Part shown: one piece after another, positions 1 to 64,000 of the stretch
How positions within the stretch are numbered: position 1 is the stretch's first letter
Layout of the letters: each line of letters starts with the position of its first letter
Assembly: GCF_003999195.1 (NCBI RefSeq)
Contig: NZ_RJVR01000294.1
Coordinates: 1 to 64,000 of the forward strand
Length of the DNA: 64,000 nucleotides
From: Streptomyces soli
GTDB lineage: Bacteria; Actinomycetota; Actinomycetes; Streptomycetales; Streptomycetaceae
Reading direction: 5' to 3'
Notes under the pieces: model-generated
The model's input: the letters and a program-made list of their open reading frames with translations, nothing else
What the model was told of the DNA's origin: nothing
Database searches by the model: none
Made by a program: the position numbers and the translations under genes

Positions 1-524
1 GCAGCCGCAGCTCCGCCGTCGCCCCCGGGTTGCACGATGACCCGCGTAGCCGCGATGGTCGCGCTGTCGACCGTCCCCAGGACGAGGACGCTTGCGCCGT
101 TCTTCACGGCGCTCGCCGAGGCGCGGCGGGTTCCTTTCTCGTATTTCGTGGAGGACGCCTCGGTGACGGTCACCTCCACACCCGTTGCCGTCGCAAAGGT
201 GAAGCCCGACGTGGACGTGGTGTCGACGATGCCGGTCGCACCCCCGGCGGCCGGCCCGGACACGGGCCCGCCGCCGGTGGGCGTTGCGGTCGGTGAGGAC
301 GTGGCTGTGGCCGAAAGGGACGACGCGGACGACGAGAAATCCGCCGCAGCGGACGTGCCGGCACCGGTGAGTCCAGCGACCGCACACGTCAGCCCGGCGG
401 CCGTGATCCATCCACCCCTCTTCTTCGACAGCAACCGCCGTACGCTTGGCCGGCGTGCTCGCACGGCCATGGTTGCCGGGGCTGACCCAGCCGACGAGTG
501 GCTTGTCGGGTCGTAGTCGTTCAT
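1..524 (-). CDS. Secreted DUF5666-like protein (3' end outside window)
   Basis: Reading from ATG at 524 gives an open frame that runs off the window start, so the C-terminus is missing. GAGGAG sits 6-10 bases upstream. The product has a cytoplasmic N-terminus of about 40 residues ending in a twin-Lys/Arg stretch (LLSKKRGGW), one hydrophobic segment (ITAAGLTCAVAGLTG) and then a Ser/Thr/Pro/Gly-rich linker. The last visible part (GIVDTTSTSGFTFATATG, then VLVLGTVDSATIAATRV) has the repeated short beta-strand pattern of DUF5666, an OB-like surface domain. It is probably membrane-anchored or exported; function unknown. The plus-strand open frame over the same bases is a shadow. Confidence 0.7.
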   Translation of the reverse strand, partial: MNDYDPTSHSSAGSAPATMAVRARRPSVRRLLSKKRGGWITAAGLTCAVAGLTGAGTSAAADFSSSASSLSATATSSPTATPTGGGPVSGPAAGGATGIVDTTSTSGFTFATATGVEVTVTEASSTKYEKGTRRASASAVKNGASVLVLGTVDSATIAATRVIVQPGGDGGAAA

Positions 525-1100
525 GACGGCTCTCCTCATCGCTTGGACAACTACGCAGAGACTGTCGGCCGTTCCTATGAGGACTCCGTGGTTGACCTGT
601 GATTACTCTGAGCCATCCGGTCCTTAAGAGTTCGCGGCTGCCGCCGTACGCATCTGGCGCCTCGTCAACAAGTCAGAGGACCAGGAGCACGACGAGCTCC
701 CACCGGAATGCGGCCGGGCCCGCATCACACCTCTGGCACTTTTGCGATCCGGAACCCGTCCCGTCCGCCTACGCCTTGCGTCACGCTCTCGGCGGTCGCC
801 GACAGAGTTTGTCGCACGGGAGCTCGTCGAGAACCAGGTTGACGATGAAGTCCTCGAACCGCGGCGGCTCATCATGCCCGTACCCAAGCCGTCACAGGTC
901 GCGGCCGCCGAACAGCGCGCCGATCTTCGGCGGCGACATTCAAATTGAGGTTGAACACTGCTCGGGTCGTTACCGGTGAATCGACAGCTCGGCCCCGGTG
1001 AGTCGTTGTCCTGATCCGCCCCAGTTGAGGGCCATGATCTCGGCCATGATCGACACGGCCGTTTCTTCGGGAGGCACCCTCGCGAGACCCGCACCCTCGA
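525..1100. other. Non-genic stretch with degenerate coding traces
   Basis: No intact gene. Around 790-900 the minus strand has a short GC3-rich stretch (GYGHDEPPRFEDFIVNLVLD) bounded by stops and without a start, so it is probably a gene fragment; I do not recognise it. The longer frames here on both strands have unbiased codon use and look like shadows. 525-600 should contain the promoter of the DUF5666 gene, but no convincing -10/-35 pair is visible. Confidence 0.4.
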
Positions 1101-1439
1101 ATCCACAATATCCAGCTGGGCAAGGCGGCCAGCCGTACGTCCGGTGCGACATCGATCGTGACGCTGATACCGGATGCCCCCGCCTATGCCGACGTGCAGA
1201 CCGTCAACGGCCAGGGCGGGTACTCGGCCGCACAGTGCGACCTCACCATGGTGCCGACCCTGCGGGTCTTCCCGCCGAATCAGACGGAGTCGGCGAACAT
1301 TCCGTGGAACAAGCAGGAATGCGTCGGCTCCACCGTGCAGAACCTGCAGGTCGGCCCGGTGTACGGCAACAAGTACCGTCGGCCCTCGTTATCATCGATC
1401 TCCGGGACATGTACGCGCTCTGCCACGAGGACAGCATGA
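1101..1439 (+). pseudogene. DUF4232 protein, C-terminal fragment
   Basis: The frame through 1101-1380 reads SRTSGATSIVTLIPDAPAYA, later LRVFPPNQTESANIPW and a closing cysteine plus VGPVYGN. This is the second half of actinobacterial DUF4232 domains (the 'vTLaPGasAyA...LRVFPPNqT...Vgp' pattern). There is no signal peptide, no first half and no RBS-linked start, and after about 1380 the frame degenerates. DUF4232 proteins are normally secreted and of unknown role. This is a truncated leftover. Confidence 0.55.
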
Positions 1440-1603
1440 CGTGTCCGCGCCGCCCGGACCGACACCCGGACGGCGCGTCACAACAGGGCGAACGTTGCCT
1501 GATGCGGCAAATGCGGCACTAGATCGTCACCGGCTCTCCTTCGCCGCCGCCCTGCGGGCAACACGCCGCAGCGTCACCACGCTCACCGGTTCTTTTTTCC
1601 CCT

Positions 1604-1744
1604 CACCACCTCGCTGCCGAACTGGCCAATCTCGCCCGTGAACTGGCCCAGGAACTCAATCCGCCACGTCGCCTGCGTGTGCTGACCCGCCAAGCGAAAC
1701 GGAAGATGTCCCGCTTCCTCGCCTGGCACCCCGACCGGCCATAA
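1604..1744 (+). pseudogene. Transposase C-terminal remnant (IS4-like)
   Basis: A 46-codon tail (HHLAAELANLARELAQ, then LNPPRRLRV and KRKMSRFLAWHPDRP before TAA) has the Arg/Lys-rich ending with the KRKMS signature that I associate with IS4-family transposases of Streptomyces. The catalytic part is absent. Family assignment is by resemblance of this tail only. Confidence 0.35.
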
Positions 1745-1848
1745 CCACCCAGGCCACGTCGACGCCCCGCTGAAACACTGCAGGTCGTCCCAGCTACAGC
1801 AGCCAAGCCCAACACCTGAGTCAACGGCATTGAGGTCAAAGATCAAGC

Positions 1849-2766
1849 TCAGGAAAGTAGCTCGTAGGCAAGCGCGGCCACCGCGAGGTCCTCCCAGCCT
1901 GTTCCGACTGACTTGAAGAGCGTGACCTGGGCGGGGTCGATGGTTACGCCCCGAACGAGTTCTGCCAGGTCGGCGATGATGACTGAAGGTGGCACGCCGT
2001 CCGCGAGCGCCATCACGAGGTCTCCCGCTTCGGCGAGCGCGGCATCCCGGGACTCGACCACGACTTGGCTCCGTGCCACGGTCGCGGTTTCCACTTCGCG
2101 TGCGGTGGGCTCGTGCGAGCCGACGACGTTGAGATGCACGCGGTCGCCGATCCAGTCGTCAGGCACGACCGGGCTGCGGGCGGTTGTGCACAGGCACAGG
2201 ACGTGTGCCTGCGGCACGTCGTCGGCGCCGGCCGGATAGGCAGATATTCCTATCTCCACCAATGTCTTGATAAAGGTGTCTGTCGACTCCGGGGTCCGCC
2301 CAAGGACACCGACACGCTGGATGTCGCGCACGGCACGCATGGCGTGCACGTGGCCGAGCGCCTGCGGTCCGGTGCCGGCCACGACCAACTCGGTGGCGTC
2401 CGGCCGGGCGAGATGCCTGGTGGCGACTGCCGAGATCGCGGGTGTCCGCAGCGTGGTGAGCGCGGCGGCGTCGAACAATGCAAGCGGGGTCAGCGAGGCC
2501 GCGTCATGCAGGACGTAGGTGCCCTGGATGCGGGGAAGCCCCCGGGCGGGGTTACCCGGCGCGACGGTGATGAGTTTGATCCCCGCGTAGCGCGGGCTCT
2601 CGCTGGGCATGAGCAGGAACTCACCCGACTGCACCGGAACCGATGTGCGCAGCGGGTCCTGCCCTGGCCAGCCCGCGCGCAACGCGCTCTCCAGCGCGTC
2701 GATCGCTGCGGGGAGGGACACGAGGCCGGTAAGGGTCGGCAGGTCAACGTAGGGTGGGTGGGTCAT
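1849..2766 (-). CDS. Ornithine cyclodeaminase / mu-crystallin family NAD(P)-dependent enzyme
   Basis: 305 aa, about normal length for the family. The Rossmann dinucleotide site (ELVVAGTGPQALGHVHAMRA, about residues 125-144) and the substrate-side stretch GIKLITVAPGN (about 63-73) are typical. Members deaminate ornithine or reduce cyclic imines such as delta-1-pyrroline-2-carboxylate. The start overlaps the stop of the proline racemase-family gene by four bases (ATGA), so they are translationally coupled. Paired with a proline racemase-type enzyme, the best guess is a pyrroline-2-carboxylate or related ketimine reductase in (hydroxy)proline catabolism; lysine or ornithine cyclodeaminase remains possible. 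Last gene of a three-gene minus-strand operon. Confidence 0.85.
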   Translation of the reverse strand: MTHPPYVDLPTLTGLVSLPAAIDALESALRAGWPGQDPLRTSVPVQSGEFLLMPSESPRYAGIKLITVAPGNPARGLPRIQGTYVLHDAASLTPLALFDAAALTTLRTPAISAVATRHLARPDATELVVAGTGPQALGHVHAMRAVRDIQRVGVLGRTPESTDTFIKTLVEIGISAYPAGADDVPQAHVLCLCTTARSPVVPDDWIGDRVHLNVVGSHEPTAREVETATVARSQVVVESRDAALAEAGDLVMALADGVPPSVIIADLAELVRGVTIDPAQVTLFKSVGTGWEDLAVAALAYELLS

Positions 2767-3770
2767 CGCAGTGAGAAGCCTTCTCCAAGCGGGTCCCCGC
2801 TGTCGAGAATGAACCGGTGCTCACCGGTGCGGAAGGCACTCCCCTCGACCTCTGTGTAGTAGCCGGCCCGGCCCAGCGTGGTGGTCGTACCGAGAACGCG
2901 TCCGAGGAACCTCGTGCCCACCACACTGTCGTGGACCAGTTCGCTGTCGATCAGGCGGCCCTCGTCGGCGAGAAGAGCGAGACGGGCGGTGGTGCCGCTG
3001 CCGCACGGTGACCTGTCTACCTCTCCGTCTGCGAACACGGTGCAGCTGCGCTGGTGAGCGCCGCCCTTGGCCGGCCGGGGCAGGTCCTCGTAGAACGTCA
3101 CGCCGTAGATGCCGGACAGGCGGGGATCCGCGGGGTGTTCGGCGGCCTGGCGGGAGTCGAGGGCGGATTTGATCTGGCGGCTCAATGCGATCAAGCGTGG
3201 CAGGTCGCCCGGGGTGACGGCTGCCCCGAGCCGGTCGGCGCGGACCGAGGCGTAGAACGCGCCGCCGTAGGCGATGTCGACCGTCGCGGGGCCGGCGTCG
3301 GTGTCCACGATCACACCTCGGGCGTGCACGAAGGCGGGCACGTTGCGGAAGCCTACCGACCGAGGCTTACCGCCGGTCAAGCGGACGATGGCGCCGACCC
3401 GGCCGGACGGCACATCGATCTGTATCGTCACCTCGCCGTCCGGCGGCGCGTCGACGCGTCCGGTCTCGACCGCCCAGGTACCGAGTGCGATGGTGCCGTG
3501 CCCGCACGCGGTGGAGTAGCCGTCCTTGTGGAAGAAGACCGCCCCGAACGACGCTCCGTCATCGTCGGGCGGGGTGACGAAGCAGCCGTACATGTCGGCG
3601 TGGCCGCGCGGCTCGTGGACCAGCAGCCGGCGGATTCGGTCGATCTCGGCGGACGCGGCGTTCTCCCGGCGGTCCAGCACGGTGGAACCGGTCAGGTCGG
3701 GCGCGCCGCCGGTGACGATCCGGAACGGCTCTCCGGCGGTGTGATAGTCGACGGTGCTGATCTCAAGCAC
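2763..3770 (-). CDS. Proline racemase-family protein (Cys/Cys active site)
   Basis: 335 aa, full length. GTG start at 3770 behind AAGGAG. The two active-site loops are visible: STACGHGTIALG near residue 88 and DRSPCGSGTTAR near residue 255. Cys in both places is the racemase/epimerase arrangement (proline racemase or 4-hydroxyproline 2-epimerase). Trans-3-hydroxyproline dehydratases carry Thr at the second site. The GHGTIALG wording of the first loop, however, resembles the dehydratase-like clade, so the exact reaction is open. It lies 28 bases after the CocE-type hydrolase and overlaps the cyclodeaminase-family gene. Inferred role: inverting or entering prolyl or hydroxyprolyl amino acids released from imported peptides. 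Confidence 0.85.
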   Translation of the reverse strand: MLEISTVDYHTAGEPFRIVTGGAPDLTGSTVLDRRENAASAEIDRIRRLLVHEPRGHADMYGCFVTPPDDDGASFGAVFFHKDGYSTACGHGTIALGTWAVETGRVDAPPDGEVTIQIDVPSGRVGAIVRLTGGKPRSVGFRNVPAFVHARGVIVDTDAGPATVDIAYGGAFYASVRADRLGAAVTPGDLPRLIALSRQIKSALDSRQAAEHPADPRLSGIYGVTFYEDLPRPAKGGAHQRSCTVFADGEVDRSPCGSGTTARLALLADEGRLIDSELVHDSVVGTRFLGRVLGTTTTLGRAGYYTEVEGSAFRTGEHRFILDSGDPLGEGFSLR

Positions 3771-3798
3771 GGGTCTCTCCTTGTGGTGGATCGCTGTT

Positions 3799-5511
3799 TC
3801 AGCCGGTCACATCGGCTGCGGGGATCACGGGCAGGATCAGCCGTGACGGGTGTCCGGCGCTGTGCCAGACGCTGTTCTCGGCGACCTTGCTCTCCACTCC
3901 GGTCGCCAGCGGCCCGCCGGTGTTCAGGTTGCGGTCGTACTTCGGGAAGGTGCTCGAGGAGATCTCCAGCCGGATTTGGTGGCCGGCGCGGAAGACCTGG
4001 GAGGTGCTCCACAGGTGCACCTCGAACTTGTACACCTCGCCGGGTCGCAGGAACCTTTCCTCGTCGAGCCCTTCGCGGAATCGTCCGCGCACGATGCCGT
4101 CATTCAGGCGCTGGCAGAAGCCGTCGGGGTGCACGTCCACGAGCTTGGCGGTGAAGTCGGTGTCCACCGCGTCGCTGGACGCGAACAGCTCCAGGCGGAC
4201 CGGGCCGGTCACCTCCACATCGGTCTCCAGCACAGGGGTGGAGTAGACGAGAACGTCCGCGCGCTCTTCGATCGTGCGGTAGTCGTCGGGTCCGCCGATC
4301 TGGTGTGAGGTCGATGAGGTGATGTACGGCACCGGATCGGCGGGGTCGTAGCGGTAGGTGTCGGCAGGCTCGTCGGTGCCCGGCTGTTCCCAGGTCAGGA
4401 CGCCGTCACCGAACCGGGTGTTCGCGCTGCCGCCGCTGGACAGGTAGAGCGAGGTCCACTTGGTGCGCGCGATCGGCCATTCGTCCTCGCTGCGCCACTG
4501 GTCCTCGCCCATGATGAACAGTTGGGCACGGGGGTCGGCGTGGGCGCCGTTGTCCAGGCCCTTGACGAAGTGGTCGAGGAAGCGCAATTCGTGGCCGTCG
4601 AGGTCGAAGTCCGCGCCGGGGCCGAAGTCGATGGGGCCGAGGGTCCGCTCCCGCCGCCGGGTGAGGCCGTGGTCCCAGGGCCCGACGACGAGCCGCTGGG
4701 CGCGCTGGGTCCGCTCGGTCGGCGCCTGCTTGGTCATCCGGGTGAAGTTGATGAACGTGGCCGGCTGCACGTCGTCGTACCAGCCGGTGACGTGCATGGT
4801 GGGGATGTCGACCTGGCCGAACCGGTGCTGGTAGTTCTTCGGACCCCAGTACTCGGTGTCCGATGGCGAGTGGGACAGATCGTCTCGCCAGTGCTTGCTG
4901 TGGAACCCCGCGTGCTCGTCCAGGCTGAGCAGCGGCAGGTGATCGTAGACCGCGTCCCAGTCGATCCCCTCGACGTACTGCAAGGAACGGCCGTCTATCA
5001 GCCGGAACCAGCAGACCTCCATCGGCAGGTGCACGCCGGTCGGCCACTCCACGAAGGGGTCGGACGGTGGCACGTAGACGATCATCGCCTTCAGGCTCGG
5101 CGGCTGCTCGACCGCGGTCAGCCACTGCACGTAGCCGAGGTAGGACTGCCCCCAGGTGACGACCTGGCCGTCGCACCAGGGCTGCTTGGCGGCCCACTCG
5201 ATGGTGTCGTAGCCGTCGAGCGGCTCGTCGCGGTGTGGCCGGAAGTCCCCCTCCGAGTCGCCGCGTCCCCGTACGTCCATCCAGAGGAAGGCATATCCGC
5301 GCCGCGCCCACCACATGGCTTTGCGGTAGGAGAATTCGGTGTTCTTGCCGTACGGCGTGCGGGCGACGATGACCGGCACGGGAGCGTCGGTGTCGGGCCG
5401 GTACAGGTCGGCAACGAGCACCACGCTGTCACGCATGGCCACCGGGATGTTGAGTTCTTGCCGCACGTTGATTGCGGCGTTCTTGGCGTTTTCCGCGCTT
5501 GACGAGGTCAT
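3799..5511 (-). CDS. CocE/NonD-family (X-Pro dipeptidyl-peptidase S15) hydrolase
   Basis: 570 aa, the usual size. The S15 alpha/beta-hydrolase core is at residues ~30-320: ARTPYGKN, then WMDVRGRGDSEGDF, then the nucleophile elbow TWGQSYLGYVQW (Ser about 124) and the late VVGPWDHG carrying the catalytic His. The C-terminal jelly-roll (X-Pro DAP C domain) starts near residue 330 (VTGPVRLELFASS). Family members cleave X-Pro dipeptides, esters (cocaine esterase) or acyl-amino bonds. There is no signal peptide, so it is cytoplasmic. First gene of the minus-strand operon with proline racemase- and cyclodeaminase-family genes, divergent from a GntR regulator and peptide transporter, which supports action on proline-containing peptides. 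Specificity is inferred from context. Confidence 0.85.
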   Translation of the reverse strand: MTSSSAENAKNAAINVRQELNIPVAMRDSVVLVADLYRPDTDAPVPVIVARTPYGKNTEFSYRKAMWWARRGYAFLWMDVRGRGDSEGDFRPHRDEPLDGYDTIEWAAKQPWCDGQVVTWGQSYLGYVQWLTAVEQPPSLKAMIVYVPPSDPFVEWPTGVHLPMEVCWFRLIDGRSLQYVEGIDWDAVYDHLPLLSLDEHAGFHSKHWRDDLSHSPSDTEYWGPKNYQHRFGQVDIPTMHVTGWYDDVQPATFINFTRMTKQAPTERTQRAQRLVVGPWDHGLTRRRERTLGPIDFGPGADFDLDGHELRFLDHFVKGLDNGAHADPRAQLFIMGEDQWRSEDEWPIARTKWTSLYLSSGGSANTRFGDGVLTWEQPGTDEPADTYRYDPADPVPYITSSTSHQIGGPDDYRTIEERADVLVYSTPVLETDVEVTGPVRLELFASSDAVDTDFTAKLVDVHPDGFCQRLNDGIVRGRFREGLDEERFLRPGEVYKFEVHLWSTSQVFRAGHQIRLEISSSTFPKYDRNLNTGGPLATGVESKVAENSVWHSAGHPSRLILPVIPAADVTG

Positions 5512-5702
5512 TTGCTGCTTGTCCTTCAGCGTTCGGTCAGCGGGCTGTGGAGCACATTCGGTCAGCAGGTCGGGGCGGTGTGACGGAGGCTCAGCGATCT
5601 GCTCTGGCGTTCTCCCCCTTGTACTGCGCCTCGACAGAGTAGTACCTTACACCTCATGCATCACACCTTAACTACAGAATCGCGCGGCCCCGGCGGGCAG
5701 GC
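5512..5702. promoter_or_regulatory. Divergent promoter region between hydrolase operon and GntR gene
   Basis: 191-bp intergenic region separating the divergent cocE-type operon and the GntR/transporter operon. An AT-richer core at about 5638-5685 (GTAGTACCTTACACC, then ATGCAT and TTAAC) is the likely promoter/operator zone, and the GntR protein next to it is the obvious candidate to bind here. No clear inverted repeat of the FadR type was found by eye. Confidence 0.4.
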
Positions 5703-6422
5703 GTGACGGCCGCGAGCGGGCTCGGCGATGGCGCCGAGCGCGGGCAGGGAGAGCTTGGTGTTCTCGCGCGGACCAGCTTGCGAGACGAAGCGGCCAGGCT
5801 GATTCGGGCCCGGATCATCACCGGCGCACTGGTCGCCGGCGAGCTCCACTCGATCGGCAGCATCGCGGCTCAGCTGGGTGTCTCCGTGACCCCGGTGCGT
5901 GAGGCGGTCCTCGACCTCGCCAAGGAAGAGCTCGTTGACGTCGTGCGCAACCGCGGGTTCCGGGTCCGCACCCTCAGCGAGGACGACCTGGACGCGGTGG
6001 TCCGCATCCGCTCGATGCTTGAGGTTGCGGCCGTGCGGGACCTCGCGGCCATCCGGCCGACCCAGGACCTGTCGGATTTGCGGGCGCTGGCCAAGGAGAC
6101 CGAACAGAAAGCGGTGAGCGGAGACATGGTCGCTTTCATCGCTCATGACCACGACCTGCATCTGGGCCTGCTAGCGAGGACGGGCAACCGCTACCTCGTG
6201 GAGATCGTGGGTCGCCTGCGCAACCAGACCCGGTTGCACGGCCTGCAGCAGATGATCGGATCGCCGGATCTGATCGACTCCGCGCGAGAGCACGAACTGC
6301 TGCTGGACGCCATCGAAGCCGGTGACGTCGACAGGGCCGAGCGCCTGATGGCCCAGCACATCAGGCATGCCCGTGGCGTGTGGGCCGGACTGGCCGACGG
6401 CACGGGTTCCGATTCCGGCTGA
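5703..6422 (+). CDS. GntR-family regulator, FCD (FadR) subfamily
   Basis: 239 aa. N-terminal winged helix (LRDEAARLIRARIITGAL, then SIAAQLGVSVTPVREAVLDL, residues ~22-70) followed by an all-helical FCD domain with the metal-ligand pattern (Asp/His in HDHDLHLGLL about residue 145, His of REHELLLDAI about 198, His of MAQHIRHA about 220). GTG start; its RBS is weak. FCD regulators are usually repressors released by small acids or amino acids. It sits between the minus-strand hydrolase operon and the peptide transporter, about 110 bases before the lipoprotein gene, so it probably controls both. Confidence 0.88.
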   Translation: MTAASGLGDGAERGQGELGVLARTSLRDEAARLIRARIITGALVAGELHSIGSIAAQLGVSVTPVREAVLDLAKEELVDVVRNRGFRVRTLSEDDLDAVVRIRSMLEVAAVRDLAAIRPTQDLSDLRALAKETEQKAVSGDMVAFIAHDHDLHLGLLARTGNRYLVEIVGRLRNQTRLHGLQQMIGSPDLIDSAREHELLLDAIEAGDVDRAERLMAQHIRHARGVWAGLADGTGSDSG

Positions 6423-6534
6423 CCTCATCACGGAGATTCCGGCTTCGCCCGGACCTCCCCGAAAGATCCATTCCCCCCAAACCCCCGGTTTGCAGCAGGC
6501 CCTCCCGGGCCCGAAGATCGACGAAGGACAAGCG

Positions 6535-8325
6535 ATGAGAGAAGGTCGGAAACGTCCGGCAAGAGCCCTCGGCATGGTGGTCAGCGCGCTCGCGCTCAGC
6601 CTTGCCATGGCGGCATGCTCCGGTGCCCCCGCCGGCACCGGCGGTGCTGACACGGGTGCTGCCAAGCAGATCCAGGGCGACGCGAACACGGTCAACAACG
6701 GTCCGGTCAAGTCAGGTGGGAACCTCACCTACGTCCTGGAGAAGAACGTCGCCAGCTGGAACCCGCTGACGCCCATCGGAAGCACGGTGGAGTCAATGGA
6801 AGCGGTCGCGGGCGTCATGCCCAGCGTCTACGTTCCCCAGCCGGACATGCAGACCGTGAAGCTCAACACCAACCTGGTGCTGAGCGCCAAGCAGACGTCG
6901 ACGAGCCCGCAGACCATCGTCTACAAGATCAACCCCAAGGCGGTCTGGTCGGACAAGACACCGATCAGCGCGGACGACTTCAGCTACCTGTGGAAGACCC
7001 AGAACGCCAAGGACTGCCCCAAGTGCCAGGTGGCGTCGACCACCGGCTACGACCAGATCGCCTCTGTCAGCGGATCCGACGGCGGCAAGACCGCGACCGT
7101 GGTGTTCAAGAAGCCTTTCGCGGCCTGGCAGACGCTGTTCTCCTTCCTGCTCCCGTCGCACATCGCGGCCACCTACGGTGACATCAAGACCGCGGCGGGG
7201 CTGGCGACCAGCTTCAACCACGGGTTCGCCGACAAGCCGCCGACCTGGTCCGGCGGGCCGTTCACCATCAAGCAGTTCCAGCCCAGCCAGGCCGTCATCG
7301 AGGCCAAGAACGCCAGTTGGTACGGCAGCGGCCCGAATCTGGACCAGGTGACCTTCCGCATCATCACCGACACCACGCAGGAGGTCCCGGCGCTGCAGAA
7401 CCATGAGGTTCAGGCCATCGCCCCCGCGCCCCAGGTAGACCTGCTCAACCAGCTCAAGCAGCTCCAGGGCGTGAACTACCAGGTCGGGACCACCTACTTC
7501 TGGGAGCACTTCGAGTTCAACCTGAACAACCCGTTCCTCGGGCAGAACCCGGCCGGCGACGCGCTGCGCCAGTCGATGTTCACCGCGGTCGACACCCAGG
7601 GCATCATCGACAGGACCGTCGGCCAGATCAGTCCTGGCATCAAGCCGCTGAACAACCACTTCTTCATGCCCCAACAGCAGGGCTACCAGGACAACGTCGG
7701 CTCGCTCGGCTTCGGCAAGGCCGACGTCGCCAAGGCCAAGCAGATCCTGCAGACCGCGGGCTACACCGGCATCGGCACCAAGCTGGTCGCCCCGGACGGC
7801 AAGCCGGTGCCCGCGCTGCGCTTCGTCTACACGGCGGGCAACCAGCTGCGCCAGACCGAGGGCACGCTGTTCGCCTCGTACGTCAAGCCGCTCGGCATCA
7901 CCGTCAACGTCGAGCCGACAGACAATCTGGGCGCCAGCCAGGTCCACCAGGACTCGCACTACGACTACGACATCATCGTGTTCGCCTGGGTCGGCTCTGC
8001 GTTCCCGGCGGCGATCAACGCTCCGGTCTACCTGTCGTGCCCGAAGGGCGTGACCTACTGCAGCAATAACATCGCCAACTACCGCAACGCCAACGTGGAC
8101 AAGTTGCTGAAGGACTCAGTCACCAACCTGGACCCGACGGCGGTGGCGGCCGATCTCAACAAGGCGGACAAGCAGATCTCCTCGGACGCCGTCTCGCTGC
8201 CGCTCTACCAGCGGCCCGGCCTGCTCGCCTACGACAGCAAGTACGGCGGCATCCGCAACAACGCCAACTACATCGGCCCGACGTACAACATCGCCGACTG
8301 GGGCTTGCTCGAGTCCGGCAGCTAG
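6535..8325 (+). CDS. ABC peptide transporter substrate-binding lipoprotein
   Basis: 596 aa. ATG at 6535 follows a GAAGGA RBS; an upstream in-frame ATG would extend back into the end of the GntR gene without an RBS. The lipoprotein signal peptide is clear (ALGMVVSALALSLAMAACSG, lipobox AMAAC, about residues 12-27). The rest fits SBP_bac_5 (OppA/DppA): GGNLTYVLEKNVASWNPL at the mature N-terminus and WSDKTPISADDFSYLW. It should capture oligopeptides outside the membrane for the permeases and ATPases that follow. Long for the family (typically 530-560), mainly through the linker after the lipobox. Confidence 0.92.
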   Translation: MREGRKRPARALGMVVSALALSLAMAACSGAPAGTGGADTGAAKQIQGDANTVNNGPVKSGGNLTYVLEKNVASWNPLTPIGSTVESMEAVAGVMPSVYVPQPDMQTVKLNTNLVLSAKQTSTSPQTIVYKINPKAVWSDKTPISADDFSYLWKTQNAKDCPKCQVASTTGYDQIASVSGSDGGKTATVVFKKPFAAWQTLFSFLLPSHIAATYGDIKTAAGLATSFNHGFADKPPTWSGGPFTIKQFQPSQAVIEAKNASWYGSGPNLDQVTFRIITDTTQEVPALQNHEVQAIAPAPQVDLLNQLKQLQGVNYQVGTTYFWEHFEFNLNNPFLGQNPAGDALRQSMFTAVDTQGIIDRTVGQISPGIKPLNNHFFMPQQQGYQDNVGSLGFGKADVAKAKQILQTAGYTGIGTKLVAPDGKPVPALRFVYTAGNQLRQTEGTLFASYVKPLGITVNVEPTDNLGASQVHQDSHYDYDIIVFAWVGSAFPAAINAPVYLSCPKGVTYCSNNIANYRNANVDKLLKDSVTNLDPTAVAADLNKADKQISSDAVSLPLYQRPGLLAYDSKYGGIRNNANYIGPTYNIADWGLLESGS

Positions 8326-8347
8326 CCTCCCGCCCCGAAACGTCCGA

Positions 8348-8410
8348 GTCGCGGTCCGTACGGCCCGCCCGCATCCCCACCCAGGGGTGCGGCCGGGCCA
8401 GGACCGCGAC
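8348..8410 (+). promoter_or_regulatory. Long stem-loop between binding-protein and permease genes
   Basis: GTCGCGGTCC (8348-8357) pairs exactly with GGACCGCGAC (8401-8410). Inside, a second imperfect GC-rich arm pair around GCATCCCC and GGGGTGC extends the hairpin. It lies in the 134-bp gap after the binding-protein stop with no T-tract, as expected of an mRNA-stabilising or partial attenuation structure that lets the binding protein be made in excess over the membrane subunits. Confidence 0.5.
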
Positions 8411-8459
8411 GGTGACCCCAAGCCGCCCCCGTCGCCGACGGTGGGAAGGAGACCACACA

Positions 8460-9437
8460 ATGTTCGCCTACGCCGTTCGGCGCCTGATCATCTCGATTCC
8501 GGTGCTGCTGACCTCCACCTTCCTGGTGTTCCTCATGGTGTCGCTGTCCGGCGACCCGCTCGCCGACCTGCGCGCGCGACAACCTCCCCCGCCGGAGTCC
8601 GTGCTCCGCGCCCAGGCCCACGAGCTCCGGCTGGACCAGCCGATGCTGGAACGCTACTGGCACTGGATCAGCGGAATCCCGCGCGGCGACTTCGGTCCCT
8701 CGGTACAGAACATCAACATCGGGCACGAGCTCTGGATCCGCTTCGGGGTGACGATGCGGCTGGTGCTGCTCGCCGTCCTGCTCGCCGCCATCATCGCGGG
8801 CGTCGTCGGCGTCGTGAGCGCGGCCAAGCAGTACTCGCCGACCGACTACGCCCTGACCGGACTGGGTTTCCTGTTCCTCGCGATGCCGGTCTTCTGGTTC
8901 GCGATCCTGCTCAAGCAACTCGCGGTGAACATCAACCTGCAGACCGGTCACACCATCTTCTACACGATCGGCGACAGGTCGATCGAGACCACCGGGGGGT
9001 TGGCGGCACAGATCGGCGACATCGCCGGGCATCTCATCCTGCCCACCATCGTGCTGGCGATCACCTCGTTCGCCTCATGGAGCCGGTTCAACCGCGCGTC
9101 CATGCTCGAAGTGCTCAGCAGCGACTACGTCCTGCTGGCCAGGGCGAAGGGCCTGCCCCGACGGCAGGTGCTGGTGCGCCATGCGCTGCGCACCGCGCTC
9201 GCGCCCATGGTGACCGTGATGTCGATGGACTTCGCCGCCTTCTTCTCCGGCGCGATCGTGACCGAGACCGTGTTCCAGTGGCACGGCATGGGGGACCTCC
9301 TGCTTACCTCCATCCAGCTCCGTGACGTCTATCCGGTACTGGCCTGGCTGCTCATCGCGGGTAGTGCGGTGATCCTGATGAACCTGATAGCCGACCTGCT
9401 CTACGCCCTACTCGACCCGAGGATCCGCTATGCCTAG
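8460..9437 (+). CDS. ABC peptide transporter permease (DppB/OppB type)
   Basis: 325 aa. ATG at 8460 with GAAGGAG 8 bases upstream; the longer frame from 8412 lacks an RBS. Typical OppB architecture: first membrane helix RLIISIPVLLTSTFLVFLMV, a long extracellular loop, then five helices. The EAA loop (YVLLARAKGLPRRQVLVRHA, about residues 222-241) contacts the ATPases. Overlaps the next permease by 8 bases. Part of the five-gene transporter 6535-12532. Confidence 0.92.
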   Translation: MFAYAVRRLIISIPVLLTSTFLVFLMVSLSGDPLADLRARQPPPPESVLRAQAHELRLDQPMLERYWHWISGIPRGDFGPSVQNINIGHELWIRFGVTMRLVLLAVLLAAIIAGVVGVVSAAKQYSPTDYALTGLGFLFLAMPVFWFAILLKQLAVNINLQTGHTIFYTIGDRSIETTGGLAAQIGDIAGHLILPTIVLAITSFASWSRFNRASMLEVLSSDYVLLARAKGLPRRQVLVRHALRTALAPMVTVMSMDFAAFFSGAIVTETVFQWHGMGDLLLTSIQLRDVYPVLAWLLIAGSAVILMNLIADLLYALLDPRIRYA

Positions 9438-10398
9438 CTCTCAGCCGCAGGAGGATCACGGGCCACGCGCAGTGCGGGTGGCGCCGACCACAGGCCCCTC
9501 CCAAGGGCCCGCACGCCCGGACCGCGAGTTCACCGTCGAGGCACGTTCGCAAAGCCGCCTGATCCTGCGCCGCTTCCTGCGGCACAAGCTCGCGGTTGCC
9601 AGCCTGGTGGTCTTCATCGCGGTGGTGCTGTTCGCCTTCGCCGGCGGGGCGGTCTGGCACTACTCCTACGACCAGCTGACACCGGACATCTCGGTGCCAC
9701 CTTCCCTCCGGCATCCTTTCGGCACCGACTCGACCGGTATCGACCTGATGGCCATGGTGATGAGAGGGACCCAACGGTCGCTGGAGATCGCGCTGTTCGT
9801 GGCCCTCACCGCGACCTGCGTCGGCACCGTCTACGGGGCGATAGCCGGCTACTACCGGGGTGTGTACGACACGCTCATGATGCGGTTCGTGGACCTGGTC
9901 CTCACCTTCCCGACCATCGCGGTCGCCGCCATCCTCGGATCCCAGGTGGGTACGTCCGCCGGCAGCTGGTTCTTCATCGGGATCATTCTCGCGGCGCTCA
10001 CCTGGCCGATCGTCGCCCGGGTCGTCCGAGGCTCGGTCCTGTCCCTGCGGGAGAAGGAGTTCATCGAGGCTGCTCGCGCGCTCGGGGCGCGGGACCGGCG
10101 GATCATCTTCGGTCACCTCGTGCCCAATGTGATGGGCCCGGTCATCGTGAGCGTCACCATCCTCGTCGCGACGGCGATCCTGTCCGAGACCGGCCTGTCC
10201 TTCATCGGATTCGGGGTGCGGCCGCCGGACACCTCCCTCGGCCTGCTGGTGAGCCAGGCGCAGACCGCTGTGTCCACCCGGCCCTGGCTGTTCTACTTTC
10301 CGGGAGCCTTCATCATCCTCATCGTCCTCAGCATCAACTTCATCGGCGACGGCCTGCGGGACGCGTTCGACCCGACCACGACGAGGGTGCGCTCATGA
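9430..10398 (+). CDS. ABC peptide transporter permease (DppC/OppC type)
   Basis: 322 aa. About 40 cytoplasmic residues precede the first helix (LAVASLVVFIAVVLFAFAGG), followed by the OppC N-terminal loop (HPFGTDSTGIDLMAMVMRGT) and a binding-protein-dependent transport domain with EAA motif (FIEAARALGARDRRIIFGH). ATG lies inside the end of the OppB-like gene and its stop overlaps the ATPase start (ATGA), so the transporter is translationally coupled. Forms the membrane channel with the preceding permease. Confidence 0.92.
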   Translation: MPSSQPQEDHGPRAVRVAPTTGPSQGPARPDREFTVEARSQSRLILRRFLRHKLAVASLVVFIAVVLFAFAGGAVWHYSYDQLTPDISVPPSLRHPFGTDSTGIDLMAMVMRGTQRSLEIALFVALTATCVGTVYGAIAGYYRGVYDTLMMRFVDLVLTFPTIAVAAILGSQVGTSAGSWFFIGIILAALTWPIVARVVRGSVLSLREKEFIEAARALGARDRRIIFGHLVPNVMGPVIVSVTILVATAILSETGLSFIGFGVRPPDTSLGLLVSQAQTAVSTRPWLFYFPGAFIILIVLSINFIGDGLRDAFDPTTTRVRS

Positions 10399-11462
10399 CC
10401 ACTGAGTTGACCGCCGGGACACCGGCCGCGGACGAGAGTGCGGACGTGCTGGTCGTCGAGGACCTGACGGTGAGCTTTCCCACCGACGACGGGCCTGTCC
10501 AGGCCGTCCGCGGGGTGAGCTACCGCCTTCGAGAGCGCGAGATCCTCGGCATCGTCGGCGAGTCGGGGTCCGGCAAGTCGGTGACGTCGATGGCCATCAT
10601 GGGTCTGCTGCCCCGGTCGGCACGGATCACCGGCTCGATCCGGTTCCGCGGACAGGAGCTTGTCGGCCTCCGGGAGAGCGGGCTCAACAAACTCCGCGGC
10701 AGCAAGATCGCTATGATCTTCCAGGACCCCATGACCTCGCTGAACCCGGTCTACACGATCGGTTACCAGCTGGCCGAGACCATACTGGCCCACAACAACG
10801 TGTCGAAGGCACAGGCCCGTAAGCGGTCGGTGGAGTTGCTCGACGCCGTCGGCATCCCCAACCCGGGTCAGCGGGTGGACAGCTACCCGCACGAGCTGTC
10901 CGGCGGGGTGCGGCAGCGGGTCGTCATCGCCATCGCCATGGCCAACAGGCCCGACGTGATCATCGCTGACGAGCCCACCACCGCGCTCGACGTGACGGTG
11001 CAGTCCCAGGTACTCGACGCGCTGCGGACCGCGCAGCAGGAGACCGGCGCGGCCATGGTCCTCATCACGCACGACCTCGGTGTCGTCGCCGGGCAGGCCG
11101 ACCGGGTCCTCGTGATGTACGCGGGCAAGCCGGTGGAGATCGGCGACGTGGAGGACATCTACTACCGGCCGCGCATGCCCTACACCATGGGCCTCCTGGG
11201 CAGCGTGCCACGCCTGGACGCCGGCAGGTCGCGGCGGCTGCTGCCGATCCTCGGCTCACCGCCGTCTCTGCTCAACCTTCCCGCCGGATGCCCCTTCACC
11301 CCCCGGTGCCCGATGGCCAGGGACAGGTGCGAAACCGAGGAGCCCGCTCTCACGGACGCCACCTCGCGGCGGCACCGCGCCGCCTGTCACTTCTCCGAAG
11401 AGCTGGCCGACGTGCGGCCGCACGACCTGTTCGCACCCACCGCCGAAGGAGACCTCCCGTGA
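10395..11462 (+). CDS. ABC peptide transporter ATPase (DppD/OppD type)
   Basis: 355 aa. Walker A GIVGESGSGKSVTS (about residue 51), Q-loop FQDPMTSLNPV, signature LSGGVRQRVVIA, Walker B VIIADEPTTALD and H-loop LITHDLGVV are all present. The signature Gln is read as GGVRQR rather than GGMRQR, a small change. The C-terminal oligopeptide extension has the Cys-rich CPFTPRCPMARDRC and a late AACHF that bind an iron-sulfur cluster in some family members. Energises uptake together with the next ATPase. Confidence 0.92.
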   Translation: MTTELTAGTPAADESADVLVVEDLTVSFPTDDGPVQAVRGVSYRLREREILGIVGESGSGKSVTSMAIMGLLPRSARITGSIRFRGQELVGLRESGLNKLRGSKIAMIFQDPMTSLNPVYTIGYQLAETILAHNNVSKAQARKRSVELLDAVGIPNPGQRVDSYPHELSGGVRQRVVIAIAMANRPDVIIADEPTTALDVTVQSQVLDALRTAQQETGAAMVLITHDLGVVAGQADRVLVMYAGKPVEIGDVEDIYYRPRMPYTMGLLGSVPRLDAGRSRRLLPILGSPPSLLNLPAGCPFTPRCPMARDRCETEEPALTDATSRRHRAACHFSEELADVRPHDLFAPTAEGDLP

Positions 11463-12532
11463 CGGCCCTTGATCACAACGCGGCCATCCCGAACGCCGTG
11501 CCGTCCGGGCCGACCGGCCCCACCAAGCCGATCTTGTCGGTACGGGACCTGGTGGTGCACTTCCCGGTGCGCGGCCGGGGCCTGCTGGGCCGGACGAAGG
11601 GCACCGTGCACGCCGTGTGCGACGTCTCGTTCGAGATCTACCCCGGCGAGACGCTGGGCCTGGTCGGCGAGTCCGGCTGCGGAAAGTCGACCACCAGCCG
11701 CGCCGTCCTCGGGTTGCGCCGTGCCACCTCGGGTCAGGTCGTCTTCGAAGAGCAGGACATCGCGGAACTGTCCGCTAACCGGCTGCGGCGGCTGCGCCGG
11801 CAGATGCAGATCGTATTCCAGGACCCGATGGCCTCGCTGGACCCCCGACTCACGGTCCACGAGATAATCGCCGAGCCGCTGCGCATCCACCGGCTGCACG
11901 CCGCCGACCGGGCACGGTACGTCGCCGACCTCATGCAGACGGTCGGGCTCAACTCCGAGCACGGCAACCGGTACCCGCACGAGTTCTCCGGCGGGCAGCG
12001 GCAGCGCATCGGCATCGCCCGCGCTCTCGCCCTCGAACCGAAGCTCCTCGTCCTCGACGAACCGGTGTCCGCGCTCGACGTGTCCATCCAGGCCGGCGTG
12101 GTCAACCTGCTCGAAGACCTACAGCGCCGGCTCGGGCTCGCCTACCTGTTCGTGGCACACGACCTGTCCGTGGTGCGTCACGTCGCGGACCGGGTCGCGG
12201 TCATGTACCTCGGGCGGATCGTCGAGACCGGCAAGAGCGAGGAGTTGTTCGCCAATCCGGCGCACCCGTACACACAGGCGCTCATCTCGGCCATCCCGAT
12301 CCCGGATCCCCGCAAGGAAAGGGCACGCCGGCGAATCGTCGTGAGCGGGGAGATGCCGAGTCCGACGGACCCGCCGTCCGGGTGCCGGTTCCGGACCCGC
12401 TGCCCGCTGTTCGCCAACCGGCTTGACGACTCCGAGCGGACCCGCTGCCAGCAGGAGGTGCCGGAACTCGCCGAACGCGGCCAGGGCCATCCGGTGGCGT
12501 GTCACTTCGCCGAAGCCGTCCCGGTCCTGTGA
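11459..12532 (+). CDS. ABC peptide transporter ATPase (DppF/OppF type)
   Basis: 357 aa. GTG at 11459 overlaps the previous stop (GTGA) and a GAAGGAG lies just upstream, so this start is preferred to an upstream in-frame one. Walker A LVGESGCGKSTTSR, Q-loop FQDPMASLDPR, signature FSGGQRQRIGIA, Walker B LLVLDEPVSALD, H-loop FVAHDLSVV, and the OppF C-terminal Cys motif CRFRTRCPLFAN. Complete second nucleotide-binding subunit. Followed after 27 bases by the dipeptidase, which probably shares the transcript. Confidence 0.92.
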   Translation: MTALDHNAAIPNAVPSGPTGPTKPILSVRDLVVHFPVRGRGLLGRTKGTVHAVCDVSFEIYPGETLGLVGESGCGKSTTSRAVLGLRRATSGQVVFEEQDIAELSANRLRRLRRQMQIVFQDPMASLDPRLTVHEIIAEPLRIHRLHAADRARYVADLMQTVGLNSEHGNRYPHEFSGGQRQRIGIARALALEPKLLVLDEPVSALDVSIQAGVVNLLEDLQRRLGLAYLFVAHDLSVVRHVADRVAVMYLGRIVETGKSEELFANPAHPYTQALISAIPIPDPRKERARRRIVVSGEMPSPTDPPSGCRFRTRCPLFANRLDDSERTRCQQEVPELAERGQGHPVACHFAEAVPVL

Positions 12533-12559
12533 GTCATCCCCGAAGGAAGTGAGGTCACC

Positions 12560-13612
12560 GTGGACACCAGGGACGACTGGCGCGCGCTACACCGGGATGC
12601 CGTGGTCGCCGACACACACAACGATCTGCTCATGGCCGTGGTCGCTCGGCCGGTGCCGCGATGGGGGTCCTACTTCCGTGAACGCTGGCTGCCGCAACTG
12701 CGAGCGGGCGGTGTGGATCTCCAGGTGCTGCCGGTGTTCATCGGCGACGAGTACCGGCCTGAGGGCGCGCTTCGTCAGACGCTGCGAATGATCGAGGCCG
12801 CCCATCGGCTGGCCGGCGAGAACCAGGACTCCGTCGCATTGTGCCGGGACGGTGCCGAGGTGGACGCAGCCCTGGCCGCCGGCCGGATCGCGCTCGTCCT
12901 GGCGCTGGAAAGTGCTCCGGGAGTAAGTGACAACATCGAACTGCTGGAGACGATGCACCGGCTCGGGGTTCGGGTCGCCTCCCTCGCGCACCTCGGCCGT
13001 GCGGCCCTCGCCGATGGCAGCGCCGAAGACGGCACCCGCAGCCGGCTCACCCGGGCTGGGGTCGAGGCCGTCGGCGAGATGGAACGCATGGGTATGACTT
13101 TCGACGTCAGCCATCTCGGGGCGGCCGGCGTCGAGCACGTTCTGGAGATCTCGACCCGACCGGTGCTGGCCACCCACTCCTCCGCCCGTGCGCTGCGCGA
13201 CCACCACCGGAATCTCACCGATGACCAGATCGCCGGCATCTCCCGGCTCGGCGGTGTGGTCTGCGTCAACTTCTTCGCGCCGTACCTGCATGAGACCGAT
13301 CACACCCTGGACCGTCTCGTCGACCACCTCGAGCATGTGGCCGCCGTCGCCGGCGTCGACCACGTCGGTCTCGGCCCTGACTTCATCCAGGAGGTATTCG
13401 CCGACACGACCCCGCCCTGCTGCGAGCTCGACGCCTACGGCCCAATCACCTACCTTCCCGGTCTGGAGGGCCCGTCGGGGCTACCCCTGGTCACCGAGGC
13501 GCTCATCCGCCGCGGTTGGCCGGCCGAGGACATAGTGAAGGTGCTCGGTGCCAACGTGGTACGGCTGTTCCGCAACGAACTTGGCCGTGCGGTAGACACC
13601 TCACGGCGCTAA
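12560..13612 (+). CDS. Membrane dipeptidase-type (M19) metallopeptidase
   Basis: 350 aa. GTG start preceded by GAAGGAAGTGAGG. Zinc ligands of the renal dipeptidase family are visible: His-x-Asp in VVADTHNDLL (~residues 20-22), Glu in LALESAPG (~115), His in DVSHLGAAG and in LATHSSARAL, and the final Asp in HVGLGPDF. No signal peptide, so cytoplasmic. M19 enzymes cleave dipeptides and tolerate D-residues or imino acids. Directly downstream of the peptide importer it would split imported dipeptides, feeding the racemase/cyclodeaminase pair on the opposite strand. Confidence 0.88.
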   Translation: MDTRDDWRALHRDAVVADTHNDLLMAVVARPVPRWGSYFRERWLPQLRAGGVDLQVLPVFIGDEYRPEGALRQTLRMIEAAHRLAGENQDSVALCRDGAEVDAALAAGRIALVLALESAPGVSDNIELLETMHRLGVRVASLAHLGRAALADGSAEDGTRSRLTRAGVEAVGEMERMGMTFDVSHLGAAGVEHVLEISTRPVLATHSSARALRDHHRNLTDDQIAGISRLGGVVCVNFFAPYLHETDHTLDRLVDHLEHVAAVAGVDHVGLGPDFIQEVFADTTPPCCELDAYGPITYLPGLEGPSGLPLVTEALIRRGWPAEDIVKVLGANVVRLFRNELGRAVDTSRR

Positions 13613-13616
13613 CTCG

Positions 13617-13958
13617 TCAAGCGGCGGCTGCGAGATCGCTCCTTGACTCGTTGTGTGTTTCAGCTTCCGCAGCGGACGTCGGTCTCCGGAGCGATGACGT
13701 CCGGAATTCTTCGGTCAGTCCGTAGTCGATGTCCCCCGTCCGGGCGGCCGCGAGGACACGGCGATGGGTGAGATCGAGGCGGGCATCGACGTACACGGTC
13801 TGCGTGGCCAGGCGCTCTGTACAGGCTTGCCCGCCGTTCGCGCTCTGGTCGTGCGCGTCGGGGCACTCGTTCGAGGGAACAGCGGGTCGTTGCTCGGGCG
13901 GGTACTGCTGTCGCGGATATCGTCCTGCCCGGCCGGCCGCGTACTGCCGCTCGCGGGG
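13617..13958 (-). pseudogene. Unidentified gene fragment, 3' part
   Basis: The minus strand stays open for 113 codons between two stops with plausible codon use (e.g. RERQYAAGRAGRYPRQQY, TQTVYVDARLDLTHRRVL, ARTGDIDYGLTEEF) but has no convincing start and no family I recognise. Tail-to-tail with the dipeptidase gene, with stops 5 bases apart. Probably the 3' end of a truncated gene; it could be non-coding. Confidence 0.25.
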
Positions 13959-14061
13959 TCAAGGTCTTTCGAAGCCCGCGCTCCCAGCTCTCCGTTCCGT
14001 CGTGTCAGCGGCAGTCGTACGAGCCGGTCGGGGGCGTGGCCCGGCTGGCAGGGGATACGTC

Positions 14062-14389
14062 ATGCCGAAGTACCCGTCCACGGCCGCCCAGGCCGCCCGC
14101 AGTGACACCGCTGACAAGCGGGACGCCCCGGTGACCAGCACCTCGTACACGGACACCACGGCCGTCGCGGGCACCGCGTACACCTACACCGTGTACGCCG
14201 AGGACACCTCCGGTAACTCTTCCAACGCCGCGGACACCGCCACCGCGACCGTCCCGGTCACCGCCAACACGCCGGCCGCCCCGACCGCGCTCACCACCAC
14301 CGGCAAGGTCTACCTGTCCTGAGCGGGCTACATGGTCTACCCCTCGGCCGGCTCCGGCACCGAGGGCACCTACCCGGTCGCCGCCTGAC
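14062..14389 (+). pseudogene. Fibronectin type III domain fragment of a secreted protein
   Basis: From 14107 the frame reads TADKRDAPVTSTSYTDTTA, VAGTAYTYTVYAEDTSGNSS and NAADTATATVPVT: the second half of an FnIII module as found in Streptomyces glycanases. A TGA at 14320 interrupts; beyond it the same frame continues with Gly/Ser-rich sequence to TGA at 14387-14389. No signal peptide or catalytic part. A strong hairpin with T-rich tail follows at 14435, the probable original terminator. Confidence 0.5.
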
Positions 14390-14434
14390 GTGGACGTCCG
14401 GAAGGGACATGTAGGCAACCCGCACCCCCAATCC

Positions 14435-14475
14435 GGCGCCGGCCAGGTCCCCCGTCCTGGCCGGCGCCTTCTTCA
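14435..14475 (+). terminator. Rho-independent-type terminator
   Basis: GGCGCCGGCCAGG (14435-14447) pairs perfectly with CCTGGCCGGCGCC (14456-14468) over an 8-base loop and is followed by TTCTTC. It fits a terminator for the gene whose remnant is the FnIII fragment. Confidence 0.65.
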
Positions 14476-14776
14476 TACGACCTGAGACAACGCCGCGTCC
14501 CACACCATGCCCAGGCGGGTCTGTTCCCCACCGTCGAGTCATGACCGTAGGACTCCTCAGTGACGTCCTCGTAGCCGGGCCCGCCGGGGCCCGGGTGACC
14601 GGGCCCCGGCGGGAGGTGGTCAGTGCTCGGCGCGGTGGAGTGCCAGGGCGAGCAGACGGACCCCCGTCCCACCGGCACGTCACAGCCCTGCGACATCCGG
14701 TCCCGTATGCGACGCTGGAAGAGCCAACCGGGCCTGTCTGATCCCCGTGCGGCCCGGCCGACGTAGGGACATTGCC

Positions 14777-15424
14777 ATGCCCCAGCGCCTGTTCTTCCCC
14801 TCTCGTACCGTGCCGGCGGCGCTCGTCGGCGCCGCCCTCGCCGTCGGGCTGTCGGCGCCCGGCGCGCTCGCCGCCCCCTCCGGACCGGCCTCGGCACGCC
14901 CCCAGGCCGTCACCCGCGTCCAGGCGGCCACGCTGTCGATACCCGCCATCGGCGTGTCCGGCCTGTCTGTGGTCCCGTACCAGGGCAGTCCCGACGACGC
15001 GCCGGGCACCCGGATTCAGGACCAGGGCGTGGCCGCCAGCCCGCACGGTCCTGGCGGCGGGGTCGGCCCCGGCGACGTGGGCAACTACATCGTGACCGGG
15101 CACCGCGTCACGGCGGGCGGACCGCTGCGGGCGCTGCCGTCGCTGCCGACGGGCGCGTCCGTGTTCGTGACCGCCGGCGGTGTGACGTACGAGTACACGA
15201 TCACCTCGACCCGGACGACCTCCTTCCGGTCGCAGGCCTCCATGAACGCGCAGCGCGCCGCTGTCCCCGGCTCTCCCGGCGCCGCCCCCGCCCGGGCGAT
15301 GATCACCGTGACCACCTGCCTCACGCCCGAGGACCACGCGGCGGGCAACTTCTGGCGGGACGCGCAGAACAACCCCGAACACCGTATCGACAAGATCGGC
15401 GTCCTCACCGCCACCAAGCGCTGA
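14777..15424 (+). CDS. Sortase (class E/F type transpeptidase)
   Basis: 215 aa. ATG at 14777; the in-frame extension upstream lacks a signal. A signal peptide or N-terminal anchor (VPAALVGAALAVGLSAPGALA, about residues 12-32) precedes a sortase domain: LSIPAIGVSGLSVVPYQG, catalytic His in NYIVTGHRVTAGG (~residue 115), Cys in MITVTTCLTPEDH (~179) and Arg in NNPEHRIDKIG (~206). Sortases join LPxT/LAxT-type surface proteins to peptidoglycan. No obvious sorting-signal substrate is adjacent, so it may be a housekeeping or orphan enzyme. The TTC of the active site and small size fit class E/F rather than A. Confidence 0.8.
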   Translation: MPQRLFFPSRTVPAALVGAALAVGLSAPGALAAPSGPASARPQAVTRVQAATLSIPAIGVSGLSVVPYQGSPDDAPGTRIQDQGVAASPHGPGGGVGPGDVGNYIVTGHRVTAGGPLRALPSLPTGASVFVTAGGVTYEYTITSTRTTSFRSQASMNAQRAAVPGSPGAAPARAMITVTTCLTPEDHAAGNFWRDAQNNPEHRIDKIGVLTATKR

Positions 15425-15751
15425 CCCTGAACGCCCCGGGTCGAATCGGACGGCGGCCACGACGGCAGCCGGCGGCGGCCTACAGGAAGAGTCGGCCGAC
15501 GTGGGGTGGTCGTCCCGGCCCGGGCCGGTGCCGAGGCCGCGTCGAGCAGTCATCCGGTCATGATTCTGCAGGGCCGGAAACGGCGCCGCGCGGTGCGTCT
15601 TATGGGGCGGCGCATCAGAGCGTGCCGTCGCGTACCCGGGCGGGCTCGCCGCCGGACGTCTTCGCCGGAGGCGAGCCACTGGCCCGTGGAGGCTTTTCGG
15701 CCGGGTACGCGCGTGGTGGCTCGTCTGGTGAGCCGCGCGCGTGATGTGGTG
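15425..15751. other. Intergenic, no gene seen
   Basis: 327 bp between the convergent sortase and cyclic amidohydrolase genes. Open frames here are shadows with Arg/Pro-rich, unbiased translations. Several GC-rich short inverted repeats could serve as a shared terminator; none has a T-tract. Confidence 0.4.
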
Positions 15752-17119
15752 TCAGGGATGGTCCGGGCGGCCGCCCGCGCCCGGTACGAAGACGCCCGCG
15801 CGTTCCCCGAACGGCTTGTGGTTCTCGGCCACCAGCGTGCCGCGCAGGTACGTGCGGACCGGGCGGCCCTTCACCCGGCGGCCGTCGAACGGGGTCCAAC
15901 CCGCCTTCGACAGGACGTCCTCGTTGCGCAGCACCCGTTCCGCGCCCGGGTCGACCATGACCAGGTCCGCGTCCGCTCCCACGGCGAGCCGGCCCTTGCG
16001 GGGCCACAGGCCGTACGTCTTCGCCGGGACTTCGCTGTAGACCCTGGCGACATCCTCGTACGTGAGGTGCCCGCGGGCCGCGGCGTCCAGCAGGAGCGCC
16101 ATCGTGCTGTCCAGGCCCGGCAGGCCGAAGTGGACGTTCCAGATGTCGCCCGCGCGCTTTTGTTCCAGGGTCGAGGGCGCGTGGTCGGTGGACATGTGGG
16201 TCAGCGTGCCCTCCCGCAGCAGCTGCCACATCTCCCGTTCGTCCTCGTCCGTGCGGGCGCGCGCGGGAGGGGTGAACTTACGGAGTGCGCCCTGGTCGAG
16301 GGCTTCGTCCTCACGCAGCAGGAAGTACTGCGGGCAGCCCTCGGCCGCGAGCCGCGCGCCCTGTGCGCGTTCCCGTGCCACGTACGCGGCGACCTCCGGG
16401 TTGCTGACGTGTGCGATGGTGGCGCGCGCCGCGGTGCGCCGCACGAGGAGTGCGGCGACGGAGGCGGCGACCAGTTCGGCGTCCCTGTTGCGCCAGTCGG
16501 CCAGCACGCCGCCGTCCGTGCGGCCCTCCGCCCTGAGCACTTCCTCGGCGGACTCGGTGAGTGATTCGTCCTCGCAGTGCAGCAGGCTCACGCCGCCGCA
16601 CAGCGCGGTCTGGGTCAGGTGTTCCTTGAGCGCGGCGGCGGTGTGGCCGGGCACGCCGTGCGTGGTGCAGGTGAAGAGCTTGAAGAACGTCACGCCCGCC
16701 GCCCACAGTGCGGGCACGGCCGACGCGCTGCCCGGCCAGGCGTGGGCGGCGAGTCCGTAGTCCACGTTCGAACGCATCCGCAGGTAGGCGCGCTTGTCGT
16801 GGAGGTCGTCGACCGTCCTGACCGGCGTGCCGTGGCTGTGCTCGACGATGGTTGTGACGCCGGAGGCCGCTGCCGCCGACGTGCCCGTCGGGAAGTCCTC
16901 CCGGTCCGTGCTGCCCGGGTCCATCAGGTGCACGTGGGTGTCGACGCCGCCCGGCAGCACCAGCAGGCCGCTCGCGTCGACCGTCTCGGCGGCCGCGGGG
17001 CGCTCGGGGCCCACGTAGGCGATCTGCCCGTCGCGTACCGCGATGTTCGCCCTGCGGCGGCCCTGCGGCGTGACCACCGTGCCGCCCGCCACCAGCAGAT
17101 CCAGTTTCGTTTCCGGCAT
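15752..17119 (-). CDS. Dihydropyrimidinase/allantoinase-type cyclic amidohydrolase
   Basis: 455 aa. ATG at 17119 with GAGG upstream; the longer frame is an artefact. Metal site: HVHLMDPG (HxH, ~residues 61-63), the carboxylated Lys in VTFFKLFTC (~150), His in SLLHCEDES and IAHVSNPE, and Asp in HMSTDHAPS (~310). This set belongs to the D-hydantoinase/allantoinase/dihydropyrimidinase group, which opens five- or six-membered cyclic ureides or imides. Last gene of the six-gene minus-strand operon starting with the MFS gene at 22878; 20 bases follow the aldehyde dehydrogenase stop. Substrate unknown; context suggests a ring-opening step in an N-heterocycle pathway. Confidence 0.85.
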   Translation of the reverse strand: MPETKLDLLVAGGTVVTPQGRRRANIAVRDGQIAYVGPERPAAAETVDASGLLVLPGGVDTHVHLMDPGSTDREDFPTGTSAAAASGVTTIVEHSHGTPVRTVDDLHDKRAYLRMRSNVDYGLAAHAWPGSASAVPALWAAGVTFFKLFTCTTHGVPGHTAAALKEHLTQTALCGGVSLLHCEDESLTESAEEVLRAEGRTDGGVLADWRNRDAELVAASVAALLVRRTAARATIAHVSNPEVAAYVARERAQGARLAAEGCPQYFLLREDEALDQGALRKFTPPARARTDEDEREMWQLLREGTLTHMSTDHAPSTLEQKRAGDIWNVHFGLPGLDSTMALLLDAAARGHLTYEDVARVYSEVPAKTYGLWPRKGRLAVGADADLVMVDPGAERVLRNEDVLSKAGWTPFDGRRVKGRPVRTYLRGTLVAENHKPFGERAGVFVPGAGGRPDHP

Positions 17120-17139
17120 AGCTCGGCCTCCTTGGCCCG

Positions 17140-18636
17140 TCAGGAATAGCGCAGGTCTTGCGTCGTGGCGTACCAGTCGAACGGCGTGCCGGAGGAGTTG
17201 ATCACGACGCTCTTCTGGCGGGTGTACGTGCGGTACGCGTCGAGGCCGTTCTCCGAGCCGATACCGCTGTCCTTCGAACCGCCCCAGGGCGAGCTGGGGT
17301 CGATGCGGTGGTGGTCGTTGACCCAGGTGATGCCGACGTCGAGGCCGTCGGCGACCCGCAGGGCGCGGCCCGTGTCGGCTGTCCACACGGACGCGGCGAG
17401 CCCGAACGGGCAGTCGTTGGCCTTGCGCAGGGCGTCGGCCTCGTCGTCGAACGGTACGACGAGGGTGAGCGGGCCGAACACCTCCTCATACCACAGCTCG
17501 TGCTCCGGCGTGATGTCCCCGACGACGGTCGGCTCGTAGAACCAGCCCTTCCGGTACTCCGCGCCCCGCGGCACCCGCCCGCCGCACAGCACGCGCGCGC
17601 CCTGTCCGGCCGCCCTGGCGACGGCCTGCGCGACCTTCTCGCGCTGTGCCTCGGACACCAGCGGCCCGACCTGGGTGTCGACGGCGAGCGGGTCGCCGAG
17701 CCTGAGTGCCTGGGTGCGTTCGATGAAGCGCGCCACGAACCGCTCGTGCACCGACCGCTGTACGAGGACCCGGGCGCCCTGCACACAGGTCTGCCCGGTG
17801 GCGATGAAGGACGCGAACAGCGCGCCCGCGACGGCCTGTTCGAGGTCGACGTCGTCGAAGATCACGACCGGCGCCTTGCCGCCGAGCTCGGCGGTGACCG
17901 GGATCAGCGAGCGGCCGGCGGTGGCGGCGACGACGCGGCCCGTCTCGGTGCCGCCGGTGATGTCGAGCTTCGCGAGACCCTGGTGTTCGGACAGCGCGCG
18001 GCCGGTGGTGGCACCCAGCCCGGTGACGACGTTGACCACCCCGGCCGGCACCCCGGCCTCCTCCAGCAGATCGACCAGCGCGAGCGGCACGGCGGGCCCG
18101 AGTTCGCTGGGTTTGATGACGAGGGAGTTGCCCGCCGCGAGCGCTGCCGACAGCTTCTTCATGGTGATCAGCAGCGGGTGGTTCCAGGGTGTGATGAGCC
18201 CTGCGACGCCGAGCGGCACCCGGTTCACGACGTTGAGGTAGCCGGCGCCGAAGTCAGGCACGCTGCCTTCCGCGGTCTGCGCGACGGCCCCGAAGTACTC
18301 CAGCCATTCGGGCAGCCGGGCGAGCTGGGCGCGCATCTCGCGCAGCGGCCGGCCGATCTGGAGGGTCTCGAGGCGGGCGTACACGTCGATGCGGTCGGCG
18401 AGCAGACCGGCCGCGCGGTTCAGCACCCGGGCGCGCTCGCGCGGGCGGATGCCGCGCCAGCGCTGGTCCTCGAAGGCGGTACGGGCGGCGGCGACCGCGT
18501 GGTTCACGTCGCCGGGGGTGGCGTGTGCGACGTCGTAGAGGTGCCCGCCGGTGGCGGGGTTGGTGACGGCGAAGGTGGCGCCGTCGGACGCGGCGACGTC
18601 CTTTCCGTCGATCCGCAGCAACAGGGTCTCAGCCAT
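17140..18636 (-). CDS. NAD(P)+-dependent aldehyde dehydrogenase
   Basis: 498 aa, normal length. ATG at 18636 with GAAAGG upstream. Signatures: GLITPWNHPLLI (cofactor region, ~residue 150), VTAELGGKAPVV (general base Glu, ~258) and ATGQTCVQGARV with the catalytic Cys (~293), plus EEVFGPLTLVV. Closest in style to betaine/hydroxymuconic-type semialdehyde dehydrogenases. Overlaps the stop of the upstream amidohydrolase-2 gene by 8 bases. Expected to oxidise a semialdehyde intermediate of the pathway encoded by this operon. Confidence 0.9.
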   Translation of the reverse strand: MAETLLLRIDGKDVAASDGATFAVTNPATGGHLYDVAHATPGDVNHAVAAARTAFEDQRWRGIRPRERARVLNRAAGLLADRIDVYARLETLQIGRPLREMRAQLARLPEWLEYFGAVAQTAEGSVPDFGAGYLNVVNRVPLGVAGLITPWNHPLLITMKKLSAALAAGNSLVIKPSELGPAVPLALVDLLEEAGVPAGVVNVVTGLGATTGRALSEHQGLAKLDITGGTETGRVVAATAGRSLIPVTAELGGKAPVVIFDDVDLEQAVAGALFASFIATGQTCVQGARVLVQRSVHERFVARFIERTQALRLGDPLAVDTQVGPLVSEAQREKVAQAVARAAGQGARVLCGGRVPRGAEYRKGWFYEPTVVGDITPEHELWYEEVFGPLTLVVPFDDEADALRKANDCPFGLAASVWTADTGRALRVADGLDVGITWVNDHHRIDPSSPWGGSKDSGIGSENGLDAYRTYTRQKSVVINSSGTPFDWYATTQDLRYS

Positions 18637-19693
18637 TCCGGGTACCTTTCTCGGGGCCCGCGCCGTCCACACGGTCTCCTACGGGTCCTACGAGTCGTTC
18701 GATGTTGGTGTGCGCGATCCGCGCCAGGGCGTCGGCGCCCAGTTCCACCCCCGCGAGCTGGCTGCCGAGCCCGTCCGCGCCCATGTCGAAGGGCGTGTCG
18801 GTGCCGAGGACCAGCCGGTCGGCGCCCACCTGCTCGATCAACCAGGCCGTCGCGGCCGGGCTGTGGGTGAGCGTGTCGTAGTGGAACCGGCGCGCGTAGC
18901 GGCTGGGCGGCTCGGCGCAGCCCTTCGCCTCCGGCCTGACCTTGTGCCCATGGTCGAGGCGGCCGAGCTGGTAGGGCAGGTGGCCGCCGCCGTGCACCAG
19001 CACCACGTCGAGGTCCGGGAGGGCGTCGAGGGTGCCGGACAGGATCAGCCGGGACGCGCACACCGCGGTCTGCCAGGGGTTGCCCTGGAGGTTGGTCAGG
19101 TAGAAGTCGTCGAGCATGCCGGGCGCGGCGCCCACGTAGTACGGGTGGACCACCAGCGGCACGGACAGTTCGGCCGCCGCCGCGAGCACGGGCCGCAGCC
19201 GCGCGTCGTCCAGCGGCACGTCCTCGGCGTGCGGCCCGATCTGTGCACCCCGCAGCCCCAGCGTGCGCACCGCCCGGCGGAGTTCGTCGACGGCGGCGGC
19301 CGGGTCCTGGAGCGGCAGGGTGGCCAGTCCGGCGAACCGGCCGGGTGCCTGGGCGGCCATCGCAGCGATCGCGTCGTTGATCATGCGGGCGGCCTCGACG
19401 GCCGCGGCGGGCTCGATCCAGTAGAGGAACAGGGGCGGTGCCACGGACAGCAGGGCGGCGTCGATGCCCTGCCGGTCCATGGTGGCGAGCCGGGTGGGCA
19501 CGTGGTGGAAGTCGTCCAGCAGCGGGTAGCGATAGCCCTGCCGATGCACCACCCACGTCGAGCCGTCGCTGCGCTCCTCGAGCCGGATGCCGTCGGGCGC
19601 GAGCCCTTCGCGCATGGCGTCGACGAGGACGGGCGGGATGACGTGCGCGTGCGCGTCGACGACCTTGGGGCGGGTTTTTGGTGACGTGGTCAT
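18629..19693 (-). CDS. Amidohydrolase-2 family protein (ACMSD-like)
   Basis: 354 aa. ATG at 19693 overlaps the isochorismatase-family stop (ATGA). Metal ligands: KVVDAHAHVIPP (HxH, residues ~14-16), LVVHPYYVG, the HGGGHLPYQLGR motif (~232) and LVLGTDTPFDMG (Asp, ~295). This is the layout of the ACMSD/gamma-resorcylate decarboxylase group, which decarboxylates or hydrolyses ring-cleavage products. Fits a decarboxylation or hydrolysis step after ring opening. Substrate cannot be read from sequence. Confidence 0.85.
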   Translation of the reverse strand: MTTSPKTRPKVVDAHAHVIPPVLVDAMREGLAPDGIRLEERSDGSTWVVHRQGYRYPLLDDFHHVPTRLATMDRQGIDAALLSVAPPLFLYWIEPAAAVEAARMINDAIAAMAAQAPGRFAGLATLPLQDPAAAVDELRRAVRTLGLRGAQIGPHAEDVPLDDARLRPVLAAAAELSVPLVVHPYYVGAAPGMLDDFYLTNLQGNPWQTAVCASRLILSGTLDALPDLDVVLVHGGGHLPYQLGRLDHGHKVRPEAKGCAEPPSRYARRFHYDTLTHSPAATAWLIEQVGADRLVLGTDTPFDMGADGLGSQLAGVELGADALARIAHTNIERLVGPVGDRVDGAGPEKGTRNG

Positions 19694-20304
19694 AGAGCGG
19701 CGAGCACCTCCTTCGCGGACGCGACCCAGCCGAATGCCTGCCGGATCACCAGCAGCGCGGCCTCGTGCGCGGCCTTGTCCATGGTGTCCACGCACTCCTC
19801 GACGACCACGGGCGCGTAGTCGCGCGTGTTGGCGGCGACGGTGGTGGCCAGGACGCAGCTGTTGGTGTTGACGCCTGTCAGCAGGAGCGTGTCGATGCGC
19901 CTCGAGCGAAGGACGTGGTCGAGGTCGGTGGCGGAGAAGCAGTCGTACCGCTTCTTGCCGATGACGACCACGTCGTACTCCGGGTCGTACACCTCGGGCA
20001 TCAGGGTGAGGCCGGGGCTGCCGGGCAGTTGGTGCCGCAGGACGTTGGCCCGGCTGGCGTCGGTGTCGGCGACCGAGGCCCACCACGGGTTGGAGGCGAT
20101 CTCCTCGACGGCGTGGTACGAGGTGACGACGTGCACGACGGGTACGTCCTGCCGTCGGGCGCCGGCCAGGAAGTCGGCGTTGGCCTTGGTGACGCGGGCC
20201 GCGTCGGCGGCGGGCAGCGGCATGGTCGCCACGGCCGGGTCGAGGTGGCCGCGGTGCAGGTCGATGGTGACAACAGCGGAGCGTCCGTAGGGAACGGCGG
20301 TCAT
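19690..20304 (-). CDS. Isochorismatase-family cysteine amidohydrolase
   Basis: 204 aa. Catalytic triad visible: Asp in VVTIDLHRGHLDP (~residue 14), Lys in VVIGKKRYDCFS (~118) and Cys in LTGVNTNSCVLATT (~152). The family includes maleamate, nicotinamide and N-carbamoylsarcosine amidases. Coupled by four-base overlaps on both sides: its start overlaps the alpha/beta hydrolase stop, and its stop overlaps the amidohydrolase-2 start. Likely removes an amide or carbamoyl nitrogen from a linear pathway intermediate. Confidence 0.88.
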   Translation of the reverse strand: MTAVPYGRSAVVTIDLHRGHLDPAVATMPLPAADAARVTKANADFLAGARRQDVPVVHVVTSYHAVEEIASNPWWASVADTDASRANVLRHQLPGSPGLTLMPEVYDPEYDVVVIGKKRYDCFSATDLDHVLRSRRIDTLLLTGVNTNSCVLATTVAANTRDYAPVVVEECVDTMDKAAHEAALLVIRQAFGWVASAKEVLAAL

Positions 20305-21548
20305 CGTCCAGACTCCTTCGGGTGGGTGCGGCGTTCGGTCCTCCCGGTCGGCAGGACGTAGTCGACGTAATCCTCGGCAGGTACGCCGGTCACTCGGTCC
20401 AGCAGCCAGTCCGCCGTGTACGTCACCCAGTTGGGCCCGAGCGCGACGGAGGGTGTGGGCAGCGACAGCGCGTGCCTGCCCTGCTGGTAGACGAGCATCG
20501 GCGCGGGCGTCGGGCAGGCGGCGGCGAGCGCGTAGCTGTGCTCGACCGGGGACAGTTCGTCCTCGTCGCCCGCGACCACCAGCCAGGGCGCGCTCATGCC
20601 GCCGATCAGCGGCCGCAGGTCGATCTCCTGGACCATGCGGTCGAAGGCCGCCTCGTCGTGTTCGAGGCCGGACATCCACATGTAGCGGGCCTTGAAGGAC
20701 GGCGAGGCCATCTCGAAGATCATGTGGCAGCCGGGTTCGTGACAGACCAGACCGACCGCGCTACCGCGCAGCGACGGCTGGGTGGCGGCGATCTGCGACA
20801 TCCAGTACGAGCCGAAGGACAGGCCGAAGCCCACGATCCGCTCGTCGTCGACCTCGGGCCGGGCACGGCACCACTCGACCAGGGCAGCCCCGGCGTCGAT
20901 CCACGCGCTGGGCGTGAACTTGTTGCCCCTGATGGGCGCTTCACCCTGTCCGGGGCCGTCGAAGGCGAGCACGGCGAAGCCGCGTTCGAGGAACTTGTCG
21001 CCGTACAGGTTGACGTTGAGTTCCTTCGGCGCGTCCATGCCGCCGCAGGACAGGACGGTGTGCACGGGGCCGCCCGCGTATCCGCGCGGCAGATGGAACC
21101 AGGCCGGAATGAAGGTGTCCCCGAACGGGATCTCGACGCGCTCGACGTGGTGGTCCGAGAGCCGCCCGTACGCGCTGTAGCAGGCGTTCTTGCGGTCGTC
21201 GAGGCTGGTCAGGCGCTCGCAGTCCTCCCAGATGGGCCACTCGGCCGTGGCGTAGAGCAGCGCCGCGTGGAAGTAGTGCTCGCGGGCGGCGACTGTTCGC
21301 CCATGTCGTTCCGCCTCTTCGGCCAGCCCCTCACGCCGCTGGGCGAGTTCGGTGAAGACGGGGACGAGATCCGCGAACTTGTGGATGCGGGACTCGGCCA
21401 CCCGGAAGTCCGCAGTGGCGTCCACGCCCATGGGCCGCAGGGTGTACGCGACGCGCGGCTGGTCCCATTCGAGACCGTCCGTGCGCAGCACCGAGTCGGT
21501 GATCCAGCGCTGCTCGTGCCAACGGCGCGGGCCTGTCGTGGTGTTCAT
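20301..21548 (-). CDS. Alpha/beta hydrolase, dihydroxypseudooxynicotine-hydrolase-like
   Basis: 415 aa. A helical N-terminal region (~residues 40-140, FTELAQRREGLAEEAERHG) precedes an alpha/beta-hydrolase core with AFDGPGQGEAPIRG, the nucleophile elbow IVGFGLSFGSYWMSQ (Ser ~243), Asp in VVAGDEDELSP and a late His in QQGRHALSLP. Size and two-part layout resemble 2,6-dihydroxypseudooxynicotine hydrolase and FrsA-like enzymes that cut C-C or ester bonds. Second gene of the operon, directly after the importer. C-C hydrolase action on a heterocycle side chain is an inference. Confidence 0.82.
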   Translation of the reverse strand: MNTTTGPRRWHEQRWITDSVLRTDGLEWDQPRVAYTLRPMGVDATADFRVAESRIHKFADLVPVFTELAQRREGLAEEAERHGRTVAAREHYFHAALLYATAEWPIWEDCERLTSLDDRKNACYSAYGRLSDHHVERVEIPFGDTFIPAWFHLPRGYAGGPVHTVLSCGGMDAPKELNVNLYGDKFLERGFAVLAFDGPGQGEAPIRGNKFTPSAWIDAGAALVEWCRARPEVDDERIVGFGLSFGSYWMSQIAATQPSLRGSAVGLVCHEPGCHMIFEMASPSFKARYMWMSGLEHDEAAFDRMVQEIDLRPLIGGMSAPWLVVAGDEDELSPVEHSYALAAACPTPAPMLVYQQGRHALSLPTPSVALGPNWVTYTADWLLDRVTGVPAEDYVDYVLPTGRTERRTHPKESGR

Positions 21549-21600
21549 GGTGAAGCGATCCGTTCGTTTCGGTGGAGGGGCGGCGCGGTCGGACGTGCCG

Positions 21601-22878
21601 TCACGGGGAGGCCAATTGCGTCGTACGGGCGAGCGCGCCCGACCGGACGAACAGCAGCGCCGCGACCCCTACCAGCGGCAGCAGGGTCAGCTGCCACAGG
21701 CCCGCGCCGCCCCATCCGGTGCTGTTGACGAGCGCGGAGAACAGGTAGCCCGCGAACGCGGCGGGCAGGTAGAACGACGCGACGAACAGCCCGGAGACCC
21801 GGCCGATGAGGTTCGGCCTGACCGCGCGCTGCATCGCGGAGTAGATGTTGACGAAGAGGAAGCCACTGGCGAGAGCGCCCTCCCCGAAGGACAGCGCGTA
21901 CTGCGGCCCCGCGGTGGTGGGCCCGTTGAACAACAGGTAGCCGACGACGCATCCGGCGAGCGCCGCGACGATCATCACGGCGCGCTGGTTGAGCTTGTCG
22001 CCGAGCCAGCCGGCCGGGATGCCGAGCACCGCGCCGAGGCCGAACATGCTGGCCGCCAGGGATGCCTGCCCGGTGCCGAAGCCGAGCTTGGTCTCCAGGA
22101 AGGTCGGGTACAGCCCGATGTAGCCGTACATCGACACGCCCACGACGATCGCGGTGAGCATCAGGAGCAGCACGTTGCGGTTGTACAGAGCCGTCGGCAG
22201 ATGGTCGACGCGCAGCCGTGGCCCGGCCTTGACCACCGTTTCCTTCCGTTCGGTGAAGGACTTGCGGATCGTCAGCGCCACGATGACGACGAAGACGAGG
22301 CCGATCAGGCCGTACGTCCAGAAGGTCGTGCGCCAGCCGTTGCCGGCCGCGATGTGCGCGCCGAGCAGCGGACCGATGAACCCACCGAGCCCGTAGGCGA
22401 AGTTGAGCGTGCCGAGCGCCATGGCCCGGTTGGCGAAGAAGTAGGCGCCGACCGCGGAGAACAGCGCGCCGTTCTGCATGGCTTCGCCGACGCCCGACAG
22501 GGCGCGGTAGGCGACCATGTCGGGAAATCCGACGGCCAGCGTGGTGAGGATCGTGAAGATCGAGTAGATCGCGATCCCGATGATGATGACGCTTTTGCGG
22601 GACATCCGGTCGAGCAGGTAACCGGTCGGGACTCCGGCCAGGCCGATACCCAGCGTGAAGATCGTGGAAAGCAACCCGCCTTGGCCGAGGCTGAAGCCGA
22701 ACTCACTGCGGATGCCTGGCAGAAGGACCGAGAAGACTTGCCGGTCCATCGCGTTGACGACATACGAAGCAGCCAGCACGGCCAGGCTGATCAGGGCAAG
22801 CGTGGTGCTCAGACGGGGGCCTTCGGCGTGGAGAAGGCCCCGTCGGCCTTCGGTGTCTGTGTCTGCGGCTGAGACCAC
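21601..22878 (-). CDS. MFS transporter (anion:cation symporter-like)
   Basis: 425 aa, twelve predicted membrane helices. GTG start at 22878 behind GGAGG. MFS loop 2-3 signature is present as GYLLDRMSRKSVIIIG (~residue 85), with NAMDRQVFSVLLPGI at helix 1. First gene of the minus-strand catabolic operon and divergent from the asparaginase-like gene, so it most likely imports the substrate rather than exporting a drug. Confidence 0.87.
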   Translation of the reverse strand: MVSAADTDTEGRRGLLHAEGPRLSTTLALISLAVLAASYVVNAMDRQVFSVLLPGIRSEFGFSLGQGGLLSTIFTLGIGLAGVPTGYLLDRMSRKSVIIIGIAIYSIFTILTTLAVGFPDMVAYRALSGVGEAMQNGALFSAVGAYFFANRAMALGTLNFAYGLGGFIGPLLGAHIAAGNGWRTTFWTYGLIGLVFVVIVALTIRKSFTERKETVVKAGPRLRVDHLPTALYNRNVLLLMLTAIVVGVSMYGYIGLYPTFLETKLGFGTGQASLAASMFGLGAVLGIPAGWLGDKLNQRAVMIVAALAGCVVGYLLFNGPTTAGPQYALSFGEGALASGFLFVNIYSAMQRAVRPNLIGRVSGLFVASFYLPAAFAGYLFSALVNSTGWGGAGLWQLTLLPLVGVAALLFVRSGALARTTQLASP

Positions 22879-22974
22879 GACGTTGCCTCCATCAGGTTTC
22901 CGGGTAGCATACGGAGCAATTCCGGCATCCTATAAAATGCAAACTATCAACTGTCAAGTCACTGAGAGTGAGCA
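22879..22974. promoter_or_regulatory. Divergent promoter/operator region
   Basis: 96 bp between the divergent MFS and asparaginase genes, distinctly AT-rich (TATAAAATGCAAACTATCAA, about 22930-22949). CGGAGCAATTCCG is a short inverted repeat just upstream. Probable binding region of the GntR regulator encoded at 24154. Confidence 0.45.
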
Positions 22975-24051
22975 ATGACGAAGCCTCTAGTGGCCATCGC
23001 GTCCCTGGGCGGGACGATCACCATGACCAGGGCGGCCGCCGCACCGGCCGAAACGGCGGGCCCCGACGGGACAGAGACGTCCGTGCCGGCCGGCGCGCGG
23101 GGCGTCACGCCCTCGCTGACCGCCGCCGACCTGACGGGCTCCGTGCCCGAGCTGCCGGAGGTCGCGGAGATACGCGCCGAGACCCTGTTCACCAAGCCGG
23201 GCGCCTCGCTCGGCTTCGCCGAACTGCTGTCCGCGCTGGACTGGGCACGTGCCGCGGTCGCGGACGGAGCCGCGGGGGTGGTGCTCGTCCAGGGCACCGA
23301 CACGCTGGAGGAGACGAGCTACTTCCTCGACCTGTACTGGGACCGGCCCGAGCCGCTGATAGTCGCGGGCGCGATGCGGCCCCCGCAGTACCCGAGCGCG
23401 GACGGCCCGGCGAATCTGCTGGCCGCCACGCTCACCGCCGCCGAGCCGCGCTCACGCGGGCTCGGCGTGCTGGTAGTGCTCAACGACGAGGTGCACGCGG
23501 CGGCGCGGGTACGGAAGGCCGACAGCAGCGCGCTCGGCGCCTTCACCTCCGTACCGTTCGGTCCGCTGGCCCGGGTGCACGAGCGGACGCTCGCGTACGG
23601 GAACCGCCCGGCCCGCGGCCGCCCGGCGCCGCTCTCCCGGCCGACCGCGGGCACCGGCGCCACCGGCGGCGGCACCGGTCCGCGGGTGGCGCTGCTGGAG
23701 ACGTGCCTCGGGGACGACGGCGAGTTGCTGGGCCTTGCGGAGGCGGCGGGGTACGACGGGGCCGTGCTCTCCGCGTTCGGCGCGGGCCACGTCTCGGAGG
23801 ACCTCGCGGCGGTGGTGTCCAAGGCGGTCGGACGGATTCCCGTGGTGTTCGCGACGCGGACCGGAGCGGGCGCGGTGTTCCACGACACATACGGCTTCGC
23901 CGGCTCGGAACAGGACCTGCTGCGGCGGGGCGCGATCCCGGCGGGCTGGCTGGACGCGCGCAAGGCGCGCCTGCTGCTGTGGGCGCTGCTGGCGGCGGGG
24001 TGCGACCAGGAAACGGTACGGGCGCAGTTCGCAGGGCGGATGGGTGCCTGA
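22975..24051 (+). CDS. Asparaginase/glutaminase-family amidohydrolase
   Basis: 358 aa. The two catalytic threonine motifs are present: IASLGGTITM (residues ~9-18) and VLVQGTDTLEETSYFLDL (~104-121); the Lys region reads VLNDEVHAA. Differs from housekeeping asparaginases by an inserted Pro/Ala/Thr-rich stretch after the first motif and a Gly-rich linker near residue 225. It is divergent from the MFS importer and followed by a GntR gene, so it may hydrolyse an amide produced in the pathway rather than asparagine itself. Confidence 0.87.
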   Translation: MTKPLVAIASLGGTITMTRAAAAPAETAGPDGTETSVPAGARGVTPSLTAADLTGSVPELPEVAEIRAETLFTKPGASLGFAELLSALDWARAAVADGAAGVVLVQGTDTLEETSYFLDLYWDRPEPLIVAGAMRPPQYPSADGPANLLAATLTAAEPRSRGLGVLVVLNDEVHAAARVRKADSSALGAFTSVPFGPLARVHERTLAYGNRPARGRPAPLSRPTAGTGATGGGTGPRVALLETCLGDDGELLGLAEAAGYDGAVLSAFGAGHVSEDLAAVVSKAVGRIPVVFATRTGAGAVFHDTYGFAGSEQDLLRRGAIPAGWLDARKARLLLWALLAAGCDQETVRAQFAGRMGA

Positions 24052-24153
24052 GCTGGTGGGACCTAAGCTGAGCGGAGAGGCACGCGGAGAAACACGCGAG
24101 GAACATGCTCGTGGATCTCCTCGCGCAGACACACATCACACCTGGAGGCAGCG

Positions 24154-24825
24154 GTGAGGGTCGGCAAGCTGACGGCGCCCGGACGGGCTCGTACGGCTCA
24201 CGAATACGCGCTGACCACCCTCCGTACCGCCATTCTCGACGGCACGCTGGCTGGCGGCACACGCCTGGTGCAGACGGAGCTGGCCTCGGAGCTCGACATC
24301 AGCACGACACCGCTGCGCGAGGCGCTGCGCGACCTGTCTGTCGAAGGACTCGTCGTCATGGACCCGCACCGCGGCGCAGTGGTCAGGCGGCTTGACATCG
24401 CAGAAGTACGCGAGATCTACCAACTGCGCATCATCCTTGAGCCGCTGATGGTTCGCCGCGTCGCCGCGACCGTTACGAATGCGCAGCTGGACCAGGCGGA
24501 AGAGCTGGCGGAGCGGATGCAGAAGGAGACCAACCTGTCAGCGTGGGTGGAGCTGAACCGCGACTTCCACGCGCTGTTCGGCGAGCCCGACAACGGCAGC
24601 AAGCTGGCCGGCATCCTGGCCAACCTCCGTGACAGCGCGTCGGCGTACGTGAGCCTGTCCCTGGCGGCCCGGCCGGAGCAGGTGCCCGAGGCGAACGGCG
24701 AACACGCGGAGTTGGTAAGGCTGTACCGCGCGGGCGACGTCGACACGATTGAGCAGTTGACGCTCCAGCATCTGCGCTCAACGCTCAACGCGATCGAGGA
24801 AGCGCACACGCGTGGCGTGATCTAG
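24154..24825 (+). CDS. GntR-family regulator, FCD subfamily
   Basis: 223 aa. GTG at 24154 behind TGGAGGCAGC. Winged helix (YALTTLRTAILDGTLAGG, ELASELDISTTPLREALRDL) then FCD domain (LRIILEPLMVRRVA, LNRDFHALFG, HAELVRLYRAGD, LQHLRSTLNAIEEA). Third gene of the divergon, about 100 bases after the asparaginase-like gene. Expected to repress the 15.7-24.1 kb catabolic genes in the absence of the substrate. Confidence 0.88.
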   Translation: MRVGKLTAPGRARTAHEYALTTLRTAILDGTLAGGTRLVQTELASELDISTTPLREALRDLSVEGLVVMDPHRGAVVRRLDIAEVREIYQLRIILEPLMVRRVAATVTNAQLDQAEELAERMQKETNLSAWVELNRDFHALFGEPDNGSKLAGILANLRDSASAYVSLSLAARPEQVPEANGEHAELVRLYRAGDVDTIEQLTLQHLRSTLNAIEEAHTRGVI

Positions 24826-24962
24826 CCGGTGACTTCGCACCTAACCCGTGAGGGTGACGACACCGCCGGGCACGACGCGGCCGAACCGGGTCAGGACACG
24901 ATCTGCGCCGCAGAATACCGGGCGAACCCGATCACGCCGCCCGAGCTCCCACGACGGGCGGC

Positions 24963-25240
24963 TCACCCGAACCGGTCATGTGCGCAGGATCGGTCTAGCT
25001 GCTTCTCGGCGGCGGCGACGGCGAGGTTGCGGGCCACGCCGGTCAGATCCCGTGCGGCGGTGGCGGCCTCGCTCGCGGCCTCCAAATCGGCGTCGGCCTC
25101 CACGATGTCCAGATGCAGGGGGGCGGGCGTGTCGGGCCCAAGCACCATCAGGCGTCGGCGCAGGTCCTCGACGCGCTCGGCCGTGGGGTTGAGCAGCGCG
25201 AACATGACGGCCTGGCGGGCGGCGTACGCGGTGAAGTCGT
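24963..25240 (-). pseudogene. Unidentified gene, C-terminal fragment
   Basis: GC3-biased minus-strand frame ending at TGA 24963: HDFTAYAARQAVMFALL, ERVEDLRRRLMVLGP, LHLDIVEADADLEAASEAA. About 90 residues, helical, no recognised family. Upstream it collides with the oppositely oriented VOC gene, so the 5' end is gone. Possibly from an integrative element. Confidence 0.35.
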
Positions 25241-25372
25241 GGTGGTGGGTTGGGCGGGCCGGCGGGGCTCTGCTTCGCCCGGCCGGCCTTCCCGGGTCGG
25301 GAAGTGCCCGTGTGCGGGCGGGTCGGCCTTCACTCGCTCGCGCCGCCGCCCGACCGGTCGGGCGTGTGGAGC

Positions 25373-25747
25373 ATGAATGGTTTCTACCGGGACACCGGGC
25401 CGATCGCCCGGGTGGTGGTCGACTGCGCGGATCCGCGGGCCATGGCCCGGTTCTGGGGCGAGGCGATGGACTGGACCCTGCACGAGGTGACCGACGATCA
25501 TGCGGTGCTGCGCTCCGCCAAGGGTGTCGGCCCGTCTCTCGAGTTCCGCCGCACGCCCGACGTGAAGACCGTGCCAGACCGCGTCCATCTTGACCTGGTG
25601 CCGTACCCCGGTGATGACAAAGCAGCGGAGGTGGCCCGGCTGCGGGCCCTCGGCGCCACCGACCTCGACCTCGGCCAGGGCGACGTCCCGTGGACGTGCC
25701 TGGCCGACCCGGAGGGCCACGAGTTCTGCGTCCTCGCCCGGTCCTGA
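25373..25747 (+). CDS. VOC (glyoxalase/bleomycin-resistance-like) protein
   Basis: 124 aa. ATG at 25373 starts the recognisable fold: IARVVVDCADPRAMARFWGE, then HEVTDDHAVLRS, RVHLDLVPYPGD and LADPEGHEFCVLA. These are the paired beta-alpha-beta-beta-beta modules of the VOC superfamily with metal-ligand positions (His of VHLDL, Glu of HEFC). Single gene with no operon partner. Members range from antibiotic binding to dioxygenases; no specific function can be assigned. Confidence 0.8.
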   Translation: MNGFYRDTGPIARVVVDCADPRAMARFWGEAMDWTLHEVTDDHAVLRSAKGVGPSLEFRRTPDVKTVPDRVHLDLVPYPGDDKAAEVARLRALGATDLDLGQGDVPWTCLADPEGHEFCVLARS

Positions 25748-25970
25748 CGCGGAGCCTTAACGACACCCCGACACGTGAGCCTTGTGTGCTCATGCGCCAT
25801 GACCCCGGGTGGGTTGGGCTGCGGCGTCTCGGTCGATTCGGGCGGCGAGAGCTTGCGTGTAGGGCCCGAGATCAGCTCGCTCGCCGACCACAACACTCAA
25901 CTCGCCAACTGAAGCGCTAACCTCGGGCTTTCACGAGGGGCGCTGTCCGGTAGGTGATCGAGAAAGTAGA

Positions 25971-26048
25971 AAGTGCCTCTGAGCTGCCTCTGAGCTGCAA
26001 CGATAGGACGTGCTGAGGGTCCTGTACGTGGTAGCGGAAGAGGCACTT
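25971..26048. repeat. Inverted repeat with tandem 11-bp direct repeat (IS-end-like)
   Basis: AAGTGCCTCT (25971-25980) is exactly repeated inverted as AGAGGCACTT (26039-26048), 58 bases apart. The left arm runs into a tandem TGCCTCTGAGC duplication. Just downstream, from 26054, a short frame with an NSYGSCARCGRR-type Cys pair looks like a truncated protein start. Together this suggests the remains of an insertion-sequence end or a promoter hairpin. The 420 bp from 25748 to 26167 hold no intact gene. Confidence 0.4.
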
Positions 26049-26167
26049 CCCAGGTGAAGAACAGTTACGGGTCGTGTGCGCGTTGCGGGCGGCGGTCGTG
26101 GGGTGGTCATCAACTGCTTGGCGTTGTTTAGTCGGAAGCTACGGATGGGGCTTCTCGGTGTGGTCGG

Positions 26168-28765
26168 TCAAGGCAGGGTCTCGACGTACCCGTCGGTTCC
26201 GTGCACGCGGATCCGCTGCCCGTCCCGGATCAGCCGGGTGGCCTGCTCCACGCCCACGACGGCCGGCAAGCCGTACTCCCGGGCGATCACTGCGCCATGG
26301 GTCATCAGGCCGCCCACCTCCGTCACCAGGCCCGCGATTCCGACGAACAGCGGCGACCAACTGGGGTCCGTGAAGGTCGTGACCAGGATGTCGCCCGCTT
26401 CGAGATCGGCCTCCGCCATGTCAAGGATGACGCGGGCCCTTCCCTCGATGGTCCCGGCGGAAACCGGGAGGCCGATCAGGGCGCCGGCCGGCACGTCGTC
26501 GCGCCGGTACGCCCCGGTGACGGCCTCACCATCCGATGTGAGCACCCGGGGCGGTGTGAGCGCGTGGTACGACCGGAACGCGTCCTTGCGCTGCTGGATG
26601 AGCTGGTCATCCACCGGGTTCGAGCGCACGACGTCGTGGAGTTCCTGGAACGTGAGGTAGAAGATGTCCTCCCGCTCAGGAAGCACGCCTGCCTGCACGA
26701 GGCGCTCGGCCTCCGCCAGCAGGGCCTGCTTGTAGACGAAGTAGCGGCTGACGATGCCGTACTTCGGGTACTCCCGGTACCCGATGAAGGTGCGGACCCG
26801 GTCGATCATCCGCTTGGCCTCGTCGGCTTTCCGGTCCCCGTCCGGCAGGGCCCGCAAGCGTGACAGCACGTCCTGTTCCTTCTTCTGCGCCTTCTGCCGC
26901 CCCTGCTCGAAGCGCCGCTCGGCGGCGCCCGGCTCGAAGGTCCTGACGTTGTCGAGGATCACGGGCACGAGCGTGGTGGGGCGCTCGCGCCAACGTGGCC
27001 TCGTGATGTCGATCTCGCCGACGCAGCGCATGCCGTACCGGTCGAGGTAGGCCTGGATGGCGTCGCGCGCTTCGGTCCCGCCCGCGAGCTTCGCCAGCTC
27101 GTCCAGGAAGCCCTCGTTCTCGACGCCCTGCAGGAACGCCACCACCGCCGACTGCGGGCGGATCACGTCGGCGACGTCGAGCAGCGCCAGTCCCATCTCC
27201 GACGTGACGTTGTCGGGGGCGGACAGCGTGAGCGTGTCGGCCGCGTTCTTCTCGCCCAGCCACTCCTGCAGCTTGTCGTTGAGCCACCACGTGGCCTCCA
27301 TCCCCGCCATGATCGCCTGAAGGTTCAGCGGATCACTGAGGACTCGCTTGTGCTCCTCGAAGGCCTCCAGCAGGAAGTCGAACAGCGCCGGTCCGGTCTT
27401 CGTCCGGATGTCGCGCTCCAGGGCGGCGATGGACGCCTGGCTGCGCTCGATCAGCTCGGTGACGATGGCCGGATCGGTCTCGATCGGGGCGGACGCGCCG
27501 CTGGCCGGCGGCCCGCCGGGACCCGCGTCCGGGAGCGACGGGACGAAATCGTCGCGGTCGAGGACGGTCTCCAGAGCGTCCCTGATCAGCGGATCGCCTC
27601 TCCCCATGACGTCCAGGAGGCCGGCGCGGCTCGCGGGCGAGGCCAGGCGCCGGGTGACGTCGACGAACAGCCTCCCGCCGGCCTCGTGCATCGGCACCGT
27701 GGCCGTCAGCTGCCACACGGAGAGCCCCAGGGGCTTCATGGGGTCGGTCATCATCTGCCCATGACCAACGGAGACGTAGACGTGATTCTCCTGGTCGCCG
27801 GTCTCGGGGATGGGGAACAGCGTGGTGATCGGCCGGCTCTGAACGATCTGGAAGCCATCATCGACCAGGCACCATTCGATGTCCTGCGGGCGGCCGAAGT
27901 GCGCTTCGATCCGCCGCCCGAGCTGCACGAGCCGCACGACCTGCGCATCCGTCAGCGCCGGCTGCTCCTGCCGCTGCGAGTCGATCGCCACTTCCTTCGT
28001 ACCGCCAGCCGGCAGGGCGTGAACGGCACGCTGTTTGGCGGCGATCGCCTTGGCGACGACTTCGCCGTGTCGCACCTTGAAGACGTCCGGGTTCACCAGG
28101 CCGGAGACCAGGGCCTCGCCGAGGCCGAAGCTGGCGTCCACGGTGGCGACCTTCCGGTTGCCCGTGACGGGGTCGGCCGTGAACAGGATGCCGGCCGCAT
28201 GCGGGAAGACCATCTGCTGCACGACCACGGCCATGTGGACCGTACGGTGGTCGATGCCGTTCCGCTGGCGGTAGGTCACGGCCCGCTCGGTGAACAGCGA
28301 GGCCCAGCACCGGCTGACGTGCTGGAGGATCGCCGTCGGCCCCACGACGTTCAGGTACGTGTCCTGCTGGCCGGCAAAGGAGGCCGTCGGCAGGTCCTCT
28401 GCCGTCGCGCTGGATCGGACGGCGTAGGCGGCTTGCTCGCCGAGCCGGGCGAGCGCGCGGGTGATCGCCGCCGCGAGATCGCCCGGGATGGCAATCCCTT
28501 CGATGGTCCGACGAATCTGCGCGCTGAGCGTGCGGATCGCCTCCCGGTCGTCCGGGTTCAAGCGCGACAACTGATCGAGCCGATCGTCGATCGACGGCGC
28601 TTCCGCCATGATCCGCCGGAAGGCGTCCGTCGTCACGTAAAAGCCACCCGGCACACGGATGCCTTCGATCCGCGACAGCCCGCCCAGGTGCGCGCCCTTG
28701 CCGCCAACGACCGCAACCTGCATCTCGTCAACCTCTTGAAGATCCAACACGTACTGCTCGATCAT
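26168..28765 (-). CDS. rph: Rifamycin-inactivating phosphotransferase
   Basis: 865 aa, the family's characteristic length (~860-870). ATG at 28765 with CGGAGG 8 bases before. N-terminal PEP-synthase-like ATP-binding domain (VGGKGAHLGGLSR ~22, AYAVRSSATAEDLPTASFAG ~115, IEWCLVDDGFQIVQSRPI ~310), a central helical rifamycin-binding region, and a C-terminal swivelling His domain (TEVGGLMTHGAVIAREYG, catalytic His ~825). Rph transfers the ATP beta-phosphate to the C21 hydroxyl of rifamycins. A rifamycin-associated element lies about 320 bp upstream, and the gene is coupled (ATGA) to a truncated glycosyltransferase frame. Expected phenotype: inducible rifampin resistance. Confidence 0.93.
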   Translation of the reverse strand: MIEQYVLDLQEVDEMQVAVVGGKGAHLGGLSRIEGIRVPGGFYVTTDAFRRIMAEAPSIDDRLDQLSRLNPDDREAIRTLSAQIRRTIEGIAIPGDLAAAITRALARLGEQAAYAVRSSATAEDLPTASFAGQQDTYLNVVGPTAILQHVSRCWASLFTERAVTYRQRNGIDHRTVHMAVVVQQMVFPHAAGILFTADPVTGNRKVATVDASFGLGEALVSGLVNPDVFKVRHGEVVAKAIAAKQRAVHALPAGGTKEVAIDSQRQEQPALTDAQVVRLVQLGRRIEAHFGRPQDIEWCLVDDGFQIVQSRPITTLFPIPETGDQENHVYVSVGHGQMMTDPMKPLGLSVWQLTATVPMHEAGGRLFVDVTRRLASPASRAGLLDVMGRGDPLIRDALETVLDRDDFVPSLPDAGPGGPPASGASAPIETDPAIVTELIERSQASIAALERDIRTKTGPALFDFLLEAFEEHKRVLSDPLNLQAIMAGMEATWWLNDKLQEWLGEKNAADTLTLSAPDNVTSEMGLALLDVADVIRPQSAVVAFLQGVENEGFLDELAKLAGGTEARDAIQAYLDRYGMRCVGEIDITRPRWRERPTTLVPVILDNVRTFEPGAAERRFEQGRQKAQKKEQDVLSRLRALPDGDRKADEAKRMIDRVRTFIGYREYPKYGIVSRYFVYKQALLAEAERLVQAGVLPEREDIFYLTFQELHDVVRSNPVDDQLIQQRKDAFRSYHALTPPRVLTSDGEAVTGAYRRDDVPAGALIGLPVSAGTIEGRARVILDMAEADLEAGDILVTTFTDPSWSPLFVGIAGLVTEVGGLMTHGAVIAREYGLPAVVGVEQATRLIRDGQRIRVHGTDGYVETLP

Positions 28766-29025
28766 TGCGATACCTCCGAGGCAGCCGTGCTCCGTCGCAC
28801 TGCACTGGTTGGTCGAATCACCGGCGCCTCAAGCTCTGTCGAACCTCTTGTTGGGCACGTTCTCATCTCTGGTTGCCTTCCCTCTGACGAGTCGGCCGGC
28901 CGCTCCGCCCAGTCCGGCGACGCGCACACCCGCACCTCCGCCCCGAACGCCCGCAATCGCACCGCCAGTCCCACCCCTGGTTCGACGTCACCGCGTCCCC
29001 CATACGTCGGCAACAACACACGCAC
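28762..29025 (-). pseudogene. Truncated macrolide/rifamycin glycosyltransferase (rgt-like stub)
   Basis: An 87-codon frame from GTG at 29025 whose first ~40 residues are the N-terminus of an MGT-type GT1 glycosyltransferase (VRVLLPTYGGRGDVEPGVG, then VRLRAFGAEVRVCASPDW). After about residue 42 the sequence no longer resembles the family. A full enzyme has about 400 residues. Its stop overlaps the rph start. Rifamycin glycosyltransferases are known RAE-associated genes, so this is best read as an internal deletion of an rgt gene that joined its promoter and start to rph. The stub may still be translated as a leader for rph. Confidence 0.65.
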
Positions 29026-29081
29026 GTCGTGCCCCCATTTCCGCAGGTTGTGGCCTCGGCCGACGATTCTGCGCCACGCCC

Positions 29082-29101
29082 CGGGTCTTGCCGCAAGCCC
29101 C
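29082..29101 (-). promoter_or_regulatory. Rifamycin-associated element (RAE)
   Basis: On the minus strand this reads GGGGCTTGCGGCAAGACCCG, which differs at one position from the RAE consensus I recall (GGGGCTTGCGGCAAGGCCCG). Its core CTTGCGGCAAG is an inverted repeat. RAEs precede rifamycin-inactivation genes (rph, rgt, helicase-like) and mediate induction. It lies 57 bases upstream of the glycosyltransferase stub and points toward rph. A TATAGC hexamer on the same strand (29109-29114) is a possible -10. Confidence 0.88.
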
Positions 29102-29123
29102 CCAGTGCGCTATACGTTAAGAG

Positions 29124-29158
29124 AGGCAAGGAGTAGAGATCTCCTTGCCTTTTCCTTT
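29124..29158 (+). terminator. Perfect 10-bp hairpin with T-rich tail
   Basis: AGGCAAGGAG (29124-29133) and CTCCTTGCCT (29141-29150) pair perfectly around a 7-base loop, followed by TTTCCTTTT on the plus strand. As a plus-strand structure it is a terminator. On the minus strand it sits directly upstream of the RAE, so it could also be part of the rph control region. Confidence 0.5.
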
Positions 29159-29555
29159 TGCTGTCCAATGGAACTGACAAGCTTCTCGCGAAGCGGCGGC
29201 GCGCCGCGTACGGCGGTACATGTCGTTGGCGCAGGAGGATGTCCATCGGCCTACGGATGCAGCCGCGGAACCAGAAGTTCTTTCCCTTGTCGGCAAGGCC
29301 CGAACGTCGAGCGCGCCGCCATCTCCCGGAGGTCGTCGCGCCACGCGAGCGCTGGGCCAAACTCACCAAACGGACGCTTGACGGTCGCCGTAGCTCAAAT
29401 CGGCCGGCACCCAAGCGAACGGCCCCACGCCACCCCGCCCGGGTCGCCCAGATCGTGGCCCGGCTGCAGTCCCTCGCAAAGGCCTCTACGAAACCAGGGG
29501 ATTGACTGTACGCGACCAGCCCGGACCTCCGGTCTGGCCGCGGGGGCAGGCTGGC
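29159..29555. other. Stretch without a recognisable gene
   Basis: A 115-codon plus-strand frame (29158-29505) and minus-strand frames overlap here, all Arg/Pro/Ser-rich without GC3 bias. A Lys/Arg-rich tail (ARVAQIVARLQSL) is faintly protein-like, but I cannot support a gene. Confidence 0.3.
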
Positions 29556-30287
29556 TCAGGAGAGCCAGTCGGTGTAGTGGGTGGGGGCGGTGCGGGCGTC
29601 GCCCTTGGTGGTGAGGGCGTCGCCGCGGACGACGGCGAACATGCCGGCGGTGTCGTCGGTGACGACAGTGCGGCTGTCAGAACGCGCGTTCAGGGTGACC
29701 CGGCCGAGTTCGTCGAGGGTGAAGACGTCGGGGCCGCCGATGTCGGCGGTGCCGTTCAGCGGGGTGTCGGCAGCGACTTCGGCGACGGCGTCGGAGACGT
29801 CCTGCGCGGCGATCGGCTGGATCGCAGTAGCAGGCAGGCGGATGGTGTCGCCCTCGGTGGTCAAGGACATGACCGCGTCGACGAACTCCATGAACTGGGT
29901 GGCGCGGACGATCGAGTACGGGATCGGCCCGGCCTTGAGGATGTCTTCCTGGAGGACCTTGGCCCGGTAGTAGTCGAGTTCGGGCACCTGATCCGCGCCG
30001 ACGATCGACAGGACGACGATGTGCCCCACCCCGGATTTCTCGCCGGCGGCCAGGATGTTGTCCATCGAGGTCTGGAAGAACGCGGGGGAGGCCTCGTCGA
30101 AGGTCGGGGAATTCGTCAGGTTGACGACGACGTCGGCACCGGCCACCGCCGCCTCCAGACCCTTGCCGGTGATCACATCGACACCTGTGGACTGCGAGTG
30201 CGGCACAGCCTCGTGTCCCGCCTCGTTCAGCTTCTTCACGACCTTCGACCCGATCAGGCCGGTACCGCCGATAACTGCGATTTTCAT
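29556..30287 (-). CDS. NmrA/SDR-like NAD(P)-binding oxidoreductase
   Basis: 243 aa. ATG at 30287 begins the Rossmann motif KIAVIGGTGLIGSKVVKKL. Further family landmarks are GADVVVNLTNSP, HIVVLSIVGADQ, LDYYRAKVLQEDILK and YSIVRATQFMEFVD. This is the atypical/extended SDR group that includes NmrA-like sensors and NAD-dependent epimerase-like reductases, commonly annotated as nucleoside-diphosphate-sugar epimerase family. Stands alone. Upstream 30288-30420 is AT-richer (TGTACTTAAATACTCTGG) and probably carries its promoter. Confidence 0.8.
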   Translation of the reverse strand: MKIAVIGGTGLIGSKVVKKLNEAGHEAVPHSQSTGVDVITGKGLEAAVAGADVVVNLTNSPTFDEASPAFFQTSMDNILAAGEKSGVGHIVVLSIVGADQVPELDYYRAKVLQEDILKAGPIPYSIVRATQFMEFVDAVMSLTTEGDTIRLPATAIQPIAAQDVSDAVAEVAADTPLNGTADIGGPDVFTLDELGRVTLNARSDSRTVVTDDTAGMFAVVRGDALTTKGDARTAPTHYTDWLS

Positions 30288-30649
30288 GGTTACCTTTCGT
30301 TGCGCACCACGGTGCGGCTCTCTGGAGCCTCGACGGCGCAGTGAGGATGGAAAGGGCACCGGCAATGAATCCGCACGCATTCGCATTGGGGCCGGTACCC
30401 ATTTCTGTACTTAAATACTCTGGCAATAGGGAGACGATTTCTTCTTCACCGTGACGCGGACCGGCCCGCGGTTCGCGGGCGGATGACCCCGCCGCGGTCA
30501 GGCGGGGCGCGGAGCCCGCCGGTCTTTGCGCTGGGCCAGCTTGGTGCCTATCGAAGGTAGACTCAGGGTCCAGCACAGGATCCAGAGGTTATGGCCGCAT
30601 CGCGCCTTAGAAGTCCGTGATCTTCGGGGCGCACCCAGACTCCGCCCAT
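30288..30649. promoter_or_regulatory. Upstream region of the NmrA-like gene; no gene seen
   Basis: 362 bp without a supported gene. The AT-rich patch at ~30400-30435 is a likely promoter on the minus strand. 30460-30530 contains overlapping GC-rich inverted repeats (around CCCGCGGTTCGCGGG) that may terminate transcription. Confidence 0.35.
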
Positions 30650-31405
30650 CTAGTAGTGAGCAGTGGCTGCGACGTCGACCGGGTCCTCGGTGATGTCCAG
30701 CATCTGGATGTCGAGCATGGTCTGGTACACGCGGGGCAGCCGGGTCATGATCGTCTGGCGTGGCAAGTGGAAGACATCGAGCCACACCCCGCCGTTAGGT
30801 GTGCCGCGGCCTTCCCTCATTTCGGTGTAGCAGGCGAGGGCGACGCGATCGGGTGTCGAAAGCTCCGTACGCTCCGGGTCGTAACGGGACATGAACCGCT
30901 CACCGAACGCGTTGCGGAGGATTCCGCCCTCGCCGCGTGCGGCCTCGCTGATGAGGGTTCCGGCCGCGTTCTCGGGCTCGATGATGCCCGGAGGGTGGAA
31001 CTGCACGAACTGCGGATCACGCAGCCGCGCACCGGCCTCGACCGCGAGGCGGAACGAATCGCAGGTGTTCTCTCACGGCGCGGGGAGGTCCGCCGCCAGC
31101 TGCGGTGGTGCCCACCCGCGGCGAGGATGACCGCATCCGCGTGGATGAGATAGCGCGTGCCATCGGTGAGATCAAAGCCGTACGCGCCGAAAACGGCCCC
31201 GTCGTGCACCAAGTTGTCGAGAACCGGGATGTCGAGCTGAGTTGCCCGGTTGATGAGCGTCCGCTGGATCTCGAGGCCCGTGTAGTCGCCCGCGAACGCG
31301 GTGCGGCGGTACGTGTGCGCGCCGAAGAACCGCTGCGAGATCCTCCCGTCGTCCTCACGAGCGAACGGCATCCAATACCGCTCAAGGCCACGGGAGTTGA
31401 TCGAG
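30650..31405 (-). pseudogene. FAD-dependent fumarate reductase/aspartate oxidase-type fragment, frameshifted
   Basis: Two minus-strand frames form one protein. The first (SRGLERYWMPFAREDDGR, GAHTYRRTAFAGDYTG, DAVILAAGGHH) is the middle of the FAD-binding domain of succinate dehydrogenase/fumarate reductase flavoproteins. After a one-base shift near 31070 the second continues with CDSFRLAVEAGARLRDPQFV, QFHPPGIIEPENAAG, and SEAARGEGGILRNAFGERF. The N-terminal GxGxxG FAD site is missing because the 5' end stops at a palindrome at 31420, and the capping and C-terminal domains are short. Dead gene. Confidence 0.7.
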
Positions 31406-31419
31406 CCCCTGTTGCTGGA

Positions 31420-31459
31420 TTGACATCCTCCCCCTCTTAAAAGAGGGGGAGGATGTCAA
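31420..31459. repeat. Perfect 40-bp palindrome, IS200/IS605-type terminal hairpin
   Basis: TTGACATCCTCCCCCTCTT (31420-31438) is perfectly complementary to AAGAGGGGGAGGATGTCAA (31441-31459) with two A between. The TTGACATCCTCCCC / GGGGAGGATGTCAA wording is the hairpin often found at ends of IS200/IS605-type elements in actinobacteria. Truncated genes abut it on both sides, and no transposase is present. Confidence 0.65.
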
Positions 31460-31665
31460 CAGCTCACCAAGTCGGCGCGGCTGCGGCTGAGTGGGCCCCG
31501 TACAACATCCGGGTCAACGCACTCGCCCCCGGATACGTCAAAACGGAGATGGCCGCAGTCGACGAGCCGCAATTCCGGCAGCACTGCAAGTCGTTGGGTG
31601 CGGCGGATCGGGGCGTCGAGCGGGAGGACAGTGGATGGCCCGTTGCGGGGCCAGGAAGGAGGTAA
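31453..31665 (+). pseudogene. Short-chain dehydrogenase C-terminal fragment
   Basis: Starts inside the palindrome and reads VGAAAAEWAPYNIRVNALAP, GYVKTEMAAVDEPQFRQH: the region of a classical SDR immediately after the YxxxK helix, including the NALAPGYVKTEM signature. The dinucleotide-binding half is missing and after ~35 residues the sequence diverges. The break is exactly at the palindrome, like that of the flavoprotein fragment on the other side. Confidence 0.65.
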
Positions 31666-31759
31666 TTGGTGGGGGCAGGCATCACGCCAAACCGGCCGTT
31701 CACCCGAAGCCGAACGCCCGGTCTGTGGTGCGTCGTTGGTGGTGCGTCGTTGCTTGATG

Positions 31760-33772
31760 TCAGCCCACCCGCGTGATGGGCGTGCCCTGCCAGCGGCCGT
31801 GTCCCGGCACCCGTTCGGCCGCCATCACCAGCGACCCGGCCCCGACGCTGGCGGCCTCACCGACCACGCTGCCCGGCAGCACGATGCTGCGCGGGCCCAG
31901 GACACTCTCGCGCCCTAGGACCACCGGCTCCAGCCGCATCACGCGGTCGTGGAACAGGTGCGTCTGCAGAACGCAACCCCGGTTTATCACGGCGCCGTCA
32001 GCGACCTTGATCAGGTCGGGCTCCGGGAACCAGTGCGTCTCGCACCACACCCCGCGGCCGATCCGCGCGCCCATGCTACGCAGCCACCAGTTCAGCACGG
32101 GAGTCCCCATCGCGGGCTGGACCAGCCACGGTCCGGCCAGCATCTCCACGAAGACGTCCCACAGCTCGTTACGCCACACGAAGGCGCTCCACAGCGGGTG
32201 GCGTGCCGCCACGAAGCGGCCCATCAGGATCCACTTCGCCGCCGTTGTGATCACTCCCGCGACCACTCCGCCAGCGCACATCAGGAACCCGCCGGCCAGG
32301 ATCGCCCAGCCAGACCCCGCCAGGTCCCAGACGATCAGCATCGCGTACACCAGGGCAAGTTGGAGCAGCCCGGACAGCAGCATCGGGACCACTCGGCACA
32401 GCTCCACGCTGATGCGGGCCATGCGCAGCGAACTGGCCGGTGCGAAGGTTCGAGCCGGGTCGTGGTGTTCGGCTACGCGACGCAGTTCCATGGCCGGACG
32501 TCCCAGCCACGACGAACCCTCTGGCACCTCGGTGGGCGTGTCGGACAGCACCCCGATCAGTGCGCGGTCGCCCACCGTACGGTCGGGACCGACGATGCCG
32601 GAGTTACCGACGAAGGCCATGTCACCCACCCGCGAGTGTCCCAGTCGCACCCAGCCGCCATGCGCCTGGTACGGCGCGGCCAGCACGTCGTCGGCGAGGA
32701 ACGCCCGGTCATCGACCTGCAGCAGCTTTGGCAGGGTGATCACCGTCGACGCCTCGACGGACCGGCCGATCCGCGCACCCAGGATCTGCAGCCACACGGG
32801 CGTGAACAGGCTCGCGTAGAGGGGGAACAGTGCGCCTCTGGCCAGTCCCATCAGATCGTGGGTCAACCACGCGGCCCAGGCCGGCGGGCTGCCAACCGGG
32901 TAGGTGCCAGGCGACAGCCAACGCCCGACCAGCCGGACTGCCAGGGCGATCAACAGCGCCTCGCTGACCATTCCGAGTAGCACCAGCGGCGGCAACCACA
33001 GCAATTGGGACAGGGCCAGGCCGTTCTGGCCGGGGAGCGCTACTTCTACCGACAGCGCGGGGGCGGCGGCAACGGCGAGGAGTATCCCGCGCAGTCCCGG
33101 CGTCAGCGTGTACGCGAGTGACCAGGCGCGCGACCGCTTGGGGTGTGGCGTGTGCCAGCTCGCGCGTGACGGCTGCGGTTGTGCGGGGGATCCGCCCCAG
33201 CACTCACCGGAGGGGACGTGGGTGCCTTCCGTCACCGTGCTGCCGGCCAGCACCTCGCCGCCGTCGCCGACCTGTGCGCCGGGCAGCAGCGTGGCACGTG
33301 CGCCCAGGCTTGCTCCCGCGCCGATGCTCACCTTGCCAACCCGGAGTGTGCCGCCGTCGATCCACCATCCTGCGATGTCCGCCTCCGGGTCCACGCAGGA
33401 GCCGTCGCCGAACTCCGCAAGCCCGGTCGTCGGCGGCAGCGCGCGCAGGTCGACGCCCTTGCCTACTTTGCAGCCCAGCATGCGGGCGTACCAGGCGGCC
33501 AGTGGGGTGCCGGTCAGCGCGCCGAGGCCGATGGCAGCCACGAACCGGTCCGCCGCCCACAGCCGCAGGTGCCGTACGCCGCCGCGCGGGTAGTCACCTG
33601 GCCTGAGCCGTCCGCGCAGCACGCGCGCTCCAGCTGCGGCGATCACCGCACGGGTGGGGGAGAGATACAGCACCAGCCACGGTGGGATCAGCAGCCACCA
33701 GGACATCGTTGGTAGCCACGAGGTGAACCCGAAGGCCTGCAGCACGTTACCGGTCAGCCCGATGGACAGCAC
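31760..33772 (-). CDS. Poly-amino-acid synthetase (Pls-like), membrane C-terminal part, frame-shifted from 33793-35748
   Basis: 670 codons from the first GTG, but conserved sequence in this frame already begins near 33870 (KVPRRRTPWWTGW, LQPVLLSLTALRWV), so the GTG is not a true start and has no RBS. About six hydrophobic helices (e.g. MSWWLLIPPWLVLYLS, ISVELCRVVPMLLSGLLQLA) alternate with three hexapeptide-repeat/left-handed-helix-like segments (VGKVSIGAGASLGARATLLP; VGDMAFVGNSGIVGPDRTVG; LGRESVLGPRSIVLPGSVVG). This is the NRPS terminal domain (TIGR02353) of epsilon-poly-L-lysine synthetase and relatives, where soluble domains between helices catalyse chain elongation. With the upstream ORF it spans ~1329 codons, matching the 1319 residues of Pls. 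Confidence 0.8.
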   Translation of the reverse strand: MLSIGLTGNVLQAFGFTSWLPTMSWWLLIPPWLVLYLSPTRAVIAAAGARVLRGRLRPGDYPRGGVRHLRLWAADRFVAAIGLGALTGTPLAAWYARMLGCKVGKGVDLRALPPTTGLAEFGDGSCVDPEADIAGWWIDGGTLRVGKVSIGAGASLGARATLLPGAQVGDGGEVLAGSTVTEGTHVPSGECWGGSPAQPQPSRASWHTPHPKRSRAWSLAYTLTPGLRGILLAVAAAPALSVEVALPGQNGLALSQLLWLPPLVLLGMVSEALLIALAVRLVGRWLSPGTYPVGSPPAWAAWLTHDLMGLARGALFPLYASLFTPVWLQILGARIGRSVEASTVITLPKLLQVDDRAFLADDVLAAPYQAHGGWVRLGHSRVGDMAFVGNSGIVGPDRTVGDRALIGVLSDTPTEVPEGSSWLGRPAMELRRVAEHHDPARTFAPASSLRMARISVELCRVVPMLLSGLLQLALVYAMLIVWDLAGSGWAILAGGFLMCAGGVVAGVITTAAKWILMGRFVAARHPLWSAFVWRNELWDVFVEMLAGPWLVQPAMGTPVLNWWLRSMGARIGRGVWCETHWFPEPDLIKVADGAVINRGCVLQTHLFHDRVMRLEPVVLGRESVLGPRSIVLPGSVVGEAASVGAGSLVMAAERVPGHGRWQGTPITRVG

Positions 33773-33792
33773 CCAGCGCAGTGCGGTGAGGC

Positions 33793-35748
33793 TCAGCAGT
33801 ACCGGCTGAAGGGCGGTCTGGACCCATCCGGTCCACCACGGCGTCCTCCGGCGTGGGACTTTCCGCGTTTCATGGCCACGGCCGACGTTCCGTTTTCCGC
33901 AGCGTCGGCCTGCTGCAGGGCGAGGGTGGGCTCGACCGCCACCAGGCGGGAGCGCAGTGCCCTTGGAGTCGGATTCCGGTACAGGTCTGCCACCGACACC
34001 TCGGGGAAGCGTTCGCGTAGTGAGGACACCAGCCGCGCAGCGGCCAGGCTCGTGCCGCCGAGGCCGAAGAAGTCGTCGTCCAACCCGGCCTCGCTGCCCA
34101 TCAGGTCACCCCAGACCGTGAGCAGCCACGCCGTGGCCTCGTCCTGCGGGGTCGAGTCATCGGCCAGGTCGCTGGCCGTGTCGTCGGCCGCGGCTGCGGT
34201 CCGCTCAGCGGGCAGCGGCCACGGTAGGGCGTCGCGGTCGGCCTTACCGGAGCCTCGGGTGGGGAACTCGGCCAGCACTGCAAGGCGCGGGACAAGGGCG
34301 GCGGGCAACTGCTCACGCAGCCGCCGGGCGGCGTCCACCCGGTCGAAGCGTGCCGGTTGGCCGTCGGACGGCGCCACGTAGCCGACGAGAACGTCCAGTC
34401 CACCGGCGGTCCGCCGAACCATGGCCGCGGCGGCTGCCACTCCGGGCAGGTCGAGCAACGCGGCCTCGATCTCGCCGAGTTCGACCCGCCGTCCGCCGAT
34501 CTTGACCTGGTTGTCGGCTCGGCCGACGAAGAACAGTCCCCGCGGATCAGCCCGCACCATGTCCCCGCTGCGGTAGGCCCGCGGCCAGCCCAGCGAGGGC
34601 AGGGGTGCGAACCGCTCCGCGTCCTTGACCTGGTCCAGGTAACGACCGAGGCCGACGCCGCCGATCACCAGCTCGCCGGTCTCACCCCAGCTCACCGGTT
34701 CACCGTCCGGGGCGACCACGGCTAGCTCCCAGCCGTCCAACGGCAGGCCGATCCTGACCGGTTCACCGTCCACCAATTGGGTCGCGCAGGAAACCACGGT
34801 CGCCTCGGTCGGACCGTAGGTGTTCCACACCTCACGTCCGTCGTGAGCGAAGCGTCGCACCACCTCCGGCGGGCACGCTTCACCACCGACGATCAGCAGT
34901 CGGACCTCGGCCAGCATCTCCCGGGACCAGAGCGCGGCAAGGGTGGGGACCGTGGAGACTACGCTGATCCGCTTGTCCTGCAACCACGGTCCGAGGTCCG
35001 TGCCGGTTCGCACCAGCGAGCGCGGGGCGGGCACCAGGCAGGCGCCGTTCCGCCAAGCCAGCCACATCTCCTCGCACGAGGCGTCGAACGCCACCGAGAG
35101 CCCAGCCAGGACCCGGTCGCCCGGACCGATCGGCGCGTTCAGCAGGAGCAATCGCGCCTCGGCGTCCACGAACGCCGCAGCCGAACGGTGGCTTACCGCC
35201 ACACCCTTAGGTTTGCCGGTCGAGCCGGAGGTGAAGATGATCCACGCGTCGTCCTGCGGGCCCGGCGTGCCTTTCCGGCTACCCGGTTCGACTACGGGAC
35301 TGAGGGTGAGTTCGTGTCCGGCGCCGAGCACCGCGCACACCTCACCCTCACTCCAGACCAGCGCAGCCCGTTCGTCCGGGTCATCCGCGTCGACCGGCAC
35401 GTATGCGGCGCCCACAGTGAGGACGGCGAGAATCGCCGTGTACAGGGCCGCACCGCCTGACGGCATACGGACCCCGACACGGTCGCCCACTCCGACACCC
35501 GCGGCGCGCAGTACCTGCGCCCCCCGGGCCACCTCACGGCCGAGATCCCAGTAGGTGAGGGCGACTTCTCCGTCGTCCAGGGCGATGGCCTTCGGCCACG
35601 TGGCGACCGAATAGTCCAGAATATCGATCAAAGTCCGCGCAGGTGCCGCCGAACCCGATGGATACACGGCCTTCCGTGACCCGAGTACCATGCCCTGCGG
35701 ATCAATTCCCAAAGATTCTATTTCCTTCACGCGAATCTCAGGTTTCAC
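33793..35748 (-). CDS. Poly-amino-acid synthetase (Pls-like), adenylation-thiolation part
   Basis: 651 aa. GTG at 35748 behind AGAGGA; an upstream ATG at 35874 lacks an RBS. Adenylation domain: A3 FTSGSTGKPKGVAVSHRS, A4 SVAFDASCEEMWLAW, A5 VWNTYGPTEATVV, A7 YRSGDMVRADPRG, A8 FVGRADNQVKIGGRRVELGE, A10 near PTRGSGKADRDALP. The specificity residues seen at A4 (Asp235, Ala236, Glu239 in GrsA numbering) fit a basic amino acid such as Lys, but this is not proof. Thiolation motif DDDFFGLGGTSLAAARL with the phosphopantetheine Ser at ~567. Then the frame closes in the linker before the membrane region, where a -1 shift rejoins the next ORF. A pseudogene, assembly error or split synthetase are all possible. 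Confidence 0.85.
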   Translation of the reverse strand: MKPEIRVKEIESLGIDPQGMVLGSRKAVYPSGSAAPARTLIDILDYSVATWPKAIALDDGEVALTYWDLGREVARGAQVLRAAGVGVGDRVGVRMPSGGAALYTAILAVLTVGAAYVPVDADDPDERAALVWSEGEVCAVLGAGHELTLSPVVEPGSRKGTPGPQDDAWIIFTSGSTGKPKGVAVSHRSAAAFVDAEARLLLLNAPIGPGDRVLAGLSVAFDASCEEMWLAWRNGACLVPAPRSLVRTGTDLGPWLQDKRISVVSTVPTLAALWSREMLAEVRLLIVGGEACPPEVVRRFAHDGREVWNTYGPTEATVVSCATQLVDGEPVRIGLPLDGWELAVVAPDGEPVSWGETGELVIGGVGLGRYLDQVKDAERFAPLPSLGWPRAYRSGDMVRADPRGLFFVGRADNQVKIGGRRVELGEIEAALLDLPGVAAAAAMVRRTAGGLDVLVGYVAPSDGQPARFDRVDAARRLREQLPAALVPRLAVLAEFPTRGSGKADRDALPWPLPAERTAAAADDTASDLADDSTPQDEATAWLLTVWGDLMGSEAGLDDDFFGLGGTSLAAARLVSSLRERFPEVSVADLYRNPTPRALRSRLVAVEPTLALQQADAAENGTSAVAMKRGKSHAGGRRGGPDGSRPPFSRYC

Positions 35749-36224
35749 TTTTCCTCTACCTTTCGGAACGTCGGCTAATGAATTCCACGCAGGTGGCACT
35801 ACTTCAGAGTTCCGTCTGCCGGTCTGCGGCAACGGGCGAACAGCCACTCCAACCCGTGACGACCTCAGCCACATTCTGTGTAAATTCTTTATGAAATCGA
35901 CACGTGATGATCATGCATATGACCTGGTGCTTTGACATTTCCAGTAATCATCGGGAGGCCGGTCGTGGCGCGTTTCCCACGGTATGTAAGGTATCCAGAG
36001 AGGCGGCTTGAAATTTTATCCGTACTTGGCTGCGACGTCGCGTTACAGGGTCTTCGAATTTAAGCGGTGAGGGGTGCTGTCCTCGCCACGCTGGTTGCAC
36101 CATGTGACGGTCTGCTGGTGCTTGTGGCCTGAACGTAGACCGCCCGCGGCGTTGAGACGTGGCACTGCGGGTGCCGATTGATCTCGATCCCTCGCGTCGA
36201 TGGAGCCGCAGTGGATTTCGACAA
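35749..36224. promoter_or_regulatory. Upstream region of the Pls-like gene
   Basis: About 475 bp, AT-rich for this genome (for example ATTCTGTGTAAATTCTTTATG near 35872 and TCATGCATATGACC near 35911), with no supported gene. Probably the promoter region of the synthetase. No binding motif recognised. Confidence 0.45.
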
Positions 36225-36335
36225 GGGGCCGTAGAACGCGGCCTCGCCCTCGGCTGCCGCGTAGGGAAGGCCGGAGCGGTCGAGGCCGTCGGTCAGCAGC
36301 GCGGTGGACCGGTGCCACATCTCGGCCTCGATTGA
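36225..36335 (-). pseudogene. Threonyl-tRNA synthetase fragment
   Basis: One open stretch of ~37 codons reads EAEMWHRSTALLTDGLDRSG followed by LPYAAAEGEAAFYGP. The EGEAAFYGPK-type motif preceded by W-(5)-L-(3)-L is specific to the class II catalytic core of ThrRS. Motif 2 and 3 and the anticodon domain are absent, and the frame degrades after AFYGP. Lies between the Pls-like gene and the Gly/Tyr-rich peptide. A remnant of a second (possibly resistance) ThrRS or of the housekeeping gene copied here. Confidence 0.5.
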
Positions 36336-36582
36336 TCAGCGGCCGTACCCGTAGCTGGCGTAGCCGCCGTGGCCGTAGCCGCCACCGCCGTACTGGTAGG
36401 CGGTGGGCATGAGCGACGTGGTGGTGACGGTGGATGACGCGGTGTGGGTTGCTGCCGCAGGCGTGGCCGCCTCGGCAGCACCGGCGCCGCACCGGCGCCG
36501 CACCGGCGCCGACCAGTGCCAGCAGGGGGGCTGCGATCGCAGCGACGGACAGTCGGCGAACCTTGGGGGTCTTCGCGAACAT
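36336..36582 (-). pseudogene. Secreted Gly/Tyr-rich small protein, frameshifted in an 11-bp repeat
   Basis: ATG at 36582 with GGAAGGA upstream starts a signal peptide (MFAKTPKVRRLSVAAIAA, PLLALVGAG). In the present sequence the frame then enters an Arg/Cys-rich nonsense stretch. A frame offset by one base gives the natural continuation: AAEAATPAAATHTASSTV, LMPTAYQYGGGGYG, HGGYASYGYGR, stop at 36336. The switch point is a tandem 11-bp repeat (36481-36512). Losing two copies or gaining one restores a ~75-residue exported protein ending in a Gly/Tyr tail. No family known to me. Confidence 0.6.
36481..36512. repeat. Tandem 11-bp repeat, 2.9 copies
   Basis: CCGGCGCCGCA, CCGGCGCCGCA, CCGGCGCCGA in direct succession inside the signal-peptide end of the Gly/Tyr-rich small protein gene. 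Since 11 is not a multiple of 3, any change in copy number changes the reading frame; the copy number seen here is out of frame. Confidence 0.85.
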
Positions 36583-37567
36583 GTTGGTTGTTCCTTCCAA
36601 GGTGTGTGAGTGGTGATCAGCGGACCCGGAGAGTCGGGTCCTTGTGCCCCGGATCCTGCGCGGAGCCCGGGCACGGTGCCCTTCGGTTGACCGTTGAACC
36701 CGACTAATGCGACATTACGCCCAGATTAGAACAAGTCAAGTAATATATGTAAACTATTGTTAGAATCAGTCTAAGTTTGCTCGGTCTGGCTGCGGGGGAT
36801 GCCGCCCGCCCGCGCGTGAAGGGAGTTGACTGACCGTCATCTGTCTGCCGCACCAGGAGGCCCGCACCGGCCGGGGTGCTGCCGTCGGTCGCGCCGTGGA
36901 GCCAGGGTTGGACATGCGGGTGAGCGCGCAGAATTGGCACCGAAGGCTGCACATCCCGCGCTGTGCCCGAGAGTGGCACGGCGCCCAGGGGGCGGCAGGT
37001 ATTTGGGTTCGGATGAAGCTGCGTTCACATGTTCACGTGCCCCACCTCTCGGTGGGTGGCCGTGGGGGTTGCGGGCGGTCGCATCGGCGCGGACCTGGCG
37101 CGGTCCGACGCGAAGTCGTCATCACCGAACCATCGAAAAGTGGGTAAGAACGGCACCTGCGGACTCCCGGTGAGTCCGAGCGACGCCTCCTCCGGTGCGC
37201 AAGAGGTGCCGCCGGCGCATCCTGCAAGACCAACGACCCCGACGTGCACACTGCCGGAACGCCGGAACATGTCTCCACGTACAGACTCAAGAGGGCGCAT
37301 CCGTCCTTTATGCCCGCCTTCAGGTATTTTTCGCATCCTGGAACAGGAGCGCAGCGCCACACGGCTTCCCGGGTCTGACCTGGCGTGACGCGCTCACCCG
37401 GCTCCAGAACGCCCTCACGCGTGTCCGGTTCGAGTCGGGCGATGCCCTTACCCACCGAGGTGATCCACAGGACCCCGTTGTCCAGGTCCCCGGGCTGCTC
37501 CTTCGTCAGGTAGTCATTGGCGCGGCCAGGGACCATGGAGCCCGTAACTTTTGCCGTCCGGATATTA
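36583..37567. other. Long stretch without a supported gene
   Basis: 36700-36780 is AT-rich (AAGTAATATATGTAAAC) and likely carries the promoter of the small secreted protein. At ~37380-37540 the minus strand has a GC3-biased open stretch (MVPGRANDYLTKEQPGDLD, GVLWITSVGKGIARLEPD, REGVLEPGERVTPGQ) that may be a gene fragment; both ends degrade and I do not recognise it. The remainder looks non-coding. Confidence 0.35.
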
Positions 37568-37592
37568 GTTGCTTGACAAAATGAATCAACCT
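37568..37592 (+). promoter_or_regulatory. Putative ROK-regulator operator, copy 1
   Basis: GTTGCTTGACAAAATGAATC plus AACCT. It contains inverted ends GTTGCTT and AATCAAC and a TTGACA -35-like hexamer. 19 of 25 bases match the sequence at 39436-39460 in front of the sugar ABC operon. Located about 175 bp before the small ORF and the ROK gene. Confidence 0.5.
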
Positions 37593-37765
37593 CGCGCAGG
37601 CTTTCCTCGCGGAGTTTCTGATGGCGTAGAGCGGCATGGCACGCAGACCGGCGACACCGCGTGCCGGGACGCGGTGGTCGGCGGTGCAGAAGGCCGCCGG
37701 GTTCATCGCGGGTGGAATCGGGGCGGGCGGCTTCGGCCGGTGGCAATTCGATCTGGGAGGAAAAC

Positions 37766-38041
37766 ATGGAGTACAACTTCTGGGGCGGTACGTGGGTGCA
37801 GGACGCCGACCTCACGTCCTGTCGCTCCGCAGTGGGATCCGGCGACGGGGCGGGTCGACTGGCCGTCCCCCGTCCGGTGTTGGCGAGCGGGGGCACCACC
37901 GGCGGCACGGTCGCCCCGCTGCTGGTCTCACTGGAGCACCAGAACCCGGCCACCCTGGCCTGGACCGACGACGACGACGTGGCGCTGCGCTACCGGCTCA
38001 CCGACTCGGCCACCGGCGCGCTCTACGGCAACGTGAGGTAG
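37766..38041 (+). CDS. Small protein of unknown function
   Basis: 91 aa. ATG at 37766 with GGGAGG 7 bases upstream. Starts MEYNFWGGTWVQDADLTSC and contains VAPLLVSLEHQNPATLAWTD and VALRYRLTDSATGALYGN; codon use is typical for the genome. I recognise no domain. It lies after an operator-like site and 82 bases before the ROK gene, so it is probably in the same regulon. Could be a short carbohydrate-related accessory protein or a truncated enzyme start. Confidence 0.5.
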   Translation: MEYNFWGGTWVQDADLTSCRSAVGSGDGAGRLAVPRPVLASGGTTGGTVAPLLVSLEHQNPATLAWTDDDDVALRYRLTDSATGALYGNVR

Positions 38042-38123
38042 CGCGAGGCGTCCGCCCCCGAACGCGCCGCACAATCGTCCAATGCAGTCACCACAAGACC
38101 CGGCCCAGCAAGGAAGTTCCGCC

Positions 38124-39371
38124 ATGCCGAATGCCCCGGACCGCACCGTCGCACCGCTGGCCGTCCCGCCGCCGGAGCGTTCGCACCTTCCGGAGCAGTG
38201 GTCCCCGCGCGAGAAGAGCCTGGCTGCGCTCTTCACCAGCATTCTCACGCGGGGGCCTATCTCCCGGAGGGACGCGGCCCGCGCCATCGGGATGTCGCAG
38301 GCCGCCGTGACCAAGCTGGTGAAACCGATGATCGCGCACGGCTATGTCACCGAGCAGGAAGGCTATTCCGAAGGCCCGGGGCGGCGGCTAATCCCGCTGG
38401 TGATCGATCCGCGACGGCATCACGCGATCGGCATCAAGGTCACCGAAAGGGAGTTGATCGGCGTCATCGTCGATCTGCACGCGGAGATACGGCAGTCCAG
38501 CCGGGTGCCGCTGCACGATCTTCGGCCGGCGGCGGTGGTTGGGGCGATGGCCGACCTGGCCCGGGACCTGGAACAGCGAGCCCCGGACGTAGGCGGAGCC
38601 AATGTGGGCGTCGGGGTGGGCCTGGGCGGGCACATCGACGGCCGCAGTGGTCTCGTCAGGTATTCGCCGATGCTCGGCTGGCGGGATGTGCCGGTACGGC
38701 AGTTGCTCGCCGACGAGCTGGATCTGCCGGTGGTGATCGAGAACGACGTCAACTCCCTCGCCCTGGCCGAGCAGTGGTTCGGCGCCGGGCGGGACACCGC
38801 GTCCTTCGCGGTGGTCACGGTGGGCTCTGGAGTCGGCGGCGCGATCGTCGTTGACGGCACGCTGCTGCACGGAGTCAGCGGCGCGGCAGGCGAGTTGGGG
38901 CACAACATCGTGGACCCGGCGGGACCGGCGTGCCACTGCGGCAAGTACGGTTGCGTGGAGACGTACGCCAGCGACGAGGCGATCCTGTCGGCTATCGGCA
39001 GCGGGCGCGGCGGTACGCCCCCGAAGTCGCTGGCGCAGGCGCTCGCGCTGGCGCAGTCTGGTGACGAGGCGGCGCGGCAGGCGTTCGCCAGGGCCGGGCA
39101 GGCGCTGGGCCAGGGGCTGTCCGGGCTGGTGAACCTGTTCAATCCTCCGTTGGTGGTGCTGTCCGGGGAGGGCATCAGCGCCTCCGACATGTTCATGGAC
39201 GCGCTCGGCGACGAACTGGCCCGGGGCAGCTTCTCGTCGGCGGCCGCGGACTGCCGGCTGGTGGTCCGCCCGCTGCCCGACGAGACCTGGGCGCGCGGCG
39301 CTGCGGCCGCGATGCTGCGGCAGGGCGTACTGCGGTATCTGATGGCGCTGACCAGCGAGATCCCGCTGTGA
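38124..39371 (+). CDS. ROK-family transcriptional regulator
   Basis: 415 aa. ATG at 38124 has AGGAAG upstream; an in-frame ATG at 38082 has none. N-terminal winged helix (ILTRGPISRRDAARAIGMSQ, AAVTKLVKPMIAHGY) followed by the ROK sugar-binding/kinase-like domain: VGVGLGGHIDGRSG, VIENDVNSLALAEQW, TVGSGVGGAIVVDG, and the zinc motif CHCGKYGCVE (~residue 273). ROK regulators (XylR/NagC/Rok7B7) bind sugars and repress transport operons. It precedes the isomalto-oligosaccharide operon, and operator-like sites flank it on both sides. Confidence 0.9.
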   Translation: MPNAPDRTVAPLAVPPPERSHLPEQWSPREKSLAALFTSILTRGPISRRDAARAIGMSQAAVTKLVKPMIAHGYVTEQEGYSEGPGRRLIPLVIDPRRHHAIGIKVTERELIGVIVDLHAEIRQSSRVPLHDLRPAAVVGAMADLARDLEQRAPDVGGANVGVGVGLGGHIDGRSGLVRYSPMLGWRDVPVRQLLADELDLPVVIENDVNSLALAEQWFGAGRDTASFAVVTVGSGVGGAIVVDGTLLHGVSGAAGELGHNIVDPAGPACHCGKYGCVETYASDEAILSAIGSGRGGTPPKSLAQALALAQSGDEAARQAFARAGQALGQGLSGLVNLFNPPLVVLSGEGISASDMFMDALGDELARGSFSSAAADCRLVVRPLPDETWARGAAAAMLRQGVLRYLMALTSEIPL

Positions 39372-39435
39372 GCCGGCGCCCGGCCTGAAATCCCTCGGGG
39401 TCACGCAGAGTTTGCGTCCAGCGCAATCCGAATAG

Positions 39436-39469
39436 ATTGCTTGACGAACGAAAACAACCTAACTAACGT
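39436..39469 (+). promoter_or_regulatory. Promoter with ROK operator, copy 2
   Basis: ATTGCTTGACGAACGAAAAC plus AACCT (39436-39460) matches copy 1 at 19 of 25 positions. It embeds a -35-like TTGACG (39441-39446), 17 bases before TAACGT (39464-39469, -10-like), and lies 45 bases upstream of the binding-protein gene. A repressor bound here would cover the -35 box. Confidence 0.55.
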
Positions 39470-39505
39470 CCCGATCCACGCTCAACGACCCTGGGGAGTA
39501 CCGAG

Positions 39506-40798
39506 ATGAGACGTCACCGCAATGGTGCGCTGGCACTTGGCACGGCCGCCGCCGTCTGCACGGCACTGCTGGCCGGCTGCTCGTCGAACGCAAGATCGAC
39601 CGGGTCGTCCGCCGCCGACGGCGCCACCACCCTGACCTTCTGGGGCACATACGGCAACGGCGGCAACAAGGTGCAGACCGACGCCCTCAACAAGACGATC
39701 ATCCCGGCCTTCGAGAAGGCCCACCCGAACATCAAGATCAGTTACATCGACATCCCGTACGACTCGCTGCTGCAGAAGCTCACCACCTCCGCGGCCGGCG
39801 GCAAGCTGCCCGACCTGGTCCGCGCCGACCTCGGCTGGGTGCCCAAGATGGGTGCGCTCGGCGTGTTCGCGCCGCTGGACCAGAAGATGAGTGACTTCCA
39901 GTCGCTGGCCGGCAAGACGTACCCGGGGAGCCTGGCCACCAACAAGTTCGGCGGCCACTACTATGGTCTGCCGCTGGACGCCAACACCCGGGTGCAGATA
40001 TCGAGTCCGGCCGCGCTGAAGAAGGCCGGGCTCACCACCCCGCCCGCCACCTTCAATGAGCTCAAGGCGGCCGCGTCGAAGCTGAAGGCCGCCAAGGTGT
40101 CGGTCTTCGCCGACTCGGGCCTGCAGGGCTGGAACGTCTACCCGTGGATCTGGTCCGCGGGCGGCTCCGTCACCAACGCTGACCAGACCAAGGCCACCGG
40201 CTACCTCAACAGTCCGGCGAGCGTGGCCGGGGTGCAGTTGTTGGCCGACCTCTACAAGTCCGGCGCCATCCCGAGCCTCATCGCCGGGGACAAGGGCGCC
40301 ACGCAGACCTCCGACGGCCTGCCCAAGGGCACATACGCCAACATCCTCGACGGTCCCTGGATGATCGGCATCTGGTCGGGCCAGTACCCCGGCTTCAAGC
40401 CCCGCTACTCGCCGGTCCCCGCCGGACCCGGCGGCTCCGTCTCGGTCGTCGGCGGCGAGGACATCGCGATGACCTCAGCCTCCCAGCACCAGGACGCCGC
40501 CGAGACCTTCATCCGTTTCACCCAGACCGCCGACTTCCAGCTCGCGATGGCCAAGACCGGCCAGATGTCCGTGGTCACCTCGCTCGCCGGCCAGGAGGCC
40601 GCCGCCTCACCGGAGCTCAAGCCCTTCATCAAGCAGCTCGGCACCGCCCGCGCCCGCCCCTCGGTGCCGCAGGCCCCGCAGATCGACACCGTCCTGCAAA
40701 ACGAGCTCACCTCCGCCTTCCAGGGCAAGCAGAGCGTCCAGCAGGCGCTCGACAAGGCGGCCGGCGAGATCGACCCGCTGCTCACCGCGACGCACTAG
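39506..40798 (+). CDS. Sugar ABC transporter substrate-binding lipoprotein
   Basis: 430 aa. ATG at 39506 after GGGGAG. Lipoprotein signal peptide with lipobox LLAGC (about residues 9-26). Mature part is a family-1 extracellular solute-binding protein: TLTFWGTYGNGGNKVQTDAL, IPAFEKAHPNIKISYIDIPY, LVRADLGWVPKMGALG. First gene of a five-gene operon with two permeases, GH66 and GH13 enzymes and no ATPase, so it probably shares MsiK-type ATPase as in other Streptomyces sugar systems. Likely ligand: isomaltodextrins, inferred from the hydrolases. Confidence 0.92.
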   Translation: MRRHRNGALALGTAAAVCTALLAGCSSNARSTGSSAADGATTLTFWGTYGNGGNKVQTDALNKTIIPAFEKAHPNIKISYIDIPYDSLLQKLTTSAAGGKLPDLVRADLGWVPKMGALGVFAPLDQKMSDFQSLAGKTYPGSLATNKFGGHYYGLPLDANTRVQISSPAALKKAGLTTPPATFNELKAAASKLKAAKVSVFADSGLQGWNVYPWIWSAGGSVTNADQTKATGYLNSPASVAGVQLLADLYKSGAIPSLIAGDKGATQTSDGLPKGTYANILDGPWMIGIWSGQYPGFKPRYSPVPAGPGGSVSVVGGEDIAMTSASQHQDAAETFIRFTQTADFQLAMAKTGQMSVVTSLAGQEAAASPELKPFIKQLGTARARPSVPQAPQIDTVLQNELTSAFQGKQSVQQALDKAAGEIDPLLTATH

Positions 40799-40807
40799 GG
40801 CAGCCCC

Positions 40808-41827
40808 ATGACCACCCACCTCGACTCCGAGGCCGCCCCGCACACCGGCGCGGCCGGTCACCCGCCGGCCAAGGACCGGCCCGCGATCGGCGGCCGGCTG
40901 CGTATCCGTCCTCCGCAGGGCGGCCGTAGGCGCAACAGCGCCACCCAAGGCGGCGCCGCCCGCACCGCTTTGACCTTCATCGCGCCCGGTTTCCTGCTGT
41001 TCGCCGCGCTGATCATCTACCCGATGGTCAAGGCGTTCCAGATGAGCTTCTACGACTGGAACGTCGTCGCGGGGGCAGCCAGCGACTTCACCGGCTTCCA
41101 CAACTACGTCAAGGCGTACCACGACCCGGTGTTCTGGCGGGCGGCCGCCAACAGCGCGGTCTACATGGCCCTCACGGTCCCGCCGCAGGTCGTGCTCGGC
41201 CTGCTGGTGGCGATGCTGCTGAACAACAAGGCGCCGGGTCGGGCCCTGTTCAGAGTGCTGTTCTACCTGCCGGTCGTCACCAGCTGGGTGGTGGTCTCGC
41301 TGCTCTTCCAGTACCTGTTCGCCGACAGCGGGCTGGTCAACTGGATGCTGCACGACGTCACCCACCTGACCGCCAAGCCCACACCGTGGCTGGCCGGGCG
41401 GTGGACCGGGATGGCCGTGGTGTCCGCGCTCGGGGTGTGGAAGGGCGTCGGCTGGTCGATGATGATCTTCCTGGCCGCGTTGCAGGGTGTGCCCAAAGAG
41501 CTCATGGAGTCCGCCGCAATGGACGGCGCCGGGCCCTGGCGGCGGTTCCGCGCGGTGACCCTGCCCGCCGTGCGGCCGGCCGCCGTGTTCGTCACCGTGA
41601 TGCTCGTCATCGGCGGGTTCAACGTCTTCACCTCGGTGCTCCTGGTCACCGGCGGCGGTCCGGCGGACTCCACCCAGGTGCTGCTGACATACATGTACCA
41701 ACAGGCTTTCAAGAACCTGGACTTCGGCTACGGCTCGGCCATCGCGGTGCTGCTCACGCTGCTTGTCTTCGTTCTGTCCATGATCCAGCTGCGGGTGTTC
41801 CGCGATGAGCCCGAGGAGGCCGCGTGA
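40808..41827 (+). CDS. Sugar ABC transporter permease (MalF/UgpA type)
   Basis: 339 aa. Long hydrophilic N-terminus (~55 residues) then six helices starting with ALTFIAPGFLLFAALIIYPM. The EAA motif is MESAAMDGAGPWRRFRAVTL (~residues 236-255). Ten bases after the binding-protein stop and overlapping the next permease start (GTGA). Pairs with the following gene. Confidence 0.92.
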   Translation: MTTHLDSEAAPHTGAAGHPPAKDRPAIGGRLRIRPPQGGRRRNSATQGGAARTALTFIAPGFLLFAALIIYPMVKAFQMSFYDWNVVAGAASDFTGFHNYVKAYHDPVFWRAAANSAVYMALTVPPQVVLGLLVAMLLNNKAPGRALFRVLFYLPVVTSWVVVSLLFQYLFADSGLVNWMLHDVTHLTAKPTPWLAGRWTGMAVVSALGVWKGVGWSMMIFLAALQGVPKELMESAAMDGAGPWRRFRAVTLPAVRPAAVFVTVMLVIGGFNVFTSVLLVTGGGPADSTQVLLTYMYQQAFKNLDFGYGSAIAVLLTLLVFVLSMIQLRVFRDEPEEAA

Positions 41828-42687
41828 CCACTGCGGTGCATCCGCTCAGGCGGCCCCGCGCCCGTATCAGGGCTGCTTCGGCCGCCCGGTACGCGGCGCT
41901 GATCGCCGGCTCCGCGGTGATGGTCCTGCCGTTCCTCTACATGCTCTCCACCTCGTTCAAGAGCCAGACGTACGTGCTCAGCATCCCGCCGCAGTTCGTC
42001 CCGCACCCCGCGACCACCGCCAACTACTCGGCCGCCTGGGCCTCGGACGACTTCGCCCGCTACTTCGTCAACTCCCTGGTGGTGGCCATCTGCACCACCA
42101 CCCTCAGCCTGCTGCTCAGCTCGATGATGGCCTACGGATTCGCCCGGTTCCGCTTCCGCGGCAGGGAGCTCCTCTACCGGCTGCTGCTGCTCGGCCTGAT
42201 GATCCCCGCGATGATGCTCATCATCCCGCAGTTCGTGCTGGCCAAGTACCTGGGCCTGATCGATTCGCTGACCGGCCTGGTGGTCTTCTACGTGGCCGGC
42301 TCCCTGCCGCTCAACACCTTTCTGCTGCGCGGCTTCTTCGCGGCGATCCCGGTCGAGCTGGAACAGGCCATGCGGGTGGACGGCGCCGGCGCGTGGTCCC
42401 GCTACCGGCGGCTCATCCTGCCGCTGGCCAAGCCCGCGCTGGCCACCGCGACGATCTTCACCTTCCTCGCGAGCTGGGACGAGTTCGCCTGGTCGCTGAC
42501 CATCATCACCACCCCGTCCAAGCAGACGCTACCGCTGGCGATCTCGCTGTTCCAGGGGCAGAACTCCACGCTGTGGAACCTGGTGTTCGCCGCTTCGGTC
42601 ATCGCGGTGCTGCCGGTCATCGCTGTGTTCCTGATCTTCCAGCGGTACTTCGTGCAGGGACTCACGTCAGGAGCGGTCAAGGGATGA
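41824..42687 (+). CDS. Sugar ABC transporter permease (MalG/UgpE type)
   Basis: 287 aa, GTG start overlapping the previous stop. Six helices (GSAVMVLPFLYMLSTSF first) and EAA motif LEQAMRVDGAGAWSRYRRLI (~residues 180-199). Ends with the typical FLIFQRYFVQGLTSGAVKG. Overlaps the GH66 gene start by four bases (ATGA). Confidence 0.92.
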   Translation: MTTAVHPLRRPRARIRAASAARYAALIAGSAVMVLPFLYMLSTSFKSQTYVLSIPPQFVPHPATTANYSAAWASDDFARYFVNSLVVAICTTTLSLLLSSMMAYGFARFRFRGRELLYRLLLLGLMIPAMMLIIPQFVLAKYLGLIDSLTGLVVFYVAGSLPLNTFLLRGFFAAIPVELEQAMRVDGAGAWSRYRRLILPLAKPALATATIFTFLASWDEFAWSLTIITTPSKQTLPLAISLFQGQNSTLWNLVFAASVIAVLPVIAVFLIFQRYFVQGLTSGAVKG

Positions 42688-44285
42688 CAGAGCTACTGCC
42701 CGAGCGAACGGTGTACGTGCCCGGAGCACCCGTACGTGTCGAGGTGCGCGGCTCGGCCGGGCCCGGCACGGTGACGGTACGTCATCTCGGGCGCGTGATG
42801 GCGGAAACGTCCGTGGACGGTGACGGGTTCGCCGACCTCGGGGCGTTGCCCGTCGGCGGGTACGGGGTGGAACTCGTCACCGCGGACCGCACCGTGGCCC
42901 GTACCGCGGTCCAGGTCGCCGGGGACCCGCGATCAGCGCTCCGATACGGGTTCGTCGTCGACTACCGGCCCGGCCGGGACATCGGCGCCGTCACCGACAA
43001 CCTGCGGCGGCTGCACCTCACCGCAGTGCAGCTCTACGACTGGGCGTACCGCCACGCCGACCTGCTGGGCGGTGGGCAGACATACCAGGACGCGCTCGGT
43101 CAGCCCGTGGCGCTGGACACCGTCCGGGCGCTGATCGAAGGATGCCACCACGTGGGCTCCGACGCCCTCGGGTACGCCGCTGTGTACGCCGTGGGCCCCA
43201 AGGAGTGGCCGGGCTGGGAGCACGACGCGCTGCTCACCCCGAGCGGCGAACCCTACGGGCTGGGCGACTTTCTGTTCCTGGTCGACCCCGCGGCCGGGGA
43301 CTGGCTGGACCACTTCACCGGTGACCTGGCGGACGCCGTGGACCGGGTCGGCTTCGACGGCTTCCACCTCGACCAGTACGGCTACCCCAAGCGCGCGTAC
43401 CGCCCCGACGGCACACCGGTCGACATGGCGGCCGGCTTCACCACGATGATCGGCCGAATCCGCGGCGAACTCCCCACGGCGCGGCTGGTGTTCAACAACG
43501 TCAACGACTTCCCCACCTGGGCCACCGCCCGCACCCCACAGGACGCCGTCTACATCGAGGTCTGGGAACCCAGCACCGGCCTGGAGCACCTTGCCCAGAT
43601 CGCCACCCGGGCCCGCGCCGACGCCGCGGGCAACCCCGTCGTCATCGCTGCCTACCAGCATGTCTACGACAGCGCGCCGGCCGCCGCGAGCGACCTGGCC
43701 ACCGCGCTGACCATGGCGACCCTCCACTCGCACGGCGCCACCCACCTGCTGTGCGGGGAGGCTGACCGGATCCTCGTCGACCCCTACTACGTACGCAATC
43801 ACGTCGTCGAAGCGTCCACCGCCGCGCTGCTGCACCGCTGGTACGACTTCCTGGTCGAGCATGTCGAACTGCTCACCGCGCCCGGCATCGCGGATGTCAC
43901 CGCGTCCTACGCGGGCGGCTACAACGACGACCTCGACGTGTCGTACGCGGCCACCGCCGTCGGCCATCCGGTGGCGCCCGGCCGGGTGTGGCGGCGTATC
44001 ACGCAAGTCGGGGACCGGCTCGTCGTCCATCTGATCAACCTGGCGGGCCAGGACGACACCCTGTGGGACGCGCCGCGAAGCACCCCGGCCGACCCCGGTC
44101 CTGGCACCCTGCGGATCCGTAAGACCGGACCCGGGCTGCCACGTGTGCGGGTCGCCGATCCCGACCGGCAGCCCCACCTCGTCGACATCCCCGTCACCGA
44201 CGACGGCGACTACGCCCACGCGACCCTGCCCGCACCCCACCTCTGGCAGATCGTCGTCATCGACCCCGTCTCCGGCAACCGCTGA
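42684..44285 (+). CDS. Glycoside hydrolase family 66 (dextranase/cycloisomaltodextrin enzyme-like), cytoplasmic
   Basis: 533 aa, ATG coupled to the permease. An Ig-like N-terminal domain (~residues 1-80, VYVPGAPVRVEVRGSAGP) is followed by a (beta/alpha)8 barrel (TAVQLYDWAYRHADLLGG) with the GH66 nucleophile motif VGFDGFHLDQYGYPK (Asp ~230) and the acid/base VYIEVWEPS (Glu ~292), then a C-terminal beta domain. GH66 enzymes cut or cyclise alpha-1,6-glucan. Unlike secreted dextranases it has no signal peptide, so it should work inside the cell on imported isomalto-oligosaccharides. Its stop overlaps a frameshifted carbohydrate-binding module, which may once have been its C-terminus or a separate gene. 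Confidence 0.85.
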   Translation: MTELLPERTVYVPGAPVRVEVRGSAGPGTVTVRHLGRVMAETSVDGDGFADLGALPVGGYGVELVTADRTVARTAVQVAGDPRSALRYGFVVDYRPGRDIGAVTDNLRRLHLTAVQLYDWAYRHADLLGGGQTYQDALGQPVALDTVRALIEGCHHVGSDALGYAAVYAVGPKEWPGWEHDALLTPSGEPYGLGDFLFLVDPAAGDWLDHFTGDLADAVDRVGFDGFHLDQYGYPKRAYRPDGTPVDMAAGFTTMIGRIRGELPTARLVFNNVNDFPTWATARTPQDAVYIEVWEPSTGLEHLAQIATRARADAAGNPVVIAAYQHVYDSAPAAASDLATALTMATLHSHGATHLLCGEADRILVDPYYVRNHVVEASTAALLHRWYDFLVEHVELLTAPGIADVTASYAGGYNDDLDVSYAATAVGHPVAPGRVWRRITQVGDRLVVHLINLAGQDDTLWDAPRSTPADPGPGTLRIRKTGPGLPRVRVADPDRQPHLVDIPVTDDGDYAHATLPAPHLWQIVVIDPVSGNR

Positions 44286-44555
44286 TGCGGGTGTTTTTCA
44301 CCGTCCACGCCGCCACCGCCGGGAACCGCACCCTGGTCCTGCGGTACGCCAACGGCGGCTCCGACGCGACTCGGATCATCGCCGTCGACGGCCGGCGGAT
44401 CGCCACACCGACCTTCTCCGCCCAGGGCATGGAACAGCTGGACCACCCTCAGCGTGCCGGTGAACCTCACCCTGGGACTGCACACGGTGGTCGTCTGGAC
44501 CAACGGCCACGCCAGCGCCATCAATTTCGGCAACCTCATTTTGGGAGCAGGCTAA
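44285..44555 (+). pseudogene. Carbohydrate-binding module (CBM35/CBM6-like) remnant, frameshifted
   Basis: The reading frame from ATG 44285 (FTVHAATAGNRTLVLRYANG, GGSDATRIIAVDGRRI) and, after a shift near 44430, WNSWTTLSVPVNLTLGLHTV, VVWTNGHASAINFGNLIL, stop 44555, together make the second half of a CBM35/CBM6 beta-sandwich, ending with the Asn-containing ligand motif. CBM35 modules are attached to several GH66 enzymes. It starts on the GH66 stop (TGATG). Either a broken module gene or the detached C-terminus of the dextranase. Confidence 0.6.
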
Positions 44556-44557
44556 CC

Positions 44558-46204
44558 TTGTATGAGCTTCCGACCCCGCCAGGACCCCGCTCCTGGTGGC
44601 GTGACAGCGTCATCTACCAGCTCTACGTCCGCTCGTTCGCCGACTTCGACGGCGACGGCATCGGCGACCTCGACGGGATCGCCGAGCGGCTCGACCACAT
44701 CGCCTCGCTCGGTGTGGACGGCCTGTGGCTGAACCCCTGCTACCCCTCGCCGAACCGGGACGGCGGCTACGACGTCGCCGACTACACGGTCGTCGACGAG
44801 CGGTACGGCGGGATGGCCGCCTTCGAGAGACTGCGCGACGGCGCGCACGCGCGGGGCCTGAAGCTGTTGATGGACCTGGTACCCAACCACTGCTCGGCGG
44901 ACCACCCGTGGTTCCGCCGGGCGGTGGCGGCGAGGCCCGGCTCGCCGGAGCGGGGCGTGTTCATCTTCCGCGACGGCCGCGGCCCGGACGGCGCGCAGCC
45001 CCCCAACAACTGGCGCTCGACCTTCGGCGGCCCGGCCTGGACCCGGCTCACCGGGCCCGACGGCGTGCCGGAGCAGTGGTATCTGCACAGCTTCGACGCC
45101 AGCCAGCCCGACTTCGACTGGTCCGACCCGCGGGTCGGCGCGATGTTCGACGACGTGCTGAGGCTGTGGTTCGAGCGCGGGGTGGACGGCTTCCGCATTG
45201 ACGTCGCCTACGCCATGGTCAAGCACCCCGACCTCCCCGACCTCGACAATCCGGACGGGGAGAACCCATACACGTGGAATCAGCCCGGCGTGCACCAGAT
45301 CTTCCGGCGGTGGCGTGGGATCGCGGACTCGTACGGGCGTGAGCTCACGCTGCTCGGCGAGGTGTGGCTGCCGCCGGCGGACGCGGCCGCGTACATCCGG
45401 CCCGGTGAGCTGCACCAGGTCTTCAACTTCGACCTGTTGCAACAGCCCTTTGAGGCGAAGGCGTTTCACGCCTCCATCACGCAGTGCCTGGAGGCGCTGA
45501 AGGAGGCGGAGGGGGTGCCGGCGTGGACGCTCAACAGCCACGATGTGCACCGGGCGGTGACGCGGTACGGGCTCACCCGGGCGGAACCGCCGGCCACAGC
45601 CGATGCCAATGCGCTACGGACCCGGGCCCGCGGGGAAGTGGACGTCGCGCTCGGGGTCGCGCGGGCGAAGGCGGCGGCGCTGCTGGTGCTCGCGCTCCCG
45701 GGTACGCACTACCTCTATCAGGGCGAGGAGCTGGGCCTGCCGGAGGTGCTGGATCTGCCGGACGACGCGCGGCAGGACCCGATCTGGGAGCGGTCCGGCC
45801 ATACCGAGCACGGTCGCGACGGCAGCCGGGTGCCGCTGCCGTGGCGGGCGGACGCCGAGAACTTCGGGTTCGGCCCCGGCGACGGCGCAGCCGCTGCGTG
45901 GCTACCGCAGCCTTCGTGGTTCGCCGGGTTCGCCGTCGACCGGCAGGAAACCGACACCGGATCCGTACTCGCCTTCTACCGCGAAATGCTCCGGGCCCGC
46001 CGCGACCTCGACCCGTCGGCCCCCTTCGAATGGCTCGAACTCGGCCGCGACGACGCCCTGGCCTTCCGCCGCGGCGCGCACACCTGCGTCACCACCTTCG
46101 CCGGCCCCCCGGTCGCCCCCCGCCCCGAATGGGGACCACCGGTCATCTCCAGCGGAAGCGGGGTCCCCCTCACGACATGGCACCGAGCGGTTCCCTCCCG
46201 CTGA
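44558..46204 (+). CDS. GH13 alpha-glucosidase (oligo-1,6-glucosidase type)
   Basis: 548 aa from TTG at 44558, behind GGGAGCAGG; no ATG/GTG fits before the conserved start SWWRDSVIYQLYVRSFADFD. GH13 regions: I DLVPNHCSADHPW, II GVDGFRIDVAYAMVK (nucleophile Asp ~203), III LLGEVWLPP (acid/base Glu ~262), IV LNSHDVHRAVTRYG (His-Asp ~322). Short domain B and no signal peptide agree with intracellular alpha-glucosidases that split isomaltose- or maltose-type oligomers to glucose. Last gene of the ABC-GH66 operon, completing dextrin degradation. Confidence 0.88.
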   Translation: MYELPTPPGPRSWWRDSVIYQLYVRSFADFDGDGIGDLDGIAERLDHIASLGVDGLWLNPCYPSPNRDGGYDVADYTVVDERYGGMAAFERLRDGAHARGLKLLMDLVPNHCSADHPWFRRAVAARPGSPERGVFIFRDGRGPDGAQPPNNWRSTFGGPAWTRLTGPDGVPEQWYLHSFDASQPDFDWSDPRVGAMFDDVLRLWFERGVDGFRIDVAYAMVKHPDLPDLDNPDGENPYTWNQPGVHQIFRRWRGIADSYGRELTLLGEVWLPPADAAAYIRPGELHQVFNFDLLQQPFEAKAFHASITQCLEALKEAEGVPAWTLNSHDVHRAVTRYGLTRAEPPATADANALRTRARGEVDVALGVARAKAAALLVLALPGTHYLYQGEELGLPEVLDLPDDARQDPIWERSGHTEHGRDGSRVPLPWRADAENFGFGPGDGAAAAWLPQPSWFAGFAVDRQETDTGSVLAFYREMLRARRDLDPSAPFEWLELGRDDALAFRRGAHTCVTTFAGPPVAPRPEWGPPVISSGSGVPLTTWHRAVPSR

Positions 46205-46406
46205 GGTCCCCCGGACGCCCCGGAAGCCTGGTGTCCGTCTTGCTGTCGGCGTCGCTGGTGACGATCACGTGGTCCAGCATCTCGTCGGCGAGGAGCGTGT
46301 GGACGTGGCTGTCGACCAGGGCGCAAGAGCGGGGGTCGTAGTCGTGGCTCTGGTCGACGGGGGCGGATGGGTCACGCACGGTGGCCAGCAGCAGGTCGTA
46401 GTTCAA
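46170..46406 (-). CDS. Small hypothetical protein, probably partial
   Basis: 78 codons, GC3-rich, converging with and slightly overlapping the GH13 gene end. Reads MNYDLLLATVRDPSAP, SHDYDPRSCALVDSHVHTLL, ADEMLDHVIVTSDADSKT. No RBS and no recognised family. Probably the truncated remains of a larger protein. Confidence 0.35.
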   Translation of the reverse strand: MNYDLLLATVRDPSAPVDQSHDYDPRSCALVDSHVHTLLADEMLDHVIVTSDADSKTDTRLPGRPGDLSGREPLGAMS

Positions 46407-46414
46407 CCTGGACC

Positions 46415-46878
46415 ATGCGCGTGCTGCTGCTCGCCGCCATCGTCTTCCTCGCCCCGCGGGGCGCCTGCCGCCAGGCCGTCTGGCTCACCCTCTGCGGCAT
46501 CCTCGGCTGGGCCCTCCAGCAGGCCGCCAAGGCGGCCGTCGACCGCCCCCGCCCCGACTGGCCCGACCCCGTCGACACCGCCCACTACGCCGCCTTCCCC
46601 TCCGGCCGCGCCATGAACGCTGCCATCACCTGCGGCGCCCTCCTCTGGCTCTTCCTCCTGCGCTTCCCCCACTCCCACGCCCCCTGGCGCGCCACCGCCT
46701 GGGACCTCGGGCTCGTCTTCGTCCTCGCTTCACCCGCGTCTACCTGGGCGTCCACTGGCCGACCGACGTCATCGCCGGCCGGCTCCTCGGCGCGGCCGTG
46801 CTGACAGGGGCGGCCGCGCTCTGCGCACCGTGGCAGGCGGAACGGGCGTCGCCGGACCAGGGGAACGTCCCTGCTTGA
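46415..46878 (+). pseudogene. PAP2-family phosphatase, truncated and frameshifted
   Basis: Membrane helix MRVLLLAAIVFLAPRG, then the PAP2 motif KAAVDRPRPDWPDP and AAFPSGRAMNAAITCG, where the usual PSGH histidine is Arg. The frame shifts near 46730; the correct continuation (FTRVYLGVHWPTDVIAGRLL, ending at TGA 46878) carries the last PAP2 motif with its His and Asp. The N-terminal helices are missing. With a lost catalytic residue, a frameshift and a truncation it is non-functional. Confidence 0.7.
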
Positions 46879-47007
46879 TGCGGCGCCGTGATCGACTGGG
46901 GCCGGCGCGCCACCTCGGGCCATCACCCCTACCGTGGAAGAAAGGAAGGGGCGACCACACAGCCCGGCTATGTGCGCGCCCAGGATCTCGACGTCAGGGA
47001 GCGCGCC

Positions 47008-47418
47008 ATGTCGCGCAGCAGCAACCTCGCCATCCTGCAGAACTTCGGATCCGCGGTGAACAGCGGCCATCTCGACGAGCTCGACGCATACGTGGCGCCC
47101 GACTCCGTGGACCACGACCCGGCCCCGGGGCAGGTTCCAGGGCCCGAGGGCTATGAAGACATGTTCGCCACGATGAGGCAGGCCTTCCCCGATCTGCACA
47201 TCGAGGTCGAGCACGTCACGGCCACCGACGACGAAGTCGCGTTCGCGTACACCATCACGGGGACGCATCTCGGTGAGCTGATGGGGCACAGCCCAACGGG
47301 AAAGACGGTGAGTTACCGGGGCATGCAGATCAGCCGGATCGCCGACGGCAAACTCGTCGAGCGCTGGGGCAGCAGCGACGAGCTCGGCATGCTGCGTCAG
47401 CTCGATCTCACCGAGTGA
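47008..47418 (+). CDS. SnoaL-like polyketide-cyclase/ester-cyclase family protein
   Basis: 136 aa. ATG at 47008 with AGGGAG upstream; the longer frame adds unstructured sequence. The NTF2-like alpha+beta fold is evident: NLAILQNFGSAVNSGHLDEL, YVAPDSVDHDPAPGQVPGPE, GYEDMFATMRQAFPDLHIEV, VAFAYTITGTHLGELMG, GKLVERWGSSDELG. SnoaL-like proteins are often unassigned, and no polyketide genes are adjacent. Single gene. Confidence 0.82.
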   Translation: MSRSSNLAILQNFGSAVNSGHLDELDAYVAPDSVDHDPAPGQVPGPEGYEDMFATMRQAFPDLHIEVEHVTATDDEVAFAYTITGTHLGELMGHSPTGKTVSYRGMQISRIADGKLVERWGSSDELGMLRQLDLTE

Positions 47419-47429
47419 TGGCCGCGCAC

Positions 47430-47595
47430 AATCCGTAGTCGCTCCTGTCGGTTGCAGTACCGGGGTGCCCGTGACAACGGCGCAGTGGTGGGCGCGGGCG
47501 GCCTCGATGGCGCCATAGTCGACGCCCTCGGGGTCGCCGGGCAGCTGGTTCTGAGCGATGTCCAGCAGCCACCGCTCGTCGATCGTCAGGATCAC
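47430..47595 (-). pseudogene. Unidentified N-terminal fragment
   Basis: GTG at 47595 opens a GC3-rich frame: MILTIDERWLLDIAQNQLPG, EGVDYGAIEAARAHHCAVV, GTPVLQPTG. After ~50 codons it runs antisense into the SnoaL-like gene and becomes a shadow. Likely the start of a gene whose remainder was lost. Family unknown. Confidence 0.3.
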
Positions 47596-47795
47596 GCGGC
47601 CTGGCCACCAGCCGTCGCGGGACCGAAGTGCGCGGCGAAGCCGGCACCGTGATCGGCGACAAAGGCGCGCGCGCCTTCCCGGAAGCGGGCAGATGTCGGT
47701 CAGCTCTTGGTGCAGGGCGGCGATCCTGCCCGTGTGGGCCGCGTCAGGAGTGCCTATTTTTGGGTGCCGTGAGCGCGTGGCGGCGTGCGCGGCAC

Positions 47796-48743
47796 CTACG
47801 CCTGGTGCGTCCTCCCGTGCCTCCCGGGCACACTCACCCCCAGATAGAAGTCCTTGTGCGCGGCCACGAAAGTCTCGATCGTCCGCGCCGGCTCGCCGGT
47901 GACGCGCTCGACGTCGTGGGTCGCGCGGTCATAGCGGTTCTCGCGGAGCAACCGGGCCATGGTCGCGATGTGCTGCTCGGTGTGCGGCGGCAGGCCCGCC
48001 GCAGCGAGCGCCTCGGCCGCCCACCGGTCCGGCGGGACGTCGAGATAGGCCACCGGGCGGCCCAACGCCCGCGAGAATTCCTCAGCCACGCCGGTCATGT
48101 CGAGCGTGCGCGGCCCGGTCAGCTCGTAGATGTGCCCGAGGTGCGGGGCCGGGTCGCGCAGCACTGTCGCCACCACACGTGCCACGTCCTGCGCGGCCAC
48201 CGGTGACGTGCGGCCGGTACCGAACGGCAAGGCGAGCGTGCCGCTCTCCCGGATCGACCGCGCGGCGAGTGTGGTGAAGAGCGGGTTGTCGAGGAACATC
48301 GTCGGCCGTACGTGCACCACCGGCAGGCCCGACCAGTCCAGCACCTGCTCCGCGAGCCAGTGCAGCCGCTGATGTTGCGACTCGGCGACGCTGGTCGCGG
48401 TCATCTGCGACACCGTCATCTGCGACATGTCCACCAGGCCGTCGAGTGCGCCGTACTCGCGCGCCACCGTGGCGACCACGGTCGCCGCAAGGAGATGGTC
48501 GGGAGACACGCTCATCCCGAAGTACATCCGCCCGGCGCCGTCGAGCGCGTTCGCGACGGTGTCGGGCCGGGTGAGGTCGCCGACCGCCACCTCCGCGCCG
48601 AGCGCGCGCAGTTCGTCCGCGCGATGGTCGTCGCGGTGCACCATCGCGCGGACCGGCACGTCCTGGGCCAGGAGCAGGTCGAGGACGGCGCGGCCCACGC
48701 CGCCGCCAGCTCCGGTTACGAGAACAAGGGGATTGGGAGCCAC
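47796..48743 (-). CDS. NmrA-like NAD(P)-binding protein
   Basis: 315 aa from GTG 48743, chosen because AAGGAGG lies 7 bases upstream and the Rossmann motif follows at once (PLVLVTGAGGGVGRAVLDLL). Other features: VGDLTRPDTVANALDGAGRM, VHVRPTMFLDNPLF, TSPVAAQDVARVVATVL, YELTGPRTLDMTGVAEEF. This is the layout of NmrA/TMR-type atypical SDRs (quinone or triphenylmethane reductases, redox sensors). Preceded by ~220 bp of possible regulatory DNA. Single-gene unit. Confidence 0.82.
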   Translation of the reverse strand: MAPNPLVLVTGAGGGVGRAVLDLLLAQDVPVRAMVHRDDHRADELRALGAEVAVGDLTRPDTVANALDGAGRMYFGMSVSPDHLLAATVVATVAREYGALDGLVDMSQMTVSQMTATSVAESQHQRLHWLAEQVLDWSGLPVVHVRPTMFLDNPLFTTLAARSIRESGTLALPFGTGRTSPVAAQDVARVVATVLRDPAPHLGHIYELTGPRTLDMTGVAEEFSRALGRPVAYLDVPPDRWAAEALAAAGLPPHTEQHIATMARLLRENRYDRATHDVERVTGEPARTIETFVAAHKDFYLGVSVPGRHGRTHQA

Positions 48744-48965
48744 GATGAGCCTCCTTACGTGTCGAAGTACCACCATCCCCTCACCGCCCGGCAAGCGCTC
48801 GCCGGGGTCGCTTCCCCGGGGACGAGGACGTCGCCCGATGGCGCCGGAACATCACCCGCACATGCCCGGCGCACCCGCCGGCCGTATGTCCGCCGGCGCG
48901 GCGGTCGCCACACGCCGGCGAAACGTACGGTTGCCCGATGTCGCCCCATCTGAGGTCATGCACCC

Positions 48966-49475
48966 GTGACCTGGAGTCCCACGTGGCTTCCGGTGATCGA
49001 GCAGGTGGTGGCAGCTCATCTCGCTCGCCCTGATGCCCGCTGGCAGGTGCGAATCGCAGGAACTTTCGACGCGCTGCCCGACTCCACGGCACATGCGCTT
49101 AAGGAAGCGGCGACACGTGACTGCACCACCGGATCGCAAGTCACGCTCGCCATCGGGTACGGCGGAAGGCAGTAGGTCATCGACGCCATGCGCGAACTGC
49201 TCTACGAAGAGGCGGCAGCCGGGCTCACCGTCGAAGACCTCGCAGCGCGCCTGACGATGGACGACATCACCCGACACCTGTACACGGCTGGACAGCCTGA
49301 CCCGGACCTCGTCATCCGCACCAGCGGAGAGCAGCGCATGTCGAACTTCCTGCTGTGGCAGAGCGCCTACTCGGAGTTGTACTTATGCGAGGCATACCGG
49401 CCCGCTTTCCGAGAGATCGACTTTCTACGTGCCCTGCGCAGCTATTCAGTTCGGCAACGTTGCTACGGTGCTTGA
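48966..49475 (+). pseudogene. uppS: Isoprenyl (undecaprenyl) diphosphate synthase, truncated, with in-frame TAG
   Basis: C-terminal two-thirds of a cis-prenyltransferase: WQVRIAGTFDALPDSTAHAL, VTLAIGYGGRQ, then TAG at 49173, then the same frame continues [60 protein letters not shown], ending at TGA 49475. In family members the stop position is Glu (GGRQEV), so GAG to TAG explains it. The N-terminal catalytic DGNGRWA region is absent. Non-functional copy. Confidence 0.75.
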
Positions 49476-49681
49476 GGCGACGTAAGCAGCCCCGCCCGAT
49501 CGAGGACGGGGCGGCTCGGGTATTCGGCTCGTGCTCTTGCCCGTCGTTCACCGACGGACGGGGCCCGGGGACGGTCGGCCGCATCAGCTCGGGTGTTGTC
49601 GCGGCTGCTCAGCGCTGTACGAAGACGTCGACGCTGGCGAGGTCCTGGTCCAGGGTTACGCGGTCACTGACCCAGCGCCGG

Positions 49682-50170
49682 TCACCGACCCAGCGCGAGC
49701 CGCACAGCCTGTTGCGGGGTGTGTGCCAGGCCGGGCCCGGGGACGGGCCGGTTCTGCGCGTCGGTGATGTGCCAGCCGCCGAGGCTGATCACCGGCCCGA
49801 TGCCGCGCCGCAAAGCGATGGCGATCTCCGAGAGCGTTCCCCAGGAGCCGCCGACGGCGATGACGGCGTCCGCGGAGCCAACCAGGATGCTGTTGCGGGC
49901 CTGGCCCATACCGGTGACGACGGTGGCAGCCAGATGGGACGAGGCCTCCGACCGGTCGGTGCCGGAGAGGATCCCCACCACGAGGCCGCCCTCGTGTGAC
50001 GCCCCCTCAGCGGCGGCGTCCATGACGCCGCCGTAGCCGCCGCAGAGCACCACCGCGCCGGCCCGCGCCAGCAGCGCGCCGACCTCGCGGGCCGCTGCTG
50101 ACTCGGCCACGGTGCATACCGCTGGCCCGCACACCGCAACCTGGATCACCTGTCCAGACTGCCATGACAC
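49682..50170 (-). CDS. LOG/SLOG-family protein (TIGR00725-like)
   Basis: 162 aa. GTG at 50170, or a second GTG seven codons later, may be the start. Rossmann-like nucleotide-binding fold with VVLCGGYGGVMDAAAEGA (~residues 40-57), ARNSILVGSADAVIAVGG and SWGTLSEIAIALRRG. This is the small actinobacterial branch related to lysine-decarboxylase-like/LOG proteins that bind nucleotides; a cytokinin-activating role is not implied because the PGGxGTxxE motif is GGSWGTLSE. Follows a small ORF on the same strand. Confidence 0.78.
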   Translation of the reverse strand: MSWQSGQVIQVAVCGPAVCTVAESAAAREVGALLARAGAVVLCGGYGGVMDAAAEGASHEGGLVVGILSGTDRSEASSHLAATVVTGMGQARNSILVGSADAVIAVGGSWGTLSEIAIALRRGIGPVISLGGWHITDAQNRPVPGPGLAHTPQQAVRLALGR

Positions 50171-50397
50171 GACCGCCCGTGTTGAAGTCGCCGAATTCCC
50201 TGGCGGGCAGAAGTCGGTCCACGGCGCGATTCAGGGCGCACGGGCGTTCCCGGGGGCTGCCTGGCAACCGTCGGCGGCCAGGAGGTGTCCTCGCGGCGGG
50301 TGAGGGGCTGGTCGGCAGGCTGCTGCCGGCGGCGGTGTCCGTCGCGCAGGTCCTCGGCGCGTGGGGTGTACAGGGCGAGCGCCTCTGTGATGGACAC
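50146..50397 (-). CDS. Small hypothetical protein upstream of the LOG gene
   Basis: 83 codons from GTG 50397 behind GGAGGCAG. N-terminus MSITEALALYTPRAEDLRDG, then Gln/Arg-rich. The first ~45 codons are GC3-biased. In the second half another frame (AREFGDFNTGGRVMAVW) looks more natural, so a frameshift near 50250 is possible. Overlaps the LOG gene start. No known family. Confidence 0.35.
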   Translation of the reverse strand: MSITEALALYTPRAEDLRDGHRRRQQPADQPLTRREDTSWPPTVARQPPGTPVRPESRRGPTSARQGIRRLQHGRSCHGSLDR

Positions 50398-50452
50398 CCC
50401 AGCATCTGCCTCCTTCGGGGCGCTGTCGGGCGCAGCGGGATGGTGCCGAGAG

Positions 50453-50469
50453 TTCTACCGGCGGTAGAA
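50453..50469 (+). promoter_or_regulatory. Palindromic operator/promoter of the toxin-antitoxin pair
   Basis: TTCTACC-GGC-GGTAGAA is a perfect inverted repeat ending 8 bases before the antitoxin ATG. TAGAAT (50465-50470) within it is a good -10, which would place the transcript start at or next to the ATG (leaderless mRNA). Autorepression by the antitoxin-toxin complex is expected. Confidence 0.7.
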
Positions 50470-50476
50470 TGCCGGT

Positions 50477-50740
50477 ATGAGCAGCATGAGCAAGCCGACG
50501 AGCATCAAGACCAGTGAGAGGGTGCGCGACCGGCTGCGCGTCCTCGCGGAAGAGCGTGGCACCACCATTACGGAGCTGCTGGAGGAGCTCGCCGCTCGTG
50601 AGCTGACCGATGCCGAGCGGGAGCAGCGTGCTCTTGAGGCTGCTCGCGAGCTCGGGGTGGAGTACACCGAGCAGGTGCAGCAGGTCGGCACGGACGCCTG
50701 GGAGAAGATCCGCGCCCACCAGGGCGGCGCCGCAGCATGA
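50477..50740 (+). CDS. Ribbon-helix-helix antitoxin (VapB/CopG-like)
   Basis: 87 aa. Residues ~6-45 (KPTSIKTSERVRDRLRVLAE, RGTTITELLEELAARELT) form a ribbon-helix-helix domain; the rest is a charged helical tail (EYTEQVQQVGTDAWEKIRA) suited to wrapping a toxin. Overlaps the next gene by four bases (ATGA). ATG 50477 and a second ATG three codons later are both possible starts. Its promoter palindrome lies directly upstream. Confidence 0.8.
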   Translation: MSSMSKPTSIKTSERVRDRLRVLAEERGTTITELLEELAARELTDAEREQRALEAARELGVEYTEQVQQVGTDAWEKIRAHQGGAAA

Positions 50741-51111
50741 GCTTGACGGCTGTCCTGGACCATACGGCTCTGGCTGCTTTGTACCGGGCCGATGCGTTCT
50801 TCACCGGCCTGTACATCGAGGCCTCGCGCGGCACGGGCCGCGTCCTGGTCCCGTCGCTGTCGGTCCTGGCCGCCGAGCGGCGACTGGCCGGTGCGGGCCG
50901 ACACGCCGCCACACTGCGGTTCGCCGAAGCCGTGCCGTTCACCACGGCGCACGCTGCGGATGCGATGGACTGGCCGAGCGTGGACTGGCCGGTGGCTCAC
51001 GCCGCGGCGATCGCCTGGCACGCGGTCAAGGCAGGCCAGCCCGTCACGGTTCTGTCCCTTGAACCCGAGCTCTACCTGGGGACCGGCATTGCACCCCTGA
51101 ATCCGAACTGA
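50737..51111 (+). CDS. Putative toxin, PIN-like (VapC-type)
   Basis: 124 aa, coupled to the antitoxin. LTAVLDHTALAALYRADAFF gives an N-terminal acidic residue (Asp ~8), LVPSLSVLAAERRLAG an internal Glu (~47), and MDWPSVDWPVAHAAAIAWHA plus GQPVTVLSLEPELYLG later Asp/Glu positions. This roughly follows the acidic-cluster order of PIN nucleases, but the usual DTSA(L) and final acidic motif are altered. Gene order and size strongly support a toxin; the PIN fold is an inference. Confidence 0.65.
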   Translation: MSLTAVLDHTALAALYRADAFFTGLYIEASRGTGRVLVPSLSVLAAERRLAGAGRHAATLRFAEAVPFTTAHAADAMDWPSVDWPVAHAAAIAWHAVKAGQPVTVLSLEPELYLGTGIAPLNPN

Positions 51112-51273
51112 TCAGCCCTTCGGCCGCGGGCGTGACACGACCCGGTCGGGCTGCCGCGCCGCCGCGTCGAGTCGTACGGCCGGTGCCTGGCCCGTGGCCG
51201 GATGCGGCACGGCCACCTCCGGACGCCCGGTCTCCGACAGCCTGACTACTCCTGGTGTGCCACAGTGAGGCAG

Positions 51274-51305
51274 CGGCCCGCCGCCGCCCCCTCGGCGGCG
51301 GGCCG
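51274..51305 (+). terminator. 13-bp perfect GC hairpin
   Basis: CGGCCCGCCGCCG (51274-51286), 6-base loop, CGGCGGCGGGCCG (51293-51305). No T-tract, as usual in Streptomyces. Lies ~165 bp after the toxin gene and before the convergent acyl-CoA dehydrogenase end. Confidence 0.5.
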
Positions 51306-51319
51306 CCGTCCGCGGCGTA

Positions 51320-51410
51320 CGCGGCGCCAAGGGCTTCTACGCCGTCTTTACCGGCCTTGTGCTCACCGCCGCCACGGTCGTGCTCATCCCAGGCTCCCCG
51401 CTCGGGCCGC
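51320..51410 (+). pseudogene. Membrane-protein C-terminal remnant
   Basis: AKGFYAVFTGLVLTAATVVL, then IPGSPLG is a single membrane helix with charged entry and a Pro exit, in GC3-biased codons. It resembles the last helix of NRAMP-type metal transporters. No start and no other helices; family assignment weak. Confidence 0.25.
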
Positions 51411-51467
51411 CCACGTGTGCGGAACGCGTCCGGGTCTCGACCAGCACCATTCGCGTTTCGTGGGTCC

Positions 51468-53156
51468 TCAGGCCGTGGCGGGTAGGGCGCGGGCGAGGAT
51501 CGCGTCGAGGTCGGCGGAGGCGGGAAGGGTGCCGAACGCGTGCCCCCAGTCGCCTCCGAGTCGGGTCGTGCAGAAGGCGTCGGCGACCGCGGGCGGCGCG
51601 TGGCGGACCAGGAGCGAGGCCTGCAGGGTCAGCGCCATCAGCTCCACGAGCCGACGGGCTCCGGACTGGACGCCCTCCACGCCGCCTGCCAGGCCGGACA
51701 GCTGGTCCTTGAGCCGGCGCACGGCGGCGTCCAGGCGGGCGTCGGCGCCGCGCGCCAGGGAGAGCTCCGAGAACAGGGCCTCGGCCGTGGCGGGGGCCCG
51801 TCCTAGGGCGCGCAGGACGTCGAGGGCGTTGACGTTGCCCGACCCCTCCCAGATGGAGAGCAGGGGAGCCTCGCGGTAGTGGCGGGGCATGCCGGACTCC
51901 TCGACGTACCCGTTGCCGCCGAGGCACTCGAGGGCTTCGGCGGTGAAGGCCGGGCCCCGCTTGGTGACCCAGTACTTGCCGACGGCGGTCGCGATCCGGC
52001 GGAATGCCGCCTCGTGCTCGTCGCCGCGGATCGCGCGGTCGGCCGCACCGGCCAGCCGCAGCGTGAGCGTTGTGGCGGCTTCGGACTCCAGGGCGAGATC
52101 GGCCAGTACGTTGCGCATGAGGGGCTGGTCGATCAGCGGCGCTCCGAAGGCGGCACGATGCTGCACGTGATGGCCCGCCTCGACCAGGGTCTTCCGCATG
52201 AGCGTCGCCGTGAGCATCACGCAGTCCAGGCGCGTGCAGTTGACCATTTCGATGATGGTCTTGACGCCCTGTCCCTCGGGGCCGACCAGCCAGGCAACGG
52301 TGCCGTCGAACTCCGGCTCGGAAGAGGCGTTGGAGCGGTTGCCCAGCTTGTCCTTGAGGCGCTGGATGCGGAACGTGTTGCGGGTGCCGTCGGGCAGGAT
52401 CCGCGGTACCAGGAAGCAGGACAGGCCGCCCTTGTCTCCGGAGGGGGCTGCCTGTGCGAGGACCAGGAACAGGTCGCACATCGGCGCCGAGGTGAACCAC
52501 TTGTGCCCGCGCAGGGTGTACACGCCGGGCTCGACGGTGGGCGTGGCGACGGTGGCGTTGGTACGGACGTCGGAGCCGCCCTGCTTCTCGGTCATGCCCA
52601 TGCCTGCGAGCAGTCCGCGCTTGCCGGTCGGCGCCCGCAGCCCCGGGTCGTAGACCCGGCTGACCAGCAGGGGTTCGTAGATCGCGGCGAGGTCCGGCTG
52701 CCGGCGCAGGGCGGGCACGGCCGCGTAGGTCATCGACGTCGGGCAGCCGTGCCCGGCGTCGGTGTGCCCCCACACCAGACCGCCGGCGGTGCGGGCGACA
52801 TGGGCTCCGGGGCGGTCGTCGGCCCAGGGCGCGGCGCCCAGGCCCTCGGCGATCGCGACCTCCAGCAGGTGATGCCAGCTCGGGTGGAAGTCGACCTCGT
52901 CGATCCGGTTGCCGTAGCGGTCGTGCGTCCGCAGTTCCGGTTCGTACCGGTTGGCCTGCTCGCCCCACTGCTGGGCCTCTTCGCCGCCTGCCAGGCGGCC
53001 GAGCCGCCGGACGTCCTTTTCGGCCCAGTCGGCACCCTCGCGGCGCAGCCCCTCCAGCAGGGCCGCGTCGTCGGACGCGTCATACGGGGTGAGCGGCGGG
53101 GACTGGTTGGTGACCTCATGCGTGTCGGACTGCTCGCGTGCGAGTATCGGGACCAT
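51468..53156 (-). CDS. Acyl-CoA dehydrogenase-family protein (AidB-like)
   Basis: 562 aa, close to E. coli AidB (541). ATG at 53156. N-terminal helical extension (PLTPYDASDDAALLEGLRRE), then the FAD-binding acyl-CoA dehydrogenase core: GLLAGMGMTEKQGGSDVRTN, LRGHKWFTSAPMCDLFLVLA, LKDKLGNRSNASSEPEFDG, and the C-terminal ECLGGNGYVEESGMPRHYRE, LLSIWEGSGNVNALDVLR. AidB binds DNA and FAD in the adaptive response to alkylation; its enzymatic role is unclear. Divergent from a PaaX-type regulator across a 103-bp gap. Confidence 0.88.
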   Translation of the reverse strand: MVPILAREQSDTHEVTNQSPPLTPYDASDDAALLEGLRREGADWAEKDVRRLGRLAGGEEAQQWGEQANRYEPELRTHDRYGNRIDEVDFHPSWHHLLEVAIAEGLGAAPWADDRPGAHVARTAGGLVWGHTDAGHGCPTSMTYAAVPALRRQPDLAAIYEPLLVSRVYDPGLRAPTGKRGLLAGMGMTEKQGGSDVRTNATVATPTVEPGVYTLRGHKWFTSAPMCDLFLVLAQAAPSGDKGGLSCFLVPRILPDGTRNTFRIQRLKDKLGNRSNASSEPEFDGTVAWLVGPEGQGVKTIIEMVNCTRLDCVMLTATLMRKTLVEAGHHVQHRAAFGAPLIDQPLMRNVLADLALESEAATTLTLRLAGAADRAIRGDEHEAAFRRIATAVGKYWVTKRGPAFTAEALECLGGNGYVEESGMPRHYREAPLLSIWEGSGNVNALDVLRALGRAPATAEALFSELSLARGADARLDAAVRRLKDQLSGLAGGVEGVQSGARRLVELMALTLQASLLVRHAPPAVADAFCTTRLGGDWGHAFGTLPASADLDAILARALPATA

Positions 53157-53259
53157 GCGGCCAGTGTTGCACTATTTCTACAACTGAAGCAATCATGTAA
53201 TACGGAGGTGTGGTGCGGATCCCCACCTGCCTGCGCGCTCGTGCCCCTGGCCGGGCACA

Positions 53260-54045
53260 ATGCCGTCCATGCGGATGAACGCGTCACTGTCGCCGGGCGA
53301 GGTCGGTCTGCGCCCCTTGTCCGCGCGGTCGGTCGTCCTGAGCCTGCTGCTGGGCCTCCACCCGCCCGAGCTTCCGGTACGGGACCTGGTCCGCACCGTG
53401 GAACCGTTCGGAGTCGCCGGCTCGGCACTGCGGGCCGCGCTCAGCCGGATGGTGGCGGCGGGTGACCTGCACCGTACGGACACGGTCTACCGGCTCAGCG
53501 ACAGGCTGCTGCAGCGTCAACGCCGCGTGGACGACGCCGTCCACCCCAGGACCCGGGCGTGGAACGGCGACTGGGAGATCCTCGTCGTCACCGCGACAGG
53601 ACGCGAGCCGGCCGAACGAGCCGAACTCCGCGCCGAGTTGTCCGGCCTTCGGCTGGCGGAACTGCGCGAAGGAGTATGGCTCCGGCCTGCCAATCTGCTG
53701 CGGCCACGGCCCAGCCACGTCGCAGAACTCGCCCAGTGCTTCACCGCCAGGCCCGAGCAGCCCTCGCGCGCCCTGGCCACGAGTCTGTGGGCGCTCGACA
53801 CGTGGGCCGAAACGGCCAACGCTCTCCTCACCCACTTCGCGGCGGTGGAGCGGCCGGCCGATCGCTTCGCCACCGCCGCGGCCATGGTCCGGCATCTGCT
53901 CACCGACCCCGTCCTGCCCGACGAACTCCTGCCCGCCGACTGGCCCGCGCCGGCCCTGCGTACCACGTACACGGACTACCGGAGCGAACTGACCGAAGCG
54001 GTGCGGACCGGCCGCGGGAACACAGGGGCGGGTCCAGGTGCTTGA
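53260..54045 (+). CDS. PaaX-family transcriptional regulator
   Basis: 261 aa. N-terminal winged helix (SARSVVLSLLLGLHPPELPV, GVAGSALRAALSRMVAAGDL) and PaaX-like middle domain (RAWNGDWEILVVTATGREPA, LRLAELREGVWLRPANL). PaaX represses phenylacetate catabolism and responds to an aryl-CoA; family members next to acyl-CoA dehydrogenases often control them. The first ATG (53260) or an ATG three codons later may be used. Divergent from the AidB-like gene, which is its likely target. Confidence 0.85.
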   Translation: MPSMRMNASLSPGEVGLRPLSARSVVLSLLLGLHPPELPVRDLVRTVEPFGVAGSALRAALSRMVAAGDLHRTDTVYRLSDRLLQRQRRVDDAVHPRTRAWNGDWEILVVTATGREPAERAELRAELSGLRLAELREGVWLRPANLLRPRPSHVAELAQCFTARPEQPSRALATSLWALDTWAETANALLTHFAAVERPADRFATAAAMVRHLLTDPVLPDELLPADWPAPALRTTYTDYRSELTEAVRTGRGNTGAGPGA

Positions 54046-54078
54046 GGATCATGCGGGGAGCGCTGAAAGGGAATCACG

Positions 54079-54858
54079 GTGGATCTTGAACTGACTGGTC
54101 GGCGTGCCGTTGTCACTGGCGGGAGCCGGGGGATCGGTCTGGCAATCGGCCGGGCATTGGCAGCCGAGGGGGCCGATGTGGCACTTGTCGCGCGAGACAA
54201 CGACGCTCTTACGAGGGCTGCCGAGCAGGTCGCTGCGGAGAGCGGCCGCCGAGTGATCGGTGTACCTGCCGACACCGGGGACGACCAGTCCGTGGCCGCG
54301 ATGGCCGGGGAGGTCGTCCGGCAGTTCGGAGGCGTCGACATTCTCGTCAATGCCGCAGCCACCCCTAACACCGGAGGTTTCTCCGAGGACGCGTTGGAAG
54401 GCGAGATCAATGTCAAGGTCCAGGGATACCTACGCACGGCACGTGCCTTTGCGCCCCTCATGACCGCTCAGGGCTGGGGTCGCATCATCAACGTCGCCGG
54501 CCTTGCCGCACGCCAGACGGGTTCGGTGGTCGGATCCGTACGTAACGTCGCAGTGGCCGCACTGAGCAAGAACCTCGCGGATGAACTCGGCCCTCAAGGC
54601 GTGAACGTCGTGGTCGTACACCCTGGCGCGACGCGTACCGAGCAGACGACGCAGGTGCTCACCGCTATGGCCGACGCCCGAGGCACCAGCGTGGAGGAGG
54701 TGGAGCGGGCGATGGGGTCGACGGTGTCGATCGGCCGTCTGGTGACCGCGCAGGAGGTCGCGGCTGTGGTCACCTTCCTCGCCAGCCCGAAGAGCGTCGC
54801 GCTGAACGGCGATCCGATCGTCGCGAGCGGCGGTACCCGAGGCACCATCCACTACTGA
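54079..54858 (+). CDS. SDR-family oxidoreductase lacking the YxxxK pair
   Basis: 259 aa. GTG start 9 bases after GGGAATC, weak RBS. Classical cofactor motif RRAVVTGGSRGIGLAIGRAL and NNAG-equivalent LVNAAATPNTGG. At the catalytic helix, where YxxxK is expected, it reads GSVRNVAVAALSKNL, so the Tyr and active Lys are replaced (about Arg and Val). Conserved later: VVVVHPGATRTEQT. It may bind NAD(P) without classical redox activity or use other residues. Follows the PaaX-like gene by 33 bases and may share its transcript. Confidence 0.8.
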   Translation: MDLELTGRRAVVTGGSRGIGLAIGRALAAEGADVALVARDNDALTRAAEQVAAESGRRVIGVPADTGDDQSVAAMAGEVVRQFGGVDILVNAAATPNTGGFSEDALEGEINVKVQGYLRTARAFAPLMTAQGWGRIINVAGLAARQTGSVVGSVRNVAVAALSKNLADELGPQGVNVVVVHPGATRTEQTTQVLTAMADARGTSVEEVERAMGSTVSIGRLVTAQEVAAVVTFLASPKSVALNGDPIVASGGTRGTIHY

Positions 54859-54887
54859 GGCCGTCGGCGCGGACGACGACGCCTACC

Positions 54888-54950
54888 GCTTAGCTTGGCT
54901 TTAAACCCCACCAAGATCGTTTCTTGGTGGGGTTTAAAGCCAAGCTAAGC
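54888..54950. repeat. Perfect 29-bp inverted repeat (63-bp hairpin)
   Basis: The arm at 54888-54916 is fully complementary to 54922-54950 around the loop TCGTT. The arm contains CTTGGCTTTAAACCCCACC, AT-richer than its surroundings. It begins 30 bp after the SDR stop, so it can act as a terminator, but 29 perfectly paired bases are more than a terminator needs and suggest a mobile-element or MITE origin. Confidence 0.8.
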
Positions 54951-55099
54951 CTGTCGTTTAACGTCCGGGTCCGAAATGGGACTCGAACCCGGTCGCTCAC
55001 CTGGGCATTCGCCGGACGCGTCGGTGGCCCCGGCCTGATCCTGTGCTCCGACCAAGGACGTACGCGGGCCGGCCGTCAGCGCGGCATCGAGGCCGAAGT

Positions 55100-55330
55100 G
55101 GAGCGACTCGCGAGGTCTTCCGCGGCGACTACGCCCACCAGCCGCCCCTGGTCGAGCAGGCCCTGGGCAAGCAGATGCTCGCCATCCTCCGCCAGTTGCT
55201 CGAGATGTTCGAGGCCTACCCGGCATACCGGCTGGTGGTGAGCGTCTACGGCGCGACGCAGGAGAGCTTCGACGGGCTCACCCAGCGGCGCGGATCGTGG
55301 CAGGCCTTCCAACGCGGCATGGCCGCAGCA
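55100..55330 (+). pseudogene. Transposase remnant (IS110-like)
   Basis: Part of a plus-strand frame reads VFRGDYAHQPPLVEQALGKQ, MLAILRQLLEMFEAYPA. The DY-x-PPLVEQAmG-x-x-LRQL pattern resembles the region between the DEDD and Tnp20 domains of IS110-family transposases. Upstream and downstream parts are absent or scrambled. Family call tentative. Confidence 0.35.
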
Positions 55331-55378
55331 CGGCCCCTGGCCCGGCGTGTACGCCGGGCCAGGCGTCAGGCGCGTGCC

Positions 55379-56323
55379 TCAGGCGGAAGCGGCAGTGAGC
55401 TCCGCCAGTTCCTCGGCGGTCAGATCCAGCTCCACTCCCGCCAGTAGTGCGGGCAGCTGCGCGGTCGTCCGCGCGGAGGCGATCGGCGCGACGACGGTCG
55501 GCTGCGCCGCCAGCCAGGCCAGCGCGACGCTCGCGACCTCGGCCTCGTGGGCCTCGGCAATCTTGTCCAGCGCGGCCAGGACCCTGAGACCCCGCTCGGA
55601 CTCGAGGTACTTGCCCGCGCCCTCGGCCCGCGCGCTGTCCACCGGGGTGCCCGGACGGTACTTGCCGGTCAGGAAGCCGGAGGCGAGTGCCCAGTAAGGA
55701 ACGGCCGAGAGGCCGTACTCGGCGACGGTGTCCCGGAGCGGACCCTCATAGGTGTCGCGGGAGACCAGGTTGTAGTGGGGCTGAAGTGCCACGTACCGGG
55801 CCAATCCCTCACTCTCCGAGAAGGCCAGCGACGCGGCCAGCCGCTCCCCGGTGATGTTGGAGGCCGCGATGGCGCGGACCTTGCCCTCCTTCACCAGCTG
55901 GTCGAGGGCGGTGATGATGTCCTCGACCGGCACGGTCGGGTCGTCGAAGTGCGTGTAATAGAGGTCGATGTAATCCGAGCCCAGCCGGCGCAGCGACTCC
56001 TCGGCGCCAGCCTTGATGGTGGCCGGGGCAAGCCCCTTGTAGTCCGAGTGTTGACCCACCTTGGTGGCGACGATGATGTCGGAGCGGTTGCCGCGGGCGG
56101 CCGTCCACCTGCCGATGATCGTCTCCGACTCACCGCCCTTGTTGCCCGGTGCCCACTCGGAGTAGACGTCGGCGGTGTCTATGAAATTGCCGCCGGCGGC
56201 GGCATACGCGTCGAGTACGGCGAAGGACTCCGCCTCGTCCGCGGTCCAGCCGAAGACGTTGCCGCCGAGGGAGAGCGGGAAAACCTGGAGGTCAGAATTG
56301 CCCAGCTTACGCAGATCAGTCAT
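55379..56323 (-). CDS. Aldo/keto reductase
   Basis: 314 aa from ATG 56323 (another ATG four codons upstream). (beta/alpha)8 AKR with LSLGGNVFGWTADEAESFAV, catalytic Asp-Tyr in NFIDTADVYSEWAPGNKGG (~residues 52-57), Lys in DIIVATKVGQHSDYKG (~84) and His in DLYYTHFDDPTVPVEDII (~122); NADPH-binding C-terminal part SVALAWLAAQPTVVAPIASA. Belongs to the YajO/general-stress AKR group. No operon partner; flanked by transposase remnants. Confidence 0.9.
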   Translation of the reverse strand: MTDLRKLGNSDLQVFPLSLGGNVFGWTADEAESFAVLDAYAAAGGNFIDTADVYSEWAPGNKGGESETIIGRWTAARGNRSDIIVATKVGQHSDYKGLAPATIKAGAEESLRRLGSDYIDLYYTHFDDPTVPVEDIITALDQLVKEGKVRAIAASNITGERLAASLAFSESEGLARYVALQPHYNLVSRDTYEGPLRDTVAEYGLSAVPYWALASGFLTGKYRPGTPVDSARAEGAGKYLESERGLRVLAALDKIAEAHEAEVASVALAWLAAQPTVVAPIASARTTAQLPALLAGVELDLTAEELAELTAASA

Positions 56324-56510
56324 AAGCAAGATCAACCCCGCGCCCGGAGCTCTCTATTCCCGTTTCCGGGATCTGTTCACGTGCCGGAAACCCGGAAGGG
56401 TGGCCGCCTGGCCCGGCAGGCCAGGGACCAGGCTCGCTGCCGGGCCAGGGACCGGGCGGCGCGGATCGCGGTGCGTGCCGTGGGGCCGGCGCGGCACCTA
56501 CCGGGAGGTC

Positions 56511-56695
56511 GCCTTGCGTCTGCCGGACAACGCTCAGATCGTTTTCGACGACGACGGCCGTCTGCACTTCGCCGCGCTGGAGCCGGAGCCCGAACCGGCT
56601 TCTTTGCTCGATCTGCGGGCGGCGGTGAACGCGCTGCTGCCCCGTGTCGACCCGCCAAAGGTACTGGTGGAGGTGTTCTCCGCGCTCTACATGCT
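56511..56695 (+). pseudogene. Tn3-family transposase fragment
   Basis: LRLPDNAQIVFDDDGRLHFA, ALEPEPEPASLLDLRAAVNA, LLPRVDPPKVLVEVF matches the segment of Tn3-type transposases just before the catalytic region (the LPRVDLPEVLLEV block). The catalytic DDE half is missing; after ~56695 the sequence is unrelated. Confidence 0.6.
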
Positions 56696-56823
56696 GATCC
56701 TGCTGAACCAGCTGATGGAGTCGCATTGCGGGCTGAGTCACGCGGACCGGCGGCTCAGAACGGCGGTTCGTCGAGGAAGGGGGCGGGTCGAAGCAGCCGG
56801 ATGCGGAGAGCTCGGCGATCTGC

Positions 56824-57039
56824 TCAGCAGCCGCACGCATCCATCTCCGGGAACGGGCCGCCGGTCCACCAGCCGCCGTCGCCGTGGCAGCAGGGGCAGG
56901 AGCGGCGGACCTTGGGGGACTGCTCGATCTGGTGCCGGGAGACGGACAGCGACCAGGCGCCGGCCTTGAAGGCGTACGCGGTCCGGGCGAGCGCGACCGA
57001 CGCGGTGACGCCAGCCAGGGCGGCGGTTCGGTACGCATC
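56824..57039 (-). CDS. Small Cys-rich hypothetical protein (element-associated), start unclear
   Basis: Strongly GC3-biased frame ending at 56824: AYRTAALAGVTASVALARTA, YAFKAGAWSLSVSRHQIEQS, VRRSCPCCHGDGGWWTGGPF, PEMDACGC. The CPCCxGxGG...CxC cluster looks like a zinc-binding knuckle of the kind found in small proteins of Streptomyces conjugative elements. The start is not clear: the frame is open back to 57156, overlapping the fragment upstream. Confidence 0.5.
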   Translation of the reverse strand, partial: DAYRTAALAGVTASVALARTAYAFKAGAWSLSVSRHQIEQSPKVRRSCPCCHGDGGWWTGGPFPEMDACGC

Positions 57040-57046
57040 CGGGGGG

Positions 57047-57150
57047 TCAGGTACGGGCCGGGAAGGGCTGGACGCGGATGCTGGCGCAGTAATCGCCGCC
57101 GCTGTCGCCCTCGTGCGGGGCACGGCCACTGGTGCTACGCAGGTCCGCGA
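57047..57150 (-). pseudogene. Gene fragment upstream of the Cys-rich protein
   Basis: C-terminal ~34 codons LADLRSTSGRAPHEGDSGGD, YCASIRVQPFPART, TGA at 57047. Continuing upstream the frame becomes antisense to the IS256 remnant, so the original 5' part was probably replaced by that insertion. Confidence 0.35.
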
Positions 57151-57152
57151 GG

Positions 57153-57369
57153 ACATTCGGGTCGACCTTCGCGACGGTGCGCCTGCGCACGAAGGTCACC
57201 AAGGGCGCCGGCAGCCGGGCCGCCGGACTGGCCGTGGTCTTCAAACTGCTCGAGTCCGCCCAAGCCCGCTGGCGGGCCGCGAACGCACCCCACCTCGTCG
57301 CCCTCGTCCGGGCCGGAGCCCGCTTCGAACGCGGCCACCTCGTCGAACCCCGAAACCCTCGCGGCATGA
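57153..57369 (+). pseudogene. IS256-family (Mutator) transposase C-terminal fragment
   Basis: TFGSTFATVRLRTKVTKGAG, SRAAGLAVVFKLLESAQARW, RAANAPHLVALVRAGARFER, GHLVEP is the standard C-terminus of actinobacterial IS256-type transposases, where FATVR-x-R-T-x-x-TKG and FKLxESAQxRWRAVNAPHL are conserved. All DDE residues lie upstream and are absent. Directly precedes the chimeric hydrolase/DUF4333 ORF. Confidence 0.7.
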
Positions 57370-57446
57370 ACAACCTCAACTGTTCCATGGAATCTGACAA
57401 TTGCTCAACGGGAGCCATCGCTGATCACGACGTTAGGGTGTCCGGC

Positions 57447-57887
57447 ATGAGCCGCATAGCGTTGAACGATGCCACGATGCACTACGACGACCAGGGGCCG
57501 TGGGACGGGCTGCCGGTCGTCCTCGTTCATGGTCATCCGTTCAACCGCACTCTGTGGGGGCCGGTGGCCAAGGCTCTGGCGGCCGACGCGGTGTGTGCCT
57601 GGAACTTTCTGGACAACGCGTCGGTCGCCACCGCGAGCGGAGCGGACCACATGGTGCCGCGTGCGGAGGTCGAGAAGCTGGCCAAGGCCAACTACGCCCA
57701 CTTCCTCAGCGGCGACCAGGCACCGCAGTCCGTGAGCTGCCCGCGCGGGCTGCGCGCGACGATGGATGACACCGTGCGGTGCACCGCTGTCTTCAAGGGC
57801 GTGCGAAAGACGATGGCGATCTCCGTGACCGGAGTGAACGGCGACACGGTGAGCTTCGACTACGGCCAACTGAAGAATGGCAAGTAG
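57447..57887 (+). CDS. Chimeric ORF: alpha/beta-hydrolase N-terminus fused to DUF4333 domain
   Basis: 146 aa. Residues 1-~48 are the start of an alpha/beta hydrolase (MSRIALNDATMHYDDQG, LPVVLVHGHPFNRTLWGPV), including the oxyanion HGHP motif but no nucleophile. From about residue 55 it is a DUF4333 domain (VPRAEVEKLAKANYAHFLSG, SVSCPRGLRATMDDTVRCTA, MAISVTGVNGDTVSFDYGQL) with its two cysteines. DUF4333 proteins are normally secreted, but this one has no signal peptide. Probably a deletion fusion; whether it is expressed is unknown. Confidence 0.65.
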   Translation: MSRIALNDATMHYDDQGPWDGLPVVLVHGHPFNRTLWGPVAKALAADAVCAWNFLDNASVATASGADHMVPRAEVEKLAKANYAHFLSGDQAPQSVSCPRGLRATMDDTVRCTAVFKGVRKTMAISVTGVNGDTVSFDYGQLKNGK

Positions 57888-57937
57888 CGGACCGGAGCGA
57901 GGGGGAGTGGCGGATGGCAGCCGGCCAAACCGGGTCA

Positions 57938-58145
57938 CCTCCAGCCCGTCGAGCTTCGGCATCCGGATGTCGACGAGGCACACGTCGGGGCGCAGCCTCC
58001 AGGCCCTCCGCGCCGTCGGCCGCCTCGCCCACGACCTCCATGCCGCGCTGGGTCTGGAGGATCAGCCGGAAGCCGGTGCGCACCATCTCCTGGTCGTCGG
58101 CGATCAGAACCCGGACGGGGTCGGCCGGCCCGCTGGTGTCAGTCA
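57938..58145 (-). pseudogene. NarL-type response regulator, receiver-domain fragment
   Basis: PVRVLIADDQEMVRTGFRLI, LQTQRGMEVVGEAADGAEGL, then a frameshift near 57998 and DVCLVDIRMPKLDGLEVTR with the phospho-acceptor Asp. The frame ends there; the second half of the receiver and the DNA-binding LuxR domain are missing. Its orientation is opposite to the methyltransferase unit. Confidence 0.7.
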
Positions 58146-58281
58146 GGCGGGTGCCGAACCGGCGCCACCAGACCAGAAAGCCCACGAGTACGCCGAATCC
58201 CAGGAACGCGAGTCCCAACGGCCTTTGAGATCCCGCAATACGGACCCTGACCTCCGGCAACTTCCATGGCAGACTTGGGAC

Positions 58282-58452
58282 ATGAAGATCGCAGAGGCGG
58301 CTCGCCTGAGTGACGCGCGGTCGGGCGGTGCCCCCACCGCTTTACGCATGGTGCTCGAAAGGCAGCTCCAGGACCTGCGGGGGAAGGCCGGACTGTCCTA
58401 CCAGCAGGTCGCACACTCGCACGATTTGAAAGACCACCGGAGGACCGCGTGA
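58282..58452 (+). pseudogene. XRE-family regulator, N-terminal stub
   Basis: 56 codons from ATG 58282: SDARSGGAPTALRMVLERQL, QDLRGKAGLSYQQVAHSHD. This is the first half of the helix-turn-helix of Streptomyces XRE/DUF5753 regulators, which is normally followed by ~230 more residues. The recognition helix and DUF5753 are lost. Its stop overlaps the methyltransferase GTG (GTGA), so the stub can still couple translation. Confidence 0.6.
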
Positions 58453-59267
58453 CCGACCAGGGCTTTCCCGCCGCCGACATAGACACCAGCAACCCGCACC
58501 CGGCCCGAATGTACGACTTCTACCTCGGCGGCAAGGACCATTACGAGGTCGACCGGGCGGCCGCGTCCAATGTCGTGTCCGTCTTCCCCAGCATCAAGAC
58601 ATGCGCGCAGGTCAACCGGCTGTTCATGCACCGCGCGACCCGCTGGCTGGCCGCCGAAGCAGGCATCCGTCAGTTCCTCGACATCGGCACCGGCATCCCG
58701 ACCGAGCCGAACCTCCATCAGATCGCTCAGGACGTCGCCCCGGATGCCAGGATCGTCTATGCCGATAATGATCCGATCGTCCTCACCCACGCCCGGACGC
58801 TGCTGCGCAGTACCGCCGAGGGCCGCACGGCCTACATCCATGCCGATGTGCGGGAGCCCGAGTCCATCCTGACCGCCACCGAGTTGCACGCCACCCTCGA
58901 TTTGAACCGGCCGGTGGCGCTCTCGCTCAACGCCGTGCTGCACTTCGTCCCGGACGAATTCAAGCCGTACGACCTCGTCGCAGCTCTGGTCGACGCCCTG
59001 CCCTCGGGCAGCTACCTCGTCCTCTCACACTGCACAGGGGATTTCGCCCCCGAGACGTGGGAGAAAATCGCCGACGTCTACCGCAGAGGCGGCATACCTG
59101 CGCAGGTGCGCTCCGCAGGCGAAATCGCACGGTTCTTCGACGGCTTGGAACTCCTCGAGCCGGGCCTGGAGGTACCGCACCGCTGGAAGCCCGACCCCGG
59201 CCAGCCCCTGACCGACGTCACGGACGCCGAGGCATCGTTCTACACGGGCGTGGCCAGGAAGCCCTGA
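58449..59267 (+). CDS. SAM-dependent methyltransferase, DUF574 (Methyltransf_19) family
   Basis: 272 aa, full length. GTG start with AGGA upstream. Conserved N-terminus DTSNPHPARMYDFYLGGKDH, SAM-binding FLDIGTGIPTEPNLHQIAQD and VYADNDPIVLTHARTLL, then VLHFVPDEFKPYDLVAALVD and LVLSHCTGDFAPETWEKIA. DUF574 proteins are abundant in Streptomyces next to XRE/DUF397 pairs. Substrate unknown. Here the regulator partner is truncated (58282-58452). Confidence 0.88.
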   Translation: MTDQGFPAADIDTSNPHPARMYDFYLGGKDHYEVDRAAASNVVSVFPSIKTCAQVNRLFMHRATRWLAAEAGIRQFLDIGTGIPTEPNLHQIAQDVAPDARIVYADNDPIVLTHARTLLRSTAEGRTAYIHADVREPESILTATELHATLDLNRPVALSLNAVLHFVPDEFKPYDLVAALVDALPSGSYLVLSHCTGDFAPETWEKIADVYRRGGIPAQVRSAGEIARFFDGLELLEPGLEVPHRWKPDPGQPLTDVTDAEASFYTGVARKP

Positions 59268-59472
59268 GCGGACCTTCAACACCGCCCCAGCCACGTGCCC
59301 GGCGGCATGGCCCAGCCTGCCGCTCTCGCCCAGGCTGGTCGGTAGCGACCGGCCCGGCTGTGGGAGCCACGTCTGCGGGCTGCCCTCGCCGCAGCGCAGA
59401 GCGCGGCCGCCCCCGAGTATCCGTGAGCCAACTGGGCCTGATGGCACTACGCCACGCTATAGCACCCCTCTC

Positions 59473-59571
59473 CCCGACGGCGGCTGGCTTGAGGTCAAGG
59501 CCAGCAACACCGAGCGGGAGCCGGCGTTCGAGCGAAGCCACGCTGACTTTGAACAGGGGGAGATCGAATGA
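59473..59571 (+). pseudogene. Unidentified 3' gene fragment coupled to the AraC gene
   Basis: Open stretch TPLPDGGWLEVKASNTEREP, AFERSHADFEQGEIE with a stop overlapping the AraC ATG (ATGA) and AGGGGGAG before it. Codon bias suggests former coding DNA. No recognised family; 59268-59472 hold no gene. Confidence 0.3.
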
Positions 59572-60557
59572 CCGTGACTAGCTACACCACTGACCGCCTG
59601 CTGCCAGCCGACCGGTTCACGTGGTGGCACGATGTTACGGTGGCCACGCTGATTCCTACCGTGCTGGGCAGCGCCCACGCAGCCGACTTCCGAGCGGCGG
59701 CCGAGGTGCTGGACCTCGGAGCCGGGCAGATCACGTCCATGAGGTACCTGCCGCTGACCAGCGCGCGGACACCGAAGCTGATCCGGCAAAACGATCCCGA
59801 GTACTACCAGTTGTCTCTGACGGTGCACGGAAGGATGGGACTGTCCCACTCCGGCCATGAGGTGGCTCTAGGCACCGGCGACCTGGTGCTCTACGACTCC
59901 TCTCGGCCATTCGACGGATGGGCGGCATCCGAGACCGGGGCCGTGGCTCATATTGTGGCTCAGGTCCCGAAAACCCTCGTGCCGATCCGGCCCAATCGCG
60001 TCGACCGCCTGATCGCCACCCGGATACCGGGCGACCGGGGATTCGGCGAACTACTCGCACAGTTCCTCACCCAGGTGACGGCCAAGGCGCACCAGTACCG
60101 GCCTTCCGACACCGGCCGCCTGTCGACCATAATCCTCGACCTGCTCGCGGCCACTGTGGCTCAGCGCCTCGACGATCACAGCACACTCGCGCTGGAAAGC
60201 CGCCAGCACGCCCTGTTCCTGCGCGTCCAGGCCTTCATCCAGCAGCACCTGGGCGACCCCGAGCTCAGCCCCGGCCTGATCGCTGCCGCCCACCACATCT
60301 CCACCCGCTCCCTGCACCGCCTCTTCCAAAACCAGGACACCACGGCGGCCGCATACATCCGCCAGCAACGTCTCGAACGCGCCCGCCGTGACCTGGCCGA
60401 CCCCCTGCTGTGTACCCGGCCCATCCACGCCACCGCCAGGAGGTGGGGTTTCACCCGCCCTGCGGACTTCACACGGGCCTTCCGCACCGCTTACGGCATT
60501 TCACCCAAAGAGTTTCAGAACACGGTCCTGCACAGCGACATTGGCACGCAGCGCTAA
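59568..60557 (+). CDS. AraC-family transcriptional regulator
   Basis: 329 aa. N-terminal AraC-binding-like cupin (RFTWWHDVTVATLIPTVLGS, YYQLSLTVHGRMGLSHSGHE, GDLVLYDSSRPFDGW) and C-terminal double helix-turn-helix (PGLIAAAHHISTRSLHRLFQ, TAAAYIRQQRLERARRDLAD, RRWGFTRPADFTRAFRTAYG, ISPKEFQ). Resembles the ripA/feaR-like group with the two-part cupin_6 domain. No obvious target operon; the next gene is a secreted protein 280 bp downstream. ATG 59568 behind GGGGGAG. Confidence 0.9.
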   Translation: MTVTSYTTDRLLPADRFTWWHDVTVATLIPTVLGSAHAADFRAAAEVLDLGAGQITSMRYLPLTSARTPKLIRQNDPEYYQLSLTVHGRMGLSHSGHEVALGTGDLVLYDSSRPFDGWAASETGAVAHIVAQVPKTLVPIRPNRVDRLIATRIPGDRGFGELLAQFLTQVTAKAHQYRPSDTGRLSTIILDLLAATVAQRLDDHSTLALESRQHALFLRVQAFIQQHLGDPELSPGLIAAAHHISTRSLHRLFQNQDTTAAAYIRQQRLERARRDLADPLLCTRPIHATARRWGFTRPADFTRAFRTAYGISPKEFQNTVLHSDIGTQR

Positions 60558-60834
60558 GCGGCTGGCGTCCACCGCGAACGACACAGGCACTGGCACCCCA
60601 GCAGACTCACCAGGCAGGCAACTGAACGATGCCCAGAATTTCTCGCCGGAGCTCATCCGGTGAGAAGAGCCGGACATTTCACAGGGAAGCGACGGACGGC
60701 GAAATTCAGGTCAGAAACCGACAACGGCGGAACTTCTCCCCCGCGGGGGACGCCCGGCATCCCCGCCTCCGTAGCTTCATGGGCATCGCAACCAAGAGGC
60801 CGTCCATCGGGGGCCGGCCTCGGAAGGAACAGAC

Positions 60835-61332
60835 ATGTCCCTACGCAAGCACACCGCGATCGCCGCCTTCGTCCTGGCGATCGGCTCAGGTCTGGCTCTC
60901 GGCCCGACCGCCTCGGCGACCTCCGCCCACGGCTACCTCGACGGTACCGGTGCCCTCACCAACGACTGGGGAGACGAAGGCACGCTGTCCACCACCGCCT
61001 ATGCGCACAGCAATCTCGCGGCCGCGTGGCAGGGCGTGCTGTACGCGGACGGGTACCTCAGCGCGTCCGGCATCGACTGCCGGTTCGGCCGGGCCACGAA
61101 GAACGCCACCGTCAAGTGGCAGAGGGCGCACGGCCTCACCGCCGACGGCAAGGTCGGCCCGAAAACCTTCGGCAAGGCGGACAACAAGCTCTACAGCAAC
61201 AGCGGCAACGTCTTCTACGACGGCACCAAGCGGGACGTTGTCTTCAGGCGGTCGGCCGGCAAGTACTACCTGTACGACAACGGCTGGAAGCTGGCTTCGT
61301 ACACCAGGGCCACCCTGTCGCGCTGCAGCTGA
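60835..61332 (+). CDS. Secreted peptidoglycan-binding-domain protein
   Basis: 165 aa. ATG at 60835 after GGAAGGAAC. Sec signal peptide (KHTAIAAFVLAIGSGLALGP, cleavage after ASA, ~residue 28). Residues ~55-120 form a PG_binding_1 domain: AAAWQGVLYADGYLSASGID, FGRATKNATVKWQRAHGL, ADGKVGPKTFGKAD. The last 45 residues (FYDGTKRDVVFRRSAGKYYL) have no named domain. Likely a small cell-wall-associated protein. Single gene; the preceding 277 bp (60558-60834) contains no supported gene. Confidence 0.85.
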   Translation: MSLRKHTAIAAFVLAIGSGLALGPTASATSAHGYLDGTGALTNDWGDEGTLSTTAYAHSNLAAAWQGVLYADGYLSASGIDCRFGRATKNATVKWQRAHGLTADGKVGPKTFGKADNKLYSNSGNVFYDGTKRDVVFRRSAGKYYLYDNGWKLASYTRATLSRCS

Positions 61333-61419
61333 CGCGCCCGCGAAACGGCGGTGCCCCGCCCTCCACGGGGGAGATGACGGGGCACCGCCCAGGCGTTCGT
61401 GCTGCCGTCAGGCGGCCGC

Positions 61420-61640
61420 GGACGGGGTGATCGAGCCATTCGTAGGTCGAGTCGCCCCACGGCGGGATGTCGATGCTGTCGCCCGACCGTTCACCGATCT
61501 GGACCAAGCGCACGCCTGGCGCACCCGCGCGGAGCGCGGCTTCGGCCGGGGGCCAGCGGTGTAGTCGACGATTACGTCGTATGGACCCGCCTGGTCGACG
61601 TGGTCCGTGTGGAACTCCCGGGTCGTGGACAGGCTGCGGG
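61420..61640 (-). pseudogene. Zinc-type alcohol dehydrogenase/quinone reductase fragment, frameshifted
   Basis: Two minus frames combine: REFHTDHVDQAGPYDVIVDY, TAGPRP, then after a shift near 61530 VRLVQIGERSGDSIDIPPWG. This matches the MDR Rossmann region (vDvViDxvGG...GRlVqiG). Zinc-site and catalytic domains are absent. Confidence 0.45.
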
Positions 61641-61704
61641 CGCTTGGTCTGCCCGCCTCGGGCCCCACCGATGAGTTTTTGCGGGCTGTCGAGTCAGTAC
61701 GGAC

Positions 61705-62463
61705 ATGACTGCTGTATACAAGCCGCCGGTCGTCTCCCGCTTGGAGTGGCTGGCCGCAATCGACACCCTGCGCGACCGGGAGAAGGCGCACACCCGAGAG
61801 GGCGACGCGATCGCTGCCGCGCGGCGTCGGCTGCCCATGACCGAGGTAGACCCGTCGACTCCGCTCGTCGGAGGCAACGGAGAAGTCCCCCTGATCGACG
61901 TCTTCGATGGCCGTACGCAACTGTTCGCGTCGTATCACATGTGGCACGACGGCCGCCCCGCCGCCGACCAGTGCGAGGGCTGCACCTTCTTCACCGGCCA
62001 GGTCCGCGAACTGTCCTATCTGCACCAGCGTGACGTCACCTTCGCTGCCTTCTGCCAGGGCCCCTACGAGGAGTCCGACCGCTACCGCCGCTTCATGGGG
62101 TGGGAGATGCCCTGGTACTCCGTACCCGCCGAGTCCCACGAACGGCTCGTCGCCGGTCGCCACTTCGGCATGAAGGCGTGCTACCTCCGCGATCAGGACC
62201 GCGTCTACGAGACGTACTGGACCACCGGCCGCGGCGTCGAACCCATGGAGCCCTCATACGGCATCCTCGACATGACCGCCTACGGACGGCAGGAGATCTG
62301 GGAGGACTCCCCGGCAGGCCGGCCGCAGCCGTATAAGACCCGCGGCCAGCAGTTCCGCAAGGACGGACGGCCGACCGCGCAATGGGCACGGATCGCTGCC
62401 GGGCACGACGACGACCTCCGCGGCGGACCGTCCAGCACGGGCAGCTCGGGCTGCTGCGGCTGA
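61705..62463 (+). CDS. DUF899 family protein (thioredoxin-like fold)
   Basis: 252 aa. PPVVSRLEWLAAIDTLRDRE, KAHTREGDAIAAARRRLPMT are the DUF899 start; further on are LFASYHMWHDGRPAADQCEG, CTFFTGQVRELSYLHQRDV, ERLVAGRHFGMKACYLRDQD and VYETYWTTGRGVEPMEPSYG. Members are cytosolic thioredoxin-fold proteins of unknown function, sometimes annotated as dithiol-disulfide isomerases. The Cys in QCEGC could be redox-active. The C-terminal SSTGSSGCCG tail is usual. Single gene. Confidence 0.88.
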   Translation: MTAVYKPPVVSRLEWLAAIDTLRDREKAHTREGDAIAAARRRLPMTEVDPSTPLVGGNGEVPLIDVFDGRTQLFASYHMWHDGRPAADQCEGCTFFTGQVRELSYLHQRDVTFAAFCQGPYEESDRYRRFMGWEMPWYSVPAESHERLVAGRHFGMKACYLRDQDRVYETYWTTGRGVEPMEPSYGILDMTAYGRQEIWEDSPAGRPQPYKTRGQQFRKDGRPTAQWARIAAGHDDDLRGGPSSTGSSGCCG

Positions 62464-62569
62464 GCCGGGGCCCGACAGCCACAGCGGAACCACCGTCCGA
62501 AGACCGCGGTGGGCACACCATGTGTGCCCACCGCGGTCCGCCCTCACCCGATCTGCCGACCGCGCCCTG

Positions 62570-62755
62570 GCCCAAGACGAAGTGCAGATCGTCAACCCCG
62601 ACGGCATGGTGCTCGCCGTGGCGACGATCACCGGGATTTCCAAGCACGACGACCGGTACGCCCTGGAAGGCGAGCTGCTGCGTGGTGACGCGCGCGTCGG
62701 CCGGATCACCTCGACCCCCCCGGTCGCGGAACTCCGTGGCCTACTTCTGACCGCA
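62570..62755 (+). pseudogene. Hypothetical-protein C-terminal fragment
   Basis: DEVQIVNPDGMVLAVATITG, SKHDDRYALEGELLRGDARV, RITSTPPVAELRG: an OB-like beta pattern in GC-biased codons without a supported start. It resembles tails of hypothetical proteins of Streptomyces mobile elements, but I cannot name the family. Confidence 0.3.
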
Positions 62756-62780
62756 CAGACCGGCTGGCCCGCCTGGGCCG

Positions 62781-62903
62781 GGCTACGACCCCGGACGGAT
62801 TGCGGTTGACCTGGCGGTGATGCTCGCCGACGGAGGCGAGGCCATCTCCGAGTTCGTCCTGCTGCTCAGCGGCGTGCCACGGTTCGACTCTCCGGAACGC
62901 TGA
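62781..62903 (+). pseudogene. IS1380-family transposase N-terminal fragment
   Basis: GYDPGRIAVDLAVMLADGGE, AISEFVLLLSGVPRF, stop at 62901. The hDPGrvvvDLAVmlAdGGd-xisd pattern is characteristic of the N-terminal part of IS1380-family transposases. Only ~35 residues remain and the end overlaps the convergent MFS gene tail. Confidence 0.5.
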
Positions 62904-64000
62904 AGGCCGGTACGGCGCTGACGACCGGCAGGCGAAGGTCTACCTCCACCGGTTGGTCCTCGGTGAGGAACGACGCCGATGTCGCGTGCGGGGCGTGGCC
63001 GGCGGCACGCGCGGACAGGACGTAGTGCCCGTCGGCCGGCGCGGTGAGCGCGAAGTAGCCCTCGTCGTCGGAGAGTGTCGAGCCAGCCTTGCGGCCCCGG
63101 CTGTCGATCAGGGTGATTGTCGCCCGGGTCACGGGGGCGCCGGCGACGTCCACGACCCGGCCGTGGAACCCGTCGTTGGCCACGACCGCCGGGAGGACGG
63201 CCCGACCCGTGGCGGACTCATCGCCCAGTTCGCTGCTCGCCTCACCGGATACACGGATTTGCTGCCGTCCGGCGGTCTTCTTTCGCGCGGGCAGGGCCAC
63301 CGCGAGCAGCAGCCCCACGACGACCGCGGCTGTGGCGATCAGGAACGAGACGCGGAACCCGTGCATCGTCGGTACCGTCACAGAGCCGGCGTGCTGCGCC
63401 GTGTTGGCCAGCACCATTCCGATGACGGCGCTCGATACCGACGTACCGATGGACCGCATAAGGGTGTTGAGACCGTTGGCCGCGCCCGTCTCGGACGGGT
63501 CGACCGCGCCGACGATCAGCGCCGGGAGCGAAGAGTACGCCAGGCCGATGCCCGCGCCGACGATGAAGGAGATGATGACGGTCTGCCAGGCGGCGCTCAT
63601 CAGACCGAGACCGGCGCCGTAGCCAATCGCGATGATGAGCATGCCCAGCATCAGGGTCGTCTTGGGGCCGTACTTCGCCGACAGACGTGCGTACACCGGA
63701 GCGGTGAACATCATCGTCAGGCCGAGCGGTGCCACGCACAGGCCCGCCACGACCATGGACTGCCCGAGGCCGTAACCGGTCGATGTGGGCAGCTGCAGCA
63801 ACTGGGGCAGCACGAGCGAGATCGCGTAGAAGGCGACACCGACCATGATCGAGGCAAGGTTGGTGAGCAGCACCTCACGGCGAGCGGTGGTCCGCAGGTC
63901 TACCAGCGGAGCCTTCATGCGCAGCTGCACCACACCCCAGCCGATAAGCGCCACGATCGCCGTGCCGAACAGCCCCAGGGTGGGGAGTGAGCCCCAGCCC
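62866..64000 (-). CDS. MFS exporter with C-terminal carboxypeptidase-regulatory-like domain (5' end outside window)
   Basis: At least 378 codons; the frame is open to the window edge (upstream WGSLPTLGLFGTAIVAL is membrane-like), so the N-terminal half is missing. Seven to eight helices of a DHA2/EmrB-type MFS protein are visible (e.g. LMLGMLIIAIGYGAGLGLMS, YSSLPALIVGAVDPSETGAA, FRVSFLIATAAVVVGLLLAV). After a linker the last ~90 residues form a carboxypeptidase-regulatory/transthyretin-like beta domain (FHGRVVDVAGAPVTRATITL, STLSDDEGYFALTAPADGHY). The fused tail would be cytoplasmic for an even helix number. Probably drug or metabolite efflux. Confidence 0.85.
   Translation of the reverse strand, partial: GWGSLPTLGLFGTAIVALIGWGVVQLRMKAPLVDLRTTARREVLLTNLASIMVGVAFYAISLVLPQLLQLPTSTGYGLGQSMVVAGLCVAPLGLTMMFTAPVYARLSAKYGPKTTLMLGMLIIAIGYGAGLGLMSAAWQTVIISFIVGAGIGLAYSSLPALIVGAVDPSETGAANGLNTLMRSIGTSVSSAVIGMVLANTAQHAGSVTVPTMHGFRVSFLIATAAVVVGLLLAVALPARKKTAGRQQIRVSGEASSELGDESATGRAVLPAVVANDGFHGRVVDVAGAPVTRATITLIDSRGRKAGSTLSDDEGYFALTAPADGHYVLSARAAGHAPHATSASFLTEDQPVEVDLRLPVVSAVPAFSVPESRTVARR

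Follow-up and report, generated by a model that had tools for sequence, protein, structure and literature searches.

When the adenylation and membrane parts of a polymer synthetase gene lie in different reading frames, is the product a two-part enzyme, a disabled enzyme, or an intact enzyme misread in the assembly? We addressed this question at a locus of Streptomyces soli, in a stretch of 64,000 nucleotides (hereafter the window). On its minus strand, an open reading frame (ORF) with adenylation and thiolation domains (A-T ORF, 33793 to 35748) comes first, and a Pls/PosA-type membrane domain, the terminal domain (31760 to 33843), lies 3' of it in a net −1 frame. Our answer is a gene of ordinary kind that was, most likely, disabled recently (or misread in sequencing), rather than a new enzyme in two parts.

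Domain architecture of the locus

Together, the two parts span 3989 bases (31760 to 35748), or about 1329 codons. The order of the ORFs, this combined length and the −1 offset of the membrane frame had been proposed in an earlier note on the same DNA, and the ORF coordinates bear out all three. The A-T ORF ends at stop 33793 and comprises about 651 amino acids (aa) when read from GTG 35748 and 693 aa when read from ATG 35874; GTAGAGGAAAA is found 5' of GTG 35748, which is the more likely start of the two. In a profile search, the A-T ORF matched TIGR01733 (326 bits) as well as PF00501, PF13193, and PF00550. The membrane ORF, whose first ATG, GTG or TTG in frame is GTG 33772, scored 615.8 bits against TIGR02353 from that codon (curated cut-off 423.1), and the same frame read from 33823 scored 626.8 bits. 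Of the three tandem acetyltransferase-like domains and six membrane helices expected in a Pls/PosA-type synthetase, a profile scan of this ORF gave hexapeptide matches at 617–649 and, under the cut-off, at 148–181. An adenylation domain followed by a thiolation domain, with a TIGR02353 terminal domain above its cut-off, are among the features that define such a synthetase, and the membership of the Pls family claimed earlier holds: a Pls-type membrane domain is present when the sequence is aligned. The single reading frame that should join all domains is lost through the net −1 shift.

Position of the frame change

Alignments with relatives bracket the frame change from both sides. On the 5' side, the A-T frame keeps matching relatives as far as about 33952, where the thiolation domain ends; on the 3' side, the membrane frame matches them from the motif TPWWTGW (about 33845). 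The linker between these points (33845 to 33952, minus strand) varies in length and is poorly conserved, and protein and DNA alignments with relatives place the net −1 change within it. We give its position as an interval, about 33952 to 33845, in agreement with the single shift at 33865 to 33960 that had been read from the letters; the linker alignment comprised 23 rows, of which L016 was left out of account. Conserved membrane sequence had also been said to continue for about 33 codons upstream of GTG 33772. The TIGR02353 match begins 17 codons 5' of this GTG. Likeness to relatives can be followed clearly from a point about 24 codons upstream (TPWWTGW) and weakly as far as about 31 (RKV).

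The gene in related genomes

We searched a family-level sample of 394 genomes, using open-frame length as the measure, and found a match in 259. Among the family matches listed, the open frame was at least 1286 aa in 147 of 150 rows, the three exceptions being the window (781 aa), G046 (1065 aa), and G194 (687 aa). The G046 copy is cut by a contig end, its A-T match beginning at contig base 2, and no frame change separates its A-T part from its membrane part; in G194, the membrane part loses its frame somewhere in its first 98 residues or so. Isolated breaks do occur in the Pls family, and none is at the window's place among the matches listed. A search of the genus (35 genomes, 21 with a match) yielded 23 further rows scoring 600 bits or more, each in one open frame of 1301–1503 aa. 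Scanning genome contigs for relatives yielded ten loci. The membrane parts of Streptomyces harbinensis, S. specialis, and Amycolatopsis saalfeldensis were 61–64% identical to that of the window; S. harbinensis and A. saalfeldensis have an unbroken gene, and the contig of S. specialis starts about 100 bases ahead of its membrane match and does not show the A-T part.

In a tree of 62 A-T rows, built by a quick method with SH-aLRT support only, the window copy fell in a clade of seven rows (support 100) together with S. alanosinicus, S. harbinensis (twice, also as G112), G237 (twice), and A. saalfeldensis. G112, of the family Streptomycetaceae and of a genus other than that of the window, has an A-T row identical to that of S. 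harbinensis. Unlike the window copy, the copies of S. harbinensis, G237, and A. saalfeldensis in this clade each form one continuous ORF of about 1300–1325 codons; their membrane parts share 61–64% identity with that of the window copy. The scattered membership of the clade, a few Streptomyces and one Amycolatopsis, suggests a horizontal origin of the window copy.

The closest relative found was S. alanosinicus JCM 4714, with 80% DNA identity over 1,048 A-T columns, 81% over 341 columns of the membrane end, and 72% over 509 columns around the linker. Its linker is in one frame throughout, unlike that of the window copy. The S. alanosinicus copy is broken too, elsewhere: its membrane part lacks about 1.48 kb and its A-T match starts only at residue 193, breaks which may alternatively reflect an assembly fault in the record. 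Of this small clade, two examined members, the window copy and that of S. alanosinicus, carry different kinds of damage.

DNA searches extended the comparison to other collections. For the genus of G112 (392 genomes, of which 341 were scored and 51 unscored), 151 of the 341 scored genomes had a match at 1e-100; among the matches listed, identity was at most 75%, and the longest was G112 itself (72% over query positions 285–4090). Seven of 70 genomes in the genus of G136 matched at 1e-240, with identity of at most 75%. A plasmid collection contributed 221 matched records, 34 with their best place at 80–90% identity and none spanning 80% of the query at one place. Nothing of use was found by a DNA pattern search or a tRNA search.

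A second Pls copy in the same genome

The genome carries a second Pls gene, which spans two contig ends, C103 and C193, with a 90-base overlap. Each piece has a single open frame, and where they overlap, the two match the same 30 residues of the query. This copy groups with the genus's copies in the 62-row A-T tree and is 85% identical to G029. An ORF with Peptidase_M1 domains comes after it, matching the arrangement in which pls is followed by the peptidase gene pldII, as described in the part of PMC8117764 available to us. The window copy does not match this arrangement: Peptidase_M1 is absent among the 20 window ORFs scanned. The orphan position suggested for this copy is supported. Lost polymer production had been put forward as one consequence of the split, but given a second, one-frame copy and an M1 peptidase elsewhere in the genome, the break in the window does not imply such a loss. 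One broken copy is not enough to turn a strain into a non-producer, and any polymer would more likely come from the second copy.

Disabled gene or assembly error

We consider it probable that the locus is a second, orphan Pls-type copy disabled by a recent small indel in the linker. It would be a spare belonging to the small clade of a few Streptomyces and one Amycolatopsis, put out of action by a recent small insertion or deletion between the carrier domain and the membrane part. The ribosome would then make an A-T protein of about 650–690 residues; activation and loading of lysine by this protein could persist, and the polymerising membrane part, having no usable start of its own, would be missing. 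Judged from its sequence, the window copy has most likely lost its activity.

The surroundings of the gene look like a decaying stretch. Past its 3' end and on the same strand lies an FAD_binding_2 flavoprotein relic (31371 to 30653) in two frames, which covers profile positions 99–209 and 227–368 of 414. On the plus strand, 54 codons (31501 to 31662) show a weak likeness, under the Pfam cut-off, to the C-terminal part of a short-chain dehydrogenase, and no coding-like ORF was detected in 35875–38081 by base composition.

We compared substitution rates between the window copy and its relatives. For the A-T part, dN to S. harbinensis was 0.174 in the window copy, against 0.169 in S. alanosinicus. 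The membrane part, compared with Amycolatopsis, gave dN values of 0.337 (window copy), 0.328 (S. harbinensis), and 0.305 (G237). All are rough rates, given a dS of 0.5–0.8. Of the two marks of a pseudogene, a frame broken relative to intact relatives was found, and relaxed amino-acid constraint was not. The lack of a clear dN excess indicates that the shift is recent, or is an error, or that the gene still works, and a long-dead pseudogene was rejected since dN is not clearly raised. No second lesion was found within the gene, and its dN is close to that between intact relatives, as an error or a working gene would give; these observations weigh against a disabled copy. GC3 of the window copy (0.81 and 0.85) is lower than in the C103 piece of the second copy (0.935) and in three relatives (0.91–0.94), and other window ORFs go as low as 0.82; the low value is at most a hint of decay or of foreign origin.

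A sequencing or assembly error, in which case the gene would be continuous in the organism and a normal Pls-type enzyme would be made, is possible, though we hold it to be unlikely. The absence of any other lesion, the whole pocket and domains, the dN values just given, and the draft state of the assembly (412 contigs, completeness 99.66%) are what such an error would have in its favour. It is opposed by the lack of a long homopolymer in the interval, the longest single-base run in 33850–33960 being four A, and by the finding that rpoB and rpoC, used as assembly controls (1194 and 1301 aa), and the second Pls copy are each in one frame. Moreover, the flavoprotein relic is not just shifted but also truncated, for which a single base-calling slip is insufficient. 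The few control genes in frame argue against gross indel error and are compatible with a local one. That these controls cover few genes of a 412-contig assembly is itself a point against a disabled copy. We favour a true mutation over an error because the neighbouring gene has also decayed and the S. alanosinicus copy is independently broken.

Recoding, reinitiation and two polypeptides

The split might instead be in use, with the membrane part made by reinitiation or by −1 frameshifting so as to give a two-polypeptide or a fused synthetase; we regard this as very unlikely. Constraint is apparent in both halves, and the direction of the shift is −1, both of which speak for use of the split. 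Two genomes of the same genus also contain related T-plus-membrane ORFs (L033 and L034; 975 and 982 aa, 27% identical to the query) with no A domain in frame by eye, which shows that the A domain can stand apart in the wider family, and a stand-alone A domain (ORF19) is described for streptothricin in the accessible portion of PMC9606270. However, the T domain stays on the membrane part in these A-less ORFs, unlike in the window copy.

Signals that would permit use of the split were sought around the linker. In agreement with the earlier note, no strict X XXY YYZ slippery heptamer was present in the A-T frame from 34000 to 33793; the scan gave four partial ones only, and among the family matches listed no other row is broken at the same place; programmed frameshifting was rejected on these grounds. 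Transcriptional slippage was rejected because 33850–33960 has no run longer than four A. A start-codon scan of the membrane frame between stop 34108 and GTG 33772 found no ATG, GTG or TTG, no Shine-Dalgarno-like sequence was found 5' of GTG 33772, and this GTG appears from the sequence to sit within the first hydrophobic stretch. With no start codon before GTG 33772 and no Shine-Dalgarno, reinitiation was rejected, as was an ancestral split, the linkers of relatives being in one frame. The two-polypeptide synthetase that had been offered as one explanation is not borne out, there being no usable start or Shine-Dalgarno and no frame change in the linkers of the relatives examined.

An even slimmer chance attaches to a split that is real and used in trans, the lysine-loading A-T protein acting with a separate membrane polymerase or with the second Pls copy. 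Use of the split would mean that the loading half of Pls had been separated naturally from the polymerising half, with the cut between the carrier and the membrane part. Our literature search found no paper joining polylysine synthetase with a frameshift. A disabled copy, the reading that we prefer, adds a broken member to a well-known polymer synthetase family and is mostly bookkeeping.

Monomer and comparison with known synthetases

At the nine pocket positions, which we take to follow GrsA numbering, the window copy, the second copy, and 7WEW share the code DAESIGTVV. Reading by pattern gave the same code in 51 of the 62 A-T rows, with two rows partly readable and some odd codes that may be misreadings. 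The PosA code given in the available part of PMC10522769 is consistent with the pocket positions used, and the same source places Ala at the second code position in lysine-activating members, Met in PosA, and Phe in diaminopropionate and diaminobutyrate enzymes. With DAESIGTVV in the pocket and Ala at its second position, lysine is the likely monomer of the window A domain. The A4 Asp-Ala-Glu from which a cationic monomer had been guessed is indeed present, in a pocket that is lysine-like, as in 7WEW.

Epsilon-poly-L-lysine synthetase, Pls, has A, T, and TIGR02353 membrane domains in the same order as the window copy. Its A domain (7WEW) was the best match among solved structures for the window A domain (644 bits), with all nine pocket positions identical. 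The window copy differs from Pls in that its frame is broken in the linker and in that it belongs to a deep separate clade of the A-T tree. PosA, the delta-poly-L-ornithine synthetase of Acinetobacter baumannii, is of the same family and conserves the Asp and Glu of the pocket, but has Met at the second code position where the window copy has Ala (PMC10522769, in the part available to us). The PosA structure (8g95) matched the window A domain with 186 bits, far below 7WEW.

Flanks of the Pls gene in the window

Next to the 3' end of the frame-broken Pls gene lies a relic of a flavoprotein (FAD_binding_2; 30653-31371, minus strand), which is spread over two frames and covers profile positions 99-209 and 227-368 of 414, with both ends truncated. 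On the same flank, a 54-codon fragment on the plus strand (31501-31662) bears a weak likeness, below the Pfam cut-off, to the C-terminal region of short-chain dehydrogenases. A search by base composition for a coding-like ORF across the ~2.2 kb at 35875-38081 found none. Beyond the flavoprotein relic, an 865-aa protein (26168-28765, minus strand) carries PPDK_N and PEP-utilizers domains, an arrangement that we take to be that of rifampicin phosphotransferases.

Pls copies and relatives elsewhere

Damaged Pls copies were also found in other genomes. In G194, a genome from the family search, the gene (L104:2562-6432) is broken by a change of frame that falls no more than about 98 residues into the membrane part. 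The copy of Streptomyces alanosinicus, the closest relative found (L044:8384-10681), is missing both the start of the A domain and ~1.48 kb of the membrane part.

The genus search of 35 genomes gave five matches in G025, four of them of a weaker, T-plus-membrane kind. Read by eye, the T-plus-membrane ORFs of G008 (L033, 975 aa) and G025 (L034, 982 aa) have no A domain in that frame, and each is followed by an NRPS-like ORF.

The window's own genome holds a second Pls copy on two other contigs with overlapping ends, C103 and C193 (L099:4510-7095 and L098:3978-6775). A Peptidase_M1 ORF comes after it, and the two likely constitute a pls-pldII pair, that is, pls with its neighbouring peptidase gene.
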